Positions 1-64,000 of a stretch of DNA of 64,000 bases are shown here, in pieces. Source of the DNA: Variovorax paradoxus NBRC 15149. GTDB taxonomy: Bacteria > Pseudomonadota > Gammaproteobacteria > Burkholderiales > Burkholderiaceae_C. The notes under the pieces are model-generated. The model saw nothing but the letters and a program-made list of their open reading frames with translations, was not told where the DNA came from and did not search any database. A program made the translations under genes and the position numbers. Numbering within the stretch: the first letter of the stretch is position 1; each line of letters opens with the position of its first letter. The DNA lies in assembly GCF_001591365.1 (NCBI RefSeq), contig NZ_BCUT01000006.1, forward strand, positions 124,001-188,000, in the 5' to 3' direction.

Positions 1-294
1 GCCGTCCGGCGACGCGAGCAGCACGCCGGTGTGGGCCAGCTCCTCGGCCAGCGCGGGCGCCGCCACCGCGAGGCTCTTGTGCGCGGGGAGGTGCTCGAAG
101 GCGGCTTCCAGGGCCGCGAGCAGGTGAGGGGTGGAGGCCGCACTGCCGTCGACCCATTGGAGCGCGGCATCGGCCCCCCCGGTCGCGAGCCGCCAGAGCG
201 AGCGCGTGTCGCCCTGGCGGCTGCGCACGGCGAGCATCCCGCCGTCCAGGGTGATGTCGTGCGGCGTGCCGTCGGCGTAGGAGGTGAGGGTCAT
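1..294 (-). CDS. Partial siderophore-locus protein (N-terminal 98 residues only)
   Basis: Reading leftward from an ATG at 294, the frame stays open for 98 codons and runs off the window edge. The start overlaps the stop of the formyltransferase gene in a TCAT (ATGA on the coding strand) junction, so the two are translationally coupled and in one operon. The visible part is soluble, with no signal peptide or membrane span, and is rich in Ala and Leu. I do not recognise the family from this piece. A GNAT-type acyltransferase acting on hydroxyornithine would fit the context, but that is inference only. Confidence 0.6.
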   Translation of the reverse strand, partial: MTLTSYADGTPHDITLDGGMLAVRSRQGDTRSLWRLATGGADAALQWVDGSAASTPHLLAALEAAFEHLPAHKSLAVAAPALAEELAHTGVLLASPDG

Positions 295-1136
295 GGGGTT
301 CCTTCGGTGGACCGGCGGCTCGCGAGCAGGGCCAGGCCCTGGTGGAGCGCCGGAAAGAGGCTGTGGTTGAAGTTGTTCCAGCGCAGCTCGAGGATCGAAT
401 CCGCGGGGTCGATGTGCGTGCCGAGCACGTCGTGGATGACCTCGCCGGAGTCGATGCCGTTGTCCACGTAGTGCAGCGAGGCGCCGGTCTTCAGGAGCGG
501 CGGGGCGGCGATGCTTTCCATCGTCTGCCAGTTCACGACCTTGCGGCCCTTGGCGCCGTGCAGCGCATCGAGCGTGGCGCGGGCGCCGCGGCGCTCGTAG
601 GGCGACTCGATGCACGTGATGCCGGGGTGGATGTTGACGATCCTGCGGTGGAACGGCGCACCCGGGCGCACGAGCTCGTCCAGGATGACCAGCAGGCCGT
701 CGAGCACGACGATGTCGGCCTGCAGCGTGAGCAGCTTGTCCAGCAGGCGGCGCTCGAAGGCGCTCTTGGCGGCGGGGCGTTCTTTCGCATCGAGCGGAAG
801 CCGCCGGTATTCGGACGGCACCGCGTGGAGCATGCCGTTGAGCTGCTTGCCCTGCGTCTTCAGGTCGCCCGGAAATATCCACTGGCGGCCGGGCTGGCAG
901 GAGAAGCCGTAGTCCTGTAGCGCCGCGCGGTCCCGCGGCGAGCCTTCGTCGTCGTCGTAGACGATGCCTTCGAGCGAATAGGCCTCGCCCAGCGGGCTTT
1001 CGTCCAGTGCCTTGGCCAGGTATTCGAGCGGGGACGCCATATAGCGCTGCGTGCCCTTGAAGTCGATGTACTGGCCGGCCTTGTCGGCGGCCGCGTTTCT
1101 CAAGGACAGGATGTAGACGAGCTTTGCCTTGGACAT
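291..1136 (-). CDS. N10-formyltetrahydrofolate-dependent formyltransferase, probably N5-hydroxyornithine formyltransferase
   Basis: A 281-residue protein of the formyl-transferase N-terminal fold. The active-site signature is NIHPG at residues 168-172, giving the Asn and His of the family triad, followed by the Asp in GIDSG at 227-231. Methionyl-tRNA formyltransferase is ruled out by the surroundings and by the short length, which leaves no room for its C-terminal domain. Enzymes of this type formylate N5-hydroxyornithine to make a hydroxamate iron ligand for nonribosomal siderophores. The gene sits downstream of an FhuF-like reductase and is coupled to the next gene by a 4-base overlap. The ATG at 1136 is the first start in the frame that carries homology; the open frame further upstream is a shadow of fhuF. 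Confidence 0.85.
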   Translation of the reverse strand: MSKAKLVYILSLRNAAADKAGQYIDFKGTQRYMASPLEYLAKALDESPLGEAYSLEGIVYDDDEGSPRDRAALQDYGFSCQPGRQWIFPGDLKTQGKQLNGMLHAVPSEYRRLPLDAKERPAAKSAFERRLLDKLLTLQADIVVLDGLLVILDELVRPGAPFHRRIVNIHPGITCIESPYERRGARATLDALHGAKGRKVVNWQTMESIAAPPLLKTGASLHYVDNGIDSGEVIHDVLGTHIDPADSILELRWNNFNHSLFPALHQGLALLASRRSTEGTP

Positions 1137-1233
1137 GGGTGTGGCGTGAAAGGATGGATCGGCGTTGGAGTTGGCTCGGGAGCAGGCAGGCGTGGGGCCT
1201 TCAGGAGAGAAGACGTGGCAGCGCGCCATCTGT

Positions 1234-2079
1234 TCACGGCTGCAGGATTTCGCCGGCGCTCTTGCGGTGCTGCGGCGCGAGCGGGCAGGCGCCGCAGTAG
1301 TCCTCGCGCGGAAGCAGGTAGTAGAGACAGCACTGGCGGTGCAGCTTGACCGGCCGGCCCTGGCCGGCGCCGGCCGGCCGCACCTCGCGGCAGCGGGCGT
1401 GCAAGGGGTTGAGCGGCCGGGCCTCGTCCGGCCAGGCGGGGTGGTGCAGGAGACGGTCGCGGTCGTGTGCGATGTGGGCTGCACCGCCGGTCGCGGCCAG
1501 CGCCATGTCGAAGATCGGTTCGAGGTGGCGCGCGGTGTTGCCCCACAGGATCTTGGGCGCAAGCCGCGTGAGGCTGCACAGGGCAGTGAAAAGCGGCTGA
1601 AGGTGCTGCCACAGCAGCGGCGCATAGCGCTGCGCGGTGTCGGCGCCGCGGCGCGCATCGCCCAGGTGCAGCACATGAAAGCTCGCGGGCGCGCCCTTGT
1701 CGTCGAGCCGCACCCAGATGTGCTCCGCTGAAACGGGAAGCACGTGCTGCAGCACGCTGGCGGCGGCCACCACGGGCGGCAGCAACGCGGAGAGATAGTC
1801 CAGGCTCCATGCCGAGGCGACCGGCCGCAGGTCGAGCGCGCCGGCCGCGCCGCGCGCTCGCGCGTGAAGGTGCAGCACGTCGGCAAGGAGCGAAGGCGAA
1901 TGCGCCAGTTCGGCCACGCGCAGTGCGCCGGCCGGTACCGTGTCCGCGCACTGCAGCCGCTCGGCATGCACGGCCAGTGCACCGGGGAACAGGGGTTTCA
2001 GCAGCGCGATCACGAGGCGGCCTGCAAGAGGTGCGGGGAATGCATCCCTTGAAGACGGTTTGGCGGCGAGGGTGTTCAT
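1234..2079 (-). CDS. FhuF-type siderophore-iron reductase
   Basis: A 281-residue cytoplasmic protein. Its C-terminus carries the FhuF [2Fe-2S] cysteine pattern: a CC pair (HRQCCLYY), then C-x2-C (YCGACPL), as expected of FhuF proteins, which reduce ferric iron in imported hydroxamate siderophores and so release it. The rest of the protein is poorly conserved in this family. The start is set at the ATG at 2079 (MNTLAAKP); a TTG/ATG-extended version would run into the divergent promoter region. It is transcribed away from the exporter gene that starts at 2213, so 2080-2212 should hold two back-to-back promoters. I could not identify those confidently. Confidence 0.8.
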   Translation of the reverse strand: MNTLAAKPSSRDAFPAPLAGRLVIALLKPLFPGALAVHAERLQCADTVPAGALRVAELAHSPSLLADVLHLHARARGAAGALDLRPVASAWSLDYLSALLPPVVAAASVLQHVLPVSAEHIWVRLDDKGAPASFHVLHLGDARRGADTAQRYAPLLWQHLQPLFTALCSLTRLAPKILWGNTARHLEPIFDMALAATGGAAHIAHDRDRLLHHPAWPDEARPLNPLHARCREVRPAGAGQGRPVKLHRQCCLYYLLPREDYCGACPLAPQHRKSAGEILQP

Positions 2080-2212
2080 CCGGCGCCGCGCATGAACATT
2101 GGCCGGACCCAACCGTCTATGCAGTAAGCGGCGTGCAGCCGCACGGGCGATGTCGACAGGGCATGGCCGTTTTCAAGCCGTTTTGCCCCGGGTGGGCGGA
2201 AAGAGCCTTTGC

Positions 2213-3907
2213 ATGACACCGACCACCACCACGACCCACCGTGGCAACACCGCCGAGCTCGGGCGCCTGCTCAAGCCGTTTCTTCCGTGGATCCTCTTGT
2301 CCGCGGTCACCGGCATCAGCGCGGGTGCGGCCACCGTCGCGCTGCTGGGCACCATCAACCAGGTGCTCAACCGCGAGGGCGGCATGGCGGGCGGGCTGCT
2401 GCTGACCTTCGTCGGGCTGTGCGCGGTGGCGCTGCTGGGGCGCATGGCCTCGGACGTGTCGACCAACTTCGTCGGCCAGCGGCTGGTGGCGCAGGTGCGC
2501 AAGAGCCTCGCGCAGAAGATTCTCTCGGCGCCCATCGATGCACTGGAGCGCTACCGCACGCACCGGCTGATGCCGGTGCTGTCGCAGGACGTGGACATGA
2601 TCAGCGACGTGGCCTTCGTGCTGTCGTCCACGCTCATCGCGTTCGCGATTGCGCTGGGTTGCCTGGCGTACCTCGCGTACCTGTCGCTGCCGCTGTTCTG
2701 CCTCTTGGTGGTGGCGCTCGCGATCGGCGCGGCCATCCAGACACGCGCGCAGGTGCGCGCCGAGGTGGGTTTCTGGAAGGCGCGCGAATACGAGGAGCAA
2801 CTGCACAAGACCTACCGCGCGATCAGCGAAGGCGCGAAGGAATTCCGCATGCACCGCGCGCGCCGCACGCGGATGTTCGGCGGGCAGATCGAGCGCATCG
2901 TGGACAACATCCGCACCGTCAACGGACGCGCCATCAACACCTATGTGATGGCGACGGCCTTCAGCTCGGCGCTGTTCTTCCTGCTGATCGCGCTGATCCT
3001 GGGCTGGGCCGCGTTCCGGCCGACCGAGCCGGCGGTGCTGAGCGGCTTCGTGCTGGTGATGCTGTTCCTGAAGGGGCCGGTGGACCAGATCGCGGGCGCG
3101 CTGCCGGGCGTGGGCCGGGCCAAGATCGCATTCCGGCGCATTGCCGACCTGTCGGCGCGCTTTGCAACGCCGGAGCCGCACCTGCACCTGGAGCGCGCAT
3201 CCAACGGCGTGATGCTTCACCGCGAGATCGCCATGCGCGGCGTGCGCTACAGCTTCGATGCGCCCGAAGGCGGCGAGGCTTTCACGCTCGGGCCGATCGA
3301 CCTGCTGCTGCGGCCCGGGGAGATGGTGTTCATCGTGGGCGACAACGGCTCCGGCAAGACGACGCTGATCAAGCTGCTGCTCGGCCTTTATGCACCGCAC
3401 GGCGGCGAAGTGCTGCTCGACGGCGGCGTGGTGACGCCACAGGGGCGCGACGACTACAGGCAGCTGTTCACGACGGTGTTCTCGGACTTCTACCTGTTCG
3501 AGGACCTGGCGGCCGGCGAAGACGGCGCGGGCACGGCCACGCTGCCGCAGACCGCGCTGCCTTACCTGGAGCGCCTGGAAATCGCGCACAAGGTGAGCGT
3601 GAAGGACGGCGCCTTCACCACCACCGACCTTTCGACCGGGCAGCGCAAGCGGCTGGCGCTGGTGCATGCGTACCTGGAAGGCCGACCGGTGCTGGTGTTC
3701 GACGAATGGGCCGCCGACCAGGACCCGGCTTTCCGGCACCTGTTCTACACGGAGCTCCTGCCCGAACTGCGCGCCAAGGGGCACCTGCTGGTGGTGATCT
3801 CGCACGACGACAGGTACTTCCACCTGGCCGACCGCGTGGTCACGATGCGCGCCGGAAAGATCGAGGAAGACAAGGCGTACGTCCCGCCCGAAAGCCTGGC
3901 TGCATGA
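2213..3907 (+). CDS. Cyclic-peptide/siderophore ABC exporter, PvdE-like (fused membrane and ATPase domains)
   Basis: A 564-residue half-transporter. Residues 1 to about 320 form a six-span exporter domain. The ATPase domain follows, with Walker A GDNGSGKTT near residue 376, the signature LSTGQRKR near 472, and Walker B VLVFDEWAADQDP near 493. The DEWAADQDP sequence in place of the usual DEATSALD is typical of the PvdE/SyrD cyclic-peptide exporters, which move siderophore precursors across the inner membrane. The start is placed at ATG 2213 because upstream codons are not protein-like. It is followed at once by a small gene whose ATG overlaps its TGA stop. Confidence 0.88.
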   Translation: MTPTTTTTHRGNTAELGRLLKPFLPWILLSAVTGISAGAATVALLGTINQVLNREGGMAGGLLLTFVGLCAVALLGRMASDVSTNFVGQRLVAQVRKSLAQKILSAPIDALERYRTHRLMPVLSQDVDMISDVAFVLSSTLIAFAIALGCLAYLAYLSLPLFCLLVVALAIGAAIQTRAQVRAEVGFWKAREYEEQLHKTYRAISEGAKEFRMHRARRTRMFGGQIERIVDNIRTVNGRAINTYVMATAFSSALFFLLIALILGWAAFRPTEPAVLSGFVLVMLFLKGPVDQIAGALPGVGRAKIAFRRIADLSARFATPEPHLHLERASNGVMLHREIAMRGVRYSFDAPEGGEAFTLGPIDLLLRPGEMVFIVGDNGSGKTTLIKLLLGLYAPHGGEVLLDGGVVTPQGRDDYRQLFTTVFSDFYLFEDLAAGEDGAGTATLPQTALPYLERLEIAHKVSVKDGAFTTTDLSTGQRKRLALVHAYLEGRPVLVFDEWAADQDPAFRHLFYTELLPELRAKGHLLVVISHDDRYFHLADRVVTMRAGKIEEDKAYVPPESLAA

Positions 3908-4140
3908 TGCGTGACCGTGTGCCCGACGATCCCGCCTTCGACGCCGCGTGGACGCTCTTTTGCACGCTGCACGACTCGCCCTCGCCGGAGCGCGCCGAAG
4001 AGCTCATCCGCTGGCTCGGCGTGGACCCCGGAAACATCTGCGCGCTGGACGACGTGCTGACCCTCTGGGCGCTGGCCGGGGCCGCGCTGATCAAGCCGTC
4101 GATGCAGGAGGCGCTGCGCGAAGAGGGGCGCCTGCAGTGA
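3904..4140 (+). CDS. Small protein resembling the FecR N-terminal (DUF4880) domain
   Basis: A 78-residue soluble protein translationally coupled to the exporter (ATGA overlap at 3904-3907). Its central part has the spacing seen in the cytoplasmic N-terminal domain of FecR anti-sigma factors: an acidic start, a W, then LIRWLGVDPGN, then a second W in LTLWALAG. It lacks the membrane span and periplasmic half of a real FecR. In FecR that N-terminal domain contacts the FecI sigma factor, and a FecI-like sigma gene lies 250 bases away. Binding to that sigma factor is inference. The start may also be the next ATG at 3907. Confidence 0.65.
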   Translation: MMRDRVPDDPAFDAAWTLFCTLHDSPSPERAEELIRWLGVDPGNICALDDVLTLWALAGAALIKPSMQEALREEGRLQ

Positions 4141-4150
4141 AGCCCGGCCG

Positions 4151-4369
4151 CTACTTCTGCCGGTCGCGCAGATCCGCCGCGATGCCGCCGAGCGCGTCCC
4201 AACGGCGGCGCGCTTCCTGGGCCGCGGCCGCATGCTCCGCCGACCGGCTGCGCCACCGCACAAGCGCCAGGCGGGCGGCCATGGCGGCGTCTTGCGCAGC
4301 GGCGATCTCGCTCTGCACGATCAGCGCGAGGGCTCGCTCGATGAGCTTCTCGTTCGGAACGCTTGCCAC
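4151..4369 (-). CDS. Stand-alone FecR N-terminal-like (DUF4880) protein next to the sigma factor
   Basis: A 72-residue protein that begins with GTG 15 bases after the sigma-factor stop, with GGACGG as a possible ribosome site. Residues 27-60 (ALVRW...EHAAAAQEARRRWDALGG) match the style of the DUF4880 domain that opens FecR proteins: a W, an S-x-EH motif and a second W. There is no membrane span, so the periplasmic receptor-sensing half is absent. FecI is normally followed by a full FecR; here the gene following it is only this domain. It could act as a cytoplasmic modulator of the sigma factor, which is inference. Confidence 0.65.
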   Translation of the reverse strand: MASVPNEKLIERALALIVQSEIAAAQDAAMAARLALVRWRSRSAEHAAAAQEARRRWDALGGIAADLRDRQK

Positions 4370-4384
4370 GGTGCAACCGTCCGC

Positions 4385-5008
4385 TCAGGCGAAATCTTCG
4401 GCGAACACTGCGTCGAAGCCCGGCCGCATCGAGACGACCGGTTGCTCGACCAGTTCCGAACGCAGCCGGGCGAACACGCGCGAGCAGTCGATGGCGGCGC
4501 GCAGCAGGTGCTTGGCGACTGCCATCTCGGTGATCTTCAGCTGCTGGGCGATTTCGGCGCGCGTGTGTCCATAGGCGCGGAACAGCAGGAACACTTCGCG
4601 CCGGCGGGGCGGCAGCGTTTCAAGCGTCTCGACCACGCGCGCCAGCACCTGCTGCTGGGACGCGATGAATTCGCACGACGGCGCTACCTGGCGCGAGCCC
4701 GAGTTGAAATGCGTGCTGACCCAGTCCTGTGCCACCTTGCGGCGGCGCGCATCGTCCACGCACAGGTTGCGCGCCACGCGAAAGAGCAGGGCGCGGGGCG
4801 ATTCGATGCCGCCGGAGCCTTGTTGCGCGCCGTCCGGCGCCGCATCGTCGATGCGGATGCCGTTGTTTATCTTGAGCGCGTGCGCATACACGCGCTCGAA
4901 GCTGGATTGCGCGATGTCCGCCGCGTAGTGCGGGTCGCGCAGGTCGCGCGTCAGCTGCCGGCGCAAGTCCGCATAGTGGGCCAGCAGTTCCTGGACGATG
5001 TCGCGCAT
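4385..5008 (-). CDS. FecI-like ECF RNA polymerase sigma factor
   Basis: A 207-residue extracytoplasmic-function sigma factor. Region 2 is near residues 5-80, with the ARNLCVDDARRRK core that contacts the -10 element. Region 4 is near 130-190, with LPPRRREVFLLFRAYGHTRAEIA and a helix-turn-helix. It should switch on the siderophore genes to its left. The ATG at 5008 is preferred over an upstream TTG at 5026 because an AAGG sits seven bases before it. A Fur-type palindrome lies about 80 bases upstream, so expression should rise when iron is short. The following gene is a FecR-domain-like mini-protein rather than a full FecR. Confidence 0.87.
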   Translation of the reverse strand: MRDIVQELLAHYADLRRQLTRDLRDPHYAADIAQSSFERVYAHALKINNGIRIDDAAPDGAQQGSGGIESPRALLFRVARNLCVDDARRRKVAQDWVSTHFNSGSRQVAPSCEFIASQQQVLARVVETLETLPPRRREVFLLFRAYGHTRAEIAQQLKITEMAVAKHLLRAAIDCSRVFARLRSELVEQPVVSMRPGFDAVFAEDFA

Positions 5009-5089
5009 CCGATCGCCTTCTCGCAAGCATCAACGTGTGGTTTCCCTGACCGGCCACCGCCGCGTGACGCGGGGTGGCTCGGGCGATTG

Positions 5090-5108
5090 AATAAGAATTA
5101 TTCTTATT
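5090..5108. promoter_or_regulatory. Fur box upstream of the ECF sigma gene
   Basis: The 19 bases AATAAGAATTATTCTTATT form a perfect 9-1-9 inverted repeat, the same geometry as the classical Fur box, and match that consensus at 12 of 19 positions. This AT-rich stretch stands out in otherwise GC-rich DNA and lies about 80 bases before the sigma-factor start. Iron-loaded Fur bound here would block the sigma gene. Confidence 0.8.
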
Positions 5109-5247
5109 GAAGTGTAACCTTAACCGCTTCTGAACGAAGCCGGAAAAGCTGCGGAAACCCCGTGCGCGTGCCTGAAAAAGACACTCGGATCGAAAAGTGA
5201 GTAGCTTTGTTTTCGCTTGGGGCGCGCGCTGCGGCCCCGAAGGCCGG

Positions 5248-5952
5248 TCAGCCGCGCTTGGGAATGCCCAAGCCCTTCACGACGGCCGGCCGCGCCACGA
5301 AGGTTTCGAGCACCCGCGCCACATTCTTGAACTCGCTGAAGCCCACCAGGTCGCCCGCTTCATAGAAGCCGATCAGGTTGCGGATCCACGGGAACGAGGC
5401 GATGTCGGCGATGGTGTAGTCGTCGCCCATGATCCAGGCGCGGTTCGCCAGGTGCTTGTCGAGCACGCCGAGCAGGCGCTTCGATTCGGCCACGTAGCGG
5501 TCGCGCGGGCGCTTGTCCTCGTAGTCCTTGCCGGCAAACTTGTTGAAGAAGCCGAGCTGGCCGAACATCGGGCCGATGCCGCCCATCTGGAACATCAGCC
5601 ACTGGATGGTTTCGTAGCGGCCCGCCGCATCCTGCGGAATGAGCTTGCCGGTCTTGTCGGCCAGGTACAGGAGAATGGCGCCCGATTCGAACAGCGCGAG
5701 CGGCTTGCCGCCGGGCCCGTCGGGGTCGAGGATCGCGGGGATCTTGTTGTTCGGATTGAGCGAGAGGAATTCCGGCGACATCTGGTCGTGGGTCTCGAAG
5801 CTCACGAGGTGCGGCTCGTACGCAAGGCCGGTTTCCTCCAGCATGATCGACACCTTCACGCCGTTGGGCGTGGGCAGCGAATACAGCTGCAGCCGGTCAG
5901 GATGCTGTGCGGGCCATTTCTGGGTGATGGGAAAGCGGGACAGGTCGGTCAT
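5248..5952 (-). CDS. Glutathione S-transferase, YfcG/YghU (nu-class) type
   Basis: A 234-residue cytosolic protein. The N-terminal thioredoxin-like domain has the TPNGVKVSIMLEE motif (residues 28-40) typical of the bacterial YfcG/YghU group, in which Thr and Asn replace the usual catalytic Ser or Tyr. A cis-Pro loop (KIPAI) and an ESGAILLYLADK glutathione-binding stretch follow, then an all-helical domain from about residue 100. Members reduce disulfides and peroxides using two glutathione molecules. It stands alone between the sigma-factor promoter region and an unrelated binding protein, so its physiological substrate is unknown. The start ATG is the first in frame that precedes the conserved domain. 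Confidence 0.9.
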   Translation of the reverse strand: MTDLSRFPITQKWPAQHPDRLQLYSLPTPNGVKVSIMLEETGLAYEPHLVSFETHDQMSPEFLSLNPNNKIPAILDPDGPGGKPLALFESGAILLYLADKTGKLIPQDAAGRYETIQWLMFQMGGIGPMFGQLGFFNKFAGKDYEDKRPRDRYVAESKRLLGVLDKHLANRAWIMGDDYTIADIASFPWIRNLIGFYEAGDLVGFSEFKNVARVLETFVARPAVVKGLGIPKRG

Positions 5953-5999
5953 GGGCGATTCATGAAAAGCGGAGTTTGGAACGCCGCGCCCGCAGGGGG

Positions 6000-6875
6000 T
6001 CAGATGCCCAGCCAGCTCATCAGGGCCGTCTCGACCTCGGCCGAGGGTGCGACAAAGCCAGTGTAGGTCGATGTGGCGAGCGCGCGCTTGCCGGCATCGC
6101 TTTGCGCCAGGCCGAGCAGGGCTTCGCGCGCCGCGCTGGCCGTGGCGGCATCGAGCTTGCGCGAGGCCAGCCATTGCTTGATGGGCACCGCCCGCGATTC
6201 CGCGCACACATTGCCGCCGCCGTCCTTCCAGGTCTTGACCACGCCCGATGCCGCGGTGGCGCCGTAGGCGGCGAAGCCGTTCTGCACGTAGAAGGGCACC
6301 GCGTCCTGGTAGCGCGTGTTGGTGAGCTTGAGCGCGGCCGGCTGCAGGCCCTGCTCGCGCAGCATGGCGCGCGTGATCACCGAGGTGATCGAATCCGCGT
6401 CGGGCATCACCAGGCCCTTGCCGGAGATGCTCTTCCAGTTGGAGATGGGCTGCGGCTCCTTGCACAGCAGCGACACCTTGTAGGCCGTGAAGCCGCTGGT
6501 CCAGGCCAGCGCCTGGTAGCGGCCGCTCTTGACGGCCTCGAGCGCCACGTGGGCCGGGTGGATGAAGGCCAGGTCGACCTGCTGCTCCTTCAAGGCCTCG
6601 CGCGCGCTGGTGTAGGAGATCAGCACCTTGATGGTCACGGGCTGCTTCAGCGCCTTGCTCAGCACCTCGGCAAGGGGCTCGAAGCGGGGCGCGATCTGGC
6701 TTTCGGTGGTCTGGTAGCTCACGCCTTCGGTCACGCCGATGACCAGCGCGTGCGCCGGGGCGCCCGCTGCCAGCAGCAGTGCTGCCACCGCCGGGGCGGC
6801 AAGGCGAAGCGGGTTCGGATGGCGGGTGCGGCTACCGTCGGGTTGGCCGGAGCGGAGGGGGGCTGGGATGTACAT
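6000..6875 (-). CDS. PhnD-family phosphate/phosphonate-type periplasmic binding protein (orphan)
   Basis: A 291-residue exported protein. After a charged N-terminus there is a hydrophobic signal sequence ending near AHA at about residue 44, and the mature domain begins LVIGVTEGVS. Features such as LAEVLSKAL, VDLAFIHPAHVAL and the later GFAAYGATA match the PhnD/PhoX-like group of binding proteins. No PhnC or PhnE transporter partners are nearby, so the ligand is uncertain and it may serve a distant permease or a sensor. A TATGAT hexamer (6882-6887, minus strand) ends six bases before the start codon, and I see no clear ribosome site, which suggests a leaderless message. Confidence 0.75.
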   Translation of the reverse strand: MYIPAPLRSGQPDGSRTRHPNPLRLAAPAVAALLLAAGAPAHALVIGVTEGVSYQTTESQIAPRFEPLAEVLSKALKQPVTIKVLISYTSAREALKEQQVDLAFIHPAHVALEAVKSGRYQALAWTSGFTAYKVSLLCKEPQPISNWKSISGKGLVMPDADSITSVITRAMLREQGLQPAALKLTNTRYQDAVPFYVQNGFAAYGATAASGVVKTWKDGGGNVCAESRAVPIKQWLASRKLDAATASAAREALLGLAQSDAGKRALATSTYTGFVAPSAEVETALMSWLGI

Positions 6876-6973
6876 CAAAAGATCATAGGGGGCCGCCGCC
6901 CGGCCGCCGATGATCGCAAGCACCTATGCGCGCAGCCGCCCGCCCGTGGCATGGCAGCCGCGCTGCGGGGGGC

Positions 6974-7813
6974 TCAGAACCTCGCCTTGAGGAAGGCCGA
7001 AGGCCCGTGCAGCTTGACCTTGACGCGGGTCTCCGCCGTGCTGCTCTGGCGCGCCAGGTCGATGTTGGTGACGCCATAGGCCAGCACCAGGCCGACGTTC
7101 TTCACCGGGAACCACTCCACGCCCGCGCTGGCGTTGTAGATGTTGCCGTGGAAGCGGCCGCCGCCCTTGCGCACGCCGGAGAGGTCGGCAAACAGGCGCA
7201 GGTCGGGGTTGATGGCATGCCGCACGCCAAGTTCGAGCAGCGGCGCAACGGCGTTGTCGCTCGCATCCTCGTTCAAGGTACGGATCCGTCCGTTCACCGC
7301 GACGTTGGCGTTCGTGCCCACGTCGATGCTGTAGTAGGCGGCGCCGGCGCCCAGGCCGAACACCGTGTTGCCCGAGCCGAGCCACCACTTGTACGAGAGC
7401 TTGGCGAAGTCGAGCTTCACGTTGATGTTGGCATTGCCCACCGCGCTGAGCGTGCCGAAGCCGCCGAAGGAATCGCTGCCCGCGGCCTGGCCGAAGTAGT
7501 CGCGCTTGTAGCGGTAGTAGTCGAACGAGAGGCCATGGCTGTCGCCGATCAGCAGGTCGGCCGTGATGCGCGGCATGGTCACGCGGCCGGGCTCGAGGTC
7601 GCGCGTGCGCAGCGCGCCGTAAGGCGAACTGACCGATGCGTTGAATTTGGGGTCCGCGCTGAAGGCCCCCGCCGAGAAGCTGAAACGGTCCAGCGCGGGC
7701 GACGGCTCGGCCCAGGCCAGTGCGGGAGCAAGGAGAAATCCGGCGCCAGCCAGGGCACCCAGCTTCGTCAGCCTTGCGGGGCCGGCAAGCGGGCAGGAGC
7801 GGAGCAACAGCAT
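6974..7813 (-). CDS. Predicted outer-membrane beta-barrel protein
   Basis: A 279-residue protein with a signal peptide of about 35 residues ending ALAWA. The mature part is a series of short alternating amphipathic strands with many Tyr, Phe and Gly residues (LSFDYYRYKR, LSYKWWLG, AGAAYYSIDV, GVEWFPV, GLVLAYGV), and it ends in a terminal Phe (FLKARF). This is the normal signature of an outer-membrane barrel recognised by the BAM complex. I do not recognise a specific family, and the role is unknown. The start at 7813 is supported by an AAGGA ribosome site about ten bases upstream. The gene probably has its own promoter in 7814-8034. Confidence 0.75.
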   Translation of the reverse strand: MLLLRSCPLAGPARLTKLGALAGAGFLLAPALAWAEPSPALDRFSFSAGAFSADPKFNASVSSPYGALRTRDLEPGRVTMPRITADLLIGDSHGLSFDYYRYKRDYFGQAAGSDSFGGFGTLSAVGNANINVKLDFAKLSYKWWLGSGNTVFGLGAGAAYYSIDVGTNANVAVNGRIRTLNEDASDNAVAPLLELGVRHAINPDLRLFADLSGVRKGGGRFHGNIYNASAGVEWFPVKNVGLVLAYGVTNIDLARQSSTAETRVKVKLHGPSAFLKARF

Positions 7814-8034
7814 GGAGAGATCCTTAAGAGGAGGAAAAGGCAAAAAAATACGCCTCGGGATCGACACGCAATTTGTGTGCGCGCCAGTCTTCCGGGCGGT
7901 TGCTCCCTGTTGATGAGCGCCAAGTTAATAGTCCCCTTGCGCAAAGCCCATGCGCCGATTGCCGCTGTGCGTGTAGGACGATGGCGACCCAGGCGTTCGC
8001 ACACCTCAAAAAGTACTCAAGGTAAGCTTTGGAG

Positions 8035-8688
8035 ATGCCAAAAAGTCTGTCCACCACCACCGGGCCGCAGCGTCTTCTCTATGCCGGCGTGGCGGGCATC
8101 GCCGTCGCGGCCGTCCCTTGGCCGCTCGACGCCATGGCGCGCGGGCTCGCGGGCTGGTGCACCAGCGCGGCGGTGTTCCTGCTGCTCACGTGGTGGCTGG
8201 CCGACACCTTCGATGCGGCGCAGACCCGCAAGCGCGCCCAGTCGCTGGACCAGCCCAACGTGGTGATCCTGGTCTCGATGCTGGTGGTCATTGCGGCGAG
8301 CGTGGTGGCCATCGCGATGCTGCTGCAGCAGGTCAAGCTGATGAGCGGGCCGGCGCGGGCAGGCCACATCGCGCTGGGGCTGGTGGCGCTGGTGGGCTCG
8401 TGGCTCATGATGCACACGATCTACGCCTTTCACTACGCGCACCGCTACTACATCGACCAGCGCGACGGTTCGCCCGACGGCGGGCTGGATTTTCCGGGCA
8501 AGGAAGAGCCGGACTATTTCGATTTCCTGTACTACGCCTACGTGGTCGGCATGACCACGCAGGTGTCCGACGTGCAGGCCACCTCGCGCGAGATGCGGCG
8601 CATCACGCTGGTGCACAGCGTGCTCGCCTTCGCCTTCAACATGCTGGTGCTCGCGCTGTCGGTCAACGTGGTCGCGGGGGCGATGTAG
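8035..8688 (+). CDS. DUF1345 integral membrane protein
   Basis: A 217-residue inner-membrane protein with about five hydrophobic segments. The family hallmark is its C-terminal block with FLYYAYVVGMTTQVSDVQ, then SREMRR, then a last span ending ALSVN. This is the DUF1345 family, whose function is unknown. The ATG at 8035 is preferred over the TTG six bases earlier. The last 26 bases overlap tail-to-tail with the opposing EamA transporter gene. It is not in an obvious operon. Confidence 0.85.
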   Translation: MPKSLSTTTGPQRLLYAGVAGIAVAAVPWPLDAMARGLAGWCTSAAVFLLLTWWLADTFDAAQTRKRAQSLDQPNVVILVSMLVVIAASVVAIAMLLQQVKLMSGPARAGHIALGLVALVGSWLMMHTIYAFHYAHRYYIDQRDGSPDGGLDFPGKEEPDYFDFLYYAYVVGMTTQVSDVQATSREMRRITLVHSVLAFAFNMLVLALSVNVVAGAM

Positions 8689-9637
8689 CGGCCGCGCCGC
8701 CCGCGCGCGGCCACAGCTTCACGATGCCGGTGGAGAGCGCCACGCCGCAGACGATCACGCCCGCGCAGATCAGCATCCATTGCGTGATGTTCTCGCCCAG
8801 GAACACGGCGCCGTAGAACACCGCGAACACCGGCACCAGGAAAGTCACCGTGAGCGCGCGCGCCGGTCCCGCATTGGCGATGAGCCGGAAGAACAGGATG
8901 TACGCAAGGCCGGTGCATGCGATGCCCAGGGCCAGCAATGCCAGCCAGGCGCGCAGGCTCGGCATCTGCGCGGGCCAGAACCACAGCGCCGGAAGCGCAA
9001 GGAACAGCGTGGCGCCGATCTGGCTGCCGGTGGCGGTGGCCAGCGCGGGCACGCCGCCCAGGTAGCGCCGTGTGGCGCTGGCCGCCACGCCGTAGCTGGC
9101 GCAGGCGCCGAGGCAGGCCAGCACGGCCCATAGCGCGGCGTTGCCGTTGGCGTCGGCATGCAGGCCCGCGCTGCGGCTCGCCAGCATGGCGACGCCCGCG
9201 AAGCCGATGACCAGGCCCACGATGCGCGAGCCATCGGGCCGGTCGCGAAACCAGGCCCAGGCCACCAGCGCGCCGAACATCGGCACCGTGGCATTGATCA
9301 CCGCCGCCAGGCCGCTGTTGATGGTCAGCAGCGCAAAGCAGAACAGCGCGAACGGAATGCCCGAATTCAGCACGCCGATGGCCATCGACGCCTTCCAGTG
9401 CTGCGCCAGCGCCGCGCCGTGGCCGCGCATGAACAGGAGCGGCAGCAGGAACAGCGTGGCCACCGCCACGCGCACCGCGGCCGCCGGCAAGGCGCCGAAC
9501 TCGGCCGCGCCGATGCGCATGAAAAGGAAGGACGCCCCCCAGAGCGCGCCGAGCAGCACGAGGTCGATGAGCCAGGGCTTGTTGGGCTTGGGCGAGGGAA
9601 GGGCGGTGGTGCTGTTGTCTTTTGTTGTCGTGCTCAT
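8663..9637 (-). CDS. EamA-family (DMT) metabolite exporter
   Basis: A 324-residue inner-membrane protein with ten predicted spans arranged as two EamA repeats, each of about 140 residues. The opening LVLLGALWGASFLFMRIG and the second-repeat FLVPVFAVFYGAVFLGE, with its conserved Pro and Gly-Glu, are typical of drug/metabolite transporters that export amino acids or other small molecules. The substrate cannot be read from the sequence. The N-terminal 20 residues are polar and Thr/Ser-rich. It lies upstream of nothing co-directional to its left and 35 bases downstream of ogt on the same strand, so it may be the third gene of the alkA-ogt transcript. Confidence 0.87.
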   Translation of the reverse strand: MSTTTKDNSTTALPSPKPNKPWLIDLVLLGALWGASFLFMRIGAAEFGALPAAAVRVAVATLFLLPLLFMRGHGAALAQHWKASMAIGVLNSGIPFALFCFALLTINSGLAAVINATVPMFGALVAWAWFRDRPDGSRIVGLVIGFAGVAMLASRSAGLHADANGNAALWAVLACLGACASYGVAASATRRYLGGVPALATATGSQIGATLFLALPALWFWPAQMPSLRAWLALLALGIACTGLAYILFFRLIANAGPARALTVTFLVPVFAVFYGAVFLGENITQWMLICAGVIVCGVALSTGIVKLWPRAGGAAATSPPRPR

Positions 9638-9672
9638 GGGGTCTTCGCGGCCCTCGGGCGGGCGCGCGCTCT

Positions 9673-10167
9673 CTATTTCGCTTCGAGTTCCAGTAGTGCG
9701 GTCTTGCGGTGGAGCCCGCCAGCGTAACCGGTCAGCGAGCCGTCGGCGCCCAGCACGCGGTGGCAGGGCACGATCACGCTGATCGGGTTGCGCCCCACGG
9801 CCGCGCCCACCGCGCGCACCGCGGCCGGGTTGCCCACGTTCGCGCTCAGCGCGCCGTAGGTCATGGTCTTGCCCGCCGGAATGGCGAGCAGCGCCTGCCA
9901 CACGCTCTGCTGGAACGCGGTGCCGTGCGACAGGTCGAGCTTCACGTCGAAGCTGTCGCGCCTGCCCGCGAAGTAGTCGCGCAGCTGGGCGCCGGCCTCG
10001 ACCAGCGCGGGATGGTCGTCCCTGGCCTGCCAGCCCGTGGTGTCGGGCCAGTGGCGCTGCTGGTCGAACCAGACGCCTGCCAGGCCCTCGTCGGTGGCCG
10101 CCATCGTGATGCCGCCGAGCGGCGTGTCGATGTGCGAGGTGTAGATGACTTTGCTCTTGAACTTCAT
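9673..10167 (-). CDS. ogt: Methylated-DNA--protein-cysteine methyltransferase
   Basis: A 164-residue suicide repair enzyme that moves methyl groups from O6-methylguanine or O4-methylthymine to its own cysteine. The active-site PCHR is at residues 134-137, with Cys135 as nucleophile, inside ISVIVPCHRVLG. The DNA-binding helix and the RAVGAAVGRNP segment precede it. Only six bases separate it from the alkA stop, so the two are co-transcribed. Together they supply direct reversal and base excision of alkylation damage, while the Ada-type sensing domain is carried on the AlkA protein. Confidence 0.95.
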   Translation of the reverse strand: MKFKSKVIYTSHIDTPLGGITMAATDEGLAGVWFDQQRHWPDTTGWQARDDHPALVEAGAQLRDYFAGRRDSFDVKLDLSHGTAFQQSVWQALLAIPAGKTMTYGALSANVGNPAAVRAVGAAVGRNPISVIVPCHRVLGADGSLTGYAGGLHRKTALLELEAK

Positions 10168-10173
10168 GGCATT

Positions 10174-11778
10174 TCAGGCGGAGGCGCCTGCCGTAGTGAG
10201 GTTGTTGAAAGGCGCTGCCGCCGCCGACGGGGCCGCAGTGGCGGCAGCGGGAGAGGAGGGCGCCGGCGCATGCCAGGCGCGCAGCACCGCATAGCTGCGC
10301 CAGGGCCGCCAGGCCTGCGACGCCTGGCTGGCCGCGCGCTCGGTGCTCACGCCCAGTGCCTTCTGCAGCGCCACGTCGCCCGCGGGGAAGGCGTCGGGCC
10401 AGCGCAGCGCGCGCATCGCGATGTACTGCGCGGTCCAGGCGCCGATGCCGGGCAGCTCCTGCAGCGCGGCAATGGTCGAAGGCACGTCGGCGCCCGCATG
10501 CAGCGCGAGCTTGCCGCCAGCGACGTCGCGCGCGATGGCCTGCAGCGCGGCCTGGCGCTGCCGCACGATGCCGAGCTTGCCGAGTGCATCGCCGCTCGCG
10601 GCGGCCAGTGCCGCGGGCGTGGGAAACAGGCGGTCGAGGCCCTCGATGGGCGTGGCGATGGCTTCGCCGAAAGCCTCCACCAGCCGCGAGCCCAGCGTGC
10701 GCGCCGCGGCCACGGTGACCTGCTGGCCTAGCACCGCGCGCACCGCCAGCTCGAAGCCGTCGACCGTGCCCGGCACGCGCAGCCCGTCGCCGTGCGGAAA
10801 GGCCTCGTGCAGCGCGGCGTTGATGGCCATCGGCTCGGCATCGAGGTCGAGCATGGCGCGTGCGCGGCTGATCACGATCGGCAGCACCGCGGCGAGCGAG
10901 TCGCTGACCGACAGCAGCATCTGCTCGCGCTCCATGTCGAAGCGCAGCTGCAGCCAGCCGGCGTGTGCCTGTCCGCCCTGCTGCACGCGCAGCGTGCGGA
11001 CCAGCCGAACGAAGGTGGGCGTGCTGCCCTTGGCCGGCTCCTTGCCGTCGGCCGTGCTGGCCAGCTCGACCCCGCGCAGCGCGCGCCGGGCAAAGAAGCC
11101 GAGCATCGCGCCCACGTCGTAGGGCGGCCGAAAGCCCAGCCGCACCTCGATGGCCTTTCCCTCGCCGCTCTCGGCGCCGCCGGCACGCCGCAGCGCGCTC
11201 GGGTTGAGGCCGTAGTGCTCCAGGAACGCGGCGTTGAAGCGGCGCACGCTCGCAAAGCCGCTGGCCAGCGCCACCTGCGTCATCGGCAGGCGCGTGTCGG
11301 CGATCAGCTGCTTGGCGGCCAGCAGGCGGCGCGTCTGCAGGTATTGCAGCGGCGAGACGCCGAACTGCGCCTCGAAGATGCGCCGCAGGTGGCGGTCGCT
11401 CACGCCGAGCCGTGCGGCGATCTGCGCCGCGCCTGGGCCCTCCTCGGACCAGGCATCGGGCTCGTCAATGAGCCGCGCGGCCTGCAGCGCGAGGATGCGC
11501 GAGGCATCTTCGGTCGACCAGCTCGCCGCCCGCGGCGCGAGCTCGGGCCGGCAGCGCAGGCAGGGGCGGAAGCCCTCGGCCTCGGCCTGCGCCGCGTGGC
11601 GGAAGAAGCGGCAGTTCTCGCGCCGCGGCAGCTTCACGCGGCAGACCGGCCGGCAGTAGATGCCGGTGGAGGTCACCGCGGTGAAGAAGGAGCCGTCGAA
11701 GCGCGCATCGTGCGTCTTCATCGCCAGGTAGCAGGCGTCGCTCTCGAGTGCGTCGGTGGATGCATGTGAGGTAGGCAT
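10174..11778 (-). CDS. alkA: Ada/AraC-fused DNA-3-methyladenine glycosylase II (AlkA)
   Basis: A 534-residue multidomain repair protein. Residues 10-80 form the Ada zinc domain with Cys42, Cys46, Cys73 and Cys76, which takes methyl groups from DNA phosphotriesters. An AraC helix-turn-helix pair follows at about 110-190, then the AlkA N-terminal domain at about 205-320. The HhH-GPD glycosylase domain is at about 330-500, with LPGIGAWTAQYIAMRAL and the catalytic Asp in FPAGDVALQ. A 35-residue Ala/Pro-rich tail ends the protein. Methylation of the sensor probably makes it an activator of its own alkA-ogt operon. The ATG at 11778 is chosen over a TTG two codons earlier. Confidence 0.93.
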   Translation of the reverse strand: MPTSHASTDALESDACYLAMKTHDARFDGSFFTAVTSTGIYCRPVCRVKLPRRENCRFFRHAAQAEAEGFRPCLRCRPELAPRAASWSTEDASRILALQAARLIDEPDAWSEEGPGAAQIAARLGVSDRHLRRIFEAQFGVSPLQYLQTRRLLAAKQLIADTRLPMTQVALASGFASVRRFNAAFLEHYGLNPSALRRAGGAESGEGKAIEVRLGFRPPYDVGAMLGFFARRALRGVELASTADGKEPAKGSTPTFVRLVRTLRVQQGGQAHAGWLQLRFDMEREQMLLSVSDSLAAVLPIVISRARAMLDLDAEPMAINAALHEAFPHGDGLRVPGTVDGFELAVRAVLGQQVTVAAARTLGSRLVEAFGEAIATPIEGLDRLFPTPAALAAASGDALGKLGIVRQRQAALQAIARDVAGGKLALHAGADVPSTIAALQELPGIGAWTAQYIAMRALRWPDAFPAGDVALQKALGVSTERAASQASQAWRPWRSYAVLRAWHAPAPSSPAAATAAPSAAAAPFNNLTTAGASA

Positions 11779-11848
11779 GGGCAAATGATACGGTTTCGAC
11801 TCGTTTCAACTGGCCGTTTTCGGACATGTGGGCCCCCAGGCGCTTGCC

Positions 11849-11854
11849 TACAAT
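11849..11854 (+). promoter_or_regulatory. Possible -10 box for the phosphomannomutase gene
   Basis: A TACAAT hexamer in a GCCTACAATGG context lies 36 bases before the start at 11891, in the divergent gap with alkA. The matching -35 element is weak, so this is tentative. Confidence 0.4.
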
Positions 11855-11890
11855 GGCCCGTTCTCCAGAACCTACAGGGAATGCCTCTTC

Positions 11891-13273
11891 ATGCAACTCA
11901 GTGCGTCGATTTTCAAGGCCTACGACATCCGAGGCGTGGTGCCCGTCACGCTCGATGCCGAGGTCGCGGAAGCGCTCGGCCGGGCCTTCGGCAGCGCCGC
12001 CCGCGCCGCCGGTGAAAAGACCGTGGCCGTGGGCCGCGACGGCCGCCTCTCGGGGCCCGCGCTCGCCAAGGCACTGATCAGCGGCCTGGTGGCCAGCGGC
12101 ATCGAGGTGATCGACGTGGGCGCGGTGACCACGCCGATGCTCTACTTTGCGGCCCACACGCTGTGCACGAGCGGCATCCAGGTCACGGGCAGCCACAACC
12201 CCAAGGACTACAACGGCTTCAAGATGGTGCTGGCCGGACGCGCCATCTACGGCGACGAGATCCAGGGCCTGCGCAAGGTGATGGAAGAAGGCACCGCCAG
12301 GCTCGCCCCCGGCGGCAGCGTGCGCAAGGTCGACGTGACCGACGCCTACACGAAGCGCATCGTCGGCGACATCCAGCTGGCCCGTCCGCTGAAGATCGTG
12401 GTCGATTCCGGCAACGGCATTGCGGGCGCTTCGGCCCCGGCCATCTTCCGCGCCATCGGCTGCGAAGTGACCGAGCTCTTCAGCGAGGTCGACGGCAACT
12501 TTCCCAACCACCACCCCGATCCGAGCAAGCCCGAGAACCTCAAGGACCTGATGGCCGCGCTGGCCTCGGGCGACGCCGAACTGGGCCTGGCCTTCGACGG
12601 CGACGGCGACCGGCTGGGCATCGTCACCAAGGATGGCCAGAACATCTTCCCCGACCGCCAGATGCAGCTCTTTGCGCAGGACGTGCTCTCGCGCGTGCCG
12701 GGCGGCACCATCGTGTACGACGTGAAGTGCTCGCAGCGCCTGGCGCCGGCCATCGAGGCCGCGGGCGGCAAGCCGATGATTTTCAAGACCGGCCATTCGC
12801 TGATCAAGGCCAAGATGAAGGAAATCGATTCGCCGCTGGGCGGCGAGATGAGCGGCCACATCTTCTTCAAGGAGCGCTGGTTCGGCTTCGACGACGGCAC
12901 CTACGCGGGCTGCCGCCTGCTCGAGATCCTGAGCAAGACGCCCAATGCGAGCGACACGCTCAACGCGCTGCCCACGAGCTTCTCGACACCCGAGCTCAAC
13001 GTGAAGTGCGCCGAGGGCGAACCGCATGCGGTGGTCGACAAGCTCGTCGCGGGCGCGAGCTTCGCGGCCCCCGCGGTGGTCTCGACCATCGACGGCCTGC
13101 GCGTCGACTGGCCCGATGGCTTCGGGCTCATTCGCGCGTCCAACACCACGCCGGTGCTGGTGCTGCGCTTCGAAGGCCAGACCGATGCGGCCCTCAAGCG
13201 CATCGAGGCCGAGATGCTCGCGCTCCTCAAGACCGTGAAGGCCGACGCGACGCTGGCCGAAGCGTCGCACTGA
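11891..13273 (+). CDS. Phosphomannomutase/phosphoglucomutase
   Basis: A 460-residue alpha-D-phosphohexomutase of the AlgC/ManB group, interconverting hexose 1- and 6-phosphates for nucleotide-sugar, LPS and exopolysaccharide synthesis. The catalytic phosphoserine is Ser101 in VTGSHNPKDYNG. The metal-binding loop DGDGDRLG lies near residue 236, the sugar-binding loop GGEMSGH near 318, and the phosphate-binding loop RASNTTPVLVLRFEG near 413. The start at ATG 11891 places the YDIRG motif at its usual position near the N-terminus. It is followed six bases later by waaA, so lipopolysaccharide precursor supply and Kdo transfer look co-expressed. Confidence 0.94.
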   Translation: MQLSASIFKAYDIRGVVPVTLDAEVAEALGRAFGSAARAAGEKTVAVGRDGRLSGPALAKALISGLVASGIEVIDVGAVTTPMLYFAAHTLCTSGIQVTGSHNPKDYNGFKMVLAGRAIYGDEIQGLRKVMEEGTARLAPGGSVRKVDVTDAYTKRIVGDIQLARPLKIVVDSGNGIAGASAPAIFRAIGCEVTELFSEVDGNFPNHHPDPSKPENLKDLMAALASGDAELGLAFDGDGDRLGIVTKDGQNIFPDRQMQLFAQDVLSRVPGGTIVYDVKCSQRLAPAIEAAGGKPMIFKTGHSLIKAKMKEIDSPLGGEMSGHIFFKERWFGFDDGTYAGCRLLEILSKTPNASDTLNALPTSFSTPELNVKCAEGEPHAVVDKLVAGASFAAPAVVSTIDGLRVDWPDGFGLIRASNTTPVLVLRFEGQTDAALKRIEAEMLALLKTVKADATLAEASH

Positions 13274-13278
13274 GCACC

Positions 13279-14655
13279 GTGCGTTCGCTGCTGCTGCGCC
13301 TCTACGGCGCCTTCACCACCGCCGTGCAACCGCTGGTTCGCCGCAAGCTCCGGCGCAGGGCCGAGGCCGAGCCCGGCTACGGCGTGGCCGTGGAGGAGCG
13401 CTTCGGCCACTACGACGATGCAACCACCGGCGAGGGCCAGTGCTGGGTGCATGCGGTCTCGCTCGGCGAAACGCGCGCCGCCGCCATCCTGATCGCGGAG
13501 CTGCGCAGGCAGTACCCGGGCATACCGATCCTGCTCACGCACGGCACCGCCACCGGCCGCGAGGAGGGCGCCAAGCTGCTCGAACCCGGCGACACGCAGG
13601 TCTGGCAGCCCTGGGACATGCCGGGCGCGGTGCAGCGCTTTCTCGACCGCTTCCAGCCGCGCATCGGCGTGCTGATGGAAACCGAGGTCTGGCCCGAGAT
13701 GGCCGCCGCCTGCGCCGAGCGCCGCATTCCGCTGGTGCTGGCCAATGCGCGGCTCAACGAGAAATCGCTGGCCGCGGCCGAACGCCTCGGCTGGCTCGCG
13801 CGGCCCGCGTACTCGGCGCTGGCCGCCGTGTGGGCGCAGACCGAGGCCGACGCGCACCGGCTGGTGTCGCTGGGCGCCAAGGTGGCCGGCATCTACGGCA
13901 ACCTCAAGTTCGACGCCTCGCCCGACGCGCGCCAGCTGGCCGCGGCCGCGACGCTGCGCGAGCGGCTGCCCAAGCCCATGGTGGTGCTCGCGAGTTCGCG
14001 CGACGGCGAGGAGCGCATGCTGCTCGACGTGCTCAGGCGCTTCGGCGCCACGGCGCCCGTGCCGCCAGAGCAGGGCGCCATCCGCTCCATTGCCAAGCGC
14101 GTGCACGACGTGCAGTGGATGATCGTGCCGCGCCATCCGCAGCGCTTCGACGAAGTGGCCGCGCTGATCGAGGCCGAAGGCTTTGCCGTGGCGCGCCGCA
14201 GCGCCGCGGGCGAGCCGTCGGACGCCGAGATCTGGCTCGGCGATTCGCTCGGCGAAATGGCGCTGTACTACGGCCTGGCCGACGTCGCGCTGCTCGGCGG
14301 AAGCTTCGAGCCGCTGGGCGGGCAGAACCTCATCGAGCCGGCCGCCTGCGGCTGCCCGGTGGTCATGGGGCCCTCGACCTTCAACTTTGCCGAAGCGGCG
14401 CAGCTCTCGCTGGCGGCCGGTGCCTCGCTGCGCGTCGAGAACATGGAGCAGGCGGTCACCGCGGCGCTCAAGCTGGTCGAGAACCCCGAGCGGCGCGCCG
14501 CCATGGCCGAGGCCGCGCTGGCTTTCTCGTCATCGAACCGCGGCGCCGCCGAACGCACCGCGGCCGCGGTGCTGGCCATTGCGCAGGCCGCCGATCCGGT
14601 GGCGACCGAAGCCGCGCCGCTCGAGGATGCGCGGGCGGAACCCACGCTCGAGTAG
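13279..14655 (+). CDS. waaA: 3-deoxy-D-manno-octulosonic acid transferase (Kdo transferase)
   Basis: A 458-residue inner-membrane-associated GT-B glycosyltransferase that adds Kdo to lipid IV-A. The first 40 residues contain the membrane-anchoring segment. The acceptor domain has WVHAVSLGETRAA and LMETEVWPEM, the latter holding the catalytic Glu region. The donor domain has the LGDSLGEM motif and the GGSFEPLGGQNLIEPAACG stretch that binds CMP-Kdo. The GTG at 13279 is the only start that fits, five bases after the mutase stop. The C-terminal 25 residues are an acidic Ala-rich extension. It faces tolC tail-to-tail with a 15-base gap. Confidence 0.94.
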   Translation: MRSLLLRLYGAFTTAVQPLVRRKLRRRAEAEPGYGVAVEERFGHYDDATTGEGQCWVHAVSLGETRAAAILIAELRRQYPGIPILLTHGTATGREEGAKLLEPGDTQVWQPWDMPGAVQRFLDRFQPRIGVLMETEVWPEMAAACAERRIPLVLANARLNEKSLAAAERLGWLARPAYSALAAVWAQTEADAHRLVSLGAKVAGIYGNLKFDASPDARQLAAAATLRERLPKPMVVLASSRDGEERMLLDVLRRFGATAPVPPEQGAIRSIAKRVHDVQWMIVPRHPQRFDEVAALIEAEGFAVARRSAAGEPSDAEIWLGDSLGEMALYYGLADVALLGGSFEPLGGQNLIEPAACGCPVVMGPSTFNFAEAAQLSLAAGASLRVENMEQAVTAALKLVENPERRAAMAEAALAFSSSNRGAAERTAAAVLAIAQAADPVATEAAPLEDARAEPTLE

Positions 14656-14670
14656 CTGCGGGTTGATTCC

Positions 14671-16209
14671 TCAGCGCACCGGCGGGTTCAGGATGACCGG
14701 CGGCGGCGGTGCCGAAGGCATCGTCGGTGCCGGCGGGTTGAACGGCTGCACCGGCACCGGCGGCACCACGGGAATGGGCGGCGGCGTCACGGGCACCGAA
14801 GGCGCGGCCTGCGGCCGTTCGCCGGGCGCAGGCGTTGCCGCCGTGCTGCCGTTCTTTGCCAGCGTCGCGTTGATCGCGTTCATGTCGTCAACCGTTAGCG
14901 TGCCGTTGGCCTGGCGCAGCTTCAGGTTGCCCAGCAGCACGTTGTAGCGCGCCTGCGCGAGATCGCGCTTGGTCTGGTAGAGCTGGCTCTGCGAATTGAG
15001 CACGTCGATGTTGATGCGCACGCCCACCTGGTAGCCGAGCCGGTTGGCATCGAGCGCGCTCTGGCTCGATGCCTCGGCCGCCTCGAGCGCCTTGACCTGC
15101 CCCGCGCCCGACACCAGCCCGAGGTAGGCCGCGCGCGTGGCCTGCGCGACGCTGCGGCGGGTGCCTTCGAGCACGCTGCGCGACTGGTCCTCGAGGGCCA
15201 GCGTTTCCTTGATGCGGTTCTCGGTGGCAAAGCCCGCGAAGAGCGGCAGGTTGAACACCACGCCGACCGAGGCGGCATCGATGCGCGTGCCCACGGTGCT
15301 GGTGCTGGTGCCCTGCGGATTGCGCGTGACGTTGTAGCCCAGGTTGGCGTCGAGCGTGGGCTTGTGGCCGGCTTCGGCCTTGCGGATTTCGAGCCCGGCC
15401 ACGTCGAGCCCGAGCTGCGCCTGGCGGATGGCCGGGTGCGCTTCCTCGGCCTGCGCCACCCAGGCTTCGATGTTGGCCGGCGTGGCGGTCGGCAGCACCA
15501 CCGGCTGCGCCAGCGGCACCGGCACGCTGCCCGGCCGGCCGACCAGCTGGTCGAGCACCACCTTCTTGACCTGCAGATCGTTCTCGGCGGCGATCTCCTG
15601 CGCAATGACGAGGTCGTAGCGGGCCTGGGCCTCGCGCGTGTCGGTGATGGTGGAGGTGCCGACCTCGAAGTTGCGCTTGGCCGACGCGAGCTGCTCGGCC
15701 ACCGCCACCTTCTGCGCGCGCACCAGCGTCAGGCTGTCCTGGCTTGCGAGCACGTCGAAGTAGGCCTGGCTCACGCGCACGATCAGGTCCTGCTCGGCAA
15801 TGGTGAGCACCGACTGCGCGATCTCGGCCTGGCGCTTGCCCTGCTCGTAGGTGGCCCAGTTGGCGGGCCGGTACAGCGGCTGCGTGGCGTTGATGCCGAT
15901 GTTCTGCGTGGTGAAGTCGCGCGGCGTGGTGGTTCCGCGGCCGGGCCCCGTGAGGGTGTCGATGTCCAGGTTGTTGCGCGTGGCGCCGGCCGTGAGCCCC
16001 ACGGCCGGAAGAATGCCGGCCTTGGCCTGCGCAGCGCGCGCCACGCTCGCGTCGTACTGGGCCCGCGCGCCCTGGTAGGTGGCGTCGAAGCCGCGTGCGG
16101 ATTCGTAGAGTTCGTTCAGTGTCTGGCCTTGGGCCGGCAGCGCGAGCAGGGTGGCAAAGAGACTTGCGAGCGCTGCGGAAAGAGGCAAAAGCCTGGGCCT
16201 GAAAGGCAT
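14671..16209 (-). CDS. tolC: TolC family outer-membrane channel protein
   Basis: A 512-residue outer-membrane efflux duct. It has a 28-residue signal peptide ending PAQG, and the mature chain starts QTLNELYESARGFD, the usual TolC beginning. Two similar helical repeats follow, with long heptad-rich coiled-coil helices and the second-repeat strand LPLFAGFATENRIKETLAL. The last 70 residues are Pro-rich and unlike E. coli TolC, and this tail probably lies in the periplasm. The gene lies downstream of a rhodanese, a PIMT-like methyltransferase and a TetR regulator on the same strand. No inner-membrane pump is beside it, so it is likely a shared exit duct. Confidence 0.92.
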   Translation of the reverse strand: MPFRPRLLPLSAALASLFATLLALPAQGQTLNELYESARGFDATYQGARAQYDASVARAAQAKAGILPAVGLTAGATRNNLDIDTLTGPGRGTTTPRDFTTQNIGINATQPLYRPANWATYEQGKRQAEIAQSVLTIAEQDLIVRVSQAYFDVLASQDSLTLVRAQKVAVAEQLASAKRNFEVGTSTITDTREAQARYDLVIAQEIAAENDLQVKKVVLDQLVGRPGSVPVPLAQPVVLPTATPANIEAWVAQAEEAHPAIRQAQLGLDVAGLEIRKAEAGHKPTLDANLGYNVTRNPQGTSTSTVGTRIDAASVGVVFNLPLFAGFATENRIKETLALEDQSRSVLEGTRRSVAQATRAAYLGLVSGAGQVKALEAAEASSQSALDANRLGYQVGVRINIDVLNSQSQLYQTKRDLAQARYNVLLGNLKLRQANGTLTVDDMNAINATLAKNGSTAATPAPGERPQAAPSVPVTPPPIPVVPPVPVQPFNPPAPTMPSAPPPPVILNPPVR

Positions 16210-16230
16210 TGAACGTCCTTGAAGAAAGAA

Positions 16231-16569
16231 TCAGTAGCGCGGCACGGAGGGATCGTGCTGTGCGGACCAGGCGTCGATGCCGCCGGCCACGTTGGCGAGC
16301 TCGGCAAAGCCGTTCTGGCTCAGGAAGGCCGCCACGCGTTGGCTGCGCGCACCGTGGTGGCAGAGGCATGCGATGCGCTGGCCCTCGTCGAGCTCGGCAA
16401 GCCGCGCCGGAATCTCGTTCATCGGGATGGCCACGAGCGTGAAGCCCTGCGGCGCAACGCTGGCCGTCTGCAGCTCCCAGGGCTCGCGCACGTCGAGCAG
16501 CACGGGCGGCGCCTCGGGATGCTGCGCAAACCAGGCGGCAAGATCGGCGGGGCGGACTTGGTCGATCAT
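16231..16569 (-). CDS. Single-domain rhodanese-like sulfurtransferase
   Basis: A 112-residue cytoplasmic protein covering one rhodanese domain. It opens with the LLDVREPWEL motif and carries the active-site loop CHHGARS with Cys70, which would hold a persulfide. A C-terminal VAGGIDAW motif is also standard. Its substrate is unknown; GlpE-like sulfur transfer is possible. It lies 13 bases after the PIMT-like methyltransferase and 21 bases before tolC, on the same strand. Confidence 0.9.
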   Translation of the reverse strand: MIDQVRPADLAAWFAQHPEAPPVLLDVREPWELQTASVAPQGFTLVAIPMNEIPARLAELDEGQRIACLCHHGARSQRVAAFLSQNGFAELANVAGGIDAWSAQHDPSVPRY

Positions 16570-16582
16570 TCGAAGCCGCCGT

Positions 16583-17260
16583 TCAGAACGAGAAGCGCGA
16601 GGGCTCGGGGAAGTTGAGCAGCCGCGGCGCCACGGTGTCCCAGGGCTGGATGGTGTCCCACTTGCTTTCGCTGCTGCGGGTGACGAAGTGGGCGCGCATC
16701 ATCGGCTCCTCGCCCACGATGGCGGCAAGGCGGCCGCCCACCTTGAGCGAGCCGAGCAGGTTCTGCGGAATGCGCGCCACCGAGCCGCTGAGCACGATCA
16801 CGTCGAAGCTCGGGCCGCTCGGCAGCGGCACGGCGCCGTCGGCATTGCGCACCTCGACATTGGCCACGCCGTTCTGGCGCAGCGTCTCGGCGGCGCGGGC
16901 GGCCAGCGCGGGATCGATCTCGAGCGACAGCACCTGGGCCGCGCGATGGGCGAGCAGGGCGGCCATGAAACCCGAACCCGTGCCGATCTCGAGCACCGAT
17001 TCGTGCTTTTGCACATGCAGGTCCTGCAGCATGCGCGCCTCGACCTTGGGCGAGAGCATCACCTGGCCGGGAACCGAGCCGTCGCCCAGCGGGAGTTCCA
17101 TGTCGAAGAAGGCCAGCGCGCGGTGCGCGGGCGGCACGTAGTCTTCGCGCCGGATGGCGGCCAGCAGATCGAGGATTTCCAGATCGAGCACATCCCAGGG
17201 CCGGATCTGCTGTTCGATCATGTTGAAGCGCAGGCGCTCGAGGGAGGGGGTGGGGTTCAT
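16583..17260 (-). CDS. Protein-L-isoaspartate O-methyltransferase family protein
   Basis: A 225-residue SAM-dependent methyltransferase. Motif I is VLEIGTGSGFMAALLA near residue 80, and post-motif I is LEIDPALAARA. The N-terminal NMIEQQIRPW and the REDYVPPAHRALAF segment identify the PCMT group. It belongs to the shorter proteobacterial subgroup often found beside tolC; whether it repairs isoaspartate or methylates something else is not established here. The ATG at 17260 is chosen over an upstream GTG/ATG extension that lacks similarity. Confidence 0.85.
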   Translation of the reverse strand: MNPTPSLERLRFNMIEQQIRPWDVLDLEILDLLAAIRREDYVPPAHRALAFFDMELPLGDGSVPGQVMLSPKVEARMLQDLHVQKHESVLEIGTGSGFMAALLAHRAAQVLSLEIDPALAARAAETLRQNGVANVEVRNADGAVPLPSGPSFDVIVLSGSVARIPQNLLGSLKVGGRLAAIVGEEPMMRAHFVTRSSESKWDTIQPWDTVAPRLLNFPEPSRFSF

Positions 17261-17350
17261 GGGAGGCTTTTCCTTGTGGGGCTCAGGACAAACCTTCAAT
17301 TTTAGGTTGCGCGGCGCGGGCGCGCGGCTGGCCGGCGATGCATTTGCGCG

Positions 17351-18028
17351 TCATGCGGCGGCTCCGGGCTGCCGGGTGAGGCCGTAAAGCACGGTTTCGG
17401 CCTGCGTGGCGAGGTATTTTTCGGGGTCGAGCGAGGTGTCCGCGTCGACGCAGACCATGGCCGAATGCTTCCACAGCATCAGGAAGATCATGGGTGCCAC
17501 CACCGCGTAGATCGCGTGGTCGATGTCGACCGGCGCGAATTCGCCACGGTCGATGCCGCGCTGCAGGATGCGCCGCAGCAGCGCGTGGCCCGGCCGCACC
17601 ACCTCCTTGCGGTAGAACTCGGCCAGCTCGGGAAAATTGGCGCCTTCGCTCATCATGAGCTTGGTCAGGCCCGAGGCCTTGGTCATGCCCACGCGCTCCC
17701 ACCAGACGCGCATGCAGTAGCGCAGCATGTCGGCCGTGGTGCCCTCGAAGGCCTCGAACTCGTCGTTCCACTCGGCGAACCGGCCGCCGAGGTTCTCGAC
17801 CACCACGGCCTTGAAGAGCTCTTCCTTGCTCGGGAAGTAAAGAAAGAGGGTGCCCTTGGAGACGCCCGCGCGCGCCGCCACTTCCTCGGCGCGGGTGGCG
17901 GCAAAGCCTTTTTCGACGAACAGGTCGAGCGCCGCCGCCAGCAGTTCGCCCGGACGCGCCTCCTTGCGGCGCTCGCGCTTGGCGCGCACCGGGCAGATCT
18001 TGTCGGCAAAGAATCGGGGGGTCGGCAT
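17351..18028 (-). CDS. TetR/AcrR family transcriptional regulator
   Basis: A 225-residue repressor. The N-terminal helix-turn-helix is at about residues 25-70 (FVEKGFAATRAEEVAARAGVSKG followed by LFLYFPSKEELF). The C-terminal ligand domain is long, with an FMLWKHSAM-type helix. It is the first gene of a same-strand run with the methyltransferase, rhodanese and tolC, so it could control efflux through TolC, which is inference. The 100-base gap to msrA contains a relatively AT-rich stretch (GTTAGTAATGTAGTGACC) that may carry its operator and promoter. Confidence 0.9.
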   Translation of the reverse strand: MPTPRFFADKICPVRAKRERRKEARPGELLAAALDLFVEKGFAATRAEEVAARAGVSKGTLFLYFPSKEELFKAVVVENLGGRFAEWNDEFEAFEGTTADMLRYCMRVWWERVGMTKASGLTKLMMSEGANFPELAEFYRKEVVRPGHALLRRILQRGIDRGEFAPVDIDHAIYAVVAPMIFLMLWKHSAMVCVDADTSLDPEKYLATQAETVLYGLTRQPGAAA

Positions 18029-18128
18029 GATTTTAATGACTCGCGGGTTAGTAATGTAGTGACCAGCATCCGGCCCGTCAAGCCGCGACAATATCGGGTT
18101 CGCTTTTCCCCCACCTGCCGGAGCAGCC

Positions 18129-18680
18129 ATGTCCTCTTCATCGTCGCCCACTGAAACCATCGTGCTCGGCGGAGGCTGCTTCTGGTGCACCGAGGCGGTG
18201 TTCGACCGCGTGCAGGGCGTGGTGGACGTCGAATCGGGCTATTGCAACGGCCAGGTCGTCAACCCGAGCTACGAGCAGGTCTGCACCGGCCGCACCGGCC
18301 ATGCGGAGGTGGTGAAGGTGGAATTCGACCCCGCGGCCATCAGCCTGCGCGAGATTCTCGAGATCTTCTTCGTGGTGCACGACCCCACGAGCCTGAACCG
18401 CCAGGGCAACGACGTGGGCACGCAGTACCGCAGCGGCATCTACTACACGAGTGATGCGCAAAAGCAGGTGGCCGAAGAGGTCATCCGCGAGATCGAGGCA
18501 AGCAAGACCTACAGCGCGCCCATCGTGACCGAGGTGGCGCCGCTTGCCAACTATTCGGCGGCCGAGGCCTACCACCAGGACTACTTCCTCAACAACCCGA
18601 ACCAGGGCTACTGCGCCTTCGTGGTCGGGCCCAAGGTCGAGAAGTTCCAGAAGACTTTCGCGTCGCGCGTCAAGGCCTGA
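18129..18680 (+). CDS. msrA: Peptide methionine sulfoxide reductase MsrA
   Basis: A 183-residue enzyme that reduces methionine-S-sulfoxide in oxidised proteins. The catalytic motif GCFWC holds the nucleophile Cys17. The conserved GYCNG, TGHAEVVKVEFDP, GNDVGTQYRSGIYY and EAYHQDY blocks follow in the standard order. A further Cys in NQGYCAF near the C-terminus is suited to be the resolving residue. It is monocistronic and divergent from the TetR gene, and a GACAAT hexamer lies about 40 bases before the ATG. Confidence 0.95.
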   Translation: MSSSSSPTETIVLGGGCFWCTEAVFDRVQGVVDVESGYCNGQVVNPSYEQVCTGRTGHAEVVKVEFDPAAISLREILEIFFVVHDPTSLNRQGNDVGTQYRSGIYYTSDAQKQVAEEVIREIEASKTYSAPIVTEVAPLANYSAAEAYHQDYFLNNPNQGYCAFVVGPKVEKFQKTFASRVKA

Positions 18681-18706
18681 CCGTTCTCTTTCAGGCCCAG
18701 CGTTCC

Positions 18707-19111
18707 GTGCACCTCGCCAACCCTGCTCCGAACCGGTCGATCCTGTCGACCCGCGCGATCGCCGTCGCGCTGATGGTGGCGCTGTGGTTCGCGGGCACGC
18801 TGGGGCTGGTGCACCGGACGCTGCATGTGCCCGGTCTTGCGCAGGTCCACTCGGCCGCTTTGGCGGCGCACCCGGCGGGCGCGCATGAGCATGCGGCGCA
18901 CGCCCACGGCATCGGCGACCTGTTCGGCGACCACTCCGACGCCGAATGCCGGCTCTACGACCAGCTCTCGCATGGTGCGGGCGCACCCGGCGTGCCGATG
19001 GTGGTGCTGCCGGTGCTGCTGCCCTCGGCCACTTTTGCCTACCTGCAGGGCGAGGCCATCGCCCGCTGGGTTGCGCTGTTCGACGCGCGCGGCCCGCCTT
19101 CCACTCGCTGA
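18707..19111 (+). CDS. Small His-rich membrane-anchored protein, DUF2946-like
   Basis: A 134-residue protein starting with GTG. Residues 15-35 form a hydrophobic anchor or uncleaved signal. The exported part is rich in His (AHEHAAHAHGIGDLFGDHSDAECRLYDQLSH) and ends in ARGPP, a pattern shared with DUF2946-type proteins, which often sit beside metal-related TonB receptors. The His cluster, with one Cys, suggests binding of zinc, copper or nickel in the periplasm. The receptor gene begins 77 bases downstream on the same strand, so the two probably act together in metal uptake or sensing. No experimental function can be claimed. Confidence 0.7.
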   Translation: MHLANPAPNRSILSTRAIAVALMVALWFAGTLGLVHRTLHVPGLAQVHSAALAAHPAGAHEHAAHAHGIGDLFGDHSDAECRLYDQLSHGAGAPGVPMVVLPVLLPSATFAYLQGEAIARWVALFDARGPPSTR

Positions 19112-19188
19112 ATCCCCCTGTGTTCCGGTTGCTGCATCCGCGCCTTGCGGATGCCGGCGATCGCCCCCTGGTTCAACGAGTGTTCATC

Positions 19189-21297
19189 ATGATTCCCAAT
19201 TTCCGTCGCAACGCCATCGGCGCTGCCGTTCTTTCGCTGGCCTCCTTCGCGGCCATGGCCCAGGCCCAGCCTCAACCCGCGCTCCAGGCGCAGCCCGCCG
19301 AAGCGGCCCCGCCGGCCCTGCCGGAGATCGCCGTCACCGGCAATCCGCTGGGCGCGAGCGAACTGATCGCACCCACCACCACGCTCTCGGGCGACAGGCT
19401 CCTGATGCGCTCCGAATCGACGCTCGGCCAAACGCTGGACAACCTGCCCGGCGTGAGCAGCAGCTACTTCGGCCCCAATGCCAGCCGGCCGATCATCCGC
19501 GGGCTGGACGGCGACCGCATCCGCATCCTGCAGAACGGCGGCGGCGCGCCCGACGCCTCGTCGCTGAGCTACGACCACGCGGTGCCGATGGACGCGCTGG
19601 TCACCGAACGCGTCGAGGTGCTGCGCGGCCCGTCGGCGCTGCAGTACGGCGGCAGCGCGGTGGGCGGCGTGGTCAACGTGATCGACAACCGCATTCCGAG
19701 CGAGCCGATCAACGGCTTCGGCGGCCGTGCCGACCTGGGCTTTTCCACCGGCAACAAGGAAAAGAACGGCGGCGTGGTGCTCGAAGGCGGCAACGACCGC
19801 TTCGCGCTGCACGTCGATGCGTTCAACCGCGACTCCAAGGATGTCTCGGTGCCCATCGACCTGGAATGCAGCAAGCCCGGCCGGCCCTGGCTCGCGCGCA
19901 AGATCTGCAATTCGGCCAACGAGGCGCATGGCGGCGCGGTGGGCGGCACGCTGTTCTTCGACCAGGGCTGGATCGGCGCCTCGGCCAGCACCTACCGCAG
20001 CACCTACGGCACCGTGGCCGAGGACGATGTGACCATCGGCATGAAGTCCGACCGCCAGGCCATCGAAGGCGAGTGGCGCCCGGGCGGCTTCATCAGCAGC
20101 ATCCACGCCAAGGCCAGCCACACCAACTACCGCCACACCGAGTACGAAGGCGGCGAGGCCGGCACCACCTTCTCGAACCTGAGCAACGACCTGCGCATCG
20201 AGGCGCGCCACCAGAAGATCGGCAACTTCGAGGGCCTGGTCGGTTTCAGCAGCGAGAGCAACCGCTTTGCCGCGGACGGCGCGGAAGCCTTTGCGCCGCA
20301 CAGCCGCACGCGCTCGAATGCGCTGTTCCTGTACGAGGAACTCGGCACGTCGTGGGGCCGGCTGAGCTTTGGCGCGCGCACCGAGAAGGTCCGCGTCAGG
20401 TCGCTCGGCTATCCCGACGATCCGTCGGTGACGCGCTTTGCCATCGGCGAACGCACGTTCAACCCGCACAGCGCGGCCGTGGGCGCGCTGGTCAACCTGG
20501 CGCCGCAGTGGCAGCTCACCTCGAACCTGGCCTACACCGAGCGCGCACCGAAGGACTACGAACTGCTCGCCAACGGCCCGCACGTGGCAACGGCGGCCTG
20601 GGAGGTCGGCAACCCGAACCTCGACAAGGAAAAGTCGGTCGGCTTCGACCTCGGCGCGCAATGGAAGTCGGGCGCCAACACGGCCCGTGTCAACGCCTAC
20701 GTCACGCGCTTTCGCAACTACATCGGCCTGACGGCATCGGGCCGCACGCTCGACGAAGAAGGCCAGGTGGTGACCGACCCCGAAGCCACCGACACGCTGG
20801 CCGAGTACCTCTACAGCGGCGTGCGCGCGCGCTTCACCGGCATCGAGGCGAGCGGCAACCTGCGCCTCCTGGGCACCGACGGTTTCGGGCGGCTGGCCGA
20901 TGCCGCGACGCTGGACCTCGAATGGCGCGGCGACGTGGTGCGTGCCAAGAACCTCGACACCGGCGAGCCGCTGCCGCGCATCGCGCCGTTCCGCGCGGGC
21001 GCGACGCTGGCCTACGGCAACGGCCCCTGGAGCGCACGCCTGGGCTTCGACTACAACGCCGCGCAGCGCCACGTGCCGAGCGTGGGCGCGCGCGAGACCG
21101 ATGCCTACACGCTCTGGAATGCCTCGATCGCCTACCGCATGAAGGTGCAGCGCGCCAACCTCACCTGGTATGCGCGCATCGACAACATCACGAACAAGCT
21201 GGCCTACAGCCCGACCTCGATCCTGACGACAACGGTGTACCCCAACGCGCCGCTGCCGGGGCGTTCGCTGAAGGTCGGGCTGCGCGTGACCTTCTGA
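19189..21297 (+). CDS. TonB-dependent outer-membrane receptor, ZnuD-like
   Basis: A 702-residue receptor. The signal peptide is about 25 residues (ending AMAQA) and is followed by an Ala/Pro-rich linker. The plug domain covers residues 50-165, with PIIRGLDGDRIRIL and VLRGPSALQYGGSAVGGVVNV, and a 22-strand barrel ends in LRVTF. A loop with two cysteines (DLECSKPGR...KICNSAN) and the His-bearing GPHVAT and SHTNYRHTEYEGG segments resemble the ZnuD zinc/haem receptor group. Zinc or another metal is the likely cargo, given the His-rich protein just upstream. I found no clear Zur-type site in the 77-base gap. Confidence 0.85.
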   Translation: MIPNFRRNAIGAAVLSLASFAAMAQAQPQPALQAQPAEAAPPALPEIAVTGNPLGASELIAPTTTLSGDRLLMRSESTLGQTLDNLPGVSSSYFGPNASRPIIRGLDGDRIRILQNGGGAPDASSLSYDHAVPMDALVTERVEVLRGPSALQYGGSAVGGVVNVIDNRIPSEPINGFGGRADLGFSTGNKEKNGGVVLEGGNDRFALHVDAFNRDSKDVSVPIDLECSKPGRPWLARKICNSANEAHGGAVGGTLFFDQGWIGASASTYRSTYGTVAEDDVTIGMKSDRQAIEGEWRPGGFISSIHAKASHTNYRHTEYEGGEAGTTFSNLSNDLRIEARHQKIGNFEGLVGFSSESNRFAADGAEAFAPHSRTRSNALFLYEELGTSWGRLSFGARTEKVRVRSLGYPDDPSVTRFAIGERTFNPHSAAVGALVNLAPQWQLTSNLAYTERAPKDYELLANGPHVATAAWEVGNPNLDKEKSVGFDLGAQWKSGANTARVNAYVTRFRNYIGLTASGRTLDEEGQVVTDPEATDTLAEYLYSGVRARFTGIEASGNLRLLGTDGFGRLADAATLDLEWRGDVVRAKNLDTGEPLPRIAPFRAGATLAYGNGPWSARLGFDYNAAQRHVPSVGARETDAYTLWNASIAYRMKVQRANLTWYARIDNITNKLAYSPTSILTTTVYPNAPLPGRSLKVGLRVTF

Positions 21298-21343
21298 ACG
21301 AACCCGCCGGCGTTGCCTGCAGGCTTGAGGCTATCCTCGGCGG

Positions 21344-22294
21344 GTGAATTCGTTCGTCATTTCTTCGCTGCTGCCGGTCGTCGTCCTGATCGCGGCAGGC
21401 TACCTGGCCGGCCGGCGCCGCTGGATCGGCGGCACTGCCGTCAAGGACCTTTCCAACCTGATCTTCCTGCTGCTTGCGCCGGCGCTGCTTTTCCGCGCGA
21501 TGAGCACGGTGCACGTGCAGGAGCTGAGCCTGAAGCCGGTGGCGGCGTATTTCATCGCCTCGGGCCTGCTGTTCGCGGGCACGCTGGCGCTGCGCGGCTT
21601 CAACCGCACGGCAGCCGTCATTGCGCTGGCCAACACCTACAGCAACACGGTGATGATCGGCATCGTACTGGTCGGCCTGGCCTATGGCGAGCAAGGCATG
21701 GTGGTGCTGCTCACGCTGATCTCGCTGCACTCGCTGGTGCTCCTGACCAGCGCCACGGTCGTGCTCGAACTGGCGGTGGCGCGCGAGCATGCGCAGCGGG
21801 ACGGCCACGAGAAGCGCCCCATGGCGCGCACCGTGCTGCGCGCACTGCGCAACGCCATCATCCACCCGGTGCCGATGCCGATCATCGCGGGGCTGCTGTT
21901 CGCGCAGACTGGGCTTGCAATGCCCGATTTCCTCGACAAGCCGATCCTGCTGCTCGGCCAGGCCTTCGGTCCGGTGGCGCTGGTGATGGTGGGCATCACG
22001 CTCGCGCTGACGCCCGTGGGGCGGCACTGGCGCGAAGCGACGGTGCAGGCGCTGGTGAAGAACCTGCTGCATCCGCTGCTGGTGGCCGGCATCGGCTGGC
22101 TGCTGGGCGTGCGCGGCATACCGCTCACCGTGATGGTGGTGGCGGCGGCGCTGCCGATCGGCGCCAACGTCTTTCTCTTTTCGCAGCGCTACCGCACATC
22201 GGAAGACCTGGTCACGGCCAGCGTCGCGGTGTCGACGGTGCTCGCGCTCGCGACGCTGACCCTGGTCATGACGCTGGTGCAGTGGCTGCCTTGA
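21344..22294 (+). CDS. AEC (auxin efflux carrier) family transporter
   Basis: A 316-residue inner-membrane protein with ten spans. The N-terminal VVVLIAAGYLAGRRRWI and the conserved NTYSNTVMIGI and PLLVAGIGWLLGV blocks place it in the bacterial AEC permease family, whose members carry malate, malonate or other carboxylates. The substrate here is unknown. A TATCCT hexamer ends six bases before the GTG start with no ribosome site between, so the message is likely leaderless. It follows the metal receptor on the same strand but seems independently promoted. Confidence 0.88.
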   Translation: MNSFVISSLLPVVVLIAAGYLAGRRRWIGGTAVKDLSNLIFLLLAPALLFRAMSTVHVQELSLKPVAAYFIASGLLFAGTLALRGFNRTAAVIALANTYSNTVMIGIVLVGLAYGEQGMVVLLTLISLHSLVLLTSATVVLELAVAREHAQRDGHEKRPMARTVLRALRNAIIHPVPMPIIAGLLFAQTGLAMPDFLDKPILLLGQAFGPVALVMVGITLALTPVGRHWREATVQALVKNLLHPLLVAGIGWLLGVRGIPLTVMVVAAALPIGANVFLFSQRYRTSEDLVTASVAVSTVLALATLTLVMTLVQWLP

Positions 22295-22388
22295 GACTCT
22301 CATAGCGTTGACGGGCCCTATGCCATTCGGCAGGGTGGCCATTTGGCGAGATGGCGAGCGGCGCCTCTCGCTCTACATTTGCCCGCTG

Positions 22389-22784
22389 ATGATTTACCCG
22401 CCGCGGTCTTCGCCGTTTTCCGCCATGGCGCCGATTGCGATGGTGATCGCGCTGTGCGGCGGCGCCATGCCGGCGGCCGCCGATACGAAGCCGTGCCGGA
22501 CGCCCTGCCTTTCAGCCGCCGTGCCGCGCGAGCCGGCGCCGGCCCCGCCGGCTGCGGCCGGCCCGGTGGAGCCGAAGCCGGCGCCTGCCCCGGCTCCGAA
22601 GCCGAGCGCCAGGCCGAAGCCGCAGGCGGTTGCCGTGGCTGCGCCGCCGACGGCGGAAGCGGAGAAGGCCCCGGCCCCGAAAAGGCCGCCGCCCTCCAGG
22701 CGCTGCAGCGAAATCAACATGCGCGCAGCGGTGGGGGAGCCGCTGTCGGATGAAGACATGAAGATCCTGAGGAGCCAATGCTGA
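22389..22784 (+). CDS. Secreted Ala/Pro-rich small protein of unknown function
   Basis: A 131-residue protein with a signal sequence (residues 1-35, ending GGAMPAAADT). A Pro/Ala/Lys low-complexity linker follows, and then a short conserved-looking C-terminus with two Cys (RRCSEINMRAAVGEPLSDEDMKILRSQC). Two more Cys lie just after the signal (KPCRTPC), so disulfides are likely in the periplasm. The C-terminal motif resembles short tails in comamonad secreted proteins, but I do not recognise the family. A TACATT hexamer ends nine bases before the ATG. It shares seven bases with the next gene, the OmpA-domain lipoprotein, so the two are coupled. Confidence 0.65.
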   Translation: MIYPPRSSPFSAMAPIAMVIALCGGAMPAAADTKPCRTPCLSAAVPREPAPAPPAAAGPVEPKPAPAPAPKPSARPKPQAVAVAAPPTAEAEKAPAPKRPPPSRRCSEINMRAAVGEPLSDEDMKILRSQC

Positions 22785-23989
22785 TGACGAAGACCACCCA
22801 CCCGATCCGCACGGCCCTGCGCGCGCTCGCGCTGTCGTGCGCCGCGCTGCTTTGCGCCGCCTGCGCGCACCGGCCGGCGCCGGGCAATGCCATGCCCTTC
22901 GAGCAGGCCGTCAACCAGGCGGTGGACGACCTGATCGTGCAGACGCAGAAGCTGCCGGCCTTCCTGGCCAAGGTGGAGTCGTCGATCAAGCAGAGCCGCA
23001 TCGTGATCGACCCGCTGCTCGAGGGCGCGAGCGGCCAGCAGACCGAGGTCACGCGCGTGGCCGAGCAGCGCATCGTGCAGCGCATGCAGTCGCAGTTCAG
23101 GCAGTTCACCGTCACGCCCTTCAACAACGCCGAGATCGAGCGCGCGCAGTACGTACTCAACGGCACGCTGGTGCGCGACAAGGATTCGGCCGATGGGCGC
23201 TACCGTCTGAACCTGGCGCTGACCGAGATCAAGAGCGGCATGGTCATCGCGCAGTCGGTGGCGCGCATCAGCGATGCAACGCTCGACACGCGCCCCACGG
23301 CCTTCTTCCGCGACAGCCCGGTGAACGGCAAGGACCGGGGCGTGGAAGGCTACATCCGCACCGCCGAAACGCAGCCCGGGCAAGCCGCCGATGCGCTCTA
23401 CCTGGAGCGCCTGCCCACGTCGACCGTGCTGCAGGAAGCCACCGCCGCCTACGAGGCCGGCCGCATGAGCGAGGCGCTCAGCCGCTACGAGGCCGCTTCA
23501 CGCCGGCCCGACGGCCAGCAGCTGCGCATCTACAGCGGCCTGTATCTCACGCAGGCCAGCCTCGGCCGGACGGCCGATGCGGAGAAGACCTTCGGCACCC
23601 TGGCGCGGCTCGGGCTCGAAACCAACAACCTGAGCGTGAAGTTCCTGTTCAAGCCCGGCTCGACCGACTTCCTGGCCGACCCGAAGATCAGCGCCGCCTA
23701 TCCGATGTGGCTGCGGCAGATCGCGCGCCAGGCGGCGCAGATCGATTCCTGCGTGGTGGTCACCGGCCACACGAGCCGCACCGGCTCGGAGTCGGTCAAC
23801 GAGCGCCTGTCGCTGCAGCGCGCGCTCAGCGTGAAGACCCGGCTGGTGGGCGAGGCGCCGCCGCTGTCGAAGAAGCTGCGCGAGTCCGGCATGGGCTTCC
23901 GCGAGAACATCGTGGGCACGGGTGCCGACGACGCCAGCGATGCGCTCGACCGGCGCGTCGAGTTCAAGGTCGCGCCCTGCGAGGCTTGA
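22778..23989 (+). CDS. Lipoprotein with FlgO/CsgG-like N-terminal domain and C-terminal OmpA-like domain
   Basis: A 403-residue envelope protein. The lipobox LLCAAC puts the acylated Cys near residue 29. Residues 40-180 (AVNQAVDDLIVQTQ... QRIVQRMQSQF... YVLNGTLV) have the order seen in FlgO/LpoB-like periplasmic domains. A short TPR-like stretch follows near 215-275 (AYEAGRMSEALSRYEAA). The OmpA-type peptidoglycan-binding domain covers about 290-400 (VVVTGHTSRTGSESVNERLSLQRA). It would tie a membrane to the cell wall. It is co-expressed with the preceding Pro-rich secreted protein, with GGAG before the start. The precise role is unknown. Confidence 0.75.
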   Translation: MLMTKTTHPIRTALRALALSCAALLCAACAHRPAPGNAMPFEQAVNQAVDDLIVQTQKLPAFLAKVESSIKQSRIVIDPLLEGASGQQTEVTRVAEQRIVQRMQSQFRQFTVTPFNNAEIERAQYVLNGTLVRDKDSADGRYRLNLALTEIKSGMVIAQSVARISDATLDTRPTAFFRDSPVNGKDRGVEGYIRTAETQPGQAADALYLERLPTSTVLQEATAAYEAGRMSEALSRYEAASRRPDGQQLRIYSGLYLTQASLGRTADAEKTFGTLARLGLETNNLSVKFLFKPGSTDFLADPKISAAYPMWLRQIARQAAQIDSCVVVTGHTSRTGSESVNERLSLQRALSVKTRLVGEAPPLSKKLRESGMGFRENIVGTGADDASDALDRRVEFKVAPCEA

Positions 23990-23995
23990 CCAGGC

Positions 23996-24658
23996 TCAGG
24001 GCGCCAGCCGCTCGCGCACCCAGTTGCTGCCTTCGAGCCGGTAGCGCAGCCGGTCGTGCAGGCGGCTCTTGCGGCCCTGCCAGAATTCCCAGCGGTCCGG
24101 CACCAGGCGGTAGCCGCCCCAGTGCGGCGGGCGCGGCGGCGACAGCAGGTGCTTGGCGGCGGCCACGGCCGCGTTCTTGACCAGCACGTCGCGGCCGCTG
24201 ATCACCTCGCTCTGCGGGCTGGCCCAGGCGCCGATGCGCGAATCGAGCGGGCGGCTCGCAAAGTAGGCGTCGCTTTCCTGCGCGCTCGCCTTTTCCACCC
24301 GGCCCTCGATGCGCACCACGCGTTCGAGCTCGACCCAGTGGAACTGCAGGGCCGCGTACGGGTTACCCGAAAGCTCGCGGCCCTTGCGGCTTTCGTAGTT
24401 GGTGTACCAGACGATGCCGCGCGCGTCATAGCCCTTGATGAGCACGATGCGGCTCGAGGGCCGCAGGTCGCCGCCCACCGTGCACAGCGTCATCGCGTTG
24501 GGCTCGGGCACCTGCGCGTCGATGGCTTCGCCGAGCCAGCGCTCGAACTGCCTGAGCGGATCGTCGGCGCTGTGGGTTTCGCCGAGTTCGGCGCGCTCGT
24601 AGCTCTTGCGCAGCGCGGCCAGCGCTTCGCTGGTGGGAGGGGAAGAGGAAGAACTCAT
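23996..24658 (-). CDS. pdxH: Pyridoxine/pyridoxamine 5'-phosphate oxidase
   Basis: A 220-residue FMN enzyme making pyridoxal 5'-phosphate. Conserved blocks appear in order: the AMTLCTVGG opening, [27 protein letters not shown] for FMN binding, [18 protein letters not shown], then [13 protein letters not shown] and the C-terminal [24 protein letters not shown] that closes over substrate. The length is standard. The ATG at 24658 precedes a Ser-rich start typical of relatives. It is divergent from the MobA-like transferase and ends six bases from the OmpA-domain lipoprotein stop. Confidence 0.96.
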
Positions 24659-24726
24659 GCCGGCATTGTTGCGCATGCGCCGCCGCCGCAAGGCACCGCG
24701 GGGCATTCCGCGCACATACTCGGCGC

Positions 24727-25293
24727 ATGGCGACAAAGGCGAATTCCCCGTGCGTGATCGTGCTGGCCTCGGGCCGCGGCGAGCGCTTCATCGCGGCCGG
24801 CGGCACGGGCCCCAAGCTGCAGGCGCCGCTGGCGGGCAAGCCGCTGATCGAACGCACGCTGGACGCGGTGCGTGCGAGCGGCCTGCCATGGCGGCTCGAA
24901 GACGCGGGCCATCCGGGCATGGGCGACTCGATTGCCGCCGCGGTGCGCGCCACGCCGGATGCCGCCGGCTGGCTCATTCTTCCGGGCGACCTGCCACTGG
25001 TGCGCCCGGAGACGCTGCGGGCCGTGGCCGGCGCGCTGGTCGGCCGGGCGCGCGCGGTGCAGCCGCAATACAGGGGCGAGCGCGGCCATCCGGTGGGCTT
25101 TTCGGCCGGCTGCGGCGCGCAGCTTGCGGCGCTCCGGGGACCGCTGGGCGCATCCTCCATCCTGAAGGCGATGCGCGCCATCGATGCAGTGGCCGAGCTC
25201 GCGGTGGACGACGTCGGCATCGTGACCGACATCGACACGCCCGAGGCGCTGGCCGCCGCCGAGGCGCTCTGGCTGGCGCGCCTGCCGGGCTAG
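24727..25293 (+). CDS. MobA-like nucleotidyltransferase (MocA-type)
   Basis: A 188-residue protein of the MobA-like NTP transferase fold. The nucleotide-binding loop is LASGRGERF (residues 13-21), where LAAGxGxRF is usual, followed by [32 protein letters not shown] gives the metal-binding Asp, and [15 protein letters not shown] and the C-terminal [10 protein letters not shown] complete the family pattern. MocA relatives join CMP to molybdopterin for xanthine-dehydrogenase-type enzymes; no such enzyme gene is in this window. A CATACT hexamer ends six bases before the ATG. It is convergent with sodC, with a four-base gap. Confidence 0.85.
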
Positions 25294-25297
25294 CCGG

Positions 25298-25840
25298 TCA
25301 GCGCCGCGCGATCACCGCGCAGGCGGTGCGCGGGCCGGAGTTGCCGGCCGGCTGGGTGGTGAAATCGTCGCGGTCGCGGTGCACCACGAGCGCGCGGCCC
25401 ACCACGTTGTTGGCAGTGCCTTCGGCCAGCGAGATCGAGTGGACGTCGACGCTGAAGCGGGCCACGCCGCTGCCGTCGGCCACCAGGCTCGGCAGTTCGC
25501 CGGCATGGCTGCCCGGCGCGCTGAACTTGCCGTGCGTGCCGCCGGCCGGGTTGAAGTGGCCGCCCGAGGCGTTGCCGTTGTCGCCGCAGTCGCCCTTTTC
25601 GTGGATGTGGAAACCGTGCTCGCTGCCCGGTGCCAGGCCGCGCACCTCGCCGGCCACGCGCACGCCATGGTCCAGCGCGGTGAAGATCACCGTGCCCCGC
25701 GTGGGGTTGGGCGAGATCGCGGCGGTGGGCATCAGTTCGGCAGCCGCGCTCGGCTTGCCGCCCATCATGCTGCCGCAGGCCGAAAGCAGGGCGCTGGCGA
25801 GAAGGGCGGTGCCGGTGGCGGCGAGAAGGCGATGGTTCAT
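25298..25840 (-). CDS. sodC: Cu,Zn superoxide dismutase, lipoprotein form
   Basis: A 180-residue exported enzyme that dismutates superoxide outside the cytoplasm. A lipobox LSAC places the acylated Cys at 22. Copper ligands His78, His80, His95 and His154 are present, zinc ligands are His95, His103 and His112, and the active-site Arg171 lies in SGPRTAC. The fourth zinc ligand, normally Asp in HxGDL, is Glu115 here (SHAGELPSL). Cys85 and Cys174 can form the usual disulfide. The start codon overlaps the chaC stop on the same strand, so sodC is the second gene of that pair. Confidence 0.93.
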   Translation of the reverse strand: MNHRLLAATGTALLASALLSACGSMMGGKPSAAAELMPTAAISPNPTRGTVIFTALDHGVRVAGEVRGLAPGSEHGFHIHEKGDCGDNGNASGGHFNPAGGTHGKFSAPGSHAGELPSLVADGSGVARFSVDVHSISLAEGTANNVVGRALVVHRDRDDFTTQPAGNSGPRTACAVIARR

Positions 25841-26565
25841 GGTTTTTCCTTGGACGGTCCGGAGGATTGTTGGGGAAGGGGGGACGAAGAATTTTTGTCC
25901 GGAGACCCTGGAACATATACCGGAGGCTGCGGCGTCCCGCAATCGGCCGCCGCCTCGGCCTGTGCCTGGCGCTCCTGTTCCTCCTGCCGCTCCTGCGCCA
26001 GCGCGACCAGCCGCGCCAGCGCCGCATCGTGGATCGAATGGCGGCGCAGCTCCAGCAGGGTCTGGCGCGCGTAGTCGAGCGAGCTGCCGTAGCGGCCCAC
26101 GGCGTGCGTGAAGATGTGGCGGTAGCGCTCGTCGCTGAGTTCGCCGGTGAAGTTGGGGCTGCGCCTGGAAAGCGTGAAGGCCAGCGCGCGCACCGGGCCT
26201 TCGGGCGTGTTGCACTTGAGCCACCGCGGGTCGTACACGCCGGTGGGCATTTCGCGCAGCCAGAGCCTGCGCAGCGTGTCGAGCCCGTGGGCCGACGGCA
26301 CGCGGAACACCATGCCGCGGCAGCTGCCGCCCGACAGCAGGCCGAAGACGAGGCCGGGCGTCTGCACGCTGCCGCGGTTGATGCGGCTCCACATCTTGAG
26401 CGCGCGATGCCAGCCGTGCACCGAGGCCGGGCGGCGCTCCGCAAAATCGAACTCGGGCCGCCAGATCAGCGAGCCGTAGCCGAAGAGCCACAGGTCGTCG
26501 CGCCCGCCCCAGTCGGCAATGGCCTGTTCGAGCATGGGCTGCGGGTCGCGCAGCGGCCTGGGCAT
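25837..26565 (-). CDS. chaC: ChaC-family gamma-glutamylcyclotransferase
   Basis: A 242-residue cytosolic enzyme that cleaves glutathione to 5-oxoproline and Cys-Gly. The family motif LWLFGYGSLIWRPEF is near residues 25-39, followed by VHGWHRALKMWS and PGLVFGLLSGGSCRGM. The C-terminal 45 residues, rich in Gln, Glu, Ser and Pro, are a low-complexity extension. The start is uncertain: ATG 26565 is used, and ATG 26535 is also possible. Its stop overlaps the sodC start in ATGA, so glutathione turnover and periplasmic superoxide defence share a message. Confidence 0.88.
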   Translation of the reverse strand: MPRPLRDPQPMLEQAIADWGGRDDLWLFGYGSLIWRPEFDFAERRPASVHGWHRALKMWSRINRGSVQTPGLVFGLLSGGSCRGMVFRVPSAHGLDTLRRLWLREMPTGVYDPRWLKCNTPEGPVRALAFTLSRRSPNFTGELSDERYRHIFTHAVGRYGSSLDYARQTLLELRRHSIHDAALARLVALAQERQEEQERQAQAEAAADCGTPQPPVYVPGSPDKNSSSPLPQQSSGPSKEKP

Positions 26566-26619
26566 CGGGTCCAGGCCCGGCGGTCCGGGATCGGGTGCGG
26601 GGCCGGAGGGGCCGCCGCC

Positions 26620-26625
26620 TACAAT
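26620..26625 (+). promoter_or_regulatory. Possible -10 box before the OmpA-like gene
   Basis: TACAAT in a GCCTACAATTT context, nine bases before an in-frame ATG at 26635 and 66 bases before the preferred ATG at 26692. If transcription starts just after it, the protein could begin at 26635 without a leader and gain 19 residues. Confidence 0.4.
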
Positions 26626-26691
26626 TTCGCGATCATGGTTCACCGCACCATTATTTACCGGCCTCTTTCTTCTTACGGAGTACGACCCCTC

Positions 26692-27243
26692 ATGAGCGAC
26701 GACGACAGCCAGCAAAACTTCATCCTCGGATTTCTCCTGGCACTGATCGCGCTGGTGATTTTCTTCGTGTTGGGCATCGTGCTCTGGCACAAGAACCATG
26801 CCGCGGCGCCGGCTGCCATGCCTGCCGTCGCCGTGGCTGCGGCGGCCGCAGGGCCGGCCACCCACACCACGGTGGCGGAGGTGACCGAGACGGTGACAGT
26901 CGTCATTCCCGACGGGGCCAGCATCCGCGTGGCCGACGGCGTGGTGAATTTCTACTTCGCCACCGGCAGCGCCGACCTGGCGCCCGGCGCGGCCGAGGCG
27001 CTGGCCGCCGTCATCAAGGGCGTGGAGAGCGGCCGCAAGGCCGTGGTCTCGGGCTTCCATGACACCACCGGCGACGCGGCCATCAACGAGCAGCTCGCCA
27101 AGAAACGCGCTGAAACAGTCCGTGACGTGCTGGTGGGCCTGGGCGTGCCGGCCGGCAAGGTCGACCTGCAGCGGCCCGCCGTCACCGCGGGTTCGGGCAA
27201 CGACGCCCAGGCGCGGCGCGTCGAAGTCAAGCTGGTCGACTGA
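26692..27243 (+). CDS. Inner-membrane-anchored OmpA-like protein
   Basis: A 183-residue protein with one membrane span (residues 9-33, FILGFLLALIALVIFFVLGIVLW), an Ala-rich linker and a C-terminal OmpA-type domain. The domain is recognised by VNFYFATGSADLAP, VVSGFHDTTGDAAINEQLAKKRAETV and the final RRVEVKLVD. Such proteins hold peptidoglycan from the inner membrane, in the manner of MotB-like or tail-anchored stators, though no partner is adjacent. An alternative start at 26635 would add 19 residues ahead of the span. A T-poor GC hairpin follows the stop. Confidence 0.8.
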   Translation: MSDDDSQQNFILGFLLALIALVIFFVLGIVLWHKNHAAAPAAMPAVAVAAAAAGPATHTTVAEVTETVTVVIPDGASIRVADGVVNFYFATGSADLAPGAAEALAAVIKGVESGRKAVVSGFHDTTGDAAINEQLAKKRAETVRDVLVGLGVPAGKVDLQRPAVTAGSGNDAQARRVEVKLVD

Positions 27244-27250
27244 GCCAGCC

Positions 27251-27269
27251 GCGGGCCCTTGCGGCCCGC
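27251..27269 (+). terminator. GC-rich hairpin after the OmpA-like gene
   Basis: GCGGGCC (27251-27257) pairs with GGCCCGC (27263-27269) across a five-base loop, eight bases after the stop. There is no T-run, so this is a weak terminator candidate or an RNA 3'-end stabiliser. Confidence 0.35.
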
Positions 27270-27398
27270 CAATCCGTATTGCCGGGGTGCGGATTTCCAT
27301 CGGCCTCGGCCGCGGGGTCTTGGTACCATTGACTTCCACGTCGAAGGTCGCAAAAGCGACAGTGGCCAGAGGCCGGCAGCGCGACCGAAACCATCCCC

Positions 27399-29225
<1,827 letters not shown>

Positions 29226-29241
29226 ACATTGGAGCAATGAA

Positions 29242-29877
29242 ATGACAGACAAACTCACCGCACTCGAGGTCATGCGCGATGCACCGGTCATTCCGGTGAT
29301 CGTGCTGCACGACGTGAAACATGCCATTCCCCTGGCGCGCGCGCTGGTGGCCGGCGGCATCCGCATGCTCGAGGTCACGCTGCGCACGCCGCAGGCGCTC
29401 GAATGCATCGAGGCCATTGCCAGGGACGTGCCCGAGGCCGTGGCCGGCGCGGGCACCATCCGCAGCGCGGCCGATGCGCAGGCCTCGGCGCTGGCCGGCG
29501 CGAAGTTCGGCGTGAGCCCGGGCTATACGCGTGCAGTGGGCAAGGCCTGCCACGACCTCGGCCTGCCGCTTCTGCCCGGCGTGGCCACCGGCAGCGAGAT
29601 CATGACGGCGCAGGAAGACGGCTACACCGAGCTCAAGTTCTTTCCCGCGCTGCAGGCGGGCGGCATTCCCATGCTGAAGGCGTGGCAGGGCCCGTTCGGC
29701 GACGTGACCTTCTGCCCGACCGGCGGCATCCATGCCGACAACGCAGCCGAGTTCCTGGCGCTCTCGAATGTGGCCTGCGTGGGCGGCTCGTGGATCGTGC
29801 CGGCCGACGCCATCCGCAACGGCGACTGGGCGCGCATCGAACAGCTCGCGCGCGCGGCGAGCCAGCTCTCGCGCTGA
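29242..29877 (+). CDS. eda: KDPG aldolase (2-dehydro-3-deoxy-phosphogluconate aldolase)
   Basis: A 211-residue class I aldolase that splits KDPG to pyruvate and glyceraldehyde 3-phosphate. The Schiff-base Lys is Lys132 in ELKFFPA, and the acid/base Glu is Glu44 in LEVTLRTP. The phosphate-binding FCPTGGI is present near 156. It begins 16 bases after edd with GGAGCA just upstream, so the pair forms the usual operon. A second, divergent aldolase of the same fold lies at 43890-44531. Confidence 0.96.
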
Positions 29878-29884
29878 GCCGGTC

Positions 29885-30613
29885 ATGCGTGCGGATTTCG
29901 ACGCCAGTGACCTGAAGGTCATTGCCTTCGACGTTTTCGGCACCGTGGTCGACTGGCACAGCGGCATCGCCGCCGAGGCCGAGCGCGCATTGCCGGGCGT
30001 CGACGGCGCCGCCTTTGCGCTGGCCTGGCGCGCGGGCTACCAGCCCGCCATGAAATCCGTGATGGAGCGCATTGCGGCGGGCGAGGGCGGCTTCACGCTG
30101 CTCGACGAGCTGCACCTGAGCATGCTCGAACAGGTGCTGCACGACTTCAGCCTGGCCGACCGGCTCGACGGCGCCGCCAAGCGCGACCTGAGCCGCGCCT
30201 GGCACCGCCTGCCGGCGTGGCCCGATGCGGTGGAGGGGCTCACGCGCCTCAAGAAGAAGTTCACCATCTGCACGCTCTCCAACGGCAACATCGGCCTTTT
30301 GACCGAAATGGCCAAGCGCGCCGGCCTGCCCTGGGACTGCGTGCTGTCGGCCGAGGTGTTCAAGGCCTACAAGCCCGATCCGCGCACCTACCTTGGCGTG
30401 GCGGGCGTGTTCGATGCGACGCCGGGGCAGGTGATGCTCGCCGCGGCGCACCACGACGACCTGGCGGCGGCGCGCACCTGCGGCCTCAAGACCGCCTACA
30501 TCGAGCGGCCCCATGAATTCGGCCGCGCCCAGCCGAAGGACGTTTCGCCGAACCCCGACAACAACCTGCACGCGCGCGACATCAGGCAGCTGGCCGACCT
30601 GCTGGGCTGCTGA
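29885..30613 (+). CDS. Haloacid dehalogenase type II (HAD superfamily)
   Basis: A 242-residue HAD hydrolase. Asp16 in AFDVFGTVVDW is the nucleophile, and the following Val-Phe-Gly-Thr is typical of (S)-2-haloacid dehalogenases rather than phosphatases, which have DxD. LSNGNIGLL gives motif II, KAYKPDPRTYLGVA motif III, and AAAHHDDLAAARTCGLKTAYI motif IV. The Ser-Asn-Gly and Lys-Pro-Asp residues fit the dehalogenase group. It starts seven bases after eda, so it is read with the Entner-Doudoroff operon. The true substrate could be another 2-hydroxy-acid-like compound. Confidence 0.87.
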   Translation: MRADFDASDLKVIAFDVFGTVVDWHSGIAAEAERALPGVDGAAFALAWRAGYQPAMKSVMERIAAGEGGFTLLDELHLSMLEQVLHDFSLADRLDGAAKRDLSRAWHRLPAWPDAVEGLTRLKKKFTICTLSNGNIGLLTEMAKRAGLPWDCVLSAEVFKAYKPDPRTYLGVAGVFDATPGQVMLAAAHHDDLAAARTCGLKTAYIERPHEFGRAQPKDVSPNPDNNLHARDIRQLADLLGC

Positions 30614-30644
30614 AGAACCATCGGCATCTGCGCGCGCGGCGCCG

Positions 30645-31706
30645 TCACCTTGCCCTGGCCGCGCTGAAGGATTTCGCGGACTTGATCATTCCCCGCATCA
30701 TCTGCGTGAGCGGGAATTCCACGAAGCGGTAGACCATGTGCGAAGCCCAGATCGACGCGATACAGATCGCAACGGAAATGGCGAGGATCTGAGGCGTCGA
30801 CCTGAAGCCCAGCAGTTTGACTGTGAGAGGGATCGCAACCAGGATGAACGGGTGGAACAGGTACAGCGAATAGGAGCTGTCCCCGATGGCCAGGATCACG
30901 CGCAGCCTGGCCCAGAACGCCCCGAGCGATATCAACCCGAAGAAAATCATTGCGGAGGGAATTGCCAGCGCAAATCCCCGGAGTTCGCTGCTGCCAAGGC
31001 CTTCCGAAATGGCCAGGTGCGCAAGAAATGCCCCGGCGGCCATCAGGACGATGGACACCGGCGCGCTCTGCCGGATCAGCCCTTTCTTGAACGCCACGCC
31101 AATGGTCACGCCGAATGCGAACTCCAGGAACAATGAAAAATTCATGACCTTGTAGTCGAGGCCGGAAAGCAATCCAATGAACGATGCCGCGGCCAATACC
31201 AGGCACGCGAGATAGGCGTTCCTTGGCCTGGCGGTCGGCAATGCGACCAGCGCCCACAAGCCGTAGAAAATGATTTCGTAGGTGAGCGTCCATCCGTTGT
31301 TGACCAGGTACGGGGCGGACGTGGGCCACAAGAAGAATGACGCGGCAATGTCGGTGGGCTCCTGCGCATTGCTGTTGATCAGCTTCGGCGCAAGCATGAA
31401 GACCACCAACGCCAGCAAGGACAGTCCCCAATAAAGGGGAAACACACGGATGATCCGCTTCTCCATGAATTCCACGTGGGTCATGGTCTTGTTGGCCGTG
31501 ACAAAGTAGATGATGAAGCCGCTGATCATGAAGAAGATATCGACCCCGATGATCCCGAAATCGAACAGCGGAATGGCGCCGCCGGAAAGCGCATGGGCTT
31601 TCTGCGCCGCGTGATGAATCACGACCAGCAGCGCGGCAATGCCTCGGCCTGCCTGGATGGATTCGACGTACTGTGGCTGGTCCACCGCAATGGATTGGGA
31701 TTTCAC
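30645..31706 (-). CDS. Acyltransferase 3 family membrane protein
   Basis: A 353-residue inner-membrane protein with about ten spans. It opens with VESIQAGRGIAALLVVIHHAAQK, where the conserved His of the family catalytic pair is found, and then FGIIGVDIFFMISGFIIYFVT, the classical acyltransferase-3 signature. Members such as OafA or ExoZ add acetyl or other acyl groups to surface polysaccharides. The start is a GTG that overlaps the stop of the upstream membrane-protein gene (GTGA), with AGGA nine bases before it. Base composition is clearly less GC-rich than the flanks. Confidence 0.88.
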   Translation of the reverse strand: MKSQSIAVDQPQYVESIQAGRGIAALLVVIHHAAQKAHALSGGAIPLFDFGIIGVDIFFMISGFIIYFVTANKTMTHVEFMEKRIIRVFPLYWGLSLLALVVFMLAPKLINSNAQEPTDIAASFFLWPTSAPYLVNNGWTLTYEIIFYGLWALVALPTARPRNAYLACLVLAAASFIGLLSGLDYKVMNFSLFLEFAFGVTIGVAFKKGLIRQSAPVSIVLMAAGAFLAHLAISEGLGSSELRGFALAIPSAMIFFGLISLGAFWARLRVILAIGDSSYSLYLFHPFILVAIPLTVKLLGFRSTPQILAISVAICIASIWASHMVYRFVEFPLTQMMRGMIKSAKSFSAARAR

Positions 31707-32860
31707 GAAATTCGATCCTGACGAGTGGGGCGGACAAAGAGCGGGTTGCTCGAAATGGCAGCGGCCTGCCTGCGCCGCAGCAGCCTTTTTTCGGCCAGTT
31801 CGGTTTTCTGCGCCAGTGCCATGGCCGAAAAGACGAGCGGACTCACAATGGCGAAGTGGCGCGCAAACGAGCCGAAGTCTGGCTCGAACACCCCCTCGAT
31901 GATGAGAAAGGACAAAGGCGCAAGGGCCACCTTGCCGGCCTGGATCAGGTTCTTGTTGCCCGACTTCGCGCCCTCGACGATGACTTTCACCATCCACACG
32001 AACGTGAAAGGCATGATCGAGATGAACGCCAGTTGGCTGACCGAACCAAAGCGCAGAAGCTCGAGCGGAAAAGCCAGGCGGAAGAAGGTGATCGTGGCGT
32101 TGAGCGCCTGCAGCAGGGCATTGTCGGAAGCGATGACCGCCTCGATGACCGTCCGCGATCCTTCGGCGCCGACCTCCCGGTTCTCATTGACCGTTGCGCG
32201 GGCAAAGTCCAGGGTGGCGCCCAGTGCGATCTGGAAGGTCAGCGCGAGCGCGATATAGACCAGGACGATGATGACCAGGAGCCTGAATACGGTGAGCTGC
32301 TTTCTTATCAAGCGCAGCCCGAGCCAGACGGCGCTGACCAGCAGCCAATACTTTCTGACCACCCAGCCGTAGATCGTCGACGACAGGAACCACGTCAGCC
32401 CGAACCCGCTGTGCTGCGCCGCCATCACCGAAAGCAGCACCACGCAGGCCGACAGCATGTCTTTCGAAAGAACCGAAAGAAAAATGGCCCTGATGAATCC
32501 CCAGCCGAGCGAGACGAAAAATACGCCAAGGGGAATTCGGCTGAATTGGAGTATGGGGATGACGGTGAGCGTGACGCTCAGAAAGGCGCCGGCAATGGGC
32601 GCCGTCTTGGCGCTGAGCCCGGCCGACTCCAGCAGGAATGCGCTGCAGGCGTAGGAGTTTCTTTCCTCGATCGTGGTGGAGGTGAGCTGGCACAAATCGG
32701 CGCCGAAGAAACTCAATAGCGTTTCTTCGTCCGGAAAATTCTGGGCCGCCGTGTCGTGGTAGAGAAACGGAATGACGCCGACGATCAGGGCGGAAAAGAA
32801 AAAGATGATCAGCGATATGGCCGGATCAATAGGCTTGCCGCGTATGCTCAGAATCGTCAA
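31703..32860 (-). CDS. Multi-span membrane protein, possible polysaccharide-polymerase-like
   Basis: A 385-residue protein, hydrophobic over most of its length, with about ten spans, a large polar loop after the first span, and another containing VNENREVGAEGSRTVIEAV. I do not recognise the family. Its topology and its coupling to an acyltransferase would suit a Wzy- or EpsG-like role in surface-glycan assembly, which is inference. A TTG at 32860 seems to be the start, with GGA seven bases upstream; no ATG is available before the first span. Codon use and base composition differ from neighbours, pointing to transfer. Confidence 0.65.
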   Translation of the reverse strand: MTILSIRGKPIDPAISLIIFFFSALIVGVIPFLYHDTAAQNFPDEETLLSFFGADLCQLTSTTIEERNSYACSAFLLESAGLSAKTAPIAGAFLSVTLTVIPILQFSRIPLGVFFVSLGWGFIRAIFLSVLSKDMLSACVVLLSVMAAQHSGFGLTWFLSSTIYGWVVRKYWLLVSAVWLGLRLIRKQLTVFRLLVIIVLVYIALALTFQIALGATLDFARATVNENREVGAEGSRTVIEAVIASDNALLQALNATITFFRLAFPLELLRFGSVSQLAFISIMPFTFVWMVKVIVEGAKSGNKNLIQAGKVALAPLSFLIIEGVFEPDFGSFARHFAIVSPLVFSAMALAQKTELAEKRLLRRRQAAAISSNPLFVRPTRQDRIS

Positions 32861-33138
32861 TTTTCATTCCGCTTGGAAGAAAGCGCTCATGTAGAAGATA
32901 GTTCAAGGAATAAGGAGCATTCGGCGCCGCGTCCGAATGGACGATCTTGCTGAACTGTGAAGCTCTTCGATCGCGATTCCGGGTATCAGAATGTGATGCG
33001 TCCTGCATCAGCACTACCCCTTGAAAATACCAGCAAAGAATATGCCGATCGCCTTTAAAAGGTGATCATTTGTATCCTCAATTCAGCGGCCGCGAAGCGC
33101 TGATGGCGGCGCCGGGCGCGGGCGCCGCGGGGGCCCGG

Positions 33139-33579
33139 CTAGGACGCGCGCAGGGCGTCGGAACCGGCGGGGCTGCCGTCGCCGGAAGCCTTTGCCTTGT
33201 CCTGGATGAGCTCGATCTTGTAGCCGTCGGGATCGGTCACGAAGGCGATCACCGTGGTGCCGCCCTTCACGGGCCCGGCTTCGCGCGTGACGTTGCCGCC
33301 GGCGGCCTTGATCTTTTCGCAGGCCGCGTAGGCGTCGGGCACGCCAAGCGCGATGTGGCCGTAGGCCGTGCCGAGTTCGTAGCTTTCGGTGCCCCAGTTG
33401 TAGGTGAGCTCGATCTCGGCCTGCCCGGGGTTGCCGCCGCCGTAGCCGACGAAGGCGAGGCTGTATTTGTACTCGGGGTTCTCCGAGGTGCGCAGCAGGC
33501 TCATGCCAAGCACCTGGGTATAGAAATCGATCGAACGCTGGAGGTTGCCGACGCGCAGCATGGTGTGGAGGAGTCGCAT
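33139..33579 (-). CDS. gloA: Lactoylglutathione lyase (glyoxalase I)
   Basis: A 146-residue metalloenzyme converting the methylglyoxal-glutathione hemithioacetal to S-lactoylglutathione. Metal ligands are His5, Glu57, His75 and Glu123, in the contexts [26 protein letters not shown] and YKIELIQ. Two vicinal-oxygen-chelate modules cover the chain. The length matches nickel-type GloA. The start ATG 33579 is fixed by the MRLLHTM beginning shared by the family. It lies 47 bases downstream of a glutathione transferase gene on the same strand. Confidence 0.96.
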
Positions 33580-33626
33580 CTCGTGGGATCTCTGTTGTTG
33601 CGGGGGGAAGAATTCCATTGTCGGCG

Positions 33627-34307
33627 CTAGGCGAGCGCGAGCAAGTGCGCCTCGTGCTTGCGCAGGAATTCGCGCAGGTGCTGCGGATACTCCGGCACCA
33701 CCGCGCTCTGCACGCTCGGCCGCGCCGCCAGTGCCTTGCGCCACGCATTCACCTTGGGCAGGGCATCGAAGATGTGCGAGTTGCTGATCTCATCGAACAC
33801 CTCGAAGTAGCGAAAGATCGGCGCGAACACCGCGTCGACCAGGCTGAAGTTCTTGCCTGCAAAGTAGGGGCCGGCGCCCAGCGCGGCTTCGACGCGCTCG
33901 AACTTGGCGGCAAGGGCCAGGCGCTTCTGCTCGAACACTTCGGCGTCGCGCGTGGTCTCGTAGCCCCACAGGTCGCCCAGGATGGCCGAGCCGAACTCCA
34001 TCCATGCGCGATGCTCGGCGCGGGTGAGCGGATCTTCGGGATGCAGGCGCGGGCCGGGCTGGGTTTCTTCGAGGTACTCGCAGATCACATTGCTCTCGAA
34101 CAGCACTGCTTCGCTGCCGTCGGGGCGTTGAAGCCGCAGCAGCGGCACCTTGCCCAGGGGCGAGATGGCAACGAACCAGTCCGGCTTGTTCGCCAGGTCG
34201 ATCACCACGCGCTCGAAGGGCACGTTCTTTTCGGCCAGTGCGATGGCGGCGCGCTGCACATAGGGGCACAGCAGGTGGCTGACGAGGGTGAGGGGCTTGT
34301 TGGACAT
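33627..34307 (-). CDS. Glutathione S-transferase family protein
   Basis: A 226-residue protein. The N-terminal thioredoxin-fold domain has [18 protein letters not shown], with a Cys at the catalytic position as in beta/omega-type or SspA-like transferases, then GKVPLL and [11 protein letters not shown] for glutathione binding. The helical C-terminal domain starts near residue 90. The Cys-Pro-Tyr signature favours thiol-transfer or deglutathionylation chemistry. It precedes gloA on the same strand, a plausible glutathione-linked detoxification pair. Confidence 0.9.
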
Positions 34308-34409
34308 GGCGTGGGCGCTCCGGAAAAGTTGCAGTTGGGACCGCGGCAATTCTTGCGGCCCCGAACAACCTTTTCCCGAAAAGCCCATTCGCCGAACGGG
34401 CGCCCTGTG

Positions 34410-35096
34410 CTATTTGGCAGTGGTGTCCAGCCAGTGCGTGATGCGGCCGCCGTGCATCACGCCGATGCGGTCGGCCATGGCATGGGCCTCGGCCTCGTTG
34501 TGGGTGACCAGGATCGCGGTCTGCCCGGCGCGCCGGAGGATGCCGCGCACCTCGGCCGTGAGGCGCTCGCGCGTGCCGCCGTCGAGGTTGGAGAACGGCT
34601 CGTCGAGCAGCAGCAGTTCGGGCGAAGGCGCCAGTGCGCGGGCGAGCGCAATGCGTTGCTGCTGGCCGCCCGACAGCTCATGCGGAAAGCGCTCGCCGGC
34701 ATCGGCCAGGCCCACCAGCGCCAGCATCTCGGCCACGCGGGCCTGCTGCTGCGCACGGCTCGAGCGGCGCAGGCCGAAGGCCACGTTCCGGCTGGCCGAG
34801 AGATGGGGAAACAGCGCGTACTCCTGGAACATCATGCCCACGCGCCGCTGCTCGGGCGGCAGGTGCACCTGGGTGGAGGAGAGCAGCACGTCGCCGAGCC
34901 GGATGGCGCCCGCGCGCAGCGGCTCGAAGCCCGCGATCGCCCGCAGCACCGTGGTCTTGCCGCAGCCCGAGGGGCCGAACAGGCAGGCGATCTCGCCGGC
35001 GCGCAGCGAAAGCGAAAAGTCGTTGACCACGGCATGCAGGCCGCGCGGCGTTTCGTAGGCGAGCTGGATCGATTCGATGGAAAGAGGGGAACTCAT
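34410..35096 (-). CDS. fbpC: Ferric iron ABC transporter ATPase (FbpC-like, short form)
   Basis: A 228-residue ATPase. Walker A is GPSGCGKT near residue 41, the Q-loop FQEYALFP near 90, the signature LSGGQQQR near 139, and Walker B LLLLDEPFSNLD near 159, followed by the VTHNEAEA H-loop. FbpC proteins are usually about 350 residues with a C-terminal OB-type regulatory domain; that domain is missing and the chain stops soon after the ATPase core. The start overlaps the permease stop (ATGA), so the three fbp genes form an operon. Confidence 0.88.
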   Translation of the reverse strand: MSSPLSIESIQLAYETPRGLHAVVNDFSLSLRAGEIACLFGPSGCGKTTVLRAIAGFEPLRAGAIRLGDVLLSSTQVHLPPEQRRVGMMFQEYALFPHLSASRNVAFGLRRSSRAQQQARVAEMLALVGLADAGERFPHELSGGQQQRIALARALAPSPELLLLDEPFSNLDGGTRERLTAEVRGILRRAGQTAILVTHNEAEAHAMADRIGVMHGGRITHWLDTTAK

Positions 35097-36760
35097 TGTG
35101 TCTCTGCGGCTGGCGTGCCCAGTTGGTTGCGCGCCAGCAGCACCACCGGCAGCAGGCCGGCCGCCACGATGGCGAGCGCGGCAATCGCGCCTTCTTCATA
35201 CGTGCCTCGGGCGGCCTCGGCATAGAGCCAGGTGGCCAGCGTGTCGAAATTGGCCGGCCGCAGCAGCAGCGTGGCCGGCAGTTCCTTCATGGCATCGACG
35301 AAGACCAGCAGCGCGCCCGTGGCAATGGCGGGCTGCAGCAGCGGCAGGTGCACGCGCCGGAGCGTGCCGCCGCTGGTTTCGCCCAGCAGCCGCGAAGCCT
35401 GCTCGATGGCGGGCGGAATGCGGGCGAGCCCGGCCTCGATGCCGCCGACCGGCATGGCGAGGAAGCGGATCGCGCAGGCCACCACCAGCACGATGCCCGC
35501 GCCCATGAGCGGCAGGCCCTGCAGGCCGAGCATGCCGGCCAGCGCGGCATCGAAGGCGAGCGCGGGCGTGAGCAGGCCAATGGCGAGCACCGTGCCCGGC
35601 AGCGCATAGCCCAGCGTGGCCGCGCGCGCCTGCCAGCGTGCGCGGTTCGGGCGCGATCCCTGGCTGCGCGTGGCCCACGCCACCACCAGCCCCGCGGCCA
35701 CGGCCGCCACGGTGACGCCGGCGGCCAGCGTGACCGTGTTGCCGAGGCTGGCGAGCAGCCCTTGCGACACGCCGCCGCCCTGGCGCAGCCGCTTGGCGCT
35801 TTCCCAGACCAGGTAGAGCGCGGGCGCCACGAAGCCGATCAGCACCGGCAGCGACGCCATGGCGGTGGCGAGCCAGGCGGCGCCGCCGTGCAGGCGCCGC
35901 GGCTGCACGGCGCGCATGCGCTGCGCCGAGCCGAAGCGCTGGTGCCGGCGCCCGTTGCGTTCGAGCCAGACCAGCGCGACCACCACGAACAGCATGGCGC
36001 AGGCGATCTGCGCCGCACCGGCCAGGTCGGAGCGCGTGATCCAGGTGGTGTAGACCGCCACCGTGAGCGTGTTCACGCCCAGGAATTCGGAGGCGCCGAT
36101 GTCGTTGAGCGTTTCGAGCAGCGCCAGGCTCAGGCCCACTGCGAGCGCCGGCCGCGCCAGCGGCAGCGCCACGCGAAAGAAGGCGCCGCGCCGGCTTTCG
36201 CCCAGCGTGCGCGCCGCTTCCATCAGGTGCGCGGGCTGCGTCATGAACATGGCACGCGCCGTCATGTAGACGTAGGGGTAGAGCACGAAGCCGAGCACGA
36301 AGATCGCACCCGGCATCGAGCGCAGGTCCTGCAGGCGGAACTGGCGCGGGCTGTCGAAGCCCAGCGCCCAGCGGATCGCGCCCTGCACCGGGCCGATCGG
36401 ATGCAGCAGGTCCAGGTAGGCAAAGGCGACGATGTAAGTCGGCATTGCGAGCGGCAGCAGCAGCGCCCAGTTCAGCACGCCGCGCCCCGGAAAGTCGCAG
36501 GCCGTCACGAGCCATGCGCAGCCGGTGCCGATCAGCAGCACCAGCGCGCCCACGCCCATGAGCAGCAGGGCCGTGTTCAGCGCGGCCTGCGGCAGCACGT
36601 GCGCGAACAGCGGCCCCCAGTGCGCGACGCCCGAGCCGAAGGCGAGCCAGACGAGCATGAGCACCGGCGCGAGCACGCCGATGGCGATGGCCATCGAGGC
36701 GAAGCGCCAGACCGGGCCCGCCGCCTGCAGCACCAGCGGGTGGCGCTTCGCGATCAACAT
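35093..36760 (-). CDS. fbpB: Ferric iron ABC transporter permease (FbpB-like, fused double domain)
   Basis: A 555-residue inner-membrane protein made of two homologous permease halves of six spans each. Each half has an EAA-type loop, with EAARTLGESRRGAFFRVALP in the first half and EQASRLLGETSGGTLRRVHLP in the second, where the ATPase docks. This fused layout is normal for FbpB/SfuB ferric iron importers. The ATG at 36760 is taken as the start; an in-frame extension upstream lacks similarity. It lies 34 bases after fbpA and overlaps fbpC by four bases. Confidence 0.9.
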   Translation of the reverse strand: MLIAKRHPLVLQAAGPVWRFASMAIAIGVLAPVLMLVWLAFGSGVAHWGPLFAHVLPQAALNTALLLMGVGALVLLIGTGCAWLVTACDFPGRGVLNWALLLPLAMPTYIVAFAYLDLLHPIGPVQGAIRWALGFDSPRQFRLQDLRSMPGAIFVLGFVLYPYVYMTARAMFMTQPAHLMEAARTLGESRRGAFFRVALPLARPALAVGLSLALLETLNDIGASEFLGVNTLTVAVYTTWITRSDLAGAAQIACAMLFVVVALVWLERNGRRHQRFGSAQRMRAVQPRRLHGGAAWLATAMASLPVLIGFVAPALYLVWESAKRLRQGGGVSQGLLASLGNTVTLAAGVTVAAVAAGLVVAWATRSQGSRPNRARWQARAATLGYALPGTVLAIGLLTPALAFDAALAGMLGLQGLPLMGAGIVLVVACAIRFLAMPVGGIEAGLARIPPAIEQASRLLGETSGGTLRRVHLPLLQPAIATGALLVFVDAMKELPATLLLRPANFDTLATWLYAEAARGTYEEGAIAALAIVAAGLLPVVLLARNQLGTPAAETQ

Positions 36761-36794
36761 CCGGGCATCGGCAAGGCGTGCCCTGCCATTTCCA

Positions 36795-37859
36795 TCACTG
36801 ATCGAAGCCGACCTTGTCGACCAGCGCGCTGGCCTGCTTGCGGTACTTGGCAATTTCGGCCACCGGCAGCGGGTCGGCCTTCAGCTCGCCGATGGTCTCT
36901 CCGATGATCGGATCGAGCGCCACGCCCTTGCGCACCGGATATTCGTAGTTGGCCTGTGCGTAGAGCGCCTGCGCCGGCTCCGACACCAGGAACTCGAGCA
37001 GCTTGACCGCATTGGCGCGCTGCGGCGCGTTCTTGGCCACGGCCGCGCCGCTGATGTTGACGTGCGTGCCGCCGCCCTTGGCGCCGGCAAAGGTCGGGCG
37101 GACCACCTTGATGGCGTCGCCCCACTTGCGCGCGTCGGTGCCTGCCGCAGCGCTCTTCATCTGGCCGACGTAGTAGGAGTTGGCCAGGCCGATGTCGCAG
37201 ATGCCGCCCAGGATGTCGCGCGCCACGTCGCGGTCGCCGCCGGTGGCCTTGCGGGCCAGGTTGGCCTTGACGCCGCGCAGCCACTGCTCGGTCTTGGCCT
37301 CGCCGTCGTGCGCGATCATGGCCGCGATCAGCGCCGTGTTGTAGGGGTGCTGGCCCGCGCGGATGCAGACCTTGCCCTTCCACTTGGGGTTGGCCAGGTC
37401 TTCGTAGCGGAAGCTGGTGATCGGCTGGTCTTTGTCGGCGTAGAGCACGCGCGCGCGCAGCGAGAGCGCGAACCACTGGCCGTCGGCGCCGCGCAGGTTG
37501 GCGGGCACGGCCGATTCGAGCGCGGCCGATTTCACCGGCTGCGTCACGCCGCCATCGACCAGGTCCATCAGGTTGCCGATGTCCACCGTCATCAGCACGT
37601 CGGCCGGCGAGCGCGCGCCTTCGGCCTTGACGCGTTCGAGCAGGCCGTCCTTCACGAACACCGTGTTCACCTTGATCTTGCTCTGCGCGCTGAAGGCCGA
37701 GATCAGGGGCTGGATCAGCGCGGCTTCGCGCGTGGTGTAGAGCGTGAGCTCATCGCTGGCAGCGTGCGCGGGCAGGGCAGCGGCGGCAGCCAGCCAGGCG
37801 GCGGTGACGCCGATCAGTGCGCGGGCGGCGCGGCCTTGGACGCCGGGGCGGTCGGTCAT
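36795..37859 (-). CDS. fbpA: Ferric iron-binding periplasmic protein (FbpA-like)
   Basis: A 354-residue exported protein with a signal peptide ending LPAHA near residue 33. The mature N-terminus DELTLYTTREAALIQPLISAF is typical of FbpA/IdiA-like iron carriers. Tyr residues in DIGLANSYYVGQM supply the paired ferric-ion ligands expected near residue 227. It passes Fe3+ to FbpB and FbpC, encoded directly downstream. A strong Fur box ends 57 bases before the start, so the operon should be iron-repressed. Confidence 0.92.
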   Translation of the reverse strand: MTDRPGVQGRAARALIGVTAAWLAAAAALPAHAASDELTLYTTREAALIQPLISAFSAQSKIKVNTVFVKDGLLERVKAEGARSPADVLMTVDIGNLMDLVDGGVTQPVKSAALESAVPANLRGADGQWFALSLRARVLYADKDQPITSFRYEDLANPKWKGKVCIRAGQHPYNTALIAAMIAHDGEAKTEQWLRGVKANLARKATGGDRDVARDILGGICDIGLANSYYVGQMKSAAAGTDARKWGDAIKVVRPTFAGAKGGGTHVNISGAAVAKNAPQRANAVKLLEFLVSEPAQALYAQANYEYPVRKGVALDPIIGETIGELKADPLPVAEIAKYRKQASALVDKVGFDQ

Positions 37860-37915
37860 GAAGGATCCTCCAGGTGCAGAGACGTGTTGTGGAAAGTCAT
37901 CGCCACCGCGAGGGT

Positions 37916-37934
37916 GACGATGAGAATCATTATC
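37916..37934. promoter_or_regulatory. Fur box upstream of fbpABC
   Basis: The 19 bases ending AATCATTATC match the classical Fur box at 16 of 19 positions, including the complete right half. The site lies in the gap between the nitroreductase stop and the fbpA start, 57 bases before fbpA, so binding would block the iron-importer promoter. Confidence 0.88.
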
Positions 37935-37976
37935 ACTGCCCTTGGGGCGGTTTTTTACCTCCTTGCACTTACATTG

Positions 37977-38672
37977 CTAATCCACCCATTGGCAAACCTG
38001 GGCCAGCGGCGCCCGCGACGTGCGGAACCGGTTGGCCGGGTGCGAGGGGTCCTCGTAGCCGAAGGCGATGCCGCAGACCACCTGGCGATCGTCCGGGATA
38101 TCGAACCAGCGATGCAGGAATTTCGAGCGCGAGGCCACGGCCGCCTGCGCGATGCTGGCCACGCCCAGGCTGCGCGCCGCCAGCATGAAGTTGTTGACAT
38201 AGGCGCCGCAGTCGAGCGCGCCATAGGTGCCGAGCAGCGCCTCGGTGGTGACGAGCGCCACATGCGGTGCGCCAAAGAACCTGAAGTTCTCCTGCGCCTG
38301 CCGTTGCGAGGCCTCGCGGTCGCCGCGCGCCACGCCCACGCTTTCATACAGCTGGAAGCCGCATTCGCGGCGGCGCTCACGGTACACGCCGCGGTATTCC
38401 GCGGGCGGTGCAATGTCGAATGCGGCATCGGCCGCGGCTTCGTCCGAATCGAAGGCCTGGCGCAGCCGTTCGGTGGCCGCGGCACTGGCCACGATCACCT
38501 GCCAGGGCTGCGAGTTGCACCACGAGGCGGTGCGCTGCGCCAGCCGGAGGATGGCATCGATCGTCTCGCGCGCAACGGGCTCGGCCAGGTAGCCGCGGCA
38601 GCTGTAGCGCTCCGCGAGCAGGGCCTCGAAGGCCGGCGCGAGCGTGGGGTCGCGGGGGATGGAGGAGGGCAT
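37977..38672 (-). CDS. Nitroreductase family protein
   Basis: A 231-residue FMN flavoprotein. RYSCRGYLAEPVARETIDAIL and the LAQRTASWCNSQPWQVIVAS segment form the FMN-binding start of the family, and the C-terminal IAFGYEDPSHPANRFRTSRAPL is also typical of nitroreductases acting on nitroaromatics or quinones. It follows a PaaI-like thioesterase on the same strand with a 20-base gap. Both diverge from the MarR gene, which may control them. Confidence 0.9.
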   Translation of the reverse strand: MPSSIPRDPTLAPAFEALLAERYSCRGYLAEPVARETIDAILRLAQRTASWCNSQPWQVIVASAAATERLRQAFDSDEAAADAAFDIAPPAEYRGVYRERRRECGFQLYESVGVARGDREASQRQAQENFRFFGAPHVALVTTEALLGTYGALDCGAYVNNFMLAARSLGVASIAQAAVASRSKFLHRWFDIPDDRQVVCGIAFGYEDPSHPANRFRTSRAPLAQVCQWVD

Positions 38673-38692
38673 GGGCTGCGGGCCGATCGCGT

Positions 38693-39241
38693 TCAGCGCG
38701 GCGACGGGATCTCGAACACCAGGCAGGTGGTGGTGGCGTGCGCATACAGCGTGCCGTCGGAGCCCACGAGCCGCGCCTCGGCGGTGGCGAGCTGCCGGCC
38801 GCAATGGATCACCTTGCCTTCGGCGCGCACCCGCTGCACCTTGGGCGTGAGGCCCTTCACGTAGTTCACGCTGAGTTCGGCGGTGGTGTAGGCGCGGCCG
38901 GGCGGCATCATGGTGTGGACCGAGCAGCCCAGCGCCGAATCGAGCACGGTGGCAATCCAGCCGCCGTGGATGGTGCCGAGCGGGTTCAGGTGCTGGGCCA
39001 GCGGCGTGCCCTGGAAAACGGCCACGCCGGGGCTCACCGACAGCAGCGTGAAGTCGAGCGTCTTCGCGATGGCCGCAAAGGGAATGTCCCCGTTCAGCAT
39101 GGCCTGCATCATCTCGAGCCCGGTCTTGCCGGCGATCTGCTCGGGGCGGGCGAGTCCGGGGCCGGGGCCGCTTTCGAGCCGGCCGGCAACCCGGCGTTCT
39201 TCGGCGATCCAGGCCTCGAGCTGGGAGGGGGCTTGCGTCAT
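38693..39241 (-). CDS. PaaI-like hotdog-fold thioesterase
   Basis: A 182-residue protein. The hotdog core runs from about residue 60, with the active-site stretch NPLGTIHGGWIATVLDSALGCS, holding the His-Gly-Gly of the family and a following Asp, and AELSVNYVKGLTP later. Such enzymes hydrolyse aromatic or acyl-CoA thioesters. The first 45 residues are a polar extension. It is the first gene after the shared control region with marR and is followed by a nitroreductase. Confidence 0.88.
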   Translation of the reverse strand: MTQAPSQLEAWIAEERRVAGRLESGPGPGLARPEQIAGKTGLEMMQAMLNGDIPFAAIAKTLDFTLLSVSPGVAVFQGTPLAQHLNPLGTIHGGWIATVLDSALGCSVHTMMPPGRAYTTAELSVNYVKGLTPKVQRVRAEGKVIHCGRQLATAEARLVGSDGTLYAHATTTCLVFEIPSPR

Positions 39242-39279
39242 TCCTGTGTTTCTCCTGTGGGCATTGCGGGACGATTAAG

Positions 39280-39307
39280 TTGCATATGCAATGGTTGTAC
39301 CTACAAT
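39280..39307 (+). promoter_or_regulatory. MarR-gene promoter with palindromic operator
   Basis: TTGCATATGCAA (39280-39291) is a perfect 12-base palindrome in the divergent gap. Its left end can serve as a weak -35 element (TTGCAT), 16 bases before TACAAT (39302-39307), which itself ends eight bases before the MarR ATG. MarR binding would cover this promoter and perhaps the divergent thioesterase promoter. Confidence 0.6.
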
Positions 39308-39315
39308 GATAAACC

Positions 39316-39771
39316 ATGGACATCCAGACCAAACCCCGCGGCTGCACCAGCTTCAAGGTGCGCCAGCTGATGCGGCGCCTCTCGCAGCACTATGACGCGG
39401 AGGTCTCGCAGAGCGGCCTCAAGACCACGCAGTATTCGCTGCTGTCGAACCTCAAGCGGCTCGGCCCGGTGCGCCCTGTCGATTTTGCGGCCGATCTGCG
39501 GATGACGGCCTCCACCTTGAGCCGCAACCTGCAGCCGCTGATTGCCGCGGGCTGGATCGAGCAGAGCGCGGGTGCCGATGCGCGCAGCCGCCTGGTGGCG
39601 CTCACACCGGCGGGCGAAGCCAAGTGGCGCGAAGCGCAGCTGCACTGGAAAGCCGCGCAGCAGAAGCTCAATGCGCTCCTGGGCGTGGAGCGCGTGCTGG
39701 CGCTGCACCAGCTCATCGACGAATCGCTCGAGCTGCTGGGCACGGACGACTCGCCGGACCTCCAGGACTGA
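39316..39771 (+). CDS. MarR family transcriptional regulator
   Basis: A 151-residue winged-helix repressor. The core is LKTTQYSLLSNLKRLGPVRPVDFAADLRM, followed by TASTLSRNLQPLIAAGWIEQ and the wing residues DARSRLVALTPAGEAKW. The Asp-x-Arg of the wing (DARS) is present. A Cys near the N-terminus (RGCTSFKV) may be redox-sensitive. The genes next to it, an MFS and a MATE transporter, suggest it governs efflux of a small aromatic or drug-like compound. The start fits an apparently leaderless transcript. Confidence 0.92.
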   Translation: MDIQTKPRGCTSFKVRQLMRRLSQHYDAEVSQSGLKTTQYSLLSNLKRLGPVRPVDFAADLRMTASTLSRNLQPLIAAGWIEQSAGADARSRLVALTPAGEAKWREAQLHWKAAQQKLNALLGVERVLALHQLIDESLELLGTDDSPDLQD

Positions 39772-39860
39772 AGCCACCCCGCAAAGAACAACCAAGCCGC
39801 GGCAACGGCCGCGTGCGGAACATATTTTTCCTCCCAATCCATTCCAACAGCAGAGGTCCC

Positions 39861-41174
39861 ATGTTCGCCACCCCCGTTTCCGCATGGCTGCAGCGCCGCG
39901 GCATCCACTACGGCTGGATCGTCGCCGCGATCACTTTTCTCACCATGCTGACCATGTCGGCGGCGCTGGGCCTGCCGGGCGCCATGCTGCAGCCGCTGGG
40001 CAAGGAGTTCGGCTGGAGCACCGAGCAGATCTCCTCGGCGCTGGCCCTGCGCTTCGCGCTGTTCGGGCTCATGGGGCCGTTTGCCGCGGTGCTGATGGAG
40101 CGCTACGGCCTGCGGGCCGTGATCTGCACCGGCCTGGCGCTGGTCGGGCTGGGCATGGCGCTGGTCACCATGGCTTCGCAGCTGTGGCAGCTGTTCGTGC
40201 TGTGGAGCCTGATGCTGGGCCTGGGCACGGGCATGACGGCGCTGGTGCTCGGCGCGGTGGTGGCCAACCGCTGGTTCGTTGCGCGGCGCGGGCTGGTCAT
40301 CGGCATGCTCACGGCCAGTTCGGCCACGGGACAACTGGCCTTCCTGCCGTTCGCGGCCTGGATGATCGAGCACTGGGGCTGGCGCTCGGCCATCGTGCCG
40401 ATCGTGATCGGCAGCGTGCTGATCGCGCTGCTCGCGCTGTGTCTGGTGCGCAACCGGCCCGCCGACCTCGGCCTGCTGCCGTACGGCGAACGGCCCGGCA
40501 CGCAGCCGGCGGCGCCGGCGGCACCTGCCGCAGCCATGAATTTTGCGACGCCCTTCCGCGTGCTGAAGGAAGTGTCGACCAACCGCACCTTCCTGATTCT
40601 TGCGGCCACCTTCTTCATCTGCGGCCTCAGCACCAACGGCCTGGTGCAGACGCACTTCATCTCGCTGTGCGGCGACAACGGCCTGGGTGCGGTGCCGGCG
40701 GCCTCGGTGCTCGCGATGATGGGCGCCTTCGACTTCGTGGGCACCATTCTTTCGGGCTGGCTCTCGGACCGCTACGACAACCGCAAGCTGCTCTTCTGGT
40801 ACTACGGGTTGCGCGGGCTGTCGCTCTTCTGGTTGCCGCATTCGGAATTCACGATCTATGGCCTTGGCCTGTTCGCGATGTTCTACGGCCTGGACTGGAT
40901 CGCCACCGTGCCGCCGACCGTCAAGCTCGCGGGCGCCGAGTTCGGCGCCGCGAAGGTGGGCCTGGTGTTCGGCTGGGTCTTTGCCGCGCACCAGCTGGGC
41001 GCCGCCACCGCGGCCTACGGCGCGGGCTTTGCGCGCACGCTTCTGCTCACCTACACGCCGGCGCTGTATGCGGCGGGTGCGGCCTGCCTGGTCGCCGCGC
41101 TGATCGTGATGGCGATCCGCCGTCCCGCAAAGGCTGCCGCTGCGGCCGTGCCGGCCGCGCCGGCGCGCGCCTGA
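39861..41174 (+). CDS. MFS transporter
   Basis: A 437-residue inner-membrane protein with 12 spans. The loop between spans 2 and 3 (GPFAAVLMERYGLRAVI) carries the MFS motif A variant. A central cytoplasmic loop near 210-235 is Ala/Pro-rich, and the second half has SGWLSDRYDNRKLL, the repeat of motif A. The opening HYGWIVAAITFLTM is like that of oxalate/formate or monocarboxylate-type MFS permeases. The substrate is not determinable. A ribosome site (AGAGG) precedes the ATG by six to seven bases. It lies 89 bases after marR and 13 bases before the MATE gene. Confidence 0.9.
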   Translation: MFATPVSAWLQRRGIHYGWIVAAITFLTMLTMSAALGLPGAMLQPLGKEFGWSTEQISSALALRFALFGLMGPFAAVLMERYGLRAVICTGLALVGLGMALVTMASQLWQLFVLWSLMLGLGTGMTALVLGAVVANRWFVARRGLVIGMLTASSATGQLAFLPFAAWMIEHWGWRSAIVPIVIGSVLIALLALCLVRNRPADLGLLPYGERPGTQPAAPAAPAAAMNFATPFRVLKEVSTNRTFLILAATFFICGLSTNGLVQTHFISLCGDNGLGAVPAASVLAMMGAFDFVGTILSGWLSDRYDNRKLLFWYYGLRGLSLFWLPHSEFTIYGLGLFAMFYGLDWIATVPPTVKLAGAEFGAAKVGLVFGWVFAAHQLGAATAAYGAGFARTLLLTYTPALYAAGAACLVAALIVMAIRRPAKAAAAAVPAAPARA

Positions 41175-41187
41175 GGGGAGCGGCGCC

Positions 41188-42606
41188 ATGACTGCATCGA
41201 CGTCCGCAGACCTCGACCCGCGCACGCGCCGCCTGCTCGAGGCGCCGATCGTGCCCACGCTGCTGCGCCTGGCCGCGCCCAACGTGCTCGTGATGGTGGC
41301 GCAAGCCTCCGTCGGACTCATCGAAACCTACTTTGTCGGCAAGCTGGGCACCCATGCGCTCGCGGGCATGGCGCTGGTGTTTCCCATCGTCATGCTGATG
41401 CAGATGACATCGAGCGGCGCAATGGGCGGTGGCATCGCCTCGTCGATCGCCCGTGCGCTGGGCGCGCGCCGCCGCGCCGACGCCGACGCGCTGGTGTGGC
41501 ATGCGGTGGCCATCGCGATCGGCTTCGGCCTGTGCTTCTCGCTCGCGCTGCTGGGTGGCGGGCGCTGGCTCTATACCCTCATGGGCGGCACCGGCGCGGC
41601 GCTCGATGCGGCCCTGACCTACTCGAACTGGGTGTTCGCGGGCGCGGTGCTGGTGTGGCTCTTCAATTCGCTCTCGGCCATCATCCGCGGCACCGGCAAC
41701 ATGGCGGTGCCGGCGAACGTGACGGTGGTGGGCGTGATGTTCCTCGTTCCGGCATCGCCGCTCCTGATCTTCGGCTGGGGTCCGCTGCCGGGCATGGGCA
41801 TCGCGGGCGGCGCGATGGCGCTGCTGCTGTACTACCTGCTGGGTTCGGTCGCGCTCATCGTCTACCTGCGCTCGCCGCGCAGCCTGCTGCGTCCCACGCT
41901 CGCCGCACTGAAGCTGCGCTGGCCGCTGTTCCGCGACATCCTGCGCATCGGGCTGGTGGGCGCGGTATCGACGGTGGCCACCAACCTCTCGATCGGCATT
42001 GCCACGGCCTTGACCGGGCACTTCGGCTCGGGCGCGCTGGCGGGCTACGGCACCGCATCGCGGCTCGAATACCTGCTGGTGCCGCTGGTGTTCGGGCTGG
42101 GCGCGCCGCTGGTCGCGATGGTCGGCACCTGCATGGGCGCGGGGCAGCGGGAGCGCGCGCTGCGCGCCACCTGGGCCGGCGCGGCGCTGGCCTTTGCGCT
42201 GACCGAAACCATCGGCCTTGCCGCGGCGCTGTTCCCGCTGCCATGGCTGCTGCTGTTCGGCAGCGACCCGGCCATGCTCGAAACCGGCGCGCACTACTTG
42301 CGCGTGGTGGGGCCGCTCTACGGCTTCTTCGGCGTGGGGCTGGTGCTGTACTTCGCCTCGCAGGGCGCGGGGCGCCTGCTGTGGCCGGTGCTCGGCAACA
42401 TCGCGCGGCTCGCGGTGGCCGGCGTGGGTGGCTGGCTGGCCCTGCGCTGGGGCGGCGGACTGGCCGGTGTGTTCGCGGCGCAGGGGGCGGCGCTGGTGGT
42501 GTACGGCATCGTCATCGCCTCGGCGATTGCCGGCGGTGCCTGGTTCGGCCGCGTGGGCTGGCCGCGCACCACCCGCGGCCTGCTGCAGCGCGTGGCGCAG
42601 GCCTGA
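41188..42606 (+). CDS. MATE family efflux protein
   Basis: A 472-residue inner-membrane protein of 12 spans in two MATE domains. LVMVAQASVGLIETYFVGKLGTHALAGMAL opens the first domain, with the Asp-free version of the family cation site. GYGTASRLEYLLVPLVFGLGAPLVAMVG opens the second. MATE pumps export cationic drugs or metabolites using Na+ or H+. It starts 13 bases after the MFS gene, with GGGGAGCGG just before its ATG, and is probably under the same MarR control. Confidence 0.9.
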   Translation: MTASTSADLDPRTRRLLEAPIVPTLLRLAAPNVLVMVAQASVGLIETYFVGKLGTHALAGMALVFPIVMLMQMTSSGAMGGGIASSIARALGARRRADADALVWHAVAIAIGFGLCFSLALLGGGRWLYTLMGGTGAALDAALTYSNWVFAGAVLVWLFNSLSAIIRGTGNMAVPANVTVVGVMFLVPASPLLIFGWGPLPGMGIAGGAMALLLYYLLGSVALIVYLRSPRSLLRPTLAALKLRWPLFRDILRIGLVGAVSTVATNLSIGIATALTGHFGSGALAGYGTASRLEYLLVPLVFGLGAPLVAMVGTCMGAGQRERALRATWAGAALAFALTETIGLAAALFPLPWLLLFGSDPAMLETGAHYLRVVGPLYGFFGVGLVLYFASQGAGRLLWPVLGNIARLAVAGVGGWLALRWGGGLAGVFAAQGAALVVYGIVIASAIAGGAWFGRVGWPRTTRGLLQRVAQA

Positions 42607-42634
42607 ACCGCTTCAGGTCGATGCGCCCGGCCGA

Positions 42635-42955
42635 TCAGTAGCGGTAAGGGTTCTCGGGCCGGCGGTCGTAGCGGTTGGGCACGCCGTCGCCGTCGTAGTC
42701 CCGGCGGCCGTAGCGGCGCTCTTCCCAGTGGCGATGCCGATGCTCGTAGCGGTCGCGCCCGTGGTAGTAGCCCGGACCGTAGTAGTGCCGCGGAGGCGGC
42801 GGTGCGTAGTAGTGGCGCGGCGGGGGCGGCGGTGCGGGCACCACGTACACCTGGGCCTGGATGAAGCGGCCGCCGGTCTGGGCCTGTGCCGGTGCGCTGA
42901 GTGCAGCCAGCGAGAGCAGGGCCGCGGCGCCGATGGCGTAAGTGAGCTTTTTCAT
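42635..42955 (-). CDS. Small secreted Pro/His/Tyr-rich protein
   Basis: A 106-residue protein with a clear signal peptide (MKKLTYAIGAAALLSLAALS, cleaved near AQA at 26). The mature part begins with VYVVPAPPPPPRHYY repeats and is rich in Pro, His and Tyr. It ends DYDGDGVPNRYDRRPENPYRY; the DxDGDGVPNxxD stretch resembles a thrombospondin-type-3 or EF-hand-like calcium loop. Similar small YXWQ/His-rich envelope proteins are common in comamonads, but the function is unknown. It stands alone and is convergent with the MATE gene. Confidence 0.75.
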   Translation of the reverse strand: MKKLTYAIGAAALLSLAALSAPAQAQTGGRFIQAQVYVVPAPPPPPRHYYAPPPPRHYYGPGYYHGRDRYEHRHRHWEERRYGRRDYDGDGVPNRYDRRPENPYRY

Positions 42956-43077
42956 GGCAACTCCCATGGAGTGGTTGGAAGCCCTATCCTCGCGGCCCCA
43001 TGTGAACGCTTTGTAAGGCTGGAGCGAAATCGGATGAAGAGCTGTAAGCCGCTTTGCGGCCGCCGGTGCCATCCTGC

Positions 43078-43097
43078 GCGAAGCTCCGGTGCTTCGC
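43078..43097 (-). terminator. Hairpin beyond the class II aldolase gene
   Basis: GCGAAGC (43078-43084) pairs fully with GCTTCGC (43091-43097) across six bases, 17 bases after the aldolase stop. No T-run follows on the coding strand, so it may be Rho-assisted. Confidence 0.4.
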
Positions 43098-43114
43098 AGC
43101 CCGGTGGACGGACC

Positions 43115-43852
43115 TCAGCCGCGCGGCGGAGGCAGCAGCCGCCGCAGCGCCTCGAAGAACAGGTCCGACTGCTCGCGTTCGCCCTGGATCTGCGCCGCCA
43201 CATGCGCGGCCATCTTGGCGTCCACCGGAACCAGCGGGCGCCCGGTCGATTGCGCAATCACCTGGTGCAGGCTCGCGCGTTCCAGGTAGTAGAGGTCGTC
43301 GTAGGCATGCGCGATGCAGGCGCCCGCCACGATCACACCGTGGTTCGCAAGAAAGGCAATGTCCTTGCCCGCCATGGCGCGCGCGATGCGCTCGCCTTCG
43401 GCATCGTCGAGCGCCAGGCCGTTGTAGACCGCGTCGATGGCGATGCGGTTCATGTAGCGCATCGCGTTCTGGCTCAGCGTGGGATCGAGCGCGCGCTCGG
43501 CCGTGAGCGTGAGCGCGGTGGCGTAGGGCATGTGGCAATGCAGCACGACCGCGTGGCCCGTGATGCGATGCACTGCGCCATGGATGAAGAGGGCCGTGGG
43601 CTCCACGCGGTGGCGCCCCGCGAGCACTTCGCCGTGCACGTCGATCAGCACGATGTCGTCGGCACCGATCTCGCTCCAGTGCAGGCCGCGCGGATTGATC
43701 AGGTAGCGGTCCTGCGCGCCCGGCAGCAGCACGCTGAAATGGTTGCAGACCCCTTCGGACAAGCCGTGGTGGGCAGCCGCGCGCAGCGCGAGCGCAAGGT
43801 CTTCGCGCAGCTTGCGCACGGCGGGGCTGGCGTAATCTGAATCGGCGGACAT
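43115..43852 (-). CDS. Class II aldolase/adducin family protein
   Basis: A 245-residue metal-dependent aldolase-fold protein. The zinc ligands lie in VVLHCHMPYAT (two His) and FLANHGVIVAG (one His), and LSEGVCNHFSVLLPG is the phosphate- or substrate-contacting start. Relatives include L-fuculose-phosphate and ribulose-phosphate aldolases and various uncharacterised decarboxylases. It is the last gene of a same-strand run with the galactonate-type genes, 37 bases after the KDPGal aldolase. Its substrate is unknown; an extra sugar-acid aldol cleavage is possible. Confidence 0.85.
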   Translation of the reverse strand: MSADSDYASPAVRKLREDLALALRAAAHHGLSEGVCNHFSVLLPGAQDRYLINPRGLHWSEIGADDIVLIDVHGEVLAGRHRVEPTALFIHGAVHRITGHAVVLHCHMPYATALTLTAERALDPTLSQNAMRYMNRIAIDAVYNGLALDDAEGERIARAMAGKDIAFLANHGVIVAGACIAHAYDDLYYLERASLHQVIAQSTGRPLVPVDAKMAAHVAAQIQGEREQSDLFFEALRRLLPPPRG

Positions 43853-43889
43853 CGACGCTCCCTCGTGGACGTTGGAAAGAAGATTTTCT

Positions 43890-44531
43890 TCAGGTGGCGG
43901 CCGCGCCGGTGAAGGCCGCGACGAATTTCTGCGCATCGGCGCGCACGGCCGAAGCCTGCTTGCCCGGCTTGTAGAGCGCGGAGCCGATGCCGAAGCCGGC
44001 CGCGCCGGCCGCGCGCCAATCGGACATGTTGGCGGGCGTGATGCCGCCCACGGGCATCAGCGGCGTGCCCTGGGGCAGCACCGCGAGCAGGGCCTTCACC
44101 ACCGCGGGCGATGCGAGCTCGGCCGGAAACAGCTTGAGCCCGGTCGCGCCCGCGGCCAGCGCACCGAAGGCTTCGGTCGGCGTCAGCACGCCGGGCAGGC
44201 AGACCATGCCGAGCCGCACGGCTTCGGCGATCACCTCGGCATTGAAGTTGGGCGACACCACCAGCTCGCCGCCGGCCGCATGCACATAGCGCACCTGCTG
44301 CACGTCGAGCACCGTGCCGGCGCCCACCAGGGCCTGCGGAAAGCGCGTGCGCATCAGCGTGATGCTGGCGTAGGGTTTGGGCGAATTGAGCGGCACCTCG
44401 AGCAGCCGGAAGCCCGATTCGACGATGGCATCGCCGACGTCGGCGGCCTCGGCCGGCGTGAGCCCGCGCAAGATGGCGACCAGCGGCAGCGCGCGCATCG
44501 CGGTTTCGAATTTTTGTTGCGGTGTGGTCAT
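43890..44531 (-). CDS. dgoA: 2-dehydro-3-deoxy-6-phosphogalactonate aldolase
   Basis: A 213-residue class I aldolase of the KDPG/KDPGal family. The Schiff-base Lys133 is in TGLKLFPAEL, and Glu45 in LEVPLNSP is the acid/base. The PLNSP following Glu45, where Eda has TLRTP, and the context beside a KDGal kinase favour DgoA over Eda. It makes pyruvate and glyceraldehyde 3-phosphate. Its start overlaps the kinase stop by four bases. Confidence 0.9.
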   Translation of the reverse strand: MTTPQQKFETAMRALPLVAILRGLTPAEAADVGDAIVESGFRLLEVPLNSPKPYASITLMRTRFPQALVGAGTVLDVQQVRYVHAAGGELVVSPNFNAEVIAEAVRLGMVCLPGVLTPTEAFGALAAGATGLKLFPAELASPAVVKALLAVLPQGTPLMPVGGITPANMSDWRAAGAAGFGIGSALYKPGKQASAVRADAQKFVAAFTGAAAT

Positions 44532-45436
44532 GGCGGATTCCGGTCTGCGTCGAGAAAGCCGGACAGCGCATGCAGCCCGGCCCAGGTGGCTTCGGCGCCG
44601 AGCGTGCGCGTGGCGGTGCCGGTGGCGCGCAGCGCCAGGGCATAGCGTTGGGTGAGGGCGGAGGCGCCGATCAGCACGACCTCGCCGGCGGCCTGCAGCG
44701 ATTGCGTGCGCAGTTCCTCGCCGATCAGCAGGCCCGAGAGATAGCTGGAGAGTTCCGGCGTGGCCATGCGCTCGAACAGCGCCAGCGTGCGCGTGCCGAA
44801 GGCGTTGTGCAGCAGGCCGTGGCCGTTCTCGGAGCGCGTCACGCCGTCGAGAAAGGCCGCTTCGTCGAGCGGCGCATCGGCATCGAGCGTGCGCGCAAGA
44901 ATCGAATGCTGGCTCAGCAGCGCATAGAACTCGCCGGTCATGTAGGTGCGAAAGCCCGCGACGCGGCCCTTCCTGGCCGTGGCCCACTTGTTGTGCGTGC
45001 CCGGCAGCACGAAGACGCCTTCGTCGAGGCCGGCGATCGACATGGCACCGAAGATCTGCACCTCTTCGCCGCGCATGACATCGGGAACGCCGTCATGCTC
45101 GTCGCGAAGGCCCGGCACGATGGCAATGCGCGAGCCCGGCCGCACGTCGATGTCGATGATGCTGCGGCCCACCTCGACGCGGCCGGCGGGGCAGGCGCAG
45201 TACGGCGCCTCGACCCAGCCCTGCTTGCTGCCGGCCATGCCGGAGATCAGGCAGCGCGCGCCTTCGAGGCCCATCCAGTCGCCGAACAGCGCTTCAAAGA
45301 CCGCGGGGAACCCGCCTTGCGGCACCTTGAGGATGCCGCGCGCATCGCTGCGCTCTTCGAGCACCTTGCCGTCGGCATCGAGCAGTGCGCCGCGCAGTGA
45401 ACTCGTGCCCCAATCGATGGCGACCAGTCTTGTCAT
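44528..45436 (-). CDS. dgoK: 2-dehydro-3-deoxygalactonokinase
   Basis: A 302-residue kinase that phosphorylates 2-keto-3-deoxygalactonate. It begins VAIDWGTSSLRGALLD, the N-terminal phosphate-1 motif of the ASKHA fold, and carries ISGMAGSKQGW and VFVLPGTHNKWA, both family hallmarks. Its length agrees with E. coli DgoK. It lies one base after the dehydratase stop and overlaps dgoA, so the three genes are one operon. Confidence 0.93.
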   Translation of the reverse strand: MTRLVAIDWGTSSLRGALLDADGKVLEERSDARGILKVPQGGFPAVFEALFGDWMGLEGARCLISGMAGSKQGWVEAPYCACPAGRVEVGRSIIDIDVRPGSRIAIVPGLRDEHDGVPDVMRGEEVQIFGAMSIAGLDEGVFVLPGTHNKWATARKGRVAGFRTYMTGEFYALLSQHSILARTLDADAPLDEAAFLDGVTRSENGHGLLHNAFGTRTLALFERMATPELSSYLSGLLIGEELRTQSLQAAGEVVLIGASALTQRYALALRATGTATRTLGAEATWAGLHALSGFLDADRNPP

Positions 45437-45437
45437 G

Positions 45438-47174
45438 TCAGTGATTGTCGCGCGGCACGAAGGCCCCGCGGCGACCACGCAGGAAGGCCAGGTCGGCGCC
45501 CTGGTCGGCTTGCAGCACCGTGTCGACGTACAGCTTCCAGTAGCCCGAATCGAGCGGCGCCTTGGGCGCGACCCACTTCTCGAGCCGCCTGGCGAGCTCT
45601 TCGTCGCTCACATGCAGGTGCAGCTTGCGGTTGGGCACGTCCAGCTCGACGATGTCGCCGTCCTGCACCAGCGCGAGCGGTCCGCCCGCGGCTGCCTCGG
45701 GCGCCGTGTGCAGCACCACCGTGCCGTAGGCCGTGCCGCTCATGCGCGCGTCGCTGATGCGGACCATGTCGGTGATGCCCTTGCGCAGCACTTTCGGCGG
45801 CAGCGGCATGTTGCCCGACTCGGCCATGCCCGGATAGCCGCGCGGGCCGCAGTTCTTCAGCACCATCACGCAGTGCTCGTCGATGTCGAGGTTCTCGTCG
45901 TCGATGCGCTTGTGCAGGTCGTCGGCGCTTTCGAACACCACCGCGCGGCCCTTGTGCACCAGCAGCTCGGGCGTGGCGGCACTGGGCTTGATGATGGCGC
46001 CGTTGGGCGCGAGATTGCCGCGCAGCACGCAGATGCCGGCCTTGTCCTTGAAGGGCTCGGCCAGCGGGCGGATCACCTGCGGGTTGTAGTTCTCGGCGTC
46101 CTTCACGTTGTCCCACAGCGTCTGGCCGTTGGCCGTGATCACATCCTTGTGCAGGTACTGCGCGATCTCCTTGATGACCACCGGCAGCCCGCCCGCATAG
46201 CAGAAGTCTTCCATCAGGAAGCGGCCCGAAGGCTGCAGGTCGACCAGGCAGGGGAGGTCCGAGGCCAGGCGGTCGAAGTCGTCCAGCGAAAGATCGACGC
46301 CGATGCGCCCCGCAATGGCCAGCAGGTGGATGACGAGGTTGGTGGAGCCGCCGATGGCCGCATTGACCTTGATGGCGTTCTCGATGGCCTGGCGCGTGAG
46401 GATCTTCGACATGTGGAGGTCTTCATGGACCATGTCGACGATGCGCCGCCCCGCCATGCGCGCGAGCACGTTGCGCCGGCCGTCCACCGCCGGGTAGGCG
46501 GCGTTGCCGGGCAGGCCAATGCCCAGCGACTCGACCATGCTGGCCATGGTGCTGGCGGTGCCCATGGTCATGCAGTGGCCGTGGCTGCGGTGCATGCAGC
46601 TCTCGGCCTCGAAGAAGTCCTGCAGCTTGAGCGTGCCGGCGCGCACCTGCTCGCTCATCTGCCACACGCCGGTGCCCGAGCCCAGCTCCTGGCCGCGCCA
46701 CTTGCCCGAAAGCATCGGGCCGCCGGAGACGCCGATGGTCGGCAGGTCGACGCTGGCCGCACCCATCATGAGCGCGGGCGTGGTCTTGTCGCAGCCCATG
46801 AGCAGCACCACGCCGTCCAGCGGATTGCCGCGGATGCTTTCTTCCACGTCCATGCTCGCGAGGTTGCGGTACAGCATGGCGGTGGGGCGCAAGAGCGTTT
46901 CGCCGAGCGACATCACCGGGAATTCGAGCGGAAAGCCGCCCGCTTCGTAGACGCCGATCTTCACCTGCTCGGCGAGCGTGCGGAAGTGCGAGTTGCAGGG
47001 CGTGAGCTCGCTGAAGGTGTTGCAGATGCCGATGACCGGGCGCCCGTCGAACTGGTCGTGCGGCACGCCCTTGCCCTTGACCCAGCTGCGGTAGATGAAG
47101 CCATCGCGGTCATGGCGGCCGAACCATTGCTGGCTGCGCAGGTCTTCGGGTTTTTTCTTAGGGGAAGTGCTCAT
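45438..47174 (-). CDS. IlvD/Edd-family sugar-acid dehydratase
   Basis: A 578-residue [Fe-S] dehydratase. It opens with RSQQWFGRHDRDGFIYRSW, a start shared with L-arabinonate/galactonate dehydratases of this family and not with Edd or IlvD. Cluster Cys residues lie in GICNTFSELTPCNSHF, LLMGCDKTTPA and ESCMHRSHGHCMTMGT. The late RISDARMSGTAYGTVVLH is also typical. The neighbouring kinase and aldolase imply D-galactonate as substrate, replacing the enolase-superfamily DgoD of enterics. L-arabinonate or D-fuconate cannot be excluded. Confidence 0.87.
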   Translation of the reverse strand: MSTSPKKKPEDLRSQQWFGRHDRDGFIYRSWVKGKGVPHDQFDGRPVIGICNTFSELTPCNSHFRTLAEQVKIGVYEAGGFPLEFPVMSLGETLLRPTAMLYRNLASMDVEESIRGNPLDGVVLLMGCDKTTPALMMGAASVDLPTIGVSGGPMLSGKWRGQELGSGTGVWQMSEQVRAGTLKLQDFFEAESCMHRSHGHCMTMGTASTMASMVESLGIGLPGNAAYPAVDGRRNVLARMAGRRIVDMVHEDLHMSKILTRQAIENAIKVNAAIGGSTNLVIHLLAIAGRIGVDLSLDDFDRLASDLPCLVDLQPSGRFLMEDFCYAGGLPVVIKEIAQYLHKDVITANGQTLWDNVKDAENYNPQVIRPLAEPFKDKAGICVLRGNLAPNGAIIKPSAATPELLVHKGRAVVFESADDLHKRIDDENLDIDEHCVMVLKNCGPRGYPGMAESGNMPLPPKVLRKGITDMVRISDARMSGTAYGTVVLHTAPEAAAGGPLALVQDGDIVELDVPNRKLHLHVSDEELARRLEKWVAPKAPLDSGYWKLYVDTVLQADQGADLAFLRGRRGAFVPRDNH

Positions 47175-47247
47175 CGGGTTGTCTCCGTTTGCGACCGCTT
47201 GCGGCCCCAAACCTCAGGGTTTGTCCTGCCGATCGATCATTTCAATC

Positions 47248-47257
47248 ATCATATGAT
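47248..47257. promoter_or_regulatory. Palindromic operator/divergent -10 region of the sugar-acid genes
   Basis: ATCATATGAT is a perfect palindrome between the dehydratase and the regulator gene. It contains TATGAT on both strands (47252-47257 forward, 47248-47253 reverse), so one symmetric element may act as the -10 box in both directions. The start codons are 69 bases to the right and 74 bases to the left. A dimeric FCD regulator bound here would block both promoters. The -35 elements are weak. Confidence 0.55.
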
Positions 47258-47325
47258 AAGTGCGAAGAGCTTGCCGGACCCTTAGTGTTTTCGAGTGTCG
47301 GCATATCAAATTTCACATCACGCAC

Positions 47326-48072
47326 ATGATCAAGAACATCCACGGTCGCACGCTCGAGCTGCTCGGCGAAGCTGTCGTGGCCGGCCGCTATGCGATTGGT
47401 GCGTCGATCCCGGCCGAACCCATTCTGGGCGAGGAGCTCGGCGTGAGCCGCACCGTGGTGCGCGAAGCCATCAAGTCGCTCGCGGCCAAGGGCCTGATCG
47501 TGACGGGCCCCAAGGTGGGCACGCGGGTGCTGCCGCAGGACAAGTGGAACTGGTTCGACCCTGACGTCATCACCTGGCAGTCGCGTGCCGGGCTCACGCC
47601 CGAGTTCCTGCGCGACCTGCAGGACCTGCGGCGCGTGGTCGAGCCGGCGGCCGTGCGGCTCGCGGCCGAGCGCGCCAGCCCGCAGGACATCGAGGAAATA
47701 GAGCGTGCCTACGCCGGCATGAAGGAAGCCGTGGAGAACGGCGGCGACTACGTCACCTTCGACCTGCGCTTTCATACCGGCCTCCTGAGCGCAGCGCGCA
47801 ACCGCATGCTCGCGCAGATGAGCAAGGCGCTCAACGCACTGCTTCGCACCAGTTTCGAGATATCGACCAGCAAGCCCGACGGTCCCGCGCTTTCGCTGCC
47901 GCTGCATCGCGCGGTGCTCGACGCGGTGATTGCGCACGATCCGGCCAAGGCCGAGCAGGCGGTCATCCGCCTCATCGACGGCGCGCGGCAGGACATCGAA
48001 GACGTGCTCGGCTCGTCGCGCCGCCGGCTGCCGCGGCTCAGCCGCCCACCGCCGCGGCTCAAGGCCCACTAG
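47326..48072 (+). CDS. GntR-family (FCD/FadR subgroup) regulator, DgoR-like
   Basis: A 248-residue repressor. The winged helix-turn-helix covers residues 8-75 (LGEELGVSRTVVREAIKSLAAKGLI with VTGPKVGTRV), followed by the WNWFDPDVITWQ linker that is common in DgoR and related sugar-acid regulators. The all-helical FCD domain follows at about 90-230, with an Asp and three His for a metal, seen in FDLRFHTGLL and PLHRAVLDAV. It is divergent from the dehydratase operon and upstream of the sugar ABC genes, so it probably controls both. Confidence 0.9.
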   Translation: MIKNIHGRTLELLGEAVVAGRYAIGASIPAEPILGEELGVSRTVVREAIKSLAAKGLIVTGPKVGTRVLPQDKWNWFDPDVITWQSRAGLTPEFLRDLQDLRRVVEPAAVRLAAERASPQDIEEIERAYAGMKEAVENGGDYVTFDLRFHTGLLSAARNRMLAQMSKALNALLRTSFEISTSKPDGPALSLPLHRAVLDAVIAHDPAKAEQAVIRLIDGARQDIEDVLGSSRRRLPRLSRPPPRLKAH

Positions 48073-48173
48073 CCGGGCAGCCCGGGTCCAGGCGCGAGCC
48101 GGCGCAGGTTGCCACAGATTTTTTTCACCCACGCTCGTGTTCGAGCATTTCCACCGAAAAAGAAGGAGACACC

Positions 48174-49559
48174 ATGAAAGTCGTCAAGTCGCTGATAGCG
48201 CCGACGTTGTTCGCGCTGGGGTTGTTGGCGTCGGCAGGTCCCGCCGCCGCGCAGGAAAAGCTCACCGTCTGGTGGGTCAAGGGCTTCTACAAGGCCGAGG
48301 ACGATGCGTTGTTTGCGGCCATCAAGAAGTTCGAGGACAAGAACAAGGACGTGAAGATCGAGCTGTCGCAGTACCCGATCCAGGACATGATTCCCAAGAC
48401 CGTGTCCGCGCTCGACTCCGGCAGCCCGCCCGACGTGGCGTATGCCGACGTGTACGACTTCCAGGTCACGGGCAAGTGGGCCTACGACGGCAAGCTCGAG
48501 GACATCGGCAGCGTGCTCGCGCCCATGAAGGACCGCTTCGCGCCCAACACGCTCGAGACCGCCTTCCTCTACAACGACCAGACCAAGAAGAAGGCCTACT
48601 ACGCGTTCCCGATCAAGCAGCAGACGATGCATATCGAGTACTGGAACGACATGCTCAACGAGGCCGGGTTCAAGGAGTCCGACATCCCCACCGCCTGGAA
48701 GGACTACTGGTCGTTCTGGTGCGAGAAGGTGCAGTCCGGCAGCCGCAAGCAGACCGGCAAGCGCACCTTCGGCATCGGCATGCCGATGGGCGTGGATTCG
48801 AGCGATTCCTTCTATTCGTTCCTGACCTTCATGGACGCCTACAACGTCAAGCTGGTGGACGACAGCGGCAAGCTGCTGGTGGACGACCCCAAGGTGCGCG
48901 CCGGCCTGATCAGCGCCTTGACCGACTACACCACGCCCTACACGAAGGGCTGCACGCCGCCCTCGTCGACCAGCTGGAAGGACCCGGACAACAACGTCGC
49001 CTTCCACAACAAGACGACCGTGATGACGCACAACGCGACCATCTCCATTGCCGCCAAGTGGCTCGACGATTCGAACAACGCCTCGCTCACGCCCGAGCAG
49101 CGCGAGGAAGCGCGCAAGAACTACACCGAGCGCATCCACACGGCGGGCTTTCCGAACAAGCCTGACGGCAGCAAGATGGTCTACCGCTCCGCGGTGAAGA
49201 CCGGCGTGGTGTTCAAGGACGCCAAGAACAAGGCGCGCGCCAAGGAGTTCGTTGCCTTCCTCATGCAGGAAGAGAACCTCACGCCGTACGTCGAGGGTTC
49301 GCTCGGCCGCTGGTTCCCGGTGACCAAGGCCGCGCAGGCGAGCCCGTTCTGGAAGGCCGACCGCCATCGCCTGTCGGTGTTCAACCAGTACGCCGCCGGC
49401 ACCGTGACCTTCGAGTTCACCAAGAACTACAAGTTCACCGTGCTCAACAACGAGAACGTCTGGGCCAAGGCCATGAGCCGCGTCGTCACCGACAAGGTGC
49501 CGGTGGACAAGGCGGTCGACGAGCTGATCGCGCGCATCAAGACGGTCGCGGCGCAGTAA
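48174..49559 (+). CDS. Sugar ABC transporter substrate-binding protein
   Basis: A 461-residue exported protein of the extracellular solute-binding family 1. The signal peptide (MKVVKSLIAPTLFALGLLAS...) ends at AAAQ near residue 27. The mature domain starts EKLTVWWVKGFYKAEDDA and is rich in Trp and Tyr for sugar stacking. A strong ribosome site, AAGGAGA, precedes the ATG by four bases. It is the first gene of a four-gene importer beside the galactonate-type operon, so the cargo may be a sugar or glycoside whose oxidation yields the acid. Confidence 0.92.
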   Translation: MKVVKSLIAPTLFALGLLASAGPAAAQEKLTVWWVKGFYKAEDDALFAAIKKFEDKNKDVKIELSQYPIQDMIPKTVSALDSGSPPDVAYADVYDFQVTGKWAYDGKLEDIGSVLAPMKDRFAPNTLETAFLYNDQTKKKAYYAFPIKQQTMHIEYWNDMLNEAGFKESDIPTAWKDYWSFWCEKVQSGSRKQTGKRTFGIGMPMGVDSSDSFYSFLTFMDAYNVKLVDDSGKLLVDDPKVRAGLISALTDYTTPYTKGCTPPSSTSWKDPDNNVAFHNKTTVMTHNATISIAAKWLDDSNNASLTPEQREEARKNYTERIHTAGFPNKPDGSKMVYRSAVKTGVVFKDAKNKARAKEFVAFLMQEENLTPYVEGSLGRWFPVTKAAQASPFWKADRHRLSVFNQYAAGTVTFEFTKNYKFTVLNNENVWAKAMSRVVTDKVPVDKAVDELIARIKTVAAQ

Positions 49560-49596
49560 GCCGCATCCCCAAAACACCTTCACCGGGCCGACTCGC

Positions 49597-50472
49597 ATGA
49601 GCTCCACTGCCACCGCCGCGCCATCCCTGGCGCCTGTTGTCAATCTCGGGGCGCGGCACGCGCGCTGGCAGTTCTGGGGCGCGGTCATGGTCGTGCCCTA
49701 CCTGCTGGTGTTCGTGGTGTTCGTGCTCTATCCGGTGGGGTACGGGCTGTGGCTCGCGCGCCATCCGCAAAGCTACGTCAAGCTGGTCGAAGACCCGATC
49801 TTCTTCCGCTCGGTGATCAACACGGCCATCTTCCTGGTCGTGGCGATCAACATCAAGATGCTCGTGGCCCTGGTGCTTTCGGGCTTCTTCGTGACATCGC
49901 GCTGGTGGATCAAGATCGTCTCGGCGATCTTCATCCTGCCATGGGCGATGCCCTCCATTCCCACCATCCTGTCGGTCCGCTTCATGCTCAACCCCGAGTG
50001 GGGCGTGATCAACAGCACCATCTTCCGCCTCACCGGCGCGGATGGTCCCAACTGGCTCAACGATCCTTCGCTGGCACTGGCCCTGGCGATGGTGGTGCAC
50101 GTATGGAAGTCGCTGCCGTTCTGGACGCTGATCCTGGTGGCAGGGCGGCTGGCCATTCCTGCCGAACAGTATGAAGCCGCTTCGGTCGACGGCGCCTCGA
50201 CGTGGCAGAAGTTCCGCTTCGTGAGCTGGCCCGCGCTGAAGACGCTCTACGTCACGTCCCTCATTCTTTCGATGATCTGGACGCTGGGCGACTTCAACAG
50301 CGTCTACCTGCTGACCGGCGGCGGACCTGCCGACCTGACGCACGTGCTCGCAACCTTGGGCATCCGCTATCTGCGGCTGGACCAGGTCGACCTGTCGATG
50401 GCATCGATCGTGGTGGCGCTGCCGCTCGTCCTGCCACTCGTCTACTTCATGATGAAAAGGCTCTCGAAATGA
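49597..50472 (+). CDS. Sugar ABC transporter permease (MalF-like)
   Basis: A 291-residue inner-membrane protein with six spans. The opening VVPYLLVFVVFVLYPVGYG and the EAA loop EQYEAASVDGASTWQKFRFV are typical of CUT1 permeases that pair with a binding protein and a MalK-like ATPase. The polar N-terminus (about 25 residues) is Thr/Ala-rich. It begins 37 bases after the binding-protein gene and pairs with the permease at 50555. Confidence 0.92.
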   Translation: MSSTATAAPSLAPVVNLGARHARWQFWGAVMVVPYLLVFVVFVLYPVGYGLWLARHPQSYVKLVEDPIFFRSVINTAIFLVVAINIKMLVALVLSGFFVTSRWWIKIVSAIFILPWAMPSIPTILSVRFMLNPEWGVINSTIFRLTGADGPNWLNDPSLALALAMVVHVWKSLPFWTLILVAGRLAIPAEQYEAASVDGASTWQKFRFVSWPALKTLYVTSLILSMIWTLGDFNSVYLLTGGGPADLTHVLATLGIRYLRLDQVDLSMASIVVALPLVLPLVYFMMKRLSK

Positions 50473-50550
50473 GCCCCCACGCTCACCACTTCGTGTGTTC
50501 GCTGCCCCCCGGGGGGGCGCTCGCCCTCCTAGAGGCGGCTCGTCGGAGGA
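50473..50550. repeat. Intergenic GC-rich hairpin element, comamonad repeat-like
   Basis: The gap between the two permease genes starts AGCCCCCACGCTCACCACTT and contains a CCCCCCGGGGGGG core in CTGCCCCCCGGGGGGGCGCTC, followed by TCCTAGAGGCGGCTC. This order, a CCCCCACGCTC start, a central C-run facing a G-run, then a short GGCGG tail, resembles the small dispersed intergenic repeats that I recall from Variovorax and Acidovorax genomes. In RNA it would form a strong hairpin between the permease genes, which might lower downstream expression or stabilise the upstream part. Confidence 0.6.
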
Positions 50551-50554
50551 CGAT

Positions 50555-51406
50555 ATGAAACGCTGGACCCCCAAGGCCATAGCGACCGAGGCCAAGCTGC
50601 TGCTGATCGGCATTCCGGTGCTGCTCTGGACGCTGATCCCGGTCTACCACATGGTGCTGTTCGCGATCTCGTCGAAGGACTCCGCGACCTCGGGCCACCT
50701 GTGGCCCAAGAACCCGACGCTGGACAACTTCCGCATCGTGTTCCAGCAGAAGCACTTCTACCTGGACCACTTCTGGCTGCAGCTGGGGAACTCGCTGCTG
50801 ATCGCACTGTCGGTCGGGGCGCTCACGCTGTTCGTCGCAACCACGGCCGCGTTCGCGATCAGCCGGCTGCGCGTGCGGGGCGGGCGCACCGTGATGAACC
50901 TGGCGCTCTTCACCTACTTCATTCCCGCGGCCTTTCTTGCCGTGCCCATGTACAAGACCATGGGCAACTACGGCCTGCTCAACAGCCAGTGGGCGCTGAT
51001 CCTTGCCATGGTGACCATCGCCTCGCCGTACTGCATCTGGGTGCTCAAGCAGGCCTCCGACAAGCTGCCCTACGAGCTCGACGAGGCCGCGCGCATGGAC
51101 GGCGCCTCGCCGCTGCAGCTGTTCCGCCTGGTGTACCTGCCGCTGATGGTGCCGTCGCTGGTGGCGGTGGGCACCTATTCGCTGCTGCTGGCATGGAACG
51201 AATACCTCTACGCCTTCCTGCTGCTGTCGAACGACAGGAGCGTGACCTTGGCGGTGGCGCTCGGCAACTTTCTTTCGGCCGACGATTCGCCGTGGGAGCT
51301 GCTGATGGCCACCGGCCTCATCTATGCATTGCCGCCCGCGGCGATCTACTACGCCTTCAAGCGCTACATGGTGGGCGGCCTCACTGCAGGCGCCGTCAAG
51401 AGCTGA
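50555..51406 (+). CDS. Sugar ABC transporter permease (MalG-like)
   Basis: A 283-residue inner-membrane protein with six spans. LLLIGIPVLLWTLIPVYHMVLFAISSK starts the protein and the EAA loop is ELDEAARMDGASPLQLFRLVYLPL, the MalG-type docking site for the ATPase. The start ATG has GGAGGA six bases upstream. An in-frame extension into the repeat upstream gives an Arg/Gly/Ser-rich stretch and is rejected. It works with the permease at 49597. Confidence 0.92.
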   Translation: MKRWTPKAIATEAKLLLIGIPVLLWTLIPVYHMVLFAISSKDSATSGHLWPKNPTLDNFRIVFQQKHFYLDHFWLQLGNSLLIALSVGALTLFVATTAAFAISRLRVRGGRTVMNLALFTYFIPAAFLAVPMYKTMGNYGLLNSQWALILAMVTIASPYCIWVLKQASDKLPYELDEAARMDGASPLQLFRLVYLPLMVPSLVAVGTYSLLLAWNEYLYAFLLLSNDRSVTLAVALGNFLSADDSPWELLMATGLIYALPPAAIYYAFKRYMVGGLTAGAVKS

Positions 51407-51425
51407 GCGAACCCTGGGAATAAAA

Positions 51426-52493
<1,068 letters not shown>

Positions 52494-52502
52494 GCTTCCG
52501 GC

Positions 52503-53543
52503 TCAGTCGGTGCGCAGCCGCAGCAGCGCGCGCACGAAGCCGTGGTCCGAGCGCGAGCGGTCCCGGCCTTCGTGCAGGTGGTCGTTGAAGTAGTCGACCC
52601 GGCGCACGTCGCCCAGGCTGCGCCGGCTCGTCGCAACGAATTCCTCGCTCACGAAGATCTGGTCGAGCACGGCCGGAAAGCCCTGGTGGATGTGCGAATA
52701 GGCCACGTCCTTCTTGAGTGCCGATTCGCCCTGCATCTCGTAGGCGTTGAACAGCGCCACGTCGCGCGCGGCCTTGTCGTAGGCCACCTCGGAGGTGGCG
52801 GCCACCAGCTGCGTGGTGACGCTGTGCGGGTCGTCGTTGAAGTCGCCCATCACCACCAGCGGCGTGTTGGTGCCCTGCAGCAGGTCGATCACGATGCAGC
52901 GCAGAGCCGCCGCCTCGACGCCGCGCATGACCAGCGAGCGCAGCGAAGCCATCACGCCGACCTTGCGGTCCTCCCGGTCTTCCAGGGCATGGCCCTGCGC
53001 GTCCTGCAGGAACTTCGGCCGCTTCGATTTGAGGTGCACCGTGAGCACGTGCACCTGCTGCCCGTGCTTCATGCGCAGCGTGGCCAGAAGGGGCGGGCGC
53101 TCGAAGCGCGTGTGCGGGCCCAGGCCCGGCACCTCGACCCCGAAGCCGGGCGGAAAGTCGACGAAGGACCGGACCTCGTCCACCTGCAGCCGCGTGGCAA
53201 TGCCGACCCGAGGCGTGCCCTGTGCGCCCGGCCGTGCAGGCGTGCCCGGCGGGCTCGCGGGCGGCGGCGTGTTCTCCGCGCCGGGGACCGAGACGAAGTC
53301 GTAGCGCAGGCCGCTGCGCGCAATGGCGGCCTTCAGCGCGCTCTCGTCCCAGACCTCCTGCACCGCGAGCACGTCGGCATTGAGCGCGTGGAAGCGCTCG
53401 CCGGTCCAGGCGATCTTGCGTTCGTATTCGCGCTCGTCATAGGCGTCCTGGTTCTCGTAGTACACCCGGTGCGGGTTCGCGAGATTCAGCAGGTTGCAGG
53501 TGGCAACGAAGAGCGTGGCGTAGTTGGGCGGGATGTCTTGCAT
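52503..53543 (-). CDS. Endonuclease/exonuclease/phosphatase-fold protein
   Basis: A 346-residue metal-dependent phosphohydrolase of the EEP superfamily. Motifs are LFVATCNLLNLANP (Asn), VLAVQEVW (metal-binding Glu), HVLTVHLKSKRP (catalytic His), LVVMGDFNDDPHS (Asp and Asn) and the terminal RSDHGFVRALL (Asp-His). The substrate may be DNA, a lipid phosphate or an inositol phosphate; no signal peptide is seen. An internal Pro/Ala-rich loop lies near residues 90-110. It is convergent with the sugar ABC genes. Confidence 0.87.
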   Translation of the reverse strand: MQDIPPNYATLFVATCNLLNLANPHRVYYENQDAYDEREYERKIAWTGERFHALNADVLAVQEVWDESALKAAIARSGLRYDFVSVPGAENTPPPASPPGTPARPGAQGTPRVGIATRLQVDEVRSFVDFPPGFGVEVPGLGPHTRFERPPLLATLRMKHGQQVHVLTVHLKSKRPKFLQDAQGHALEDREDRKVGVMASLRSLVMRGVEAAALRCIVIDLLQGTNTPLVVMGDFNDDPHSVTTQLVAATSEVAYDKAARDVALFNAYEMQGESALKKDVAYSHIHQGFPAVLDQIFVSEEFVATSRRSLGDVRRVDYFNDHLHEGRDRSRSDHGFVRALLRLRTD

Positions 53544-53598
53544 GGCAAGGGATTGTGTCCGCTGCGGCCGGCGCGCGGGAGAGGCCATACCGGCAACG

Positions 53599-53628
53599 AA
53601 AAAACAAAGGGCACCGAAGTGCCCTTTG
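53599..53628 (-). terminator. Rho-independent terminator of the RhlE-like helicase gene
   Basis: CAAAGGGCAC (53605-53614) pairs perfectly with GTGCCCTTTG (53619-53628), giving a ten-pair stem with a TTCG tetraloop on the coding strand. Six A residues at 53599-53604 supply the U-run when read leftward. It lies 43 bases after the helicase stop. A longer outer stem (CCGGCAAC/GTTGCCGG) surrounds it. Confidence 0.9.
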
Positions 53629-53670
53629 TATTTGTTGCCGGGCAGATGTTCCATCTACCCGCTGCGCCGG

Positions 53671-55467
53671 TCAGCGACCGAACGAACGGCCGCCGCCGCC
53701 TGAGCGGTTGCCGCCGCCACCGCCGCCGTAGCCGCCGCCACCACCCGAACGGCCACCGCCGCCCGAACGGTTGCCGCCGTAGCCGCCACCGCCGCCGCCT
53801 GGACGGCCGCGACCGCGGCCGCCACCCATGTGGTCGACGCTGGTGCGCAGCGGATCCGGCTGGCCGTCGCCGCCGGCGACCGCTTCGGCGCGCAGGTGCG
53901 CGACCTGGTTGGCCTGCGTCGGGCTGTGGCTGTTGCCGTGATGGCGCGGTTGGCGCTCGTCATGCGGCAGATGGTTCTGCGGCGCATGGTGCGGCGCGCG
54001 TGCCGGGCCTTGCGGTCCGCGGCCTTGTGCCGGGCGGGCGCCCTGGCCGCGCGGGCCCTGGACCTGTCCCTGGCCGCCGCCATTGGCATTGCGGCCCTGG
54101 CCGCCGCCGCCCTGGCCGCCACCGCGGCGTTGGCCGCCGCCGTTGCCGCCACCACCGGCGCGCTCGCCGCCGCCCTGGCCGGCCTTGTTCTCGCGGATGC
54201 GCTGCAGCATCTCGGTGCGGGCAGCCTTGGCGGCCGCCTGCATCACGTCGCGGCTCGGCGGACGGCCGGCGCCGCCCCAGATCGTCTGGCGGCCCATGGC
54301 GATCGGCTCGGCGCGTTCGCCTTCCTCGGGGCCGAAGCCTTCGACGAACTGCACCGGGATCGTCTGCTTGGTGAAGCGTTCGATTTCCTGCATGAAGCCT
54401 TCTTCGTCCATGCAGACGAAGCTCACGGCCTCGCCGCTCGAACCGGCGCGGCCGGTGCGGCCGATGCGGTGCACGTAGTCTTCGCTGACGTTCGGGATCT
54501 CGTAGTTCACGACGTGCGGCAGCTCGTCGATGTCGATGCCGCGGGCCGCGATGTCGGTGGCCACCAGCGCGCGGATGTCGCCGCTCTTGAAGCCGGCCAG
54601 CGCCTGGGTGCGGGCGCTCTGGCTCTTGTTGCCGTGCAGCGCCATCGCCTCGATGCCGTTCTTGGTGAGGAATTCGGCCACGCTGTTGGCGCCGAACTTG
54701 GTGCGCGTGAACACGAGCACCTGGCTCCACTTGTTCTCGTTGATGATGTGCGCGAGCAGCGCCTTCTTCTTGCCGCGGCCCACCGGGTGGATCACCTGCG
54801 TGATGCGCTGCACGGTGGTGTTGCGCGGCGTCACCTGGATGCTCTGCGGGTTCTTGAGCAGCGTGGCGGCCAGGTCGCGGATCTCGTCGCTGAAGGTGGC
54901 CGAGAACAGCAGGCTCTGCTTTTCCTTGGGCACTAGCGCCAGGATCTTCTTCACGTCATGGATGAAGCCCATGTCGAGCATGCGGTCGGCTTCGTCGAGG
55001 ATCAGCATCTGGACCTGGCTCAGGTCGAGCATGCCCTGCTGCTGCAGGTCGAGGAGGCGGCCGGGGGTGGCCACGAGGATGTCGACGCCCTTCTTGAGCT
55101 TGCTGATCTGCGGGTTCATGCCCACGCCGCCGAAGATCACGGTGGAGTCGAGCTCCAGGTACTTGCCGTAGGTGCGCACCGACTCTTCGACCTGGGCCGC
55201 GAGTTCGCGCGTGGGCGTGAGCACCAGCGCACGGATGCCGATGCCGCCGAACTTGTTGGTGGCGCTCGCGCCCGTGCTGAGCTTGTGCAGCATGGGCAGC
55301 GTGAAGGCAGCGGTCTTGCCGGTGCCGGTCTGGGCGCCGCCCAGGAGGTCGTGGCCTTCGAGGACCGCGGGAATGGCTTGCGCCTGGATGGGGGTGGGGG
55401 TGTCGTAACCGTGCTCGTGCACAGCCTTCAAGATGGCGGGAGCCAGCTTCAGTTCGTCAAAATTCAT
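53671..55467 (-). CDS. rhlE: DEAD-box RNA helicase, RhlE-like
   Basis: A 598-residue ATP-dependent RNA helicase. The Q motif is near residues 4-30, Walker A AQTGTGKT is at about 45-52, PTRELA follows, then the [12 protein letters not shown] box, SATF, and the second domain with [10 protein letters not shown]. The catalytic core ends near residue 375. The last 200 residues are disordered and rich in Gly, Arg, Gln and His, with repeats such as GGGGGYGG and NRSGGGGRS, suited to binding RNA. It probably acts in ribosome assembly or RNA decay. The 299-base leader before it is unusually long. Confidence 0.92.
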
Positions 55468-55766
55468 TGGAAACAATAAGCGCCATACACGGCGCAGTGG
55501 CATCGGCCCGCTTGGCGTCTTTTGTGACGCCGAGCCAGTCAAGGCTGATGAAGGTCAGGGGTGGGAGCCGGAAAGTCCGCCCTCGCAAGAGGGTTGAAAG
55601 GCGCTTTCTTCGTCCCCGGCAGAGAGCCGGTGTTGCGGGCAACTGGACCCGGCAACGGTGGCTATTGTCGCATGAGTCGATAATCCATGGTTTGCCGCGT
55701 TCGAAAGCTTCTTCGGGCGCCCGCACTTTTCCCCCAATTTCCGCTACCCAAGGTAACTATCCACAG
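55468..55766. other. 299-base gap between the helicase and ettA promoters
   Basis: This divergent gap has no open frame I support. It contains a CCCTC-GCAA-GAGGG hairpin at 55580-55593 and a more AT-rich stretch near 55660-55690. It should hold the promoters for the helicase (leftward) and ettA (rightward). A long leader is common before RNA-helicase genes, but I see no defined riboregulator. Confidence 0.5.
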
Positions 55767-57428
<1,662 letters not shown>

Positions 57429-57431
57429 GCC

Positions 57432-57890
57432 TCAGGGCGTTTCGACAAGAGCGCGCGGTTCCGCAAGGGGCCGCGCGCTTTTTTCATCGTCGGCCGCAAA
57501 CACTTCGCGCGCCGCCGCCAGGCCGTTGAGCGCGGCCGGAAAACCCGCGTACACGGCCATCTGCATGATGGTCTCGACAACCTCGGTGCGCGTGGCGCCG
57601 ACGTTGAGCGCGCCTTGGATGTGCACCTTGAGTTGCGGCGCGGCATTGCCCATGGCCGTGAGCGCGGCCACCACCGCGATCTCGCGCGAACGCAGGTCGA
57701 GGCCGGGGCGCGAGTAGATGTCGCCGAACGGAAACTCGATCAGGAGGCGCGCGAAGTCGGGTGCGATGCCGGCCAGGCTTTCGACGACCTTGACGCCGCC
57801 TTCACCGTCGATTTCCTGAAGTTTGGCCAACCCGCGCTCGTAGCGCAGGTTGTTGTCGTTGCCGTTGTGGCTTGCTTGTGGGTGGGTCAT
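57432..57890 (-). CDS. Carboxymuconolactone decarboxylase-like (PcaC/AhpD fold) protein
   Basis: A 152-residue protein. The core LDLRSREIAVVAALTAMGN followed by APQLKVHIQGALNVGATRTE and VETIMQMAVYAGFPAALNGL is the carboxymuconolactone decarboxylase fold, with a His in KVHIQGAL. It has no CxxC, so it is not an AhpD peroxidase. The substrate is unknown. Its start lies inside the 3' end of the MerR gene, with an 89-base overlap in another frame, and its last codons contain the ettA terminator on the opposite strand. Confidence 0.87.
   Translation of the reverse strand: MTHPQASHNGNDNNLRYERGLAKLQEIDGEGGVKVVESLAGIAPDFARLLIEFPFGDIYSRPGLDLRSREIAVVAALTAMGNAAPQLKVHIQGALNVGATRTEVVETIMQMAVYAGFPAALNGLAAAREVFAADDEKSARPLAEPRALVETP
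57451..57484 (+). terminator. Terminator of ettA, inside the opposing gene
   Basis: GCGCGCGG (57451-57458) pairs with CCGCGCGC (57471-57478) across 12 bases and is followed by TTTTTT (57479-57484). It begins 22 bases after the ettA stop. The whole element lies within the last 55 bases of the CMD-like gene on the other strand. Confidence 0.88.
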
Positions 57891-58299
57891 CGCTCGTCTT
57901 TCCTTCGGGGGCTGTGCCCGGTGACGAGGGACGCTTCTTGTCGATGGCACGGTAGTGCGCGATCTTCAGCGACAGTGCCTGCATCGATTGCTGCAGCGCC
58001 GCCACCTTGGCCTGGACCTCGGCAAGATGCTGTTCGAGCATCTCGCGCCGTTCCCCGACACTGGCGTCCCCCTGGCTTCGAAGCCTGGCGAAGGCCTGCA
58101 TGCCCTGGATGGGCATGCCGGTCTCGCGCAGGCGCAACAGGAAGGCCAGCCAGTCCAGGTCGGCGCTCGCATAGCGGCGCTGGCCGCCCGGTGCACGGGG
58201 CACCGCGGCGATCAGTCCGATGCGCTCGTAGTAGCGCAGCGTGTCGGCCGTGAGGCCGGTACGCCGCGCGACTTCCGCAATGGTCAGGTGGACTTCCAT
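57802..58299 (-). CDS. MerR family transcriptional regulator
   Basis: A 165-residue regulator. The winged helix-turn-helix opens at residue 4: LTIAEVARRTGLTADTLRYYERIGL, then PGGQRRYASADLDWLAFL. A coiled-coil dimer helix follows near residues 80-115, and the last 45 residues are a basic, Ser/Pro/Gln-rich tail. There are no Cys residues, so it is not a metal or redox sensor of the usual type; an organic ligand is likely. Its tail overlaps the start of the CMD-like gene by 89 bases, which makes the two a coupled unit. Its own promoter has the MerR operator layout. Confidence 0.9.
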   Translation of the reverse strand: MEVHLTIAEVARRTGLTADTLRYYERIGLIAAVPRAPGGQRRYASADLDWLAFLLRLRETGMPIQGMQAFARLRSQGDASVGERREMLEQHLAEVQAKVAALQQSMQALSLKIAHYRAIDKKRPSSPGTAPEGKTSDDPPTSKPQRQRQQPALRARVGQTSGNRR

Positions 58300-58306
58300 G
58301 GCGGGA

Positions 58307-58337
58307 ATTCTCGAGGTTGGAGCGCGCTCCAAGTCAA
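58307..58337 (-). promoter_or_regulatory. MerR-type promoter with 19-base spacer and palindrome
   Basis: Read leftward, TTGACT (58337-58332) is the -35 box and GAGAAT (58312-58307) the -10 box, separated by 19 bases. The spacer contains the palindrome TTGGAGCGCGCTCCAA (58317-58332). This over-long spacer with a central dyad is the trademark of promoters twisted open by MerR-type activators. The -10 ends seven bases before the merR start codon, and the -35 overlaps the stop of the TAXI gene. Confidence 0.85.
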
Positions 58338-59728
58338 GCGCTTTTTGCGGCTTCTTCGGTCGGCGGTGTGCGGGGCGCGAAATCGCCGGGCTGCGGCCAG
58401 CGCATCTGCACGCGCCTTTGCACCGTGTGGATGTTGTTGCGCAGCGCATAGAGCTCGTCGGCATACGACAGCGGAACGGCCACCTTGTTGACCACGCGGT
58501 CGAGCTCCTCGAGTTCGTCGAGCAGTTCGTCGCGCCCGCCCTGGCGCGCATCGACCTTGGCCTCGATGTCGCGCAGCCGCGCATACCAGCGGAACACGCG
58601 GCGGCGCACGCGGAACTGGTAGAGCGGCGGCACCACGCGGCTCAGCGGCAGCATCAGCACCAGCAGGCCGCCGAGCACCAGCCACATGCGCTCGATCAGG
58701 TTGCTGGCCCAGAACGGCAGGTAGCGCTGCCAGAACGGCGGCGTGCCGTTGATGGCGCGGTCGCCCTCGGGGCTCACGGGCAGTTCGCTGGTGCGCGTGT
58801 TGGGAAAGTCGCGTGCGCGGTTGAACCAGCCGGCGTCGCTGTGCACGCTTTGCGCGGCCTCTGCGAAGAGCTGGCGCAGCGCGGAGTGGGTCTTGTCGCG
58901 CGAGAGCAGCGAGGTGGTGGCCGCGAGCAGCGAGACATCCGTGGGCGGCAGGTCCTTCGACAGGTCGACCACGCCGCGCGGCAGCGTCACCGCCGAGAGA
59001 AACGGAAAACGCCGCGTGTACGCATCGGCCTGGCCGAAGTCCATGAGCTTGATGTCGGGCGCGCGCAGCAGCCGCTGCACCTGCGGCGACTGCGGCGCCG
59101 AGGACAGCACGATGGCATCGAGCAGGCCGGCCTGCAGCGCTTCGGCCGCGGCCGCCTGTTCGAGGTTGGAAAGCAGCAGCGCATCGGGCTCGAGGTGGTT
59201 GGCCTTGAAGAGCCTTTCCATGATCTCGGGCAGGCCGCTGCCCGCCAGGTCGACGTTCACGCGCAGGCCGCGCAGCTGGGCGAGCGAAGTCAGCGTGGCC
59301 GTCTTGCGGTCGATCTTCTGCGCGCTGTCGGCGCGGTAGAAGAGCCAGATCGGCTCGAAGAACAGGCTGCCGAGCGAGGTGAGGCCGGCTTCCTCGTCGG
59401 CCACCGGGTCGGCGCTGCCGCCGCGCACGAAGCCCACGTCGGCGCCGCCGCTGCGCAGCAGTTCGAGGTTTTCGGAAGAGCCCGTGGTGGCCTTGAGCTC
59501 CACCTCGATGCCGCTGCTCTTGAGCAGCTCGGCATAGCGCTTGCCGAACTGCGAATAGGCGCTGCCGGTGGGGCCGGTCGCCAGCGTCACATGCTTGGGC
59601 GGCTGCGGCTGCAGCCACCAGTAGGCGGCAATCAGGAGGCCGATCACGAGGAACACGACGGGACCGGCCGAGGCGATCAGGTCGCGGATCGACAGCAGGA
59701 TCAGCTTCAGTGTCTTGGGCATGGCCAT
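58334..59728 (-). CDS. Membrane-anchored TAXI-family solute-binding protein
   Basis: A 464-residue protein. An N-terminal membrane anchor lies at residues 17-40, and the TAXI-type binding domain runs from 45 to about 300 (HVTLATGPTGSAYSQFGKRYAELLK, then SSENLELLRSGGADVGFVRGGSAD). A second span is at about 340-365 (MWLVLGGLLVLMLPLSRVV), with a cytoplasmic tail of about 100 residues rich in charged, heptad-like segments. TAXI proteins normally deliver solute to TRAP-T permeases, but no DctQ/DctM gene is here, and the C-terminal span and tail are unusual. The role may be sensing rather than transport. Confidence 0.87.
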   Translation of the reverse strand: MAMPKTLKLILLSIRDLIASAGPVVFLVIGLLIAAYWWLQPQPPKHVTLATGPTGSAYSQFGKRYAELLKSSGIEVELKATTGSSENLELLRSGGADVGFVRGGSADPVADEEAGLTSLGSLFFEPIWLFYRADSAQKIDRKTATLTSLAQLRGLRVNVDLAGSGLPEIMERLFKANHLEPDALLLSNLEQAAAAEALQAGLLDAIVLSSAPQSPQVQRLLRAPDIKLMDFGQADAYTRRFPFLSAVTLPRGVVDLSKDLPPTDVSLLAATTSLLSRDKTHSALRQLFAEAAQSVHSDAGWFNRARDFPNTRTSELPVSPEGDRAINGTPPFWQRYLPFWASNLIERMWLVLGGLLVLMLPLSRVVPPLYQFRVRRRVFRWYARLRDIEAKVDARQGGRDELLDELEELDRVVNKVAVPLSYADELYALRNNIHTVQRRVQMRWPQPGDFAPRTPPTEEAAKSA

Positions 59729-59735
59729 GGGGTAC

Positions 59736-60788
59736 TCAACCTTTCGTTGCGGCGAGATCGGCCGCGCACGGCACGTGCAGCTCGCCAACGGTGACGGAGC
59801 GCGCCGCCAGCACCGCGCGCAGGGTGGCGCGCGCCACCGCTTCGGCCGCCATGGTGCCGAGCACGGTCATGCCGGGGCGGGATTCGGCACCGGGGCCTTC
59901 GAGCGGAATGCGGCCGGTGGCCAGCGCGAACAGCGTGTCGCCGTCGCTCATGGTGTGCACCGGGTTGATGGCGCGCGCCAGGCCATCGTGCGCCACGCTC
60001 GCAAGGCGGTTGGCCTGCACCTTCGTCAGCACCGCGTCGGTCGCGATCACGCCGAGCGTGGTGTTGGTGCCCGCGAGCAGGGGCTTGGGCAGCTCGCCGC
60101 GCAGCAGGGCGCGGCGGGTGTCGAGCAGCGCGCGGCCGTCCTCGGTGCGCGCGCCGGCCACCGGCTGCGCGGTGTCGGGGTCGATCACGTCGCCCAGCGC
60201 GTTGACCGCGATCAGCGCGCCCACCGTCACGCCGCCCACGGTGACCGAGGCGGTGCCGATGCCGCCCTTCATCGCGCGGTGCACGCCGAAGAGCTTGCCC
60301 ACGAGCGCACCGCTGCCGGCGCCCACGTTGCCTTCTTCCGGCGCATCGCGGGTGGCCGCTTCGCAGGCCGCATAGCCGGCGGCGGCGTCGGGGCGGATGC
60401 GCGCATCGCCCATGGGCAGGTCGAACAGCACGGCGGCCGGCACGATGGGCAGGGTGCCGAAGCGCACGTCCATGCCGACGTTGCGCTCCTCGAGCCAGCG
60501 CATCGCGCCTTCGGCCGCGGCCAGGCCCCAGGCGCTGCCGCCCGCGAGCATCACGCCGTGCACCTGCTGCACCAGGTTGCCGGGCGAGAGCAGGTCGGTC
60601 TCGCGCGTGCCCGGCGCGGCGCCGCGCACGTCGACGCCGGCCACCGCGCCCTCGCGCGCGAGGATCACGGTGCAGCCGGTGGGCCGGCGCGTATCGGAGA
60701 AATGGCCGACTTCGATGCCGGCCACATCGGTGATGGCGCCGGCAGACGAAGCAGCGGAAGAGGACAAAGCGGATGACGGAGCAGGCAT
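59736..60788 (-). CDS. P1-family Ntn-type peptidase/amidase, NylC-like
   Basis: A 350-residue protein of the DmpA/P1 (DUF-like S58) fold. ITDVAGIEVGHFSD opens it; GNLVQQVHGVMLAGGSAWGL, then EEGNVGAGSGALVGK, are family blocks. The GTNTTLGVIATDAVL segment near residues 240-254 matches the NylC-type self-cleavage site, in which an Asn-Thr bond breaks and the new N-terminal Thr (about 243) becomes the nucleophile. Such enzymes cut oligomers of 6-aminohexanoate or other peptide-like amides. It starts 40 bases from a divergent oxidoreductase and is seven bases upstream of the TAXI gene on the same strand. Confidence 0.9.
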   Translation of the reverse strand: MPAPSSALSSSAASSAGAITDVAGIEVGHFSDTRRPTGCTVILAREGAVAGVDVRGAAPGTRETDLLSPGNLVQQVHGVMLAGGSAWGLAAAEGAMRWLEERNVGMDVRFGTLPIVPAAVLFDLPMGDARIRPDAAAGYAACEAATRDAPEEGNVGAGSGALVGKLFGVHRAMKGGIGTASVTVGGVTVGALIAVNALGDVIDPDTAQPVAGARTEDGRALLDTRRALLRGELPKPLLAGTNTTLGVIATDAVLTKVQANRLASVAHDGLARAINPVHTMSDGDTLFALATGRIPLEGPGAESRPGMTVLGTMAAEAVARATLRAVLAARSVTVGELHVPCAADLAATKG

Positions 60789-60828
60789 GGCGGCCGATTA
60801 TGGGACCGCCCCTCTACGATAGGCCCCC

Positions 60829-62127
60829 ATGACAGTTGCAAGAAGTTTCTCCGGCGAGGGCGCGGGACGCCACGTGGCCGTGATCGGCGCAGGCGCCGTG
60901 GGCAGCGCGACCGCCATCGAGGCCCTGCGCGCCGGCCTGCGCGTGACGGTGGTGGAGCCCGGCGAACCAGGTGGCCCGCAGGCCACGAGCTACGGCAATG
61001 CGGGTTGGCTCTCGTCGCATTCCGTGGTGCCGCCCGCGCTGCCCGGCGCCTGGCGCAAGGTGCCGGGCTGGCTGGCCGATCCGCTGGGGCCGCTCGCGCT
61101 GCGCTGGCGCCATCTGCCGCGGGCCTTGCCTTGGCTGCTGCGCTACCTGGCCTCGGGCTGGACCGAGGCACGCGTGCAGCGCACGGCCGACGCACTGCGC
61201 ACGCTGCTGGCCGATGCGCCGGCCCTGCATGCCCGGCTCGCCGCCGAGGCCGGCGTGCCTCAGCTCATCGAGCGGCGCGGCCTGCTGCATGCCTACCGGT
61301 CGCGCGAGGAATTCGAAGGCGATGCGCTCGGCTGGCGCGTGCGCGGGCGCACCGGTGTGCACTGGGAGGAATGGCCGGCGGCCGAACTGCGCCGGCGCGA
61401 GCCCGACCTCGACGCGCGCTACACGCTTGGCATCTTCGTGCCCGAGGCCGGGCACTGCCGCAATCCCGGTGCCTATGTGGCGGCGCTCGCGCGGCATGCG
61501 CAGGAGGCCGGCGCGCAGCGCGTGGCGGCACGCGCCACCGGCTTTCGCATCGAGGGCGGGCGGCTGCGCGCGGTGCGCACCGATGCGGGCGAGATCGCAT
61601 GCGACGCCGCCGCCATCTGCGCCGGTGCGCGCTCGGGCCCGCTGGCCGCTGCGGCCGGATCGCCGGTGCCGCTCGAATCCGAGCGCGGCTACCACGTGGT
61701 CGTCGAAGGCGCTTCGGTGGGGCCGCGCACGCCGACGATGGCGGCCGACGGCAAGCTCATCGCACACTGGATGGACGGCGGCCTGCGCGCGGCCGGCCAG
61801 GTCGAGATCGGCGGGCTCGATGCCGCGCCCGACTGGCGGCGCGCCGAGATCCTGCACCGGCACCTGCTGTCGATGTTTCCGGCCCTGGCCGCCCAGGCGC
61901 CGCAGGCGGTGGCCGTGAAGCACTGGCTCGGCCACCGGCCCAGCCTGCCCGACGGGCTGCCCTGCATCGGCACGTCCGCGGCCAGTGCGGACATCGTGCT
62001 GGCCTTCGGGCATGGGCACGTGGGCCTGTGCGGTTCGGCGCGCACCGGCAGGCTCGCGGCGCAATTGCTCGCGGGCACCGCGCCCGAGACGGCGCTGGCG
62101 CCTTTCGATCCCACCCGCTTCGGCTGA
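60829..62127 (+). CDS. FAD-dependent oxidoreductase, D-amino-acid dehydrogenase-like
   Basis: A 432-residue flavoprotein. The Rossmann FAD motif is AVIGAGAVGSATAIEALRAG near residues 17-36, followed by TSYGNAGWLSSHSVVPPALP, a DadA-type active-site segment. The C-terminal GHGHVGLCGSARTGRLAAQLL closes the FAD site. It may oxidise D-amino acids or related amines. TACGAT ends eight bases before the ATG, so the message looks leaderless. It is divergent from the P1 peptidase, which could supply amino compounds, though that link is speculative. Confidence 0.87.
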   Translation: MTVARSFSGEGAGRHVAVIGAGAVGSATAIEALRAGLRVTVVEPGEPGGPQATSYGNAGWLSSHSVVPPALPGAWRKVPGWLADPLGPLALRWRHLPRALPWLLRYLASGWTEARVQRTADALRTLLADAPALHARLAAEAGVPQLIERRGLLHAYRSREEFEGDALGWRVRGRTGVHWEEWPAAELRRREPDLDARYTLGIFVPEAGHCRNPGAYVAALARHAQEAGAQRVAARATGFRIEGGRLRAVRTDAGEIACDAAAICAGARSGPLAAAAGSPVPLESERGYHVVVEGASVGPRTPTMAADGKLIAHWMDGGLRAAGQVEIGGLDAAPDWRRAEILHRHLLSMFPALAAQAPQAVAVKHWLGHRPSLPDGLPCIGTSAASADIVLAFGHGHVGLCGSARTGRLAAQLLAGTAPETALAPFDPTRFG

Positions 62128-62145
62128 CGCGCGGCGCGTTCTTCC

Positions 62146-62613
62146 TCAGCGGTAGCCCTGGTAGACGCGGCTGCCGCCATCGGCCAGCACCAGCAGCACG
62201 TCGTAGGGATCGCGCCGATCGCCATAGGCGGCGCCGTCCATGCCGGGCGATCCGACCGGCATGCCAGGGACGGCGAGGCCGATGGCCTTGGGCCTTTCGC
62301 GCAGCAGCCTGTGCACCTCGCGCGCGGGCACGTGGCCTTCGAGCGCATAGCCGCCGACCAGGCCGGTGTGGCACGAGCCCAGCGCGGCGGGAATGCCGAG
62401 CCGGGTGCGCGCGGCGCTGTTGCCAGCATCGTGCACGCGGGTGGCGAAGCCGTTCGCCTCGAGGTGCCTGACCCAGTCCTGGCAGCACCCGCAGTTCGGG
62501 TCCTTCCAGATCTCGACCATCGGTGCGGCGGCCGATGCGGCCAGCGGCCATGCCGCCGTGGATGCGAGCGCGAGCAGCGGGGCGGCGCGCAGAAGAAGGG
62601 TGCGTCTTTGCAT
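62146..62613 (-). CDS. DUF411 metal-binding exported protein
   Basis: A 155-residue protein with a signal peptide (residues 1-30, with RR near the start and ending AASA). The mature part opens PMVEIWKDPNCGCCQDWVRHLEANGF, where CGCC is the DUF411 motif, and continues with LGSCHTGLVGGYALEGHVPA. Proteins of this family are linked with copper handling; the third conserved Cys lies in GSCHTG. It is preceded on the same strand by a small unknown gene and a phosphodiesterase. Confidence 0.88.
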   Translation of the reverse strand: MQRRTLLLRAAPLLALASTAAWPLAASAAAPMVEIWKDPNCGCCQDWVRHLEANGFATRVHDAGNSAARTRLGIPAALGSCHTGLVGGYALEGHVPAREVHRLLRERPKAIGLAVPGMPVGSPGMDGAAYGDRRDPYDVLLVLADGGSRVYQGYR

Positions 62614-62626
62614 GGCTTGTTTCTCC

Positions 62627-62905
62627 TCAGGATGGCAGCTGCGCGCGGGCCTTGTCGGCCCACGCCTGCAGGTTGTCGAGCAGGTCTTTCTGGCTGAAGG
62701 AGCAGCTCTCCTCGCTGAACAGCGCACTCGATTCGAGCCGGTCGAGCAGGTTCAGCAGCACCTCGCCATAGCGCGGCGGCAGGGCCGCGAGCAGTTCGCT
62801 GCTCGCACGCGCCTCGTTCGAGAGCGCGGCGACCGATCCGCCGCCCCCTTGCAGCGCCGCGATGCCGCCGCCGATGGTTTCGAGTTGCCGTGCGGCGGTG
62901 TTCAT
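62627..62905 (-). CDS. Small hypothetical protein
   Basis: A 92-residue soluble protein with no signal or membrane span, with one Gly-rich turn (LQGGGGSVAAL) and mostly predicted helix afterward, including a Leu-rich stretch LPPRYGEVLLNLLDRLESSALF. I do not recognise it. Its start overlaps the phosphodiesterase stop by four bases (ATGA) and it ends 13 bases before the DUF411 gene start, so it is embedded in a short operon, which supports it being a real gene. Confidence 0.65.
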   Translation of the reverse strand: MNTAARQLETIGGGIAALQGGGGSVAALSNEARASSELLAALPPRYGEVLLNLLDRLESSALFSEESCSFSQKDLLDNLQAWADKARAQLPS

Positions 62906-63894
62906 GGCGAAGCCTTTCCGGGTGGCGGCAGCGAGAGGCCGCGTTCGCGCATCAGGTCGCGCAGCACGTCGGGGTAGTCGGTGATGAGGCCGTCCACGCC
63001 CCAGTCCATCAGCCGCAGCATGTCGGCGCGCTGGTTCACGGTCCACGGCAGCACCTTGAGGCTGAGGCCTTGCGCTTCCTTGATGGCGGGCCGTGTCAGG
63101 TCGTTGTAGGCCGGCGACCAGATGACGGGCCCGCCCGCCGTGCCGGCCGCGGCCTTGACCAGCTGCGGCGTCGACGCGAACTGCGCCGCGTCGAGGCCGG
63201 CCGTCCAGCGGCTGTCCTTGAGCGTGCGCGCGGAGCTCAGGTAGGCCCGCGGCAATTGCGGCGCAAGCTGGCCGACCAGCGCAAGCGTGCGCCAGTCGAA
63301 GCTCTGGATGGTCACGCGGCCGCCCATCTGCGCCTTGTCGATCTCGGCGAGCAGGGCGCGCACCATCGGCTCGGGCGCGGCGGTTTCGTCGGGCTTGGTT
63401 GGGTCGATCTTGGTCTCGATGTTGAAGCGCACCGTGGCCGCCGCGGCGCCGCGTGCCCGCACATGGTCGAACAGTGCGGCCAGGGTCGGAATGCGCTCGC
63501 CGTCGCGCGGCAGCTGCAGCGCGAACCGCTTGCCGTAGTTGCTCGCGGGATTCAGCCGGCCGACGTCGTAGCTCTGAAGCTGGGCCAGCGTCAGGGAGCG
63601 GACGGTGGGGCCGGCCTTCGATGCGAGCCACGCACCGTTCGCGTCGCGCGTGTGGTCGGCATTGAGCGCGGTGTCGTGCGAGATCACGACCACGCCGTCG
63701 GCCGTGAGCCCGATGTCGAGTTCAAGCGTGCTCACGCCCAGGTCGATCGCGTTGGAGAAGGCCGCCAGCGTGTTCTCGGGTGCAAGGCCCCGTCCGCCGC
63801 GGTGGGCCTGCAGGTCGAAGTGCTGCTTTGCCGTGGGGAGAATGGCCGCGCAGCCCGCGACGAGCAACGCGGCGGCAAGCAGTGGGAATTTCAT
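62902..63894 (-). CDS. Glycerophosphodiester phosphodiesterase, lipoprotein type
   Basis: A 330-residue exported enzyme. The lipobox ALLVAGC sets the acylated Cys at residue 15. The catalytic TIM-barrel opens with LQAHRGGRGLAPENTLAAF (catalytic His and Arg, Glu), then LELDIGLTADGVVVISHD, with the metal-binding Glu-Asp and the second catalytic His; VRFNIETKID is a further metal site. WTVNQRADMLRLMDWGVDGLITDYPDVL near the end is standard. It hydrolyses glycerophosphodiesters to glycerol 3-phosphate and an alcohol outside the cytoplasm. It is coupled to the small gene downstream. Confidence 0.94.
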   Translation of the reverse strand: MKFPLLAAALLVAGCAAILPTAKQHFDLQAHRGGRGLAPENTLAAFSNAIDLGVSTLELDIGLTADGVVVISHDTALNADHTRDANGAWLASKAGPTVRSLTLAQLQSYDVGRLNPASNYGKRFALQLPRDGERIPTLAALFDHVRARGAAAATVRFNIETKIDPTKPDETAAPEPMVRALLAEIDKAQMGGRVTIQSFDWRTLALVGQLAPQLPRAYLSSARTLKDSRWTAGLDAAQFASTPQLVKAAAGTAGGPVIWSPAYNDLTRPAIKEAQGLSLKVLPWTVNQRADMLRLMDWGVDGLITDYPDVLRDLMRERGLSLPPPGKASP

Positions 63895-63895
63895 T

Positions 63896-64000
63896 TCAGC
63901 TGCACCTTGATGCCGTCGTCCTGCACCGTGATGTCGCCGATCTCGTAGGTCTTGCGCCCCACCGTGAGTTCTTCGGCCGTGAAGCTGCGCAGCACCTGCC
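63896..64000 (-). CDS. Partial protein, C-terminal 34 residues
   Basis: An open frame enters from the right edge and ends at a TGA whose complement is at 63896-63898, one base from the phosphodiesterase start. The last residues (RKTYEIGDITVQDDGIKVQLK) look like strands of a beta-rich domain. Too little is present to name a family. It is probably the first gene of the phosphodiesterase operon. Confidence 0.5.
   Translation of the reverse strand, partial: GRCCAASRPKNSRWGARPTRSATSRCRTTASRCS

Follow-up and report, generated by a model that had tools for sequence, protein, structure and literature searches.

A full FecR with a membrane span usually follows FecI and relays a signal from the outer membrane to the sigma factor. 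The siderophore gene cluster of the soil bacterium Variovorax paradoxus NBRC 15149 raises the question of how a FecI-type sigma factor is controlled when the small proteins encoded beside it look like the cytoplasmic N-domain of FecR only. In the 64,000-nucleotide stretch of DNA that we analyzed (the window), two such open reading frames, P1 (3904-4140, plus strand, 78 aa) and P2 (4151-4369, minus strand, 72 aa, GTG start), lie tail to tail with their stop codons 10 bp apart, confirming both the coordinates and the lengths given in the first-pass annotation. Its placing of one stub with the exporter and the other behind the sigma gene also holds, as the ATG of P1 overlaps the stop codon of the ABC exporter gene (ATGA; exporter at 2213-3907, plus strand, ABC_tran 5.2e-24, ABC_membrane 1.6e-7) and P2 starts 15 nt past the stop codon of SIG2 (4385-5026, minus strand, with the ATG at 5008 as the likelier start). 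SIG2 is an ECF sigma factor, probably of the FecI type (Sigma70_r4_2, 9.6e-14), which in NCBIfam reached FecI models at 3e-13, under their curated cut-offs, and the sigma70-ECF superfamily above cut-off. The upstream neighbor of P1 on its own strand is the exporter gene, and no sigma gene is found there. The cluster also encodes an FhuF-type siderophore-iron reductase (1234-2079, minus strand; FhuF 5.6e-16, FhuF_C 1.6e-5) and a formyltransferase (291-1136, minus strand; Formyl_trans_N 3.3e-7) that probably acts on a hydroxyornithine.

When scanned alone against Pfam and NCBIfam (E≤1), neither window protein matched DUF4880; matches to ERAP1_C and A1_Propeptide were weak, below cut-off, and taken as chance. 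At the family level, DUF4880 (PF16220, E≤0.1) was found in 9 of 14 P1-family proteins (best 5e-6) and 9 of 21 P2-family proteins (best 8e-4), with the window P1 and P2 among the misses. A third stub, P0, matched at E 1.1e-4 (22.4 bits, below the cut-off of 25), and all 19 members of its family matched as well. The PF04773 FecR domain and a membrane span are both absent from P0, P1, and P2. Predicted models of P1 and P2 (pLDDT 86.7 and 84.0) had the cytoplasmic domain of PupR (PDB 5CAM/5COS) as their closest VIA-align match, with Z 8.1 for P1 (1.2 Å over 55; next unrelated 4.5) and Z 6.4 for P2 (2.0 Å over 54; next unrelated 4.0), which are modest values for a small helical domain, since Z below about 13 can reflect a merely common helical arrangement. 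Foldseek ranked PupR first for P2, but weakly (E 2.1), and ninth for P1 (E 3.0, also weak), after designed proteins and an AlgU-MucA complex. The PupR domain is excised from a membrane protein and is 11-20% identical to P1 and P2; as modeled, both stubs share its helical N-domain fold. A viral fold library gave no useful match, the P0 profile found nothing better than E 0.3 among the sequences of solved structures, and the P2/FecR profile reached the periplasmic part of PupR (6ovk) and two putative anti-sigma chains in the periplasmic region only, which is uninformative on the N-domain. The profile check suggested by the first-pass annotation was negative for the two single sequences and positive for part of their families, and the missing DUF4880 match is overturned as a refutation because of the family matches, the orthology of P2 to the N-domains of full-length FecR, and the fold. 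The likeness first noticed by eye is borne out, and the case explains why stubs of this kind escape profile searches that start from one sequence.

The entire P2 sequence matches the N-domain in an alignment with 12 full-length FecR proteins and ends before their basic/membrane segment, and PF04773 was found in all 12 full-length P2 orthologues scanned. Judged from its sequence, P2 is a FecR derivative rather than a complete FecR. Among 101 congeneric genomes, P2 is found in exactly those that bear SIG2 (36/36, against 0/65 of the others), a strict tie, and it adjoins SIG2 in 29/29 loci (L010-L038); presence was called strong by eye from the match lists, at E≤3.9e-16 for P2, E≤1.5e-17 for P0, and E≤1.9e-18 for P1. 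The orthologue is a full-length FecR in 19 of the 36 genomes and is cut ahead of the membrane span in 17, counts that are not independent because the truncation is one event. In the tree, the truncated forms make up a single clade of 17 (support 100/99) against 18 full-length rows, with genome G099 omitted from both the SIG2 tree and the count of receptors near SIG2. The tail-to-tail arrangement is present in all 17 truncated-P2 genomes, and P1 is conserved in the genus. P1 and P2 behave as genes: median pairwise dN/dS (17 genus genomes, the window's included) is 0.245 for P1, 0.131 for P2, and 0.168 for SIG2. P2 is under purifying selection, and full-length FecR has a median of 0.29 compared with the 0.131 of the truncated form.

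The receptor side of the relay differs as well. The cluster receptor in the window has Plug and barrel domains and no STN by Pfam, and STN was found in the cluster receptor of none of the 17 truncated-P2 genomes, whereas all 18 full-length-FecR genomes examined have an STN receptor no more than ~15 kb from SIG2. Pfam and our home-made STN profile agreed on all 14 receptors checked by Pfam. In the receptor tree, which requires at least five STN changes, the truncated clade contributes two groups, both with STN-bearing neighbors; the G077 receptor, which is split into two overlapping frames, was counted as STN-less and excluded from that tree. Across 30 receptor loci, a FecR gene was found near the receptor in 12 of 18 loci with STN and in 0 of 12 without it; these loci are the 30 of 69 receptor matches that were tested for STN in this comparison, and two of the other 39 were fetched later. 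STN is also missing from 11 of 29 sampled receptors of genomes with full FecR, with no FecR gene near any of them, and STN-less receptors are not special to the truncated-P2 clade. The receptors without STN would have lost it, rather than the others having gained it.

We consider it likely that P2 represents a FecR that nature has left permanently "pre-cleaved" and that serves as a soluble pro-sigma cofactor of SIG2, with P0 and P1 more likely serving SIG1, the second sigma factor of the cluster. The ancestral P2 would have been a full FecR through which a receptor with STN sent its ferri-siderophore signal to SIG2; one Variovorax clade, in which the cluster receptor is without STN, would have lost both the membrane span and the periplasmic part and kept the soluble sigma-binding domain. 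Binding of P2 to SIG2 is highly likely to have been retained, and P2 would act as a constitutive pro-sigma cofactor like the laboratory FecR1-85, so the SIG2 regulon would track iron limitation through a Fur-like box instead of receptor occupancy. P0, plus P1 from the exporter operon, would be relatives more likely serving SIG1, perhaps titrating anti-sigma factors. The putative Fur box upstream of SIG2 is a perfect dyad (5092-5106, no strand assigned) that agrees at 10 of 14 positions with the 15-mer TGATAATNATTATCA, which we take to be the Fur-box consensus. The 10/14 form is present in 16 of 17 SIG2 upstream regions of the truncated clade and a 9/14 form in the remaining one, and base-shuffled 300-bp regions match these scores in 0.5-6% of cases (8.5% for the 9/14 case). 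A search with the Fur 19-mer consensus, allowing three mismatches, did not recover the SIG2 dyad, and TAAAT-N15-17-CGT, which we assume to be the PvdS-type promoter, had no match in window positions 1-6000 plus 40 kb upstream. Fur control and the content of the SIG2 regulon are stated here as what we infer.

The direction of the effect of P2 is where this reading meets its strongest rival, as an effect that is pro-sigma rather than anti-sigma is only just on the likely side. FecR fragments of E. coli, ranging from residues 1-59 to residues 1-116, are reported to activate FecI without signal (PMC9249621), and FecR85 to switch FecI on without signal and also without RseP (PMC8144685). Like P2, FecR(1-85)/FecR85 keeps the N-domain, is without the span and periplasmic part, and has a FecI-type sigma partner; it differs in being a laboratory product, with the rest of the FecI-FecR-FecA system intact, whereas the P2 truncation is fixed in a clade whose cluster receptor is STN-less (PMC9249621, PMC8144685). 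FecR W19, in the first helix, is described as required (PMC9249621), and the first helix of P2 is without a tryptophan, which appears to count against the pro-sigma reading. P2, like P0 and P1, could instead be a soluble, constitutive anti-sigma factor, with SIG2 (or SIG1) acting only when Fur derepression yields more sigma factor than stub, a possibility that we regard as real although doubtful. FpvR1-89 is reported to inhibit FpvI and PvdS, its first 67 residues to bind both, and a 67-residue FpvR fragment to inactivate both (PMC4256889, PMC9249621); the N-domain of the FecR-like Leptospira protein LIC12756 alone is likewise described as an anti-sigma factor, and P0 has 67 aa and directly follows the sigma gene that heads the siderophore cluster. 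As these cases show, an isolated FecR-family N-domain is not always an activator. Nevertheless, with FecI itself the free N-domain is reported to activate, and a co-transcribed permanent inhibitor would leave SIG2 little use, yet its dN/dS of 0.168 indicates purifying selection.

The first-pass annotation had suggested that P1 and P2 may form one cytoplasmic switch, and their adjacency in the 17 truncated genomes, along with P1-like genes in 33 of 36 SIG2 genomes, favors a joint action on SIG2. The distribution of P1 points elsewhere, shows it to be no obligate partner of P2, and makes such a switch unlikely: P1 follows P0, being present in 49 of 51 genomes with P0 and in 0 of 50 without it (101 congeneric genomes), 16 genomes carry P1 with neither SIG2 nor P2, and three SIG2 genomes have no P1. 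Also counted as strong for P1 are six genomes whose P1-like genes are in tandem and match more weakly (best E 7e-9 to 3e-7). In profile comparison, the link between P1 and P0 was strong (97.3%, E 2e-11) and that between P1 and P2 negligible (1.2%). Among 200 sampled genomes of the family, P1 was found in 10 at E≤0.01, of which four were strong, including the window's own. P0 (67 aa) is encoded ~36 kb upstream, at the other end of the cluster, after the SIG1 gene, which heads the siderophore NRPS cluster and has a Fur-like site. P0 adjoins SIG1 in 30/30 loci (L085-L114) as detected by profile, which was used instead of a regular-expression scan that missed many and was applied to loci other than the 14 more distant ones (L190-L203). 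The pair occurs in several genera, which we take to be beta- and gammaproteobacteria, and we liken SIG1 to the iron-starvation sigma factors PvdS and OrbS. In NCBIfam, SIG1 matched general sigma-70 models only (the 25 matches listed include no model named OrbS or PvdS), and two P0 proteins had no useful match. It is fairly likely that P1 and P0 act on SIG1.

That P2 is a functionless, decaying remnant, as might be suspected where most of FecR is gone and the cluster receptor is STN-less, is highly improbable given a length held at 69-72 aa across the 17 genomes of one clade and a dN/dS lower than that of its own sigma gene. An equally remote alternative is that an unlinked membrane FecR or STN receptor gives the signal and P2 merely modulates it, a wiring that is conceivable because one FpvR is reported to serve two sigma factors in Pseudomonas aeruginosa; in the window's own genome, DUF4880 gave no match above cut-off, in a search weak enough to exceed cut-off in just 2 of 14 control genomes, PF04773 gave one match, in a protein without DUF4880, and the only PF07660 (STN) match above cut-off lies in a secretin. 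Neither a full FecR sigma regulator nor an STN receptor was found above Pfam cut-offs in this genome. With a P2 that has no membrane span, a cluster receptor without STN, and the sole STN match in a secretin, there is good support for the earlier proposal that no receptor signal is needed, and the control of SIG2 is very probably uncoupled from the receptor.

Known systems resemble parts of this arrangement. FpvR has a FecR-family N-domain that is reported to act on two sigma factors belonging to a single siderophore system, a pair that can be likened to SIG1 and SIG2 (PMC4256889, PMC9249621), but FpvR is described as a membrane protein answering FpvA, whereas Variovorax has three separate soluble proteins with no span. 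OrbS and PvdS (PMC9023288) are like SIG1 in that a sigma gene with a Fur-like site heads a siderophore NRPS cluster; OrbS is reported there to be without an anti-sigma factor, whereas SIG1 has P0 immediately downstream, making SIG1-P0 a candidate case of a soluble partner for a siderophore sigma factor. In Stutzerimonas, an ECF sigma gene and a DUF4880 protein upstream of a receptor are listed separately from FecIR, a module that the text available names in a figure legend and one sentence, without analysis of truncation or function (PMC13037486). Beyond that mention, our literature search, with subscription papers mostly outside it, recognized no analysis of free-standing FecR N-domains. More tentatively, the whole siderophore system may have lost both halves of the relay (the receptor STN and the membrane and periplasmic parts of FecR) and may now depend on three soluble stubs together with two sigma factors under Fur control; P2 would then activate permanently, and P1, encoded in the exporter operon, would give cytoplasmic feedback on SIG1.

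The idea of the released FecR N-domain as the active species is based largely on truncation mutants. Here, a FecR truncation has apparently been fixed by nature in a clade, alongside congeners that keep the complete system, and therefore matched natural pairs are at hand for addressing the choice between pro-sigma and anti-sigma action. Cluster receptors without STN occur in several separate receptor lineages, and this locus shows how a receptor-dependent switch may become iron-only, and our findings suggest that the gene switch in this clade now works without an outside receptor signal.

The window (G000:C6:124001-188000, in a 6.66-Mb genome) opens at the end of a siderophore cluster, where Pfam identifies a formyltransferase, a FhuF reductase and an ABC exporter; genes for an ornithine/lysine monooxygenase and for MbtH are found further upstream. 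P1, a 78-residue stub (3904-4140, plus strand), has its start codon within the stop codon of the exporter, and P2, a 72-residue stub (4151-4369, minus strand), lies 15 nt past the FecI-type sigma factor gene SIG2 (4385-5026, minus strand). P1 and P2 converge with 10 bp between their stop codons, and re-reading positions, strands and spacing from the sequence confirmed that the first-pass annotation had described this layout accurately. A GST-like gene lies beyond SIG2 and adjoins P1 in three loci from genomes without SIG2 and P2 (L040, L073 and L082). The NRPS cluster has a second sigma factor gene, SIG1 (C6:90752-91348), at its opposite end; the closest named relative is from Variovorax beijingensis (98% identical), which places the genome in Variovorax. 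SIG1 is followed by P0, a third stub of 67 residues (C6:91445-91648), ahead of an MbtH gene.

Selection holds both P1 and P2, with median pairwise dN/dS of 0.245 for P1, 0.131 for P2 and 0.168 for SIG2 (Nei-Gojobori, 17 genomes of one clade). The DUF4880 similarity first read by eye was absent from the window's P1 and P2 taken singly (no Pfam match at E<=1, and no NCBIfam match) and present in their families, where single-protein scans at E<=0.1 detected it in 9 of 14 P1-family proteins (best 5e-6) and 9 of 21 P2-family proteins (best 8e-4). The PupR cytoplasmic domain was the top VIA-align match of both AlphaFold models: Z 8.1 and 1.2 A over 55 residues for P1 (pLDDT 86.7; next unrelated match 4.5), and Z 6.4 and 2.0 A over 54 residues for P2 (pLDDT 84.0; next unrelated match 4.0). 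Foldseek ranked PupR first by E-value for P2 and ninth for P1, all weakly. By themselves these fold scores would count as modest for small helical domains, and the sequence evidence concurs; family matches and fold together bear out a FecR-N-like identity. P0 matched DUF4880 at 1.1e-4 (22.4 bits, below the cut-off of 25), as did all 19 members of its family (best 1.1e-14). Profile comparison joined P1 to P0 with a probability of 97.3% (E 2e-11), P0 to P2 more weakly (40.6%) and P1 to P2 negligibly (1.2%), and P1 and P0 are clear relatives.

Judged from its orthologues, P2 is a cut-down FecR. A strong P2 match occurs in 36 of 101 genus genomes, exactly the same 36 that carry SIG2. The protein ends after 69-72 residues in 17 of them, while the remaining 19 have an open frame of at least 342 residues (18 read as proteins of 336-364 residues), and the 12 full-length orthologues aligned run on through a basic segment and a membrane span to a periplasmic, PF04773-bearing domain. 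In a midpoint-rooted SIG2 tree of 35 rows (G099 left out; bootstrap not fully settled), the 17 truncated genomes group as a single clade (support 100/99), set against 18 full-length ones. The order of the window recurs in G037 and G039, two genomes with a full-length FecR (SIG2, fecR, converging exporter, FhuF, formyltransferase, a monooxygenase-like gene and an STN receptor); compared with them, the window has fecR cut short, P1 present and a receptor without STN, the N-terminal signalling domain. Six other full-FecR genomes (G079, G002, G049, G087, G034 and G089; L119, L121, L122, L123, L125 and L128) each carry two weaker P1-like genes beside FecR, one of which was read through a TGA.

The receptors follow the same division. 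The window genome's cluster receptor (C6:119574-121745, minus strand; Pfam Plug and barrel) has no STN in Pfam, and its signal peptide runs straight to the plug. In the stretches examined first, a receptor was present in 16 of the 17 truncated genomes, always without STN, and in 12 of the 18 full-FecR genomes, always with it. Searching the genomes with the window genome's receptor as query located, for the remaining truncated genome (G025), a receptor without STN at 17 kb from P2 and, for the six remaining full-FecR genomes, STN-bearing receptors 12-14 kb from SIG2, so that receptors are STN-less in 17/17 truncated and STN-bearing in 18/18 full-FecR genomes examined. Genomes with P1 and without SIG2 had a receptor in 9 of 16 stretches, none with STN. 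Pfam and an STN profile built from 11 STN-bearing receptors made the same call on all 14 receptors scanned (8 with, 6 without). At L126 the STN lies in a neighbouring frame, and L132 has an additional second receptor without STN; the receptor spans two overlapping frames at L126 (G060) and L134 (G077), which sequencing error or a frameshift could explain.

Of the 12 receptors initially located next to full FecR, nine belong to another type, nearer that of locus L127 and about 23-35% identical to the window's. Among closer relatives, STN was present in all 12 receptors from full-FecR genomes (59-66% identical to the window's) and in none from the truncated clade (64-66% or more). In a tree of 45 receptors with the STN part removed, receptors from the truncated clade fall into two separate groups and those from genomes without SIG2 into three placements, interspersed with STN-bearing relatives; no fewer than five changes of STN state are required, their direction (loss or gain) not being given by the tree. 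Full-FecR genomes, too, carry receptors without STN (11 of 29 sampled), and across 30 receptor loci a FecR gene lies near 12/18 STN-bearing versus 0/12 STN-less receptors. Full-FecR genomes also possess extra cell-surface signalling loci (L242-L245, L247, L261 and L262), each comprising an STN-bearing receptor, 59-66% identical to the window's, and a FecR gene of its own beside it. Over the whole window genome, the single match above cut-off was in a secretin for PF07660 and in a 217-residue frame without DUF4880 for PF04773; DUF4880 had none, in a search that passes cut-off in just 2 of 14 control genomes.

P1 appears to go with SIG1, a different sigma factor from that of P2. P0 is present in 51 of 53 SIG1 genomes, and P1-like genes occur in 49 of 51 P0 genomes (strong matches in 43, weaker tandem genes in 6) versus 0 of 50 without P0. 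Since P1 tracks P0, occurs in 16 genomes without SIG2 and P2 and has a negligible profile link to P2, the two stubs are neighbours and not obligate partners, contrary to the joint switch first proposed; P1 is also missing from three SIG2 genomes. No P0 follows SIG1 at L160 and L161 or in G037 and G039, the latter two also missing P1. A scan of genome contigs yielded 69 SIG1 loci, and a P0-like gene (65-93 residues) follows SIG1 in 44 of the 55 nearer ones (L135-L189), the pair occurring in Variovorax, Paracidovorax, Halomonas/Vreelandella/Chromohalobacter, Alcanivorax and Azoarcus. No P0-like gene was found within the other 11: Nitrosomonas (three), Herbaspirillum (two), Variovorax (two), Massilia (one), MAGs labelled Acidovorax and Cytophagales (one each), and L186, which ends too early to judge. 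The P0 profile matched at least 6 of 369 class genomes at E<=1e-6, a lower bound with at most 15 candidates scored per genome; two matches were short proteins, and four were frames of 320-401 residues, all with DUF4880 and FecR over cut-off. At L236 (G661), from another family of the class, the order SIG1, P0, MbtH, thioesterase is much like that of the window genome.

Against the Fur-box consensus, a Fur-like dyad upstream of SIG2 (5092-5106) scored 10/14 positions in 16 of the 17 truncated-clade upstream regions and 9/14 in the other, and a site upstream of SIG1 scored 11/14 (no shuffle control). The sole 19-mer Fur-box match in the window (37916-37934; three mismatches, 0 expected by chance) is far from the siderophore genes.

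According to published work, E. coli FecR fragments 1-59 to 1-116 activate FecI without ferric citrate (PMC9249621), and FecR85 does so without RseP (PMC8144685); P2 stops at the corresponding point of the domain layout. In the simplest model, P2 would be a FecR N-domain in a permanently released state. Against this, the N-domains of FpvR (PMC4256889) and of a Leptospira protein (PMC13118517) are reported to be inhibitory, and the tryptophan in helix 1 on which FecR depends (PMC9249621) is missing from P2. For P0 and P1, inhibition of SIG1 is as likely. Other literature drawn on comprises PMC5411451, PMC13037486, PMC9023288 and PMC10999976. As a released N-domain, P2 would keep SIG2 competent whenever SIG2 is made.
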